The translations under genes and the position numbers were made by a program. Positions 1-20,406 of a DNA stretch of 20,406 nt are shown here, in pieces (position 1 is the stretch's first letter; every line of letters begins with the position of its first letter). Source of the DNA: a virus; the IMG/VR virus record IMGVR_UViG_3300047276_000464, positions 1 to 20,406 of that record; one strand, given 5' to 3'. The notes beneath the pieces are model-generated. The model ran no database searches and was not told the origin of the DNA. It was given only the letters and a program-made list of their open reading frames with translations.

Positions 1-2344
1 GCGATCCGGCCAGGCCGATCACCGTGGGATCACCCCACTGCGCCACCTGCACGCCAGTGCCGGCTTGCGTCCACACCGGAATGCTGCCCCCGGTGCCGCC
101 GCCCATTGTCCAGGTGCCGGTGGCCGGTGTCGGTGCATCTTCGGTGGTGCACAGCCCTGCAGGGCTGGGTGCGATCACATAGCCGACCGTGCCCGGGTTC
201 AGTGATGCACCCTTGCTCCAGGTTTCGGTGCCATCGAACACCGCAGCGAAGGCATCCAGGTGTGCCGTCACACCCGTGCGCAGGTTGTGCCACACACCCT
301 TCGGTGCTTCCCGCCAATCGGCCGGCACACCCTTCGGCTGGCTGTAGGTGAGCACCGTGGTGGGCAGCATCCGCTGAATCACATTCGGGGTGCCGCCATT
401 CCAGGCAAAGCCGCTGCCCACATCACCGGTAGTCGCCTGGCTGATGCTGGCACTGGCCTGCCAGTTGGCAGGGTTGCCGTAGGTGCCACTGACGCAGAAC
501 ACATTTGTGAAATCCCAATCGGCAGGGGCCTTGCGGATGATCACAGCACCACCTGCGCAGGTGATCGCTGCAGCCGCCACCGCCGCCGATGCTGCGCTGC
601 TGCTGCTCACTATCACCGGGGTGGCGCTGCTGTCAGTGGCGGTGCTGGTGATTCGCAGGAACTGCCCCACATCACCAGCCACCGGGGTGTAGGTGAGCGC
701 CGTGGCGCCGGTGATCGGAATCCAGGGGCCACCAGCTGCTGCTGCCCGCTCCCACTGATTCGCCACTGCCACCGGTGCCAAGCCGCCGGTGAAGGTGCCA
801 GCTGTTGCCGGCCCCCAGGCAGTGCCGGCCACTGGGCTGCCGGTTGGCAATGCCGGAGCAGCGGCAGCTGCCAGCGCAGCGCCCACAGCCCCCGTGGCGG
901 CACTGGGCACATCGATCCGGTGCGGGGTGGGGGTGTTGGCATCGGTGGCCACTGCCACCACCCGCAGGAACTTGCCGGCATCGGCAGCGGTCAGCACATA
1001 GGTGTTGCCGGTGGCGCCGGTGATCGTGCTCCAGGGGCCCGTGGCGGCCGCTGCCCGCTCCCAGCGGTAGGTGTAAGTGATCGGTGGCTTGCCTGCTGTT
1101 GCAGTGCCACCTGCAGCGGTCAGGGTGCTGCCCACCACCAGGCTGCCGGTGATCGTGGGAGCAGTGCCCGCCAGCAGCGGCACATCCGCCGGGGCGGCCA
1201 CCGTTGCAGTCGCCGCACCTAGTGCTGTTGCCTGCTGCGGCGCCGGCACCGTGGCATCGGTGGCGATCGTTTTCACCCGCAGGTGTTGGCCTTGCAGGCT
1301 GGCATCCACCACCAGTTCCAGCGGTTTGCTGGGATCAGTCGGTGCCACCGGCGCCCAGCCAGTGGTGCCATCCGCGCTGGATTCCCACACGGTCTGCAGC
1401 GTCACTGGCGCCAGGCCGCCGGTGAAGGTGCCGGGCACTGCGGTGAGGGTTTTGCCCACCTGCACCGTGCCGGTGATCGTTGGCACCGTGGCCACCTGCA
1501 GCGCAGGCGGTGCCACCACCACTTCAGCAGTGGCCTGGGTGACGGATTTCGGCGGCACTTCGGAATCGGTGCCGGTCTGCACCAGCCGGATTTCAGCGCC
1601 CAGATCCAGTGCACTGGGGGTGTAGCTCAGGCCAGTGGCGCCAGCGATCGGCCGCCACACCTTCGGCCCGCCACCGGTGGCCGGCAGGGCGATCTCCCAC
1701 TGGTAGCTGTAAGTGAACGGCCCGGTGCCGCCCGTGACGGTGCCAGGCGTTGCCGTGAGCGCCTGCAGCGGGTTGATCACGCTGGCTGCACTCAGGGTGG
1801 GCAGCGTGCCCCAGCGCAGGGCCTGCACCTGTGGCCTGCCGTGCGCATCAGGCTGCTGCGGTGCGTTGCCGCCAAACACCCACTGCCAGGTTTCGATAAT
1901 CGGTGCGGCGCCGGTATCCAGTGGCGGCGGGCCGCTGCCCTTATAGGTCGTATCAGTGGGCAGCGATGCCACCACCTTGTAGGCGTAGAAATCCTGATCC
2001 GACTCCAGCAGCGGTTCGACCGTGGTGACACTCAGCCGGTTGCCCTGATACCAGACCTGATCGGCGGTGGTGGGCTCCACCGGCAGCGTGGTGCTATCGA
2101 ACCAGAAGGTCACATCACTGGTGCTGCTGTAGCCGTCTTTATTGAAGGCAGCGTGCGGGCCTATCAGCTTGCTCACCACTGCCCCGCCGCAGTGGAAAAT
2201 CCGATCGCTGGTGACGCCGATATTTCCGGTCAGTGGATCGTATGCGCCGTGATTTTTCTGGATCAGCCAGATCGCTGGTTCCCTGAAGGCATCCACCAGA
2301 TCCTTCGCCAGCTTTGTGGCCCAGGCGCTTTGCGGTGCTGTCAT
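1..2344 (-). CDS. Ig-like repeat virion protein with neck-like N-terminus, partial (3' end outside window)
   Basis: Open from an ATG at 2344 to the left edge, 781 codons with no stop. Residues 1-130 have a globular pattern (DQVWYQGNRLSVTTVEP) resembling small head-completion or head-tail joining proteins. From about residue 180 to 590 there are four units of roughly 100 residues. The best-conserved units have PTITG..VVG.TLTA, a WERAAAA.GPW core and LRV...ATDA near the end, which is the Ig-like beta-sandwich repeat common in phage tail and surface proteins. The remainder (about 600-781) is Gly/Thr/Trp-rich and unassigned. The start overlaps the stop of the connector gene by one base (TGATG), so the two are probably translationally coupled. 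It may act at the neck or tail, displaying Ig-like domains for weak surface binding; that role is inferred. The fusion of a neck-like domain to Ig repeats is unusual. Reading frame certain, function moderate. Confidence 0.8.
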   Translation of the reverse strand, partial: MTAPQSAWATKLAKDLVDAFREPAIWLIQKNHGAYDPLTGNIGVTSDRIFHCGGAVVSKLIGPHAAFNKDGYSSTSDVTFWFDSTTLPVEPTTADQVWYQGNRLSVTTVEPLLESDQDFYAYKVVASLPTDTTYKGSGPPPLDTGAAPIIETWQWVFGGNAPQQPDAHGRPQVQALRWGTLPTLSAASVINPLQALTATPGTVTGGTGPFTYSYQWEIALPATGGGPKVWRPIAGATGLSYTPSALDLGAEIRLVQTGTDSEVPPKSVTQATAEVVVAPPALQVATVPTITGTVQVGKTLTAVPGTFTGGLAPVTLQTVWESSADGTTGWAPVAPTDPSKPLELVVDASLQGQHLRVKTIATDATVPAPQQATALGAATATVAAPADVPLLAGTAPTITGSLVVGSTLTAAGGTATAGKPPITYTYRWERAAAATGPWSTITGATGNTYVLTAADAGKFLRVVAVATDANTPTPHRIDVPSAATGAVGAALAAAAAPALPTGSPVAGTAWGPATAGTFTGGLAPVAVANQWERAAAAGGPWIPITGATALTYTPVAGDVGQFLRITSTATDSSATPVIVSSSSAASAAVAAAAITCAGGAVIIRKAPADWDFTNVFCVSGTYGNPANWQASASISQATTGDVGSGFAWNGGTPNVIQRMLPTTVLTYSQPKGVPADWREAPKGVWHNLRTGVTAHLDAFAAVFDGTETWSKGASLNPGTVGYVIAPSPAGLCTTEDAPTPATGTWTMGGGTGGSIPVWTQAGTGVQVAQWGDPTVIGLAGS
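560..1815 (-). repeat. Four tandem Ig-like domain-coding units (~300 bp period)
   Basis: The coding strand holds four tandem units of about 300 bp inside the Ig-repeat protein. The units at about 560-870, 890-1180 and 1200-1490 are most alike. At DNA level, positions 777-799 and 1410-1432 match at 22 of 23 bases, and the WERAAAA-coding segments near 1045 and 750 are also nearly identical. The fourth unit (about 1510-1815) is more diverged. This indicates repeat expansion by duplication; unit borders are approximate. Confidence 0.7.
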
Positions 2345-3084
2345 CAGCCCAGCCACCCCGTGGTGCCGACACGATCCACATAGTCGCCCCACATCCCGCT
2401 GGCCGTGGGCAGCATCCGGCTGCTGTCACTGATGCCCACCGGATACGGCATCACGAACGGCAGGCCATCCAACCTTCGACACCCACCGCCGCAGCCATCA
2501 CCTGCGCCCCTGGTGAGCACACGCGCGCTGCCGGTGGAAGGTGGCACCATCCAGCACCGCAGCAGGTCCGACAGCCACGGGAATGCACCCAGCACGCGCG
2601 GCAGCTGCGCGCCGGTGCTGGTGGTTTTGCTGGTGGTGGTGCTGCTGCTGGCCGGTGCGAAAAATTCCTGCTCCAGCTCGCCTAATTTCTGCCGCTTCAC
2701 GGCACCATTGCCGCCGCCTGCGGTGCTGGTGGTGATCGTGGCGCCGGTGCTGCCGGCCAGGGCAGGCACCAGGGCTGTGGGTGTGATGTGCAGGCTGAGC
2801 GCCAGCTGGCACACCGCCGACACCACATCACCGGGCAATGCCGTGCACACGGCTTCACCGCAGCCGCTGCTGGCCGCCAGCTTCCGCGGCCACGCCCAGG
2901 GCTGGGTGGTGCCACACTTTTCACCCCACCAGTGCAGCGACTCCAGCGCCCGGCTGGCTTCAGTGATCGCCACCTGTTTTTCAGCTGCCGTCAGCGCCAG
3001 CCACTGGGCATTCCCGAAGCTGCTGGCGAACCAGGTATCAGCATCGGCCACCGTGATGTAGCCGTTCGTATCAGGCAGGGCCAC
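2344..3084 (-). CDS. Head-tail connector, DnaT-like/gp6-like family
   Basis: A protein of 246 residues. The N-terminal half has the pattern of the phage connector family often labelled 'DnaT-like ssDNA-binding': a Tyr/Asp-rich start (NGYITVADADTWF), an alpha-helical stretch with EKQVAITEASRALES, then W-W-G-x-K and Q-x-W-x-WPR (about residues 52-67), then a PGDVVSAVCQLALSL helix (84-98). In related phages this protein forms the ring between portal and tail. Residues 110-170 are Thr/Ser/Gly-rich linker and the C-terminus is Cys/Gly-rich and unassigned. The start is GTG at 3084 with no Shine-Dalgarno. It lies two genes after the capsid gene, the usual place for connectors. Its stop overlaps the next ATG by one base. 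The DnaT label reflects family naming; a replication role is unlikely here. Confidence 0.75.
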   Translation of the reverse strand: MALPDTNGYITVADADTWFASSFGNAQWLALTAAEKQVAITEASRALESLHWWGEKCGTTQPWAWPRKLAASSGCGEAVCTALPGDVVSAVCQLALSLHITPTALVPALAGSTGATITTSTAGGGNGAVKRQKLGELEQEFFAPASSSTTTSKTTSTGAQLPRVLGAFPWLSDLLRCWMVPPSTGSARVLTRGAGDGCGGGCRRLDGLPFVMPYPVGISDSSRMLPTASGMWGDYVDRVGTTGWLG

Positions 3085-3126
3085 AGCAGCTGGCGCAGGG
3101 TGCTGCCAGGCAGTGTAGGTGCGGCT

Positions 3127-3291
3127 TCACAGCGCAACCATCAGCACCCGGAAGCCCTTCCGCTTCCAGGTCCGCACCGCTGCTCGCACTTCATCCGGCC
3201 AGTAGTCGACCACCGCGGGCCAGGCCGGTGGGCGCTGGTGCTCCGGCAGCCGATCGTCGGGTTCCAGATACACCCGCACCACCCCCAGCAT
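3127..3291 (-). CDS. Small hypothetical protein between capsid and connector
   Basis: ATG at 3291 gives 54 residues. An upstream in-frame GTG at 3342 would give 71 but lies against the terminator tract, so I prefer the ATG. The sequence begins MLGVVRVYLEPDDRLPEH and ends with a basic/hydrophobic tail (TWKRKGFRVLMVAL). There are no membrane segments or recognised motifs. The position between capsid and connector fits a minor head or neck protein, but I do not recognise it and no Shine-Dalgarno is visible. It lies downstream of a strong terminator, so it would be expressed by read-through. It could be a spurious frame, although the codon bias (G/C at third positions) agrees with the neighbours. 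Confidence 0.45.
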   Translation of the reverse strand: MLGVVRVYLEPDDRLPEHQRPPAWPAVVDYWPDEVRAAVRTWKRKGFRVLMVAL

Positions 3292-3343
3292 CGGCCTGCA
3301 GCAGCTGCTGGCACCGTAGCCGCAGCACCTGGGCCTGGGCACG

Positions 3344-3367
3344 AAAAAAGGGGCCCCGCAGGGCCCC
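3344..3367 (-). terminator. Rho-independent terminator after the capsid gene
   Basis: On the minus strand a 7-bp GC stem (GGGGCCC / GGGCCCC) with a 4-nt loop is followed immediately by six T residues. It lies 39 bases after the capsid stop. This is the only textbook intrinsic terminator in the window. It fits high capsid-gene transcription with reduced read-through into connector and tail genes. Confidence 0.85.
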
Positions 3368-3406
3368 AGGTGATCGCTGCCAGCCGCCGACTGCTGGCGT
3401 GCTGGA

Positions 3407-4585
3407 TCAGGTGTACTTCGATGTGTCGAAGGGGGTGTTCACCAGCAGGCGCACACCACCAGCGTTCTTCACATCACCGAAGGCGAAGCCCCAGTTAGCA
3501 GCAGTGCCCAGGGCAGCTGCGTCGGGGTTGCTGTTGCTGCCGCTCCAGGTGAAGCCGAACAGGTGGTAGGCGTAGTGATAATCGCAGGAAACGATGGTTT
3601 CCTTCGACAGGATGTTGCGGTCGGATTCGATTCGCAGTTCCTGCTGGAAACCTTCGGCCAGTGCACCTTCCTGGAACATCAGCACGGGATATTTTTTAGC
3701 CCCGCCAGTTGTGCCAGTTGCAATAGGCCCAAGGTTGTCAGTTACGATCACGCGCATACCACAGAACCAGGCAATGCTGGTATCTGTGATCCCCACGCCG
3801 CCGCCGCCCCATTTAATATCAGTGCCCGAACTTAGGGAATCTGAACTAAAAGTGAGGAGGCCCGATTGTTGCAGGTAGAAATACACATTGCTGTGCATTG
3901 CGATCACCCGCAGCTGATCGGCGCGCTCGCCCAGGGGTGCCTTGCCGGCGATCGCCGTGGCGGCGCTCAGGTAGTTGGCAGCAGCCGGGGCGGTGGTGCC
4001 AGTGGCAGCCACATCAGTGGTGAGGTTGGAAACACCGGTGGCGGTACTGCTGAACATCCCGGCCAGGGCCGTGAACAGCGTTTTTTCCTTCAGGCTGTTA
4101 AGCGCATCAGCCACCTGCAGGCGCAGGTGGTTCAGCGGGTCAACGCCCAGCGCCATCATCGAAATGTCGTCCGCCGCATAGGCGAAACCACGCCGCAGGA
4201 TGGGTGCCACCTGTTTCGTGGCAGCCAGGTGCTGCGGTGTGAGATAGCCGCCCTTCGACGCGCCCCAGGTGTTATTGGATTCAATAACTTCCTCGGTCGG
4301 ATTCAGGGTTTTCCAGGTGGGCACTTCCACCTGAATACCACCCATTCGGGCATTCAGCGCAGGGTGCTGAATCACCACGCCGGAGCGCAGCAGCTGGGAG
4401 CGGGCGTGCACCGCTTCAGCCACATACGCGGCGAACATAGGGTTTTTGACTGCCCCAGTGATGTCCGCCAGCTTCGTGCCACCCCACACTTCGGTGGCGT
4501 GCTGGAAGGTCTGTGCACCAGTGGGGGCTGTTCCCCACTGAGCGCCGGGCGCCTTCGTGTCAGTGTTGATATATGGAACGCCCAT
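3407..4585 (-). CDS. Major capsid protein
   Basis: A protein of 392 residues that should form the icosahedral shell. Support is the order (scaffold immediately upstream, connector downstream), the length typical of HK97-fold coat proteins, and sequence features: an N-terminal arm, a helical segment (AAYVAEAVHARSQLLRSG, about 52-69), a stretch of EVPTW...EEVIESNNT, and a large Gly/Thr-rich beta region ending in a Phe/Tyr-rich C-terminus. It resembles coat proteins found with coiled-coil scaffolds more than the protease-fused HK97 type; no protease is seen. It has the strongest ribosome binding site in the window (AGGAGG, 8 nt before ATG) and an intrinsic terminator, both fitting very high expression. 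Residues about 238-302 use A/T-ending codons unlike the rest (see findings). Exact capsid family not proven from sequence alone. Confidence 0.85.
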   Translation of the reverse strand: MGVPYINTDTKAPGAQWGTAPTGAQTFQHATEVWGGTKLADITGAVKNPMFAAYVAEAVHARSQLLRSGVVIQHPALNARMGGIQVEVPTWKTLNPTEEVIESNNTWGASKGGYLTPQHLAATKQVAPILRRGFAYAADDISMMALGVDPLNHLRLQVADALNSLKEKTLFTALAGMFSSTATGVSNLTTDVAATGTTAPAAANYLSAATAIAGKAPLGERADQLRVIAMHSNVYFYLQQSGLLTFSSDSLSSGTDIKWGGGGVGITDTSIAWFCGMRVIVTDNLGPIATGTTGGAKKYPVLMFQEGALAEGFQQELRIESDRNILSKETIVSCDYHYAYHLFGFTWSGSNSNPDAAALGTAANWGFAFGDVKNAGGVRLLVNTPFDTSKYT

Positions 4586-4593
4586 TGTGGGAG

Positions 4594-4599
4594 CCTCCT
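4594..4599 (-). promoter_or_regulatory. Strong Shine-Dalgarno for the capsid gene
   Basis: Perfect AGGAGG on the minus strand, 8 nt before the capsid ATG. Most other genes checked here have no comparable site, so it fixes the capsid start and marks it for high translation. Confidence 0.9.
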
Positions 4600-4639
4600 A
4601 GGTAAGGGTTGGGTTTAGCCGTGTTCACCCACCACTGAA

Positions 4640-5401
4640 TCACCCGCGCATCGCTTCAGCTTTCAGTGCTTTTGCTAGTTCGGGGTTTGTGGTTTCCAGC
4701 TGGAAGGCAGCGGTGAAGTTGCCTGTGCGATAGGGATTTTCCAGCCCAGGTGCCACCGATGAAGTGCCCGCCTGTGCTGGTGCGCCCATCCCGCGGGCAT
4801 TGCCCGGCGCGAAGTGATGCACCCACCCGGAACCCGGGTTGCGCAGGTTGGCCAGGTGATCGCCCAGCGGCACTTCCGCGCCACCGGCCAGCACCACTGG
4901 CTGCCCGTCATCGTTCACACGCAGTGCAGGCTGCAGCAGCCCATAGAGCTGCTCAGGCACCAGGGCATTCGCCCGGCTGATTTCCTGCAGTGCAGCTGCG
5001 CGCAGGCGATCCTGTTCAGCAGACTGCTGCAGGTTCGCCAGCTGGCCCTTCAGCTCCAGGATTTCCTGATCGCGCTGGGCGATCGTGCCTTTCGCATCAG
5101 ACCACAGCTGTTTGAACTGGCCCTGATCTTCCAGCTGTTTGGCTGCACCAGCTTCGGCAGCATTGCGCAATGCTTCCAGGTCGGCCTGGAGCTGCGCCAG
5201 TTGCTTCCGCGTGGCTTCGGCTTCACGCTTCGCATCCCGCGCCTGGCTGTTCGCCAGGTTCAGTTTGATCCGCAACCGTTCAGCATCGGCACCGCCTGAC
5301 GCATCCAGGTCTGAAGCATCGATCGGCTGATTCAGCAGTTCGGGGGGCACCGCCGCCACCGACGCAGGGGGCACGGCCACCGCTGCAGCGTCATCAGGCA
5401 T
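4640..5401 (-). CDS. Capsid scaffolding protein
   Basis: A protein of 253 residues. The N-terminus (1-40) is Ala/Pro/Asp-rich and acidic. Residues about 40-145 are a long charged coiled coil rich in Lys, Glu, Gln and Ala (for example EAEATRKQLAQLQADLEALR). The C-terminal third is flexible and ends with a basic helix (ELAKALKAEAMRG). This design, and the position directly before the capsid gene, is that of an internal scaffold that guides procapsid assembly and then leaves. A basic C-terminal helix commonly binds coat protein in such scaffolds. The ATG at 5401 has no Shine-Dalgarno. The capsid gene starts 54 bases after its stop. No protease domain is present, so it is a stand-alone scaffold. 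Confidence 0.8.
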   Translation of the reverse strand: MPDDAAAVAVPPASVAAVPPELLNQPIDASDLDASGGADAERLRIKLNLANSQARDAKREAEATRKQLAQLQADLEALRNAAEAGAAKQLEDQGQFKQLWSDAKGTIAQRDQEILELKGQLANLQQSAEQDRLRAAALQEISRANALVPEQLYGLLQPALRVNDDGQPVVLAGGAEVPLGDHLANLRNPGSGWVHHFAPGNARGMGAPAQAGTSSVAPGLENPYRTGNFTAAFQLETTNPELAKALKAEAMRG

Positions 5402-5473
5402 ACAACCGTTATGGAATAGGGAACAGGCCCACCTTAGTGCACCCGGTCACAACCGGCAGCAGCAGGGCACATT

Positions 5474-5602
5474 TCAGCCCTGGCCACGGGTTTGCTTCCG
5501 CCCGTGGTTCGGTTTGCTGCCGCGGCCCTGGCCCTGCCTGGTGCGCTTCCTGATCGGGTTCAGCCGCTGCTGGCTGGTGGGGCTGCCCTTCGGTTTCGCC
5601 AT
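5474..5602 (-). CDS. Very basic 42-residue protein
   Basis: ATG at 5602, stop TGA at 5474, 42 residues: MAKPKGSPTSQQRLNPIRKR, then Gly/Gln/Arg/Lys-rich to the end. It has 12 Lys/Arg, one His and no Asp or Glu, so its charge is extreme. A weak AGGG lies about 6 nt before the ATG. It sits 24 bases after the membrane-protein stop and 72 bases before the scaffold start, in line with the operon. Such peptides can bind nucleic acid; packaging, internal capsid or host-modulating roles are possible but unproven. It might be a chance frame, but the absence of acidic residues and the tight spacing argue for a gene. Confidence 0.5.
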   Translation of the reverse strand: MAKPKGSPTSQQRLNPIRKRTRQGQGRGSKPNHGRKQTRGQG

Positions 5603-5626
5603 CGATGCCCTGGTGCTGCAGGCAGC

Positions 5627-5929
5627 CTATGGCCCCGGGCCAGGCCCATCACCAGGCCCGCGCCCTGGCAGCTGCACCAGCAGTGCCAGCAGCACTTCCA
5701 GCCAGCGATTCAGCTGGTTTTCAGCCCGCTGCCTGGCTTCGGGGCACACATCGCGGAAGCTCAGCGGTTTGTCGGCTGTGCCCTCCCTGGCGATCGTGCC
5801 CATTTCATCGAATACGGCACGCTCACAGAACCGCAGGGCTTCGTGGGTGTAGATCACGCTGGATGCCAGCAGCACACCCAGCAGGCCCATCACGATCGCG
5901 TGCTGGCTGGGCCCGCGCGGCCACTTCAT
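5627..5929 (-). CDS. Small membrane protein, possible holin-like
   Basis: ATG at 5929 overlaps the previous stop by 4 bases (ATGA) and gives 100 residues. Residues 10-27 (AIVMGLLGVLLASSVIY core) form one clear membrane segment after a short basic N-terminus. A second amphipathic/hydrophobic helix lies at 76-88 (WLEVLLALLVQLP), followed by a Gly/Pro tail (GPGDGPGPGP). Cys35 and Cys62 lie in the intervening hydrophilic region. Size and hydrophobic segments would fit a holin or other small inner-membrane phage protein, but there is no adjacent endolysin in the window, so the lysis role is only a guess. A longer in-frame start upstream (6127) would run inside the fibre gene and is rejected because of the neat ATGA overlap. 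Confidence 0.6.
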   Translation of the reverse strand: MKWPRGPSQHAIVMGLLGVLLASSVIYTHEALRFCERAVFDEMGTIAREGTADKPLSFRDVCPEARQRAENQLNRWLEVLLALLVQLPGRGPGDGPGPGP

Positions 5930-6057
5930 CGCTGCTGTTCCTGCTGCTCCAGCAGCAGCAGGTGTTCCTTCAGGGCATCTAGGCAGGCCTGATCGATGCC
6001 GACCTGCTCCAGCAGCTGGCGGCATTCGGCTGCGGTGTCGGGCAGCTGTTCTGGCAT
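5926..6057 (-). CDS. Small Gln/Leu-rich helical protein
   Basis: ATG at 6057 overlaps the stop of the fibre gene by one base (TGATG), giving 43 residues, and its own stop overlaps the membrane-protein ATG by 4 bases. The sequence is predicted helical and acidic, ending in LKEHLLLLEQQEQQR. The overlaps on both sides strongly suggest a translated link in a coupled series. No family recognised; a small chaperone or an accessory of the fibre or membrane protein is possible. Confidence 0.6.
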   Translation of the reverse strand: MPEQLPDTAAECRQLLEQVGIDQACLDALKEHLLLLEQQEQQR

Positions 6058-8156
6058 CAGGCCACCGTTTGCCAGCGGGCCACCAGATACCCTTCGGCGT
6101 GCCCTGTTTCCAAACCGCCAGCGGCAAAGGTTTGCACCCCGAACCCTTTCATCGCGTGGGCGCCGTTCATTTTCGTGCCACCGCTGAACCGCATTGGCGT
6201 GTCGTTGCTGCTGCGGTAGCCGCCTTCCCAGTAAAGCTGCCAGAAGCCGGTGGCCGTGCGGTAGCCCTTGAACAGGAAGGTGAGCGAACTGGCCCCCCTT
6301 GCGTGGTAGCTGTCTTGCATTTTGAAGGTCCACCGTGAGCCGTGGTTGTTTTGAAATGTGGGGTTCACATCGCGGATACCACCGGCTTCATAGGTGGTCA
6401 GGTGATAGGTGTTTTCAAACCCCCGATCAACATGGAAATCGATCACTGCATCGTTGTCCTGCACTAGGTAGGGGGCAACATCGAAGTTGCCCGTGGTGAC
6501 AGTGATCGTTCCTTCGATGCAAAAGTATTTTTCAGCCACAGCCCCGCCGTTGGCTGTGGTGTCGATCCAGGCGCCACTGCCGCCGTCATAGCTGAACGCC
6601 AAAGTGCGTTCCTGAAACTTGCTCGCTGCACCCCACGACATGTTGCCGTTGGCGTCCGCGATCACAGGTTTCCCTGCGTTCCCCGGGATCCCCAGCATCG
6701 GGGTCATTGCATTCCAGGCATTGCCCTTGCTCAGGAACAGCTGGGTTTCGCCGCCGTTGTATCGGAAGGCCAGGCCGCCAGTGTCAGCCGCGGTGTTGGT
6801 TGCGCTGGGATCCTGGGCGAAATAGCCGGGAATGATCAGCTTCGATCCAGCCGCGCCGATCGTGACGCCGGAGCTGTTCACCCAGTGAGTGCCATCCCAG
6901 ATATTGAAAATCTTGCGGTTGGCATTGTTGTCGAACCACAGATCACCAGCAGCCGGTGCAGTCGGCGCCGTGGTGCCGAAGGTCATCGTGGGGCTGCCCA
7001 TCCGATGCCAGGTGCCCCCGGCCCTGGTGAACACCACCTGGGTGTCGTCACTCCAGGCCAGCGTGCCGTTCGGTGGGGTTGTCGCCAGCAGCGCCGCTTC
7101 GGTCGCATAGTGCTGGATCGGTTCTTCGATCCAGGTGCCCTGGATTCGAGCGAAGGTGCGGCCGGTGTCGGTGGCAATCGCTTCCTGGCCGTTCATCGCC
7201 CAGGTGGCTGCCCTGATGTTCGCTTCGGTGTCCTCCCAGATCGTGACGGGCCGCCAGCCGGCGCTGGTGCGCATATAGAGCACATCCACATCCAGCGCCA
7301 GCGCACGGTCGCCCACATTCGCGCCCACTGCAGCGGCAGTGTTCCCTGCCGTCACCACATCGCTCAGGTTCTGCAGTGCCGTCACCGCCACCACTGCGCC
7401 GGTGAGCGGGCCCCGCACCGTGATGGTGGCCTGGCCGGGGGTGTAATCCACCTTGAAGGTGCGCGGCAGGCCCGTGAGCAGTGCCACCACCAGCGATGCT
7501 GCCACACCAGCAGGCGGCAGGCCCGCAGGTGCTGTGACCGTTAGCGCGGTGCCATCGAAGGTGGCACCCACCACTTCACCGCCCGCTGCTGTGGCCGGGG
7601 TTGTCACCGTGAGGGTGTGCACTTCGGCCTTCGCTGCCCAGGCTTTCACCGCTGCAGTGTTTGCCAGCTCCCGCGGGCCGGTGGCACGCCAGCCGCCTGT
7701 GGCCCGCTCCCACAGCGAGCCTTCATCCAGCACCTCACCCAGGGTGCCAACCGTGGGGTTGTCACCCAGCAGATCCTGCACCGTGGGATACAGCGCAATC
7801 CCCACCCGGCTCCAGCCGGCCGGGCGCTTCACATACAGCGTGCCGGTGCTGCTGCTGATGCCGTAGCTGCCCACTGCTGAAGTGGTGTCCCGCAGCAGGT
7901 CGGCATCAGTCGCAAACTGCAGGATCGGGTTGGCGGCAATGTCGCGCCACTGCGCCCCATCCCACACATACCCCTGCCGGGTGGTGCGATCGTAAAAACC
8001 TTCGCCAGTGACAGTGCCCACTGCCGGGCGGCTGGTGCCAGTCTTGAATGCAGGGATTGCGATGCCTGTGGCATTGCCAGGGGCAAGGGCAAACATCTTG
8101 CCGTAATCAGCAGAACCGCTGTCGGCATCGGTTACAACCAGGCGGCGATCGGCCAT
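6057..8156 (-). CDS. Fibre-like virion protein
   Basis: A protein of 699 residues starting at ATG 8156. It contains several short modules typical of phage fibres and needles: GFYDRTTRQGYVWDGAQW (near 53-71), SLWERATGGWRATGP, LYMRTSAGWRPV, FTRAGGTWHRMGS and LWFDNNANRKIFNIWDGTHW (about 415-435). Each pairs an aromatic beta-hairpin with Gly/Trp. Residues 160-300 are Ala/Thr/Val-rich beta repeats. The C-terminal 170 residues are richer in aromatic and charged residues (FHVDRGFENTYHLTTYEAGG, YRTATGFWQLYWEGGYRSS) and may be the receptor-binding head. It follows the collar-domain fibre by 53 bases and overlaps the next small gene. Virion fibre role is an inference from composition, size and location; no enzyme motif seen. 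Confidence 0.65.
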   Translation of the reverse strand: MADRRLVVTDADSGSADYGKMFALAPGNATGIAIPAFKTGTSRPAVGTVTGEGFYDRTTRQGYVWDGAQWRDIAANPILQFATDADLLRDTTSAVGSYGISSSTGTLYVKRPAGWSRVGIALYPTVQDLLGDNPTVGTLGEVLDEGSLWERATGGWRATGPRELANTAAVKAWAAKAEVHTLTVTTPATAAGGEVVGATFDGTALTVTAPAGLPPAGVAASLVVALLTGLPRTFKVDYTPGQATITVRGPLTGAVVAVTALQNLSDVVTAGNTAAAVGANVGDRALALDVDVLYMRTSAGWRPVTIWEDTEANIRAATWAMNGQEAIATDTGRTFARIQGTWIEEPIQHYATEAALLATTPPNGTLAWSDDTQVVFTRAGGTWHRMGSPTMTFGTTAPTAPAAGDLWFDNNANRKIFNIWDGTHWVNSSGVTIGAAGSKLIIPGYFAQDPSATNTAADTGGLAFRYNGGETQLFLSKGNAWNAMTPMLGIPGNAGKPVIADANGNMSWGAASKFQERTLAFSYDGGSGAWIDTTANGGAVAEKYFCIEGTITVTTGNFDVAPYLVQDNDAVIDFHVDRGFENTYHLTTYEAGGIRDVNPTFQNNHGSRWTFKMQDSYHARGASSLTFLFKGYRTATGFWQLYWEGGYRSSNDTPMRFSGGTKMNGAHAMKGFGVQTFAAGGLETGHAEGYLVARWQTVA

Positions 8157-8209
8157 TGGATCAGGTGCAAAGGAACGGGTGAACGGTGCAGATCAGTGTG
8201 ATGTGGGAA

Positions 8210-10225
8210 TCAGGGTGTCGCCGCCCTGTAGCGCACGCCGATGTCGGTGGCCTTGATAATGAAGCCCAGCACGAAATGGTCGGGCGCTGTCTCGGCATCA
8301 CCGCCGCCCGTAACCGTGAAGGTGTGTTCGTGCGCTCCGCCGTAGCCGGTGCGCTGATCGCTGCGCACCAGATAGGTATCGCCCGAACAGTCGCCGCCGT
8401 TCCAGCAGTTGTTGTAACCACCGGCGCCGCTGCCGTGATCGTGGTTGCCCGTGTTGTTAGTGGTGCCGCTGAATGCCGTGCGCGGTCGGCCGGTTGTCCA
8501 CTGCTGTTTCGTCAGATTCAGCGGGTGCCCAGGCCCCCACATCCGCGGGAACCCACCACGCAGGTCGGGCAGGTTGCCACCAGGGAACAGCGCCGCCAGT
8601 TCGGGATAGCTGGTGGCGTTGATCGCCTGGCCGTTCAGCTCCAGCCAACCCGCCGGGATCGTGGTGGTGGCCCACATCACCACCGTGCCGATCGGGCAGC
8701 CGATGCCCGTCATAAAGCTCCCGCCCGTCAGCGCCAGCGGTGTGCCGCCACTGCCGCCACCCAGCTGCACCCAGGCCGTGGTGCCCGGATCGTATGAAAA
8801 CAGCCCTGGTTTGTTGCCAGCGATGGTGCTGTTCAGCACCAGATACACATCCGAAGCTGGTGCCGTAGCCGGCAGGTCGCCATCGGTCGGCACATTCTTC
8901 ACGCCAGCGGTCAGTGGCACCTTTTGCCACGGTGCTGCGGTCACTGCTGGCACCGCAGGTGGAACACCGCCCGGGCCCGCTGGGGTGCCCGCCACTGCGG
9001 CAGTGCCTGGTGCCGTGTCGGTGGGTGTCACCGGGCCAGTGGCACGCCAAATGCTGCCCTGGTAGTTCACCAGGGAATCCTGTTCGTAGTTGCCCGCCAC
9101 CCAGGTTTTCAGCCCGTAAAGCACATCCGCCCGGGATTTCGCCAGCAGGTCGCCGCCGATGTGCACATACACCAGCTGGGGCGCTGCAGCGGTGCCCCTA
9201 TTCGCAATCTGGATCCAGTCGCCCACTTGCATCGTGGCCGAAACCAGATCCCGGCCGATGCCGTTCGGGTCACCTGCCACCACCACCCGGCCAGCGGTGC
9301 CCACATAGGTCCAGTAGTGGCCCACCTTTGCCAGGTTGGCCGCGGCCGTTGCGGCATCAGTTGCCGTCAGGTCGGGCATCGCATCGAACGCGATGGCACC
9401 CGGCACCGTGCCGCCCACCTGCTGTGAAGTCCCTTCAAACAGACTCAGGCTGGCGATTGCCGCCTGCATCGAATCCGTGCTGAACAGGGTTTTCCAGCTG
9501 CCGCCGGTAAAAACCTTGATCGCTTCGTGGTTGTTTTCGGTGATCAGTTCCAGGTCGCCTGATTCCATCCCGAAGGTTTGATCACCTTCGGCCACTGTCG
9601 GTTTGATGAAATCCTTCAGGTTCACCTGCCGATAACCGCCCATCGGCGTGGCGCCACCCAGGCGCGTCACCGTAAAAGTGATATTGCCCAGCAGGCCAGG
9701 GAATGCCAGCGTGTTGCCGGCCACTGTTTGTTTGTCACCGATCGCATAGCCGGTGCCTGCGGTCTGGATCGTTGCCGTGATCCGCCCTGATGCCTGCGCG
9801 ATCAGGTCCACCACAGCACCGGTGCCGCCGCCCGACAACGCCAGCGGGCGGCCCGCATCCTGTGCGTTCGTGGCCGCCAGCGCCGTGATGGTCGCTGCAT
9901 CCGCCGGGTTGTCACTTTCCACCAGCAGGGTGGCGATCGGCCCGGTGTGGCCGATGCTGTCATCGAAGGCGTAGAGCCGATCGATCCGGTTCCCGGCCAG
10001 ATCGAACTTCACGAAATACAGCTGCCCGTCGATCGGCCGGTTCGCCGCTGTCGGATCCTGCGGGCTGGGGAGGTTGCTCAGCCGCCCCACGAAATGCACG
10101 CCTGCGTTCGCCTGCAGCGTGCGCAGGTTCACTGCGTCATCCGCTGCTACGGGATCCGCGATTTTCATCACCCGCTTCCCGTCTGCGTTCAACCCGCCGC
10201 GGACGTGAAAAGGCTGCAGTGTCAT
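8210..10225 (-). CDS. Tail/head fibre with phage collar domain
   Basis: A protein of 671 residues. The N-terminus (LNADGKRVMKIADPVAADDAVNLRTL) is the attachment-type segment seen in many fibres. The middle is Ala/Thr/Gly-rich beta structure. At residues 511-563 is the tail-collar domain: PIGTVVMWATTTIPAGWLEL, then NGQAINATSYPELAALF and LPDLRGGFPRMW. Downstream are two His-x-His motifs (HDH at about 595-597, HEH at about 632-634), which in short tail fibres such as T4 gp12 bind metal within a trimer. The C-terminus (PDHFVLGFIIKA) matches the usual end of this fold. The likely role is adsorption to the host surface. An 8-bp stem-loop lies just before the ATG. It is placed in the head module rather than with tail genes. 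Confidence 0.85.
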   Translation of the reverse strand: MTLQPFHVRGGLNADGKRVMKIADPVAADDAVNLRTLQANAGVHFVGRLSNLPSPQDPTAANRPIDGQLYFVKFDLAGNRIDRLYAFDDSIGHTGPIATLLVESDNPADAATITALAATNAQDAGRPLALSGGGTGAVVDLIAQASGRITATIQTAGTGYAIGDKQTVAGNTLAFPGLLGNITFTVTRLGGATPMGGYRQVNLKDFIKPTVAEGDQTFGMESGDLELITENNHEAIKVFTGGSWKTLFSTDSMQAAIASLSLFEGTSQQVGGTVPGAIAFDAMPDLTATDAATAAANLAKVGHYWTYVGTAGRVVVAGDPNGIGRDLVSATMQVGDWIQIANRGTAAAPQLVYVHIGGDLLAKSRADVLYGLKTWVAGNYEQDSLVNYQGSIWRATGPVTPTDTAPGTAAVAGTPAGPGGVPPAVPAVTAAPWQKVPLTAGVKNVPTDGDLPATAPASDVYLVLNSTIAGNKPGLFSYDPGTTAWVQLGGGSGGTPLALTGGSFMTGIGCPIGTVVMWATTTIPAGWLELNGQAINATSYPELAALFPGGNLPDLRGGFPRMWGPGHPLNLTKQQWTTGRPRTAFSGTTNNTGNHDHGSGAGGYNNCWNGGDCSGDTYLVRSDQRTGYGGAHEHTFTVTGGGDAETAPDHFVLGFIIKATDIGVRYRAATP

Positions 10226-10232
10226 TTCCCTG

Positions 10233-10267
10233 GGGGCAGTCGGGCCACATCACCCTGGCACTGCCCC
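10233..10267 (-). other. Stem-loop before the collar-fibre gene
   Basis: Perfect 8-bp inverted repeat GGGGCAGT / ACTGCCCC with a 19-nt loop, ending 7 bases before the fibre ATG at 10225 and 17 bases after the stop of the collagen-like gene. There is no T-run, so an intrinsic terminator is unlikely. It could control fibre translation or trim the transcript. Confidence 0.5.
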
Positions 10268-10284
10268 TGCAGGCTAGCCCTGCA

Positions 10285-11055
10285 TCACAGCAGCAGCACC
10301 CGGCCCCGCAGCGTGGTGAGCGCCACATCACTGCTCACCTGCAGCTGCAGGCCGCCGGCACCCGTCACGATCGGCGTGAAGGTGAGCACCGGCGGCTGAG
10401 TCCCCATTTGGATTTCATACACCACGCTGTAGCCCGTGTCGGTTCCGGTGCCCTTGCTCACACCCACTTCCACGAACAGCGTGCCATTCGGCCCCAGGGC
10501 CCACAGATCCACGATCATCGCGTCGCCCACCGGGTCGCTGGCCACCACCAGCGGGGTGCCAGCCGCCAGCGGTGCGTTGTTGCCCAGGATCGGTGACAGG
10601 TTGCCGTCACCGCTGCCGCCGCCGATCATCACCGTGCCGCCGCCACCGCCGCCGGCCATCGCCCCGGCGAACACCCGCGGGTAGATCGGGTCGCCCTGCT
10701 GCGCCTTGAATCCTGTGGGCAGCGTCATCGTGGCCGGGTCCGGCTTCAGCTTCACCGCGCTGCCCCACCCGGTGCCGGTCTTCGGCCCATACAGCCAGCT
10801 GCGGGTGGTGTCGATGTAGAAATCGCCCGGCTTGCCGTCATCGAAGGTGGGCGCACCAGCGCCGTGCAGCAGGGTGTTGCCATCAGCCCCCGGCCGGCCC
10901 GTGTCACCCTTCGGGCCTGGATCACCCCGCAGCCCCTGGGGGCCCTGCACGAAACCTGCGCGGATCAGCTGGCCGCTGCTCAAACCCAGGATCAGTTCAC
11001 CCGACACCACAGCGGCCGAAACCACCGACACGCCATCAGCCACTGCAGCCTGCAC
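10285..11055 (-). CDS. Collagen-like fibre protein
   Basis: A protein of 256 residues. Residues 38-59 form an uninterrupted collagen Gly-X-Y run (GPQGLRGDPGPKGDTGRPGA and onward), which should drive trimerisation. After it comes the common fibre segment LLHGAGAP...GDFYIDTTRSWLYGPKTGTGW (about 62-98), then a Gly-rich linker (AMAGGGGGGTVMIGGGSGDG) and a C-terminal beta domain. Short collagen stalks of this kind link a virion anchor to a globular tip in many phage fibres. The start is GTG at 11055, as there is no in-frame ATG nearby and the gap to the MuF stop is 41 bases. It is first of three fibre-type genes between head morphogenesis and scaffold genes, so a head-decorating fibre is as likely as a tail fibre. 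Confidence 0.75.
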   Translation of the reverse strand: MQAAVADGVSVVSAAVVSGELILGLSSGQLIRAGFVQGPQGLRGDPGPKGDTGRPGADGNTLLHGAGAPTFDDGKPGDFYIDTTRSWLYGPKTGTGWGSAVKLKPDPATMTLPTGFKAQQGDPIYPRVFAGAMAGGGGGGTVMIGGGSGDGNLSPILGNNAPLAAGTPLVVASDPVGDAMIVDLWALGPNGTLFVEVGVSKGTGTDTGYSVVYEIQMGTQPPVLTFTPIVTGAGGLQLQVSSDVALTTLRGRVLLL

Positions 11056-11096
11056 ATAGGTGCACCCAGACTACCGGCGGTTGCACCTGCAGCCCA

Positions 11097-12728
11097 TCAG
11101 TAGCCCCGCCGCGGCCGGCCCATCGGTTTGCCGCGATCGATCTGCCGCTGCTGCCGCACGCTGCGCACCGGCCGCACTGCATCGATCGCTTCCGCCCATT
11201 GCGGCCACCGCTGCGCCAGCTGCGCTGATGGCACGAAGCTGCGCTGGTTTCCGCTGCCGCGCATCAGATCCTGCAGCGCAGCGTGTGGATCACGCCCGGT
11301 GGCCACCAGCCTGCTGAACACCGCCGCACGCTTCGCCCCAGCAGGGCCCGTGCCGAAGTATTCCTGCAGCGTCAGCGCCCTGGTGGTGGCATCGATGCCC
11401 AGGCCGCGGCCATCAACCACCTGGCCCAGGAAATCAGCCACGCTGCCGCCACCGGCCGCACGATCGCCCTGCCATTCCACCCGCCGCCAGTGGTATCGCT
11501 CACCGCTGGGCCCCTTCACCTTCGACACTGCCCACCCTTCACGCCCCAGCCGGGCGCGATAGGCGGCCCGCGGTTCCTGCGGCCCCTGGGGTGGGGGTGC
11601 TTCGTTCGTCAGCACCACCCCGGTCTGCTGCGTGCGGCCATCGGTGCGCTCCAGTTCATCGCCTGTTCGGGTGCGCGGCAGCACGGCGCACCGGCACTGC
11701 GGGTGATACGGAATGCCCGGCAGTTCGCTGCGCTCCACCACCCGCTTCCGGTCCAATGCTGTGCAGCTGGGGCAGGTGCGGCTGTCATTCGACGCATCCC
11801 ACACCCAGCCGATGATCGTGCCCGGCGCCCCCGCTTCCATCGCGCTCCACTGCTGCTGATGCACCTGCTCCGCCAAGTGCGCCAGGCCCGTGCGCGCAAT
11901 CGCCCTGGCGTTCGATTTCAGTGCCACCGCCGACTGGCCCAGGCGCATCCGGCCCCTGATTTCGTCAGCGATCAGGTTCTGCGCGATTTCTTCGGTGGTG
12001 TTGCCCGCCAGGAACCCTGCGCGAATGTGGCGATCGATCGACTGAAAACTGAACTGCGCGAACCGCGGCACCCCAGCACCATCGCGCGCCACACCACCCA
12101 GGCCCTGGCCGCGCACGAACCGCCCCGTGACCGCATCCTGCAGCACCACACTGCTGCCGAACCACTGCTGCAGCGTGCCGCCCAGGATTCGCATTCCCTG
12201 CACCTGCTGCACCACTTCAGCTGGCACCCGGGCCTGCAGTGCACCCAGCAGTTCAGGGCTGCTGCCCACCCGGCCCAGGTCGCGCGTGGTGAACACCTGC
12301 CCCGGGAATGCTTCGACCGTGCGCGGCGCAAACGGGTTGTTTTCACCGGTCGCTGCACGCCGCGCCGCCGCGGCCCCTGGTGCATCGCCTGCCATTCCGG
12401 CCAGCAGGTAGTTGGCGGCCCAGCTGGCCTGCTCCGGCACCATTGCCGCCGCTTCCAGCACCAGATCGCGCCCCACCGCCAGGGCCATCCGCTCCAGCAC
12501 CGGCAGCACCTGTGGCTTCAGCTGCCGCCACGCCCGTTCGCGCAGCAGCCCTTCATCCGGCAGCCCGGTGATCAGCTTGCGGATCTGCAGCACCGCCAGT
12601 TCGATCGCCACCTGCGTGCGATCGGCGCTGGCATTGCCGTGATCCAGGATTCGCAGGATGTTCGCCAGCACCAGCTGGCGCTGCCGGTCGCGCCCCCCAG
12701 CAGCACGCGCCAGGTCGGTGGCATCCAT
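11097..12728 (-). CDS. MuF-type head morphogenesis protein with long C-terminal extension
   Basis: A protein of 543 residues, directly after and overlapping the portal gene (TGATG). Residues about 235-350 form the Mu gpF/SPP1 gp7-type domain: GFLAGNTTEEIAQNLIADEI, then ARTGLAHLAEQVHQQQW, then WDASNDSRTCPSCTALD and PYHPQCRCAVLPR. The metal-binding residues C319, C322, H342, C345 and C347 are all present. Such proteins bind the portal and enter the capsid in small copy number. The N-terminal 230 residues are helical. After the zinc site a further 190 residues follow, more than family members of 250-400 residues usually have, ending in a basic tail (RQIDRGKPMGRPRRGY). MuF proteins sometimes carry C-terminal toxin or enzyme domains; I recognise none here. 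Confidence 0.85.
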   Translation of the reverse strand: MDATDLARAAGGRDRQRQLVLANILRILDHGNASADRTQVAIELAVLQIRKLITGLPDEGLLRERAWRQLKPQVLPVLERMALAVGRDLVLEAAAMVPEQASWAANYLLAGMAGDAPGAAAARRAATGENNPFAPRTVEAFPGQVFTTRDLGRVGSSPELLGALQARVPAEVVQQVQGMRILGGTLQQWFGSSVVLQDAVTGRFVRGQGLGGVARDGAGVPRFAQFSFQSIDRHIRAGFLAGNTTEEIAQNLIADEIRGRMRLGQSAVALKSNARAIARTGLAHLAEQVHQQQWSAMEAGAPGTIIGWVWDASNDSRTCPSCTALDRKRVVERSELPGIPYHPQCRCAVLPRTRTGDELERTDGRTQQTGVVLTNEAPPPQGPQEPRAAYRARLGREGWAVSKVKGPSGERYHWRRVEWQGDRAAGGGSVADFLGQVVDGRGLGIDATTRALTLQEYFGTGPAGAKRAAVFSRLVATGRDPHAALQDLMRGSGNQRSFVPSAQLAQRWPQWAEAIDAVRPVRSVRQQRQIDRGKPMGRPRRGY

Positions 12729-14314
12729 CAGTCGGCTGGCAGTGACGGGTCGCCTTCAGGCACCGGGCCATCGGCTTCGGCCTGCTCCGCTGCATCCTGC
12801 GCTGCAGCCAGCGGCAGCGTTGCCGTGAACGCATCCGACAGCTGCCCGCTGCTCACCGCTTCGATGATCGCTTCAGGGTCGAAATCATCCCCGAACACTT
12901 CGCCGCGGCGCAGTGCTTCCAGCAGCGTGCGCTGATCGATCACCTGCGCCGTGAACAGCCGGCCCAGCGCATCGATCGTTTGCGGGTCGATCGGGTCGGC
13001 GTTGTAGTCCCGATCCATCACCACCACCGGTGCTTCCACACCCGCATAGGCGGCCACCCATTCGACAGCCTGCTGCAGGCTGGATTCCAGATCCTTGCTG
13101 ATCACCGCCAGCATCGAATTGCTGTCGGCGCGATCCAGCTGTTTCGACAGCCCCGATTCAGCCACATTTTTTTGCTTCGCCAGGATCGCCACACCCAGGC
13201 TGGCCATTTGCGTTTCCAGGGCTGCCAGTTCATCCTGCAGCGACTGGAAGGCCTGGCTGGCGGGTTCCACATAGAACGCCGAGCCTTCCACGGGCAGGCT
13301 CAGTGCGTTGTTCACCCCCACATTCAGGTGGCTGCTGGCCTGATCCCAGCCCTTCACGATCAGCATCGGCTGCGCCGCAACGTGCAGGCAGTGCAGCAGC
13401 TGCGCCTGCAGCGCATAGTGCTGCAGGTTCAGGTTCGCGATTTCCAGCAGCGGTGGATCGCTCAGCAGCAGCCCTTCACGCTGCGAATACACCACCGTGA
13501 ACGGCACCGTGGTGAGCCCCGTTTCACCTTCCTGGTGTTTGAACCATTCTTCAGGCTGGCTGGGATCCTTCGATTCGCGCACCCGGTAGGTGGCCCACCG
13601 GCCGGGCTCCAGCACCCGCACCTGCCGATATTGCGCTTCACCGAAGCTGCCCCAGGGTTCGCTCACCACTTCGCGCAGCCGCAGCTGCGACAGGTGGCCG
13701 TTGGCGCCGCCTGATGCTTCACGCCAGCCGATCACATTGCCCGTTTCGTAGCGCACGAAATACGGCAGCACCGGGTTGGCCAGCTGATCCGCCAGGCTCA
13801 CCACCGCCGGATCCAGCTGGTGATCCACCAGGAACCCGCAATGCCCGTAGGCGATCGCGTCGAACAGCAGCTTCGTGCAAAATTCCTCCAGGCTGCTGCC
13901 GTGCCTGTTCACATCCTTTCGCCAGGTATCCCACCAGGCTTCATCGCCACCCTGCAGTTCGATCGGCTTCCGCAGGATCAGCCCCACTGCCGCCTTCACG
14001 ATCCGCGCGAAGTAGGGGCTCAGCACGCCGCGGCCACAGCGGCGCCCATAGGCATCCGGTGGTTCGTTCGGCAGCTGCGGCAGATAGTGGTCGCTGCGAT
14101 GCGCCAGGCCTGCCGTGCCGCTCAGCACCGCCGCCACCGGCTGCCACCGCTGCCACATCGCCCAGTAGGTGGCTGATGGGATGCTCGGGTTGTCTTCCGG
14201 GTGATCATCACCCCGGGTGCGGCCCAGCGAAATGTCCGGCAGGTCGCGGTTGCCTTCCCACCCGCGCGCTGCGTTCATCGAATAGCTGGGCAGCTCCAGG
14301 CGAATATCAGCCAT
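12728..14314 (-). CDS. Portal protein (DUF4055-type)
   Basis: A protein of 528 residues. It has the pattern of the DUF4055 portal group: an N-terminal YWAMWQRW segment, YLPQLPNEPPDAYGRRCGRG, then ARIVKAAVGLILRKPIELQ, WDTWRKDVNRHGSSLEEFCT and LLFDAIAYGHCGFLVDH (about 85-165), then TGNVIGWREA and conserved middle beta strands. The C-terminal third is helical and acidic and probably forms the crown facing the capsid interior. Twelve copies would form the DNA channel. It lies between the large terminase and MuF genes, the standard order. It starts at ATG 14314, overlapping the preceding small gene by 8 bases, and its stop overlaps the MuF ATG. Family assignment is from remembered motifs. Confidence 0.85.
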   Translation of the reverse strand: MADIRLELPSYSMNAARGWEGNRDLPDISLGRTRGDDHPEDNPSIPSATYWAMWQRWQPVAAVLSGTAGLAHRSDHYLPQLPNEPPDAYGRRCGRGVLSPYFARIVKAAVGLILRKPIELQGGDEAWWDTWRKDVNRHGSSLEEFCTKLLFDAIAYGHCGFLVDHQLDPAVVSLADQLANPVLPYFVRYETGNVIGWREASGGANGHLSQLRLREVVSEPWGSFGEAQYRQVRVLEPGRWATYRVRESKDPSQPEEWFKHQEGETGLTTVPFTVVYSQREGLLLSDPPLLEIANLNLQHYALQAQLLHCLHVAAQPMLIVKGWDQASSHLNVGVNNALSLPVEGSAFYVEPASQAFQSLQDELAALETQMASLGVAILAKQKNVAESGLSKQLDRADSNSMLAVISKDLESSLQQAVEWVAAYAGVEAPVVVMDRDYNADPIDPQTIDALGRLFTAQVIDQRTLLEALRRGEVFGDDFDPEAIIEAVSSGQLSDAFTATLPLAAAQDAAEQAEADGPVPEGDPSLPAD

Positions 14315-14570
14315 CGATCGGGGCGGCAGGTTTGCGGTTGCGGCGCCGTGGGGCCGGGGCTGGCGCTTCAGGCTCCAGTGTGCCGGCCGCGGCCACTGCA
14401 GGCCCAGGTGCTGGGCTGTCAGCAGCAGCGGGCGCGATTGCTTCCGCTGGTGTCACATCACTGGCCCAGCGCACCGGGCCATTGCGGCCCCACCACGGCC
14501 CCGGCTGCCAGATCGCCACACACGCGCCCCACAGGATCCCCGCAGTGTAGGTGCGCTGCCCCAGCTGCAC
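14307..14570 (-). CDS. Small Pro/Ala-rich protein between terminase and portal
   Basis: GTG at 14570 gives 87 residues. The N-terminal half is Trp/Gly-rich (YTAGILWGACVAIWQPGPWW) and the C-terminal half is a low-complexity Ala/Pro linker ending in a basic cluster (PRRRNRKPAAPIDG). The terminase stop is 10 bases upstream and the stop overlaps the portal start by 8 bases, so it is well placed in the operon. No family recognised. It may be a small packaging or portal accessory factor. An in-frame ATG is lacking, so the start codon is uncertain. Confidence 0.5.
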   Translation of the reverse strand: MQLGQRTYTAGILWGACVAIWQPGPWWGRNGPVRWASDVTPAEAIAPAAADSPAPGPAVAAAGTLEPEAPAPAPRRRNRKPAAPIDG

Positions 14571-14580
14571 CCAGGTGCGT

Positions 14581-15900
14581 TCAATACAGCGCGATGTTGG
14601 TTTCGCCTGCGTGCCACGGCTTCACCCGGTTCGCGGCCGACAGGATCAGGTATCCCAGTGCGTCGCACCAGTGCTCCAGCCCTGGTGATTTGTCCACGAT
14701 CCATTCGTCGGTGCCCAGTTTGAAGGTGACACCCCGCAGGCCCCTGATCAGGTGTTTGCACCTGGGGTGCACCCGCAGCCTGATCTGCCCTTCAGCGTTG
14801 CGGATCAGGTAGTTCGTGGCCTGCAGCTTGTCCTTCACGCTCCAGGGTGCGTTCGGTGCCACCACCACGAACCCGTATTGCCGCAGGATGCCGTGATCGG
14901 TCATCCCGGCGCTGCTGGTTTTGCGCGCTGAGCCTGTCGGGTCGGGATATGCCAGGATCCGCCGGCCATTGAACCTGTGGTTCACCAGCTGGCACACTTC
15001 GCCGGTGTTGCTGTTCGGCATCGCGATTTCATCCCACACCATCAGCGTGTCGCCGGCCATTGATGCCAGCACGCCGGCCATCATCCCCACATTGAAATCC
15101 AAACCCAGCAGCAGTTCGCCGCCGGTGTCGCACACGGCTTCGCTGATGTTGTCATCACTGAAATCGGGATACACCCGCCCGGCCATCGATTCAAAGCTGG
15201 CCAGGTATTCCTGCCGGAAGGTGCGCGCATCCATATCACGCTTCGCCGCTTCGATTTCATCCGCCGGCACCTGCCCACCCTGCAGCGTGGTGAAGCTGAA
15301 CCGGGCCCAGGTCGGATCGCCCATTGTTCCCTCCCACAGATCGTGGAAGTGGTTGAAACCTGCTGGGGTGGTGATGTGCCAGCAGGGGCCCTGCTGATCG
15401 CTCAGCGATGGCCGCACCACTTCAGACCACACCCGCGGGTTCACATAGGCGGCTTCATCGATCACGCACCCGCTCAGGCTGCTGCCCCGCAGGCTGTCGG
15501 GCGAATCCGCACCCATCAGGCTGATCGTTGCCCCGTTGATCAGCTTCACCGTCAGTTCGGTGTGGTTCACCTGCGCCACCAGGTGCGGCGGTGCCATTTC
15601 GCGCAGTGTTTTCCACGCGATCCGCTTCGCCGCTTTGTAGGTGCTGGTCACATACCAGAACAGCCCCCCGGGGTGCCGCATCCCCCAGATCAGCAGCTGC
15701 CCCACCGACAGATAGGTTTTCCCGAAGCGCCGGCCGCAGCACAGCAGGCGGAATCGGGTGCCCGCTTCATACACCTGCCGCTGCGGTTCGGTGAAGGTGC
15801 GTTCGATCACATCAGCGTGATGGCTCAGATCCTGGCCCAGGTCGCGCTGCCGCGGTGATTCCAGGATGCTGCCGGCCGGGCCAGTGAACAGAATCGACAC
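14581..15900 (-). CDS. terL: Terminase large subunit
   Basis: The ATPase/nuclease motor that pumps DNA into the procapsid. With a GTG start at 15900, three bases after the small-subunit stop codon, it has 439 residues; a TTG at 15966 would add 22 residues and overlap the upstream gene by 64 bases. Seen motifs: adenine-type Gln (EPQRQVY), Walker A GRRFGKT (about 56-62), Walker B CVIDEA (145-150), coupling motif ITTPAG (176-181), then the RNase H-like nuclease with Asp in LLGLDFNVG (about 268), YPDPTGS (about 320) and EHWCDALGYL (about 413). All acidic nuclease residues expected are present, so it is likely active. The order small terminase, large terminase, portal, MuF is standard. Confidence 0.92.
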   Translation of the reverse strand: MSILFTGPAGSILESPRQRDLGQDLSHHADVIERTFTEPQRQVYEAGTRFRLLCCGRRFGKTYLSVGQLLIWGMRHPGGLFWYVTSTYKAAKRIAWKTLREMAPPHLVAQVNHTELTVKLINGATISLMGADSPDSLRGSSLSGCVIDEAAYVNPRVWSEVVRPSLSDQQGPCWHITTPAGFNHFHDLWEGTMGDPTWARFSFTTLQGGQVPADEIEAAKRDMDARTFRQEYLASFESMAGRVYPDFSDDNISEAVCDTGGELLLGLDFNVGMMAGVLASMAGDTLMVWDEIAMPNSNTGEVCQLVNHRFNGRRILAYPDPTGSARKTSSAGMTDHGILRQYGFVVVAPNAPWSVKDKLQATNYLIRNAEGQIRLRVHPRCKHLIRGLRGVTFKLGTDEWIVDKSPGLEHWCDALGYLILSAANRVKPWHAGETNIALY

Positions 15901-15902
15901 GA

Positions 15903-16838
15903 TCAGTTGCCCTGATTTGCAGCGAACCCGCCCAGATTCGTTAGCTTTGCCATACTGTTCAGGCAACCCAGTGCAGTGCCCAGCTGCCCTTCGACACGGG
16001 CATCGGCACCCAGGCGCTGATATTGCTCCAGCAGGTCAAGCATAAAGTCTTCGCGTTCGCGCGCCCAGTTAGCACGCAGGATCAGCCTGGCCGCTTTGAT
16101 GTATTCGTCCACATTCCGTTCGCTGCATCCTGTCGGCCAGGATTTGCGCGCCCATTCCATCAGCTGCTGCCTGGTGGCACCCAGGCCCAGGCGCTTCACG
16201 ATTTCAGCCACCCGCCGTTCCGCTTCATCAGCAGTGCACTGCATACCCTTGCCGCGGCCTGGTGGCGGCAGCGTGTCGTTCGGCCGCTTCGATGGGTCGC
16301 GCACCGCCTTCGTCATCACCGTGGGGCCCTGCTCCAGGAAGGGTGCATCCTTCGCTGCCTTCCGCGCGATCGCGCGCAGCTCCGCTGCCGTGGTCTGATC
16401 GGGTGGCTCCAGGAAATCGGATTCCTGCGCCAGTGCTTCCGCCAGCCGTTCACGCTCCGCCAGGTCTTCACCTGCCACGCTGCTGACGATGCCGCGGGCG
16501 CGGCGCTCCACGATGCCCTTCACCCGCTCCATCAGGTTCACAGGCACATCACAGCCCAGCTTCGCCGCGGCCTTTTTCGCCGCCAGCTGCGTGCGGCGCC
16601 TGCGGGTCGAAATATCCTGGCTGCCCACTTCGTAGGCGATCACCGCCGCTTCCAGCACCTGGCCCAGGTGTTCGGCGCTGATCACGCTGCCCGGGGTGCC
16701 ACCCCGTTGCTTCACTGCCGCTTCCAGCTTCGCCTTCGCGCTGCGGCGCGCACGCTTCGCAGCAGTGCTGGGCTTCGCGGCCGGCCGGGGCTCACCTGGG
16801 CGGCGGGGCTTCAGGTTGCCAGTCCCGCGGTGGGCCAT
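15903..16838 (-). CDS. Putative terminase small subunit
   Basis: ATG at 16838 gives 311 residues. An upstream frame extension to 16925 overlaps the RusA gene and is rejected. The N-terminal 45 residues are very basic (RRPGEPRPAAKPSTAAKRAR). A middle section contains ISTRRRRTQLAAKKAAAKLG and helical charged regions. The C-terminal 100 residues look like a small-terminase/HTH unit: VAEIVKRLGLGATRQQLMEW, then SERNVDEYIKAARLILR, then a helix rich in charged residues and a repeat-like GTALGCLNSMAKLTNLGG. It would recognise the packaging site and recruit TerL. Support is this C-terminus and the position just before terL. It is longer than most small terminases (150-200 residues). Confidence 0.65.
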   Translation of the reverse strand: MAHRGTGNLKPRRPGEPRPAAKPSTAAKRARRSAKAKLEAAVKQRGGTPGSVISAEHLGQVLEAAVIAYEVGSQDISTRRRRTQLAAKKAAAKLGCDVPVNLMERVKGIVERRARGIVSSVAGEDLAERERLAEALAQESDFLEPPDQTTAAELRAIARKAAKDAPFLEQGPTVMTKAVRDPSKRPNDTLPPPGRGKGMQCTADEAERRVAEIVKRLGLGATRQQLMEWARKSWPTGCSERNVDEYIKAARLILRANWAREREDFMLDLLEQYQRLGADARVEGQLGTALGCLNSMAKLTNLGGFAANQGN

Positions 16839-16872
16839 AGAGTCGCTGCAGGCGGGTGTGTTTGCTGGCAGG

Positions 16873-17310
16873 TTAGCCCGCAGGTTCCAGCGCCAGCAGT
16901 GTGATCGTGGCACCGGGCAGCTCACCTGGCCCGCACCACTGCCGCTTCACCAGCATTTCCACCAGCTGTTTGTCGTCAGCCCAGGTGCCTGATGCCGTGA
17001 TCGCATCATTCACTGCCCTGCTCAGCTTGTCCACATCGCCAGCGATCACCAGGTGCCACTGCGGTGCTGTGGGCTTCAGGTCGCCATTGGCGCGGAAGTG
17101 CGACTGCGGCCTGGCAAAGCGAAACACCATCGTGGCCTGCATCGGCCCAGTGGTGGGCCAGCCGGCTGGCCTGGCCTGCGCGCAGGCCGCGGCCACATCA
17201 CTCCGCCAGGGCGCCAGCCGCCGGTTCGATTCGATCGCCCGGCCGCGGCCCAGGTAGGTTTTGCTGCCCTGCGTGGCCGGCTTGCCGTGCACGGTGAAGG
17301 TGAACTGCAT
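16873..17310 (-). CDS. RusA-like Holliday junction resolvase
   Basis: ATG at 17310, overlapping the upstream stop by one base (TGATG), gives 145 residues, close to the usual 120-140. The N-terminus FTVHGKPATQGSK is the RusA opening strand and basic loop. The catalytic region reads GDVDKLSRAVNDAITASGTW then ADDKQLVEMLVKRQW (91-125). Asp92, Asp94 and Asp113 are candidates for the metal-binding acids. The family's PDxDNxxK pattern is altered to GDVDKLSR: Pro to Gly, Asn to Lys95, and the conserved Lys to Arg98. RusA nucleases cut branched DNA, and phages use them to resolve replication or packaging intermediates. The location just before the terminase genes suits this. Activity with the altered motif is uncertain. 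Confidence 0.75.
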   Translation of the reverse strand: MQFTFTVHGKPATQGSKTYLGRGRAIESNRRLAPWRSDVAAACAQARPAGWPTTGPMQATMVFRFARPQSHFRANGDLKPTAPQWHLVIAGDVDKLSRAVNDAITASGTWADDKQLVEMLVKRQWCGPGELPGATITLLALEPAG

Positions 17311-17549
17311 CAGTCGCTGAATGTGGTGGGTGTGTCGGTGGTGCCCTGGTAGGCGATCACTGCCGCTTCGATCGCTTCCAGTGGCTCCCACATCGCTTCG
17401 ATCAGGTGTTCATCGAAGGTGATCCAGTCGGCCCTGGTGGCTTCGATCAGATCGATGCACAGCTGCCGCCAGTCGGGTTCAGTCGCCCCCCGGGGTGGGG
17501 CAGCAGGCGGCGCTGATGGTGCCCCGGGGCCTGTGGTGTCGATCGCCAT
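17310..17549 (-). CDS. Small acidic hypothetical protein
   Basis: A protein of 79 residues, overlapping both neighbours by one base (TGATG on each side), so it is almost certainly translated. Residues 4-22 are Pro/Ala/Gly-rich (TTGPGAPSAPPAAPPRGAT). Residues 25-66 are an acidic helix (PDWRQLCIDLIEATRADWIT). No family recognised. The Pro-rich stretch is encoded by a sequence also found at 18664-18708 (see repeat entry). Confidence 0.65.
   Translation of the reverse strand: MAIDTTGPGAPSAPPAAPPRGATEPDWRQLCIDLIEATRADWITFDEHLIEAMWEPLEAIEAAVIAYQGTTDTPTTFSD
17323..17332 (-). promoter_or_regulatory. Partial copy of the leader motif before the RusA gene
   Basis: ACCCACCAC preceded by C, 12 nt before the RusA ATG, matching 10 of the 11 bases of the motif found before other genes. 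It lies inside the 3' end of the preceding gene. Spacing is longer than in the full copies, so it may be chance. Confidence 0.3.
17485..17529 (-). repeat. GC-rich 45-bp element, copy A (start of 79-residue protein)
   Basis: Plus strand reads GCCCCCCGGGGTGGG, 18 bases, then GGTGCCCCGGGG. An identical layout with the same 18-base spacer occurs at 18664-18708. The two CCCCGGGG blocks can pair with each other or themselves as hairpins. Copy A lies inside a coding sequence. Confidence 0.55.
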
Positions 17550-18076
17550 CAGCTGCTGCGCTCACTGATCGCGCGCGGCCCTGTCGGCAGCTGCTGGCCG
17601 TTGTAGCGACCGGTGAGCGCATAGCTGCGCTGCGGTGGCTCCAGCATTCGCAGCAGCACCAGCTGCGCGACGCGCATCCCGGGCCAGATCGGCACCGCCT
17701 GCAGCTGGCGGCTGTTGTGCAGCTCCAGGGTGATCGTGCCGCTGAAGCCTGGATCGATCCAGCCGGCCATCAGGTGTTCCAGCCCCTGGCGCGCCACGGT
17801 TGATTTCAGCTGCACCTGCCCGGCCAGGTGCGTGGGCATCGTGATGCGCTCCGCCGTGGCGGCCAGGATGAACTGGCCGGGGCGCAGCAGGTAGGGTTCG
17901 GCTTCGGTGTGGTCGCCCAGGTCGAAGTGCACCAGCCCGGGGCCCACCACTGATTCGATCAGGATGGTGGGCGCCAGGCGCAGGTCGATCGAAGCTGGGT
18001 TCACCAGGTGTGGATCGAAGGGCTTCACGCAGCCGGCCGCGGCCAGTTCGCGGATGTGGAAATCGGGCAGGATCAT
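17549..18076 (-). CDS. dcd: dCTP deaminase-family enzyme (dCTP deaminase/dUTPase fold)
   Basis: A protein of 175 residues, the usual length for a phage dCTP deaminase. Seen motifs: PASIDLRLAPT (about 27-37), KSTVARQGL (91-99), AGWIDPGFSGTITLELHN (104-121), PIWPGMRVAQLVLLRM (129-144), and YNGQQLPTG (158-166). Residue Glu118 in TITLEL is at the place of the catalytic Glu of bacterial Dcd (E138 of E. coli), and KSTVAR replaces KSSxAR. The enzyme turns dCTP to dUTP (or dUMP in bifunctional members), feeding thymidylate synthesis. Whether it is mono- or bifunctional, or a simple dUTPase relative, cannot be told by eye. Both ends overlap neighbours by one base (TGATG). Confidence 0.85.
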   Translation of the reverse strand: MILPDFHIRELAAAGCVKPFDPHLVNPASIDLRLAPTILIESVVGPGLVHFDLGDHTEAEPYLLRPGQFILAATAERITMPTHLAGQVQLKSTVARQGLEHLMAGWIDPGFSGTITLELHNSRQLQAVPIWPGMRVAQLVLLRMLEPPQRSYALTGRYNGQQLPTGPRAISERSS

Positions 18077-18363
18077 CAGGCGGCAGCGGTGGGCAGGGTG
18101 ACGATCACACGGTCGCTGCCGGATGTGCGGCGACCGTTGACCTTCGGGGCGGATGCCCAGCGCACGGCATAGTCGGGCAGCACCTGTTCGGCCACCTGGA
18201 AGGAATACCAGCGGCGCAGGCAGGCTTCACAGCTGCGGCGGCGCACGGTGGCGGTGCCGTCAGTGGTGGGTGAAGTGCAGATCACGCGGGTGCGGCGTGA
18301 ACCGCAGTTCGGGCAGGCGGTGGCGACAGTGGCGCGCGCACCATCAGGTGTCAGTCGGCCCAT
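18076..18363 (-). CDS. NrdR-like zinc ribbon protein, lacking the ATP-cone
   Basis: ATG at 18363 gives 95 residues; a longer in-frame start (18651) lies inside the upstream gene. A four-Cys ribbon is formed by C17, C20, C45 and C48: CPNCGSRRTRVICTSPTTDG followed by TVRRRSCEACLRRWYSF. This matches the N-terminal zinc ribbon of NrdR, including the RRRxC and RxYxF/RFTTF parts. NrdR goes on to an ATP-cone, absent here, and the remaining 35 residues are basic. It may bind DNA or RNA as a small regulator; an inserted role in control of nucleotide genes is tempting given the adjacent dcd gene, but is inference. It overlaps DUF3310 by 20 bases. Confidence 0.7.
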   Translation of the reverse strand: MGRLTPDGARATVATACPNCGSRRTRVICTSPTTDGTATVRRRSCEACLRRWYSFQVAEQVLPDYAVRWASAPKVNGRRTSGSDRVIVTLPTAAA

Positions 18364-18637
18364 TGCGTTCGGTGTGGTGGGTGGTGTGCATTGTGGCCTG
18401 GCCGGGCTGCTGCAGTGCTTCCTGCTGCACCGCCAGGCCGTGGGCACGATCGATATACCAGCGTGCCTTCGCCAGATCCTGCGGGCCGCCCTTGCGGCGC
18501 CAGCGCCACAGGTAGGCGACCGCCGACTGGGTGCAGTGATCGATGTGGGCATCGATGCCAGCCATCGCGGCCAGGGCTTCGATGCACTCCACGCTGCCGG
18601 CGGTGTAGTGGCTGGGGTGGTCGATCGGATCGTGCAT
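18344..18637 (-). CDS. DUF3310 family protein
   Basis: ATG at 18637 gives 97 residues. The family pattern is clear: DPIDHPSHYTAGSVECIEAL (about 3-22), then AVAYLWRWRRKGGPQDLAKA (39-58) followed by RWYIDRA. DUF3310 proteins are frequent in phages and act in nucleotide-related pathways in a few cases, but their function is generally unknown. The C-terminal 30 residues are a low-complexity tail partly encoded by the leader motif of the next gene (MHTTHHTE). A GC-rich element and a stem-loop lie before the ATG. Confidence 0.85.
   Translation of the reverse strand: MHDPIDHPSHYTAGSVECIEALAAMAGIDAHIDHCTQSAVAYLWRWRRKGGPQDLAKARWYIDRAHGLAVQQEALQQPGQATMHTTHHTERNGPTDT
18374..18384 (-). promoter_or_regulatory. 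Leader motif copy before the zinc-ribbon gene
   Basis: Exact 11-mer CCACCCACCAC, 10 nt before the zinc-ribbon ATG, inside the 3' end of the DUF3310 gene. A possible -10 (CACAAT) lies 5 nt upstream of the motif, closer than in other copies. It keeps a 13-nt complement to the loop at 19593-19610 because CA precedes it. Confidence 0.45.
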
Positions 18638-18651
18638 TGCTGAAACGGCAA

Positions 18652-18669
18652 GGGGGCACAGCGGCCCCC
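18652..18669 (-). other. Stem-loop before the DUF3310 gene
   Basis: On the minus strand, GGGGGC and GCCCCC form a perfect 6-bp stem around a 6-nt loop, 14 nt before the ATG at 18637, followed by TTGCCGTTT. A weak terminator or attenuator is possible, but the T-tract is interrupted. Confidence 0.4.
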
Positions 18670-18708
18670 CGGGGTGGGTGTGAAGCCGGGGCTGAAGGTG
18701 CCCCGGGG
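18664..18708 (-). repeat. GC-rich 45-bp element, copy B (before DUF3310)
   Basis: Same architecture as the copy at 17485-17529: identical 15-base and 12-base blocks with an 18-base spacer. It occupies most of the 76-base gap between the 114-residue gene and DUF3310. The CCCCGGGG blocks make strong self-complementary hairpins, suggesting RNA structure. A looser third version lies at about 19470-19515. Confidence 0.6.
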
Positions 18709-18713
18709 TGTGA

Positions 18714-19058
18714 TCAGGCCTTCGCCTTCGCCTGACGCAGCACCCAGAACGGGTCGCCGGTGGTCAGGGTGCAGTGGCCCTGTTCCTGCAGCTCAGCCTT
18801 CAGGGTTTCGATGGCCGCTTTGCCGTGGGCATCGAAGGTGGTGGAGGTTTTGCCGGTCTGCAGGGCGAAGCTGTAGCCGTAGGCGCTGAACTTCGTGGGC
18901 ACGGTGCCGGCATCGTGCGCGGCCTGGAGCTTCGCCAGCTGTTCCTTCCTGATTTCGGTCCAGGCGGCCAGCTGCGCGGTGGCATAGGCCAGTTCGCGTG
19001 CGACCTGATCCAGATCGGCGGGCAGGGTGGAAACAGCGGCGGCGGTGGTGGGAGCCAT
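18714..19058 (-). CDS. Hypothetical protein, helical N-terminus
   Basis: ATG at 19058 gives 114 residues; the upstream in-frame start (19115) would place the promoter and leader motif inside the coding region. Residues 13-48 form a helical segment (DLDQVARELAYATAQLAAW then TEIRKEQLAKLQAAHDAG). The rest has beta character (AYGYSFALQTGKTSTTFDAH) and ends with TTGDPFWVLRQAKAKA. No family recognised. The gene follows its own probable promoter with a perfect -35 box and carries the leader motif 7 nt before its ATG. It is likely an early phage protein. Confidence 0.7.
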   Translation of the reverse strand: MAPTTAAAVSTLPADLDQVARELAYATAQLAAWTEIRKEQLAKLQAAHDAGTVPTKFSAYGYSFALQTGKTSTTFDAHGKAAIETLKAELQEQGHCTLTTGDPFWVLRQAKAKA

Positions 19059-19065
19059 TGCGTTC

Positions 19066-19076
19066 GTGGTGGGTGG
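19066..19076 (-). promoter_or_regulatory. Leader motif copy before the 114-residue gene
   Basis: Exact CCACCCACCAC, 7 nt before the ATG at 19058 and 9 nt after the candidate -10. By its place it should sit at or very near the 5' end of the transcript. Confidence 0.6.
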
Positions 19077-19085
19077 AACTTCCAC

Positions 19086-19115
19086 AGTGTGAGTGCAAGT
19101 GGGTGCAAGTGTCAA
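19086..19115 (-). promoter_or_regulatory. Sigma-70-like promoter with direct repeats in the spacer
   Basis: On the minus strand TTGACA (19110-19115) is a perfect -35, with CACACT (19086-19091) as candidate -10 at an 18-nt spacer, or TCACAC at 17. The spacer (19091-19110) is two 10-bp direct repeats differing at one base (CACTTGCACC/T type), a likely protein binding site. The upstream gene's stop overlaps the -35. Confidence 0.6.
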
Positions 19116-19417
19116 GCGGTTGCCGCGGCCAGTTCAGCCGGCGCCGGCTGCCAGGTCGGATCGAACCGCAGCGCCAGTTCATCCAGCACCGCATCGCGGT
19201 GCATCGATGACAGCACCGCCGGGGTGTAGAGCGAACGCACGGTGTAGACCGTGAAGCCCGGCACGCGCACAGGCCCTGGTGCTCCAGGCTCCCAGGCATC
19301 GGCTTCGGGCGTGTCGGTGCGCTGCAGCGTGGCCACCGGGTGGCCATTCCAGCTGATGGTGCAGATCGGGCCCGCAGGCGTTTGCTCCGGCGGGCTGAAG
19401 GCCAGCGAAGGGTGCAT
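19112..19417 (-). CDS. Hypothetical protein, 101 residues
   Basis: ATG at 19417 gives 101 residues: MHPSLAFSPPEQTPAGPI, a beta-like middle (CTISWNGHPVATLQRTDTPE) and a helical C-terminus (MHRDAVLDELALRF). No membrane segments or recognised motif. The leader motif lies 7 nt before the ATG and a -10-like TACACT follows. Codon bias agrees with the neighbours. The stop overlaps the next promoter's -35. Function unknown. Confidence 0.6.
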   Translation of the reverse strand: MHPSLAFSPPEQTPAGPICTISWNGHPVATLQRTDTPEADAWEPGAPGPVRVPGFTVYTVRSLYTPAVLSSMHRDAVLDELALRFDPTWQPAPAELAAATA

Positions 19418-19424
19418 CGGTTTC

Positions 19425-19435
19425 GTGGTGGGTGG
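19425..19435 (-). promoter_or_regulatory. Leader motif copy before the 101-residue gene
   Basis: Exact CCACCCACCAC, 7 nt before the ATG at 19417 and 8 nt after the TACACT candidate -10, matching the layout of the other two promoters. Confidence 0.6.
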
Positions 19436-19443
19436 TCGGTGTC

Positions 19444-19449
19444 AGTGTA
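19444..19449 (-). promoter_or_regulatory. Candidate -10 element of the 101-residue gene
   Basis: TACACT on the minus strand, 4 of 6 matches to TATAAT, at the same distance from the leader motif as in the two other promoters. No good -35 is visible at 16-18 nt, so an activator or a phage-specific factor could be needed. Confidence 0.4.
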
Positions 19450-19549
19450 GCCGGGTGCAGCGCACAGCGCCCCCGGGTGGCCTTGCTGCTGCGCTTCGAT
19501 GGTGCCCCCCCGGGCAGCAGGCCGCGGCCGGCGCCGAAGGCTGAACGCA

Positions 19550-19618
19550 CGAAGGGCCCGAACGATCACGCCCGGGCCCTTCGGCCTGGCCACCACCCAC
19601 CACGGTGAAATGGCCAGG
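19550..19618 (-). other. Two adjacent stem-loops, one with a loop complementary to gene leaders
   Basis: In minus order, the first is an 8-bp perfect stem (CCTGGCCA / TGGCCAGG, 19585-19592 with 19611-19618) with an 18-nt loop, 19593-19610. The loop reads TTTCACCGTGGTGGGTGG on the minus strand, so it contains GTGGTGGGTGG, the exact complement of the 11-mer found before four genes. The second is an 11-bp perfect stem (CGAAGGGCCCG / CGGGCCCTTCG, 19550-19560 with 19573-19583) with a 12-nt loop, one base away. If transcribed with the HTH gene upstream, an RNA of loop-plus-GC-stem form results, the layout of many antisense sRNAs. No U-run follows the second stem and no dedicated promoter is clear, so this is a hypothesis. 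Confidence 0.5.
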
Positions 19619-19713
19619 AACCGCCAGCAGTGTGGCGGTGTTGCCCTGACCGTAACCGGTGGAAGTGGCAGGCGGGTGCAGTTACACCGTGCCTGGTGCC
19701 CAGGTGCTGTGGA

Positions 19714-20178
19714 TCAGCAGCCGCCGATGAAGGCATCGAAGAAATCGGCGGCGCTCCAGGGCGGGCCGTCAGGGCGCAGCAGCGGCAGCGCCTGCTGCAG
19801 GGTGGCGCGCAGGGCGGGCGTGATCACGCCGGGCGTGGCCCAGGCCTGATCGGCCACCAGGCGGTTCAGCTGCGCCAGGGCGGCGAACAGCTTCGGCTTC
19901 GGCGTGAGCAGGCCGCGGCACAGCTCCGACCACTGGCTGTTGTGCACGGCCAGATCGGTGAAGCCGGCCGCGGCTGCGATGCGTTTCGGTGTGTCCTGGC
20001 TCCAGCCGTTGGCCTGCTGCCAGCGGGTGAGCAGGTGGCCGAACTGCAGGGCAGCGTCGGCCATTGCATCCAGGGCGGCATCACAGGCGGTGCCGGACGG
20101 CGCGGGCGGTTCGGGTGCGGGTGCGGGCTGCAGCTGCGCCAGGGCGGCAGCGATGCGATCAGCGGTGGCGGTGGCCAT
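19714..20178 (-). CDS. Probable HTH-type regulator
   Basis: ATG at 20178 gives 154 residues; a longer in-frame start at 20232 would put the promoter inside the coding sequence. Residues 1-35 are Ala/Pro-rich. Residues about 45-108 look like a helix-turn-helix region: FGHLLTRWQQANGWSQDTPK, then RIAAAAGFTDLAVHNSQWSE and CRGLLTPKPKLFAALAQLN, resembling XRE/Cro-type or homeodomain-like folds with a WSxDTPxRIA turn. The C-terminus is helical and ends with WSAADFFDAFIGGC. It has its own promoter inside a 41-bp dyad, which suggests autoregulation. HTH assignment is by pattern only. Confidence 0.55.
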   Translation of the reverse strand: MATATADRIAAALAQLQPAPAPEPPAPSGTACDAALDAMADAALQFGHLLTRWQQANGWSQDTPKRIAAAAGFTDLAVHNSQWSELCRGLLTPKPKLFAALAQLNRLVADQAWATPGVITPALRATLQQALPLLRPDGPPWSAADFFDAFIGGC

Positions 20179-20184
20179 CGGGGT

Positions 20185-20195
20185 GTGGTGGGTGG
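20185..20195 (-). promoter_or_regulatory. Leader motif copy before the HTH gene
   Basis: Exact CCACCCACCAC, 6 nt before the ATG at 20178 and 9 nt after the -10. With transcription starting about 7 nt after the -10, the motif would be nearly at the mRNA 5' end. Confidence 0.65.
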
Positions 20196-20204
20196 AACAG
20201 CTGA

Positions 20205-20232
20205 AGCATACGGCAGCCGATGCCAATGGCAA
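20205..20232 (-). promoter_or_regulatory. Sigma-70-like promoter of the HTH gene
   Basis: On the minus strand TTGCCA (20227-20232, 5 of 6) and TATGCT (20205-20210, 4 of 6) are separated by 16 nt. Both boxes lie within a dyad, and the leader motif follows 9 nt after the -10. Confidence 0.65.
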
Positions 20233-20246
20233 GCGGTGCCGTATGC
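20206..20246. promoter_or_regulatory. 41-bp nested dyad, probable operator
   Basis: Outer arms GCATACGGCA (20206-20215) and TGCCGTATGC (20237-20246) are perfect 10-bp inverted repeats 21 nt apart. At the same centre (20226) lies a second perfect inverted repeat TGCCA-A-TGGCA (20221-20231). The -10 falls in one outer arm and the -35 in the inner dyad, so bound protein would block transcription. Arm centres are 31 bp apart, about three helical turns, as expected for dimer-of-dimers binding. The HTH gene downstream is the natural candidate to bind it. Confidence 0.7.
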
Positions 20247-20264
20247 GGTGGCCATAGGCGTGGA

Positions 20265-20406
20265 TCAGCTGGCCGCGGCCAGCAGGGCAGCGGTGGCGCT
20301 GGCGCGGCTGCGGCCGGGCTTCACGCCGGCAGCGGCGCAGGCGGCGCGCAGGGCGGCCACGGGCATCGCGGCCAGGGCGGCAGCATCAGCTGGCGCGGGG
20401 CAGGCC
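20265..20406 (-). CDS. Ala-rich protein C-terminus, partial (5' end outside window)
   Basis: An open minus frame enters from the right edge and stops at TGA 20265, giving 46 residues. The segment LAAMPVAALRAACAAAGVKP followed by GRSRASATAALLAAAS resembles SAP-like DNA-binding motifs (two short helices with a Gly-Lys/Arg turn), but Ala richness makes this weak. It ends 18 bases before the operator dyad, so it is probably the last gene of an upstream unit. Confidence 0.5.
   Translation of the reverse strand, partial: ACPAPADAAALAAMPVAALRAACAAAGVKPGRSRASATAALLAAAS

Follow-up and report, generated by a model that had tools for sequence, protein, structure and literature searches.

What is the role of a short motif that recurs directly ahead of early-gene starts in an uncultured virus, and whose complement lies on the same strand in the loop of a hairpin? 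The window, by which we mean the whole 20.4 kb stretch of DNA analysed, is a piece of the genome of an uncultured virus that is kin to cyanophage S-2L (TerL 56 %, capsid 36 %). Its early block is carried on the minus strand and comprises genes for an HTH protein, gp2, gp3, DUF3310, an NrdR-like zinc ribbon, a dCTP deaminase and a RusA-like protein, with packaging and structural genes next. A sequence-only reading had reported the motif ahead of four minus-strand ATGs, and exact copies of CCACCCACCAC were located at all four. These comprise the leaders of the HTH gene (motif 20185–20195, 6 nt from the ATG at 20178), gp2 (19425–19435, 7 nt from 19417), gp3 (19066–19076, 7 nt from 19058) and the NrdR-like gene (18374–18384, 10 nt from 18363, within the 3′ end of the DUF3310 gene). 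A near-copy, ACACCCACCAC, lies at 17323–17333, 12 nt from the RusA-like ATG at 17310, and the orthologue in a related phage, L130, also has ACACCCACCAC. The HTH gene (19714–20178) matched Pfam HTH_31 with an E value of 0.00029, under the gathering score, whilst the predicted target genes also include gp2 (19112–19417), gp3 (18714–19058), the zinc-ribbon gene (18076–18363; PF22811) and the RusA-like resolvase gene (16873–17310; PF05866). DUF3310 and DCD are early genes that carry no leader motif. None of the tagged leaders in the window contains a Shine–Dalgarno sequence; the capsid leader has the Shine–Dalgarno sequence TAGGAGG and no tag, and a GGAG-type sequence also precedes the capsid gene of four further contigs (L126–L129).

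The comparison set consisted of three cyanophage genomes, all of them fragments and two of them close to each other, namely the window, L130 (TerL 90 %, HTH 67 %, gp2 93 %, gp3 94 %) and the more distant L132, extended as L174 (TerL 75 %, gp2 61 %, gp3 54 %). Searches with the HTH, gp2 and capsid proteins for further relatives returned only a few useful contigs. In both relatives CACCCACCAC was found 2–12 nt ahead of several starts, often directly 3′ of a −10-like box. The motif was present at a matched distance from the start in five leaders of the window, six of L130 and, allowing 0–1 mismatches, five of L132. All six L130 leaders contain CACCCACCAC and five of the six read ACACCCACCAC, whilst in L132 the motif-bearing leaders, including that of the gp3 orthologue, point in both genome directions.

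Cyanobacterial −10 elements usually have the core TAnnnT. This sequence occupied the corresponding slot ahead of 6 of 16 leader motifs (chance approximately 1 %), with CACACT, CACAAT or CATAAT ahead of others, and promoter-like boxes, where present, lay 5–12 nt upstream of the tags. Examples include TTGCCA-16-TATGCT ahead of the HTH gene (20232–20205) and TACACT ahead of gp2 (19449–19444). Given TAnnnT boxes directly before the tags, many tagged mRNAs would have their 5′ end at the tag or slightly ahead of it; the tags of the NrdR-like and RusA genes, which lie inside upstream genes, could be internal to a polycistronic mRNA.

Between the HTH gene and gp2, the complement of the motif is present once. 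The sequence-only reading had placed it, exposed, in an 18-nt loop closed by a perfect 8-bp stem and adjoining an 11-bp GC stem, all within 19550–19618. The loop TTTCACCGTGGTGGGTGG, holding GTGGTGGGTGG at 19593–19603, and its stem CCTGGCCA/TGGCCAGG (19618–19611 with 19592–19585) were confirmed, giving a hairpin at 19585–19618, whilst the exposure of the loop stood only in part, as a weak inner stem (CACC/GGTG) is predicted inside it and leaves the putative seed partly single-stranded only. The adjoining GC-rich hairpin GAAGGGCCCG/CGGGCCCTTC (19550–19583) is present with 10 Watson–Crick pairs, extended by G–U pairs. Both hairpins fall within the interval originally proposed, and a further conserved hairpin (ACCGCCA/TGGCGGT) was found upstream of it at 19639–19620. 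Ahead of this lies TACGGTCAGGGCAAC (19640–19654), a single match in the window, of which TAnGGTnnGGGCAnC is common to the three phages; its TAnGGT box, 2 nt ahead of GGGCA, makes it a candidate −10 element and start region. The whole element, a candidate small RNA gene, thus spans 19546–19654 on the minus strand and is conserved in L130 (592–699) and L174/L132 (9241–9338). Its predicted fold has an energy of −67 kcal/mol (z = −4.9) in the window; the L132 copy alone was unexceptional (z = −1.8). No Rfam family scored above its gathering cut-off (best 18.2 bits against 112).

Comparison of the three copies supported the fold. Between the window and L130, 8 of 37 pairs differ and none is broken, three being changed on both sides and five on one side to G–U. 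The three-sequence alignment had 98.1 % of base-pair cells paired and nine pairs changed on both sides, values that are biased towards the fold model, to which the L132 sequence had been fitted; the stem and the compensatory changes are readable by eye. These double changes comprised two of 7 pairs in the first hairpin, three of 8 in the loop-bearing hairpin (100 % of cells paired in each) and four of 15 in the GC-rich hairpin (97.4 %). None of 500 shuffled alignments reached either the paired-cell or the double-change value, and sliding the partners by 1–3 columns reduced pairing to 36–48 %. A covariance model whose only input sequences were the window and L130 copies, run with filters off, returned the L132 site as the top match in the 19.9 kb of L174 (E = 0.0066, next 0.2). 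There the seed stem is spelled differently (CCTGCCGA/TCGGCAGG) around an identical core loop. Many of the variants form G–U pairs if the minus strand is read, but A–C mismatches if the opposite strand is, which suggests that the minus strand is the one transcribed. The plus-strand alternative offered earlier, in which the motif at this site precedes an ATG, found no support, since L130 has CAG in place of that ATG and L132 lacks it.

Two further readings of the hairpins concern the HTH transcript. The sequence-only reading suggested that the RNA is cut from it, and the hairpins might instead be only a terminator and processing structure of that mRNA. A GC hairpin does lie 3′ of the HTH gene in the window and L130, where the HTH gene is directly upstream of the RNA. 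The L132 copy does not follow an HTH gene and instead occupies a long non-coding region ahead of another gene, leaving processing from the HTH mRNA unsupported, and the TAnGGTnnGGGCA block is conserved shortly upstream of the first hairpin in all three copies. The GC-rich hairpin is terminator-like but lacks a U tract, and no consensus terminator was found at it; the loop, moreover, is the most conserved part of the element. A role confined to termination and processing is accordingly extremely doubtful. An intrinsic terminator with a U tract is common, not universal, in seed-pairing sRNAs.

Loop and leaders were also compared for independent variation in these cyanophages, and none was apparent. 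The loop core (GUGGUGGGUG in the RNA, GTGGTGGGTG invariant in the three phages) is identical throughout while its stem varies, and leaders and loop alike retain the core. The base beside the core shifts in step: window leaders have C and the loop G; five of six L130 leaders have A and the loop, GUGGUGGGUGU, has U; in L132, A follows the core in all five leaders and the loop has the matching U. One L132 leader matches the loop over 16 nt, with a predicted duplex of −36.2 kcal/mol (top 0.2 %). Exchanging loops between phages did not consistently lower duplex energy, and duplex energies are therefore no proof of species-matched pairing. Together, the compensatory changes, unchanged core and matching leaders in three phages support the original proposal of a structured minus-strand RNA with an anti-leader loop; the sequence-only reading was correct for the most part.

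Chance does not explain the combination of motif and loop complement. In sequences simulated from the base order of the early region (Markov orders 1–3, 2000 runs per order), no run at any order contained four sense copies, and no more than 0.15 % of runs contained one antisense copy, with no hairpin required. A stem of at least 8 Watson–Crick pairs surrounds a random 10-mer at 0.6 % of positions, and none of the other GTGGTGGGTG copies in the same contigs has such a stem. When 16 loci were searched for 9-mers that are associated with starts and have their complement in a hairpin loop, this site came top in the window, L130 and L174, and the layout was absent from the other phages searched that have a related dCTP deaminase or HTH. 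These figures bear on whether the leader motif is a mere unstructured C/A-rich start signal used without a Shine–Dalgarno sequence, with the loop complement coincidental. The motif does sit at Shine–Dalgarno distance, and the early leaders of S-2L are also C-rich, with not one fixed motif; a plain signal has no need of a fixed 10-mer, the complement lies in the loop in 3/3 phages, and the antisense copy is rare by chance even before a hairpin is demanded. We consider this explanation very improbable, although the motif may serve as both start signal and target.

Several other occurrences were examined and set aside. Of 15 viral contigs with TTCACCGTGGTGGGTG, 14 lacked the multi-leader layout and were judged chance matches, and at least 120 stretches among the matches listed by a general pattern scan all lacked it. 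Matches from a genome pattern scan were in unrelated bacteria, and two of those contigs gave no RNA-model match. The loop-core copy that the capsid leader contains (4625–4635, minus strand GTGGTGGGTGA) has no stem, is present in the near-identical L126 and absent from L127–L129, and is probably due to chance. In L130, GTGGTGGGTG also occurs within the dCTP deaminase gene (2114–2123) with no stem, and the window gene is without that copy. As regards a host origin, the RNA model had no match in 386 cyanobacterial genomes, in a search that had no positive control. In S-2L, the nearest named relative, the motif set was absent and no convincing RNA-model match was obtained. The early genes of S-2L (1256–7271) carry repeated promoter-like GTGCTTTAATAG boxes, their leaders are C-rich, G-poor and without a Shine–Dalgarno sequence, and the region includes several long non-coding gaps (e.g. 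5240–6009). In a more distant relative (L154, 380–1330), CACACACCAC and ACCACAC repeats occur in leaders ahead of starts; an RNA gene, if present, would lie outside the contig, and a loop matching these leaders would read GTGGTGTGTG.

Several features of the leaders would also suit a DNA operator, in which the motif is a site, perhaps asymmetric and stoperator-like, bound by the HTH protein or another phage protein, and the reverse copy is another binding site. Asymmetric repeats in one orientation near starts resemble mycobacteriophage stoperators, several copies coincide with predicted transcription starts, and the HTH gene adjoins the RNA. Such a site does not predict that its reverse copy should lie in a covarying RNA fold with G–U pairs, an invariant loop and a changing stem, and the copies within upstream coding sequence that have no strong promoter-like box (18384, 17333) better fit an RNA target. 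An operator function is hence quite unlikely.

The reading that we prefer, with a probability of roughly 0.72, is that the locus is a free-standing phage gene whose product, a trans-acting RNA roughly 100 nt long, base-pairs with the 5′ ends of many early mRNAs of the phage itself and most likely prevents their translation. The sequence comparisons give good support to an RNA whose loop is complementary to the leaders, whilst its expression from a promoter of its own, its pairing, the sign of its effect and its timing are predictions. In the proposed mechanism, the minus strand of 19546–19654 would yield a three-hairpin small RNA of about 100 nt whose central hairpin presents GUGGUGGGUG. Early mRNAs would begin with CACCCACCAC or carry it directly ahead of their start codons, and the RNA would pair with them in trans. 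The duplex would end 2–12 nt before the start codon, within the ribosome footprint and near the mRNA 5′ end, and it is from this position that we infer repression; a block of translation across the whole early set would be the most likely outcome. Tagged mRNAs would perhaps also be destabilized, and the capsid gene, with its Shine–Dalgarno leader and no tag, would be spared. As in seed-pairing sRNAs, the fold is conserved with an exposed seed, part of which is covered by the weak inner stem, and complementarity to several mRNAs near their start codons is conserved.

The same RNA and the same pairing could instead activate or protect: the duplex might guard the 5′ end of the mRNA against RNase E, or the leaders might serve as sponges for the RNA. 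For tags with a promoter-like box 5–12 nt upstream, the pairing would indeed cover the extreme 5′ end. A duplex 2–12 nt from the start codon normally hinders 30S binding, however, and we regard activation or protection as an unlikely, lesser possibility.

Known phage RNAs offer partial parallels to the repressing RNA proposed here. The P4 CI RNA is a small structured phage immunity RNA whose loops pair with phage leader RNA. The same holds for the small structured c4 RNA of P1/P7 (PMC12197685). The candidate RNA resembles both in being structured, with a loop complementary to phage leaders. Both differ from it in acting on the transcript of one operon, by premature termination or silencing, and in being processed from the leader of that transcript, whereas in the cyanophages many separately promoted genes share the predicted target, the RNA seemingly has its own promoter, and its position differs between window/L130 and L132. 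VpdS of VP882 and PreS of lambda are trans-acting phage sRNAs whose seed acts on several mRNAs (PMC12197685), as predicted here; they act together with Hfq, and host RNAs are also or mainly their targets, in contrast to a dedicated tag on the phage's own early leaders. The antisense RNA CfrI of cyanophage S-PM2, linked to psbA (PMC12197685), is likewise a cyanophage non-coding RNA, with no motif or layout in common with the candidate.

Cluster K mycobacteriophages have a similar layout in their Start Associated Sequences (SAS), a short asymmetric motif a few nucleotides ahead of many non-structural gene starts, in one orientation and not at structural genes, with one reverse copy away from starts (PMC3203893). 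The cyanophage motif shares the start-proximal position, single orientation, absence from structural genes and single reverse copy. The sequences are unrelated: SAS contain a Shine–Dalgarno core and the cyanophage motif none, the window leaders carry CCACCCACCAC and depart from the 13-bp SAS consensus GGGATAGGAGCCC, and the cyanophage RNA has three hairpins, unlike the SAS hairpin. In the K1 phages Adephagia and Angelica, a strong hairpin on the gene-bearing strand holds the reverse SAS precisely in its loop (28661–28716 of L189, about 58,660–58,715 of Adephagia JF704105; same region of L190, Angelica HM152764). In Adephagia this is the gap between genes 92 and 93, where late transcription apparently starts according to published RNA-seq (PMC11373665). 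The hairpin region was found in 137 phages. Among 13 sampled, two of 16 predicted pairs changed on both sides, other variation was mostly G–U, and the loop CCTCCTATCCC was unchanged in 11.

Simple generalization to SAS phages is countered by several cases. In Hammy and Ekdilam (Amginevirus; K6) the loop departs from SAS and reads CCTCCTTCCCC, whilst Hammy leaders keep the standard SAS; Pixie (K3) and ZoeJ (K2) have no such loop, nor a reverse copy except in the leader of a minus-strand gene of ZoeJ; and some records annotate an ORF across the K1 hairpin site. Cluster EF Microbacterium phages (L191 and L192; AnnaSerena MH271292) have SAS-like GGGAAAGGACCCC motifs, with no reverse copy at up to two mismatches and hence no hairpin. 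Our literature search found no published link between SAS and an RNA. We tentatively raise the possibility that unrelated phages independently built a start tag together with a hairpin RNA bearing its complement, the K1 RNA acting as an early-to-late switch with SAS as its targets; because the two systems share no sequence, a shared device would be convergence.

To our knowledge, temporal control in phages has been described almost wholly via proteins, such as sigma factors, repressors and antiterminators. If the proposed reading is true, these cyanophages would possess a regulon run by base pairing, in which one RNA addresses a tag on many of the phage's own early leaders. The combination of a tag ahead of starts with its complement in a hairpin loop provides a simple search rule for further cases. 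It also gives a testable function for the conserved SAS, a puzzle in the mycobacteriophage field since 2011, in a model for which genetics and published RNA-seq are available. In sum, a single small RNA could act as the switch for an entire set of genes in these cyanophages, and a similar layout is present in some mycobacterial viruses.
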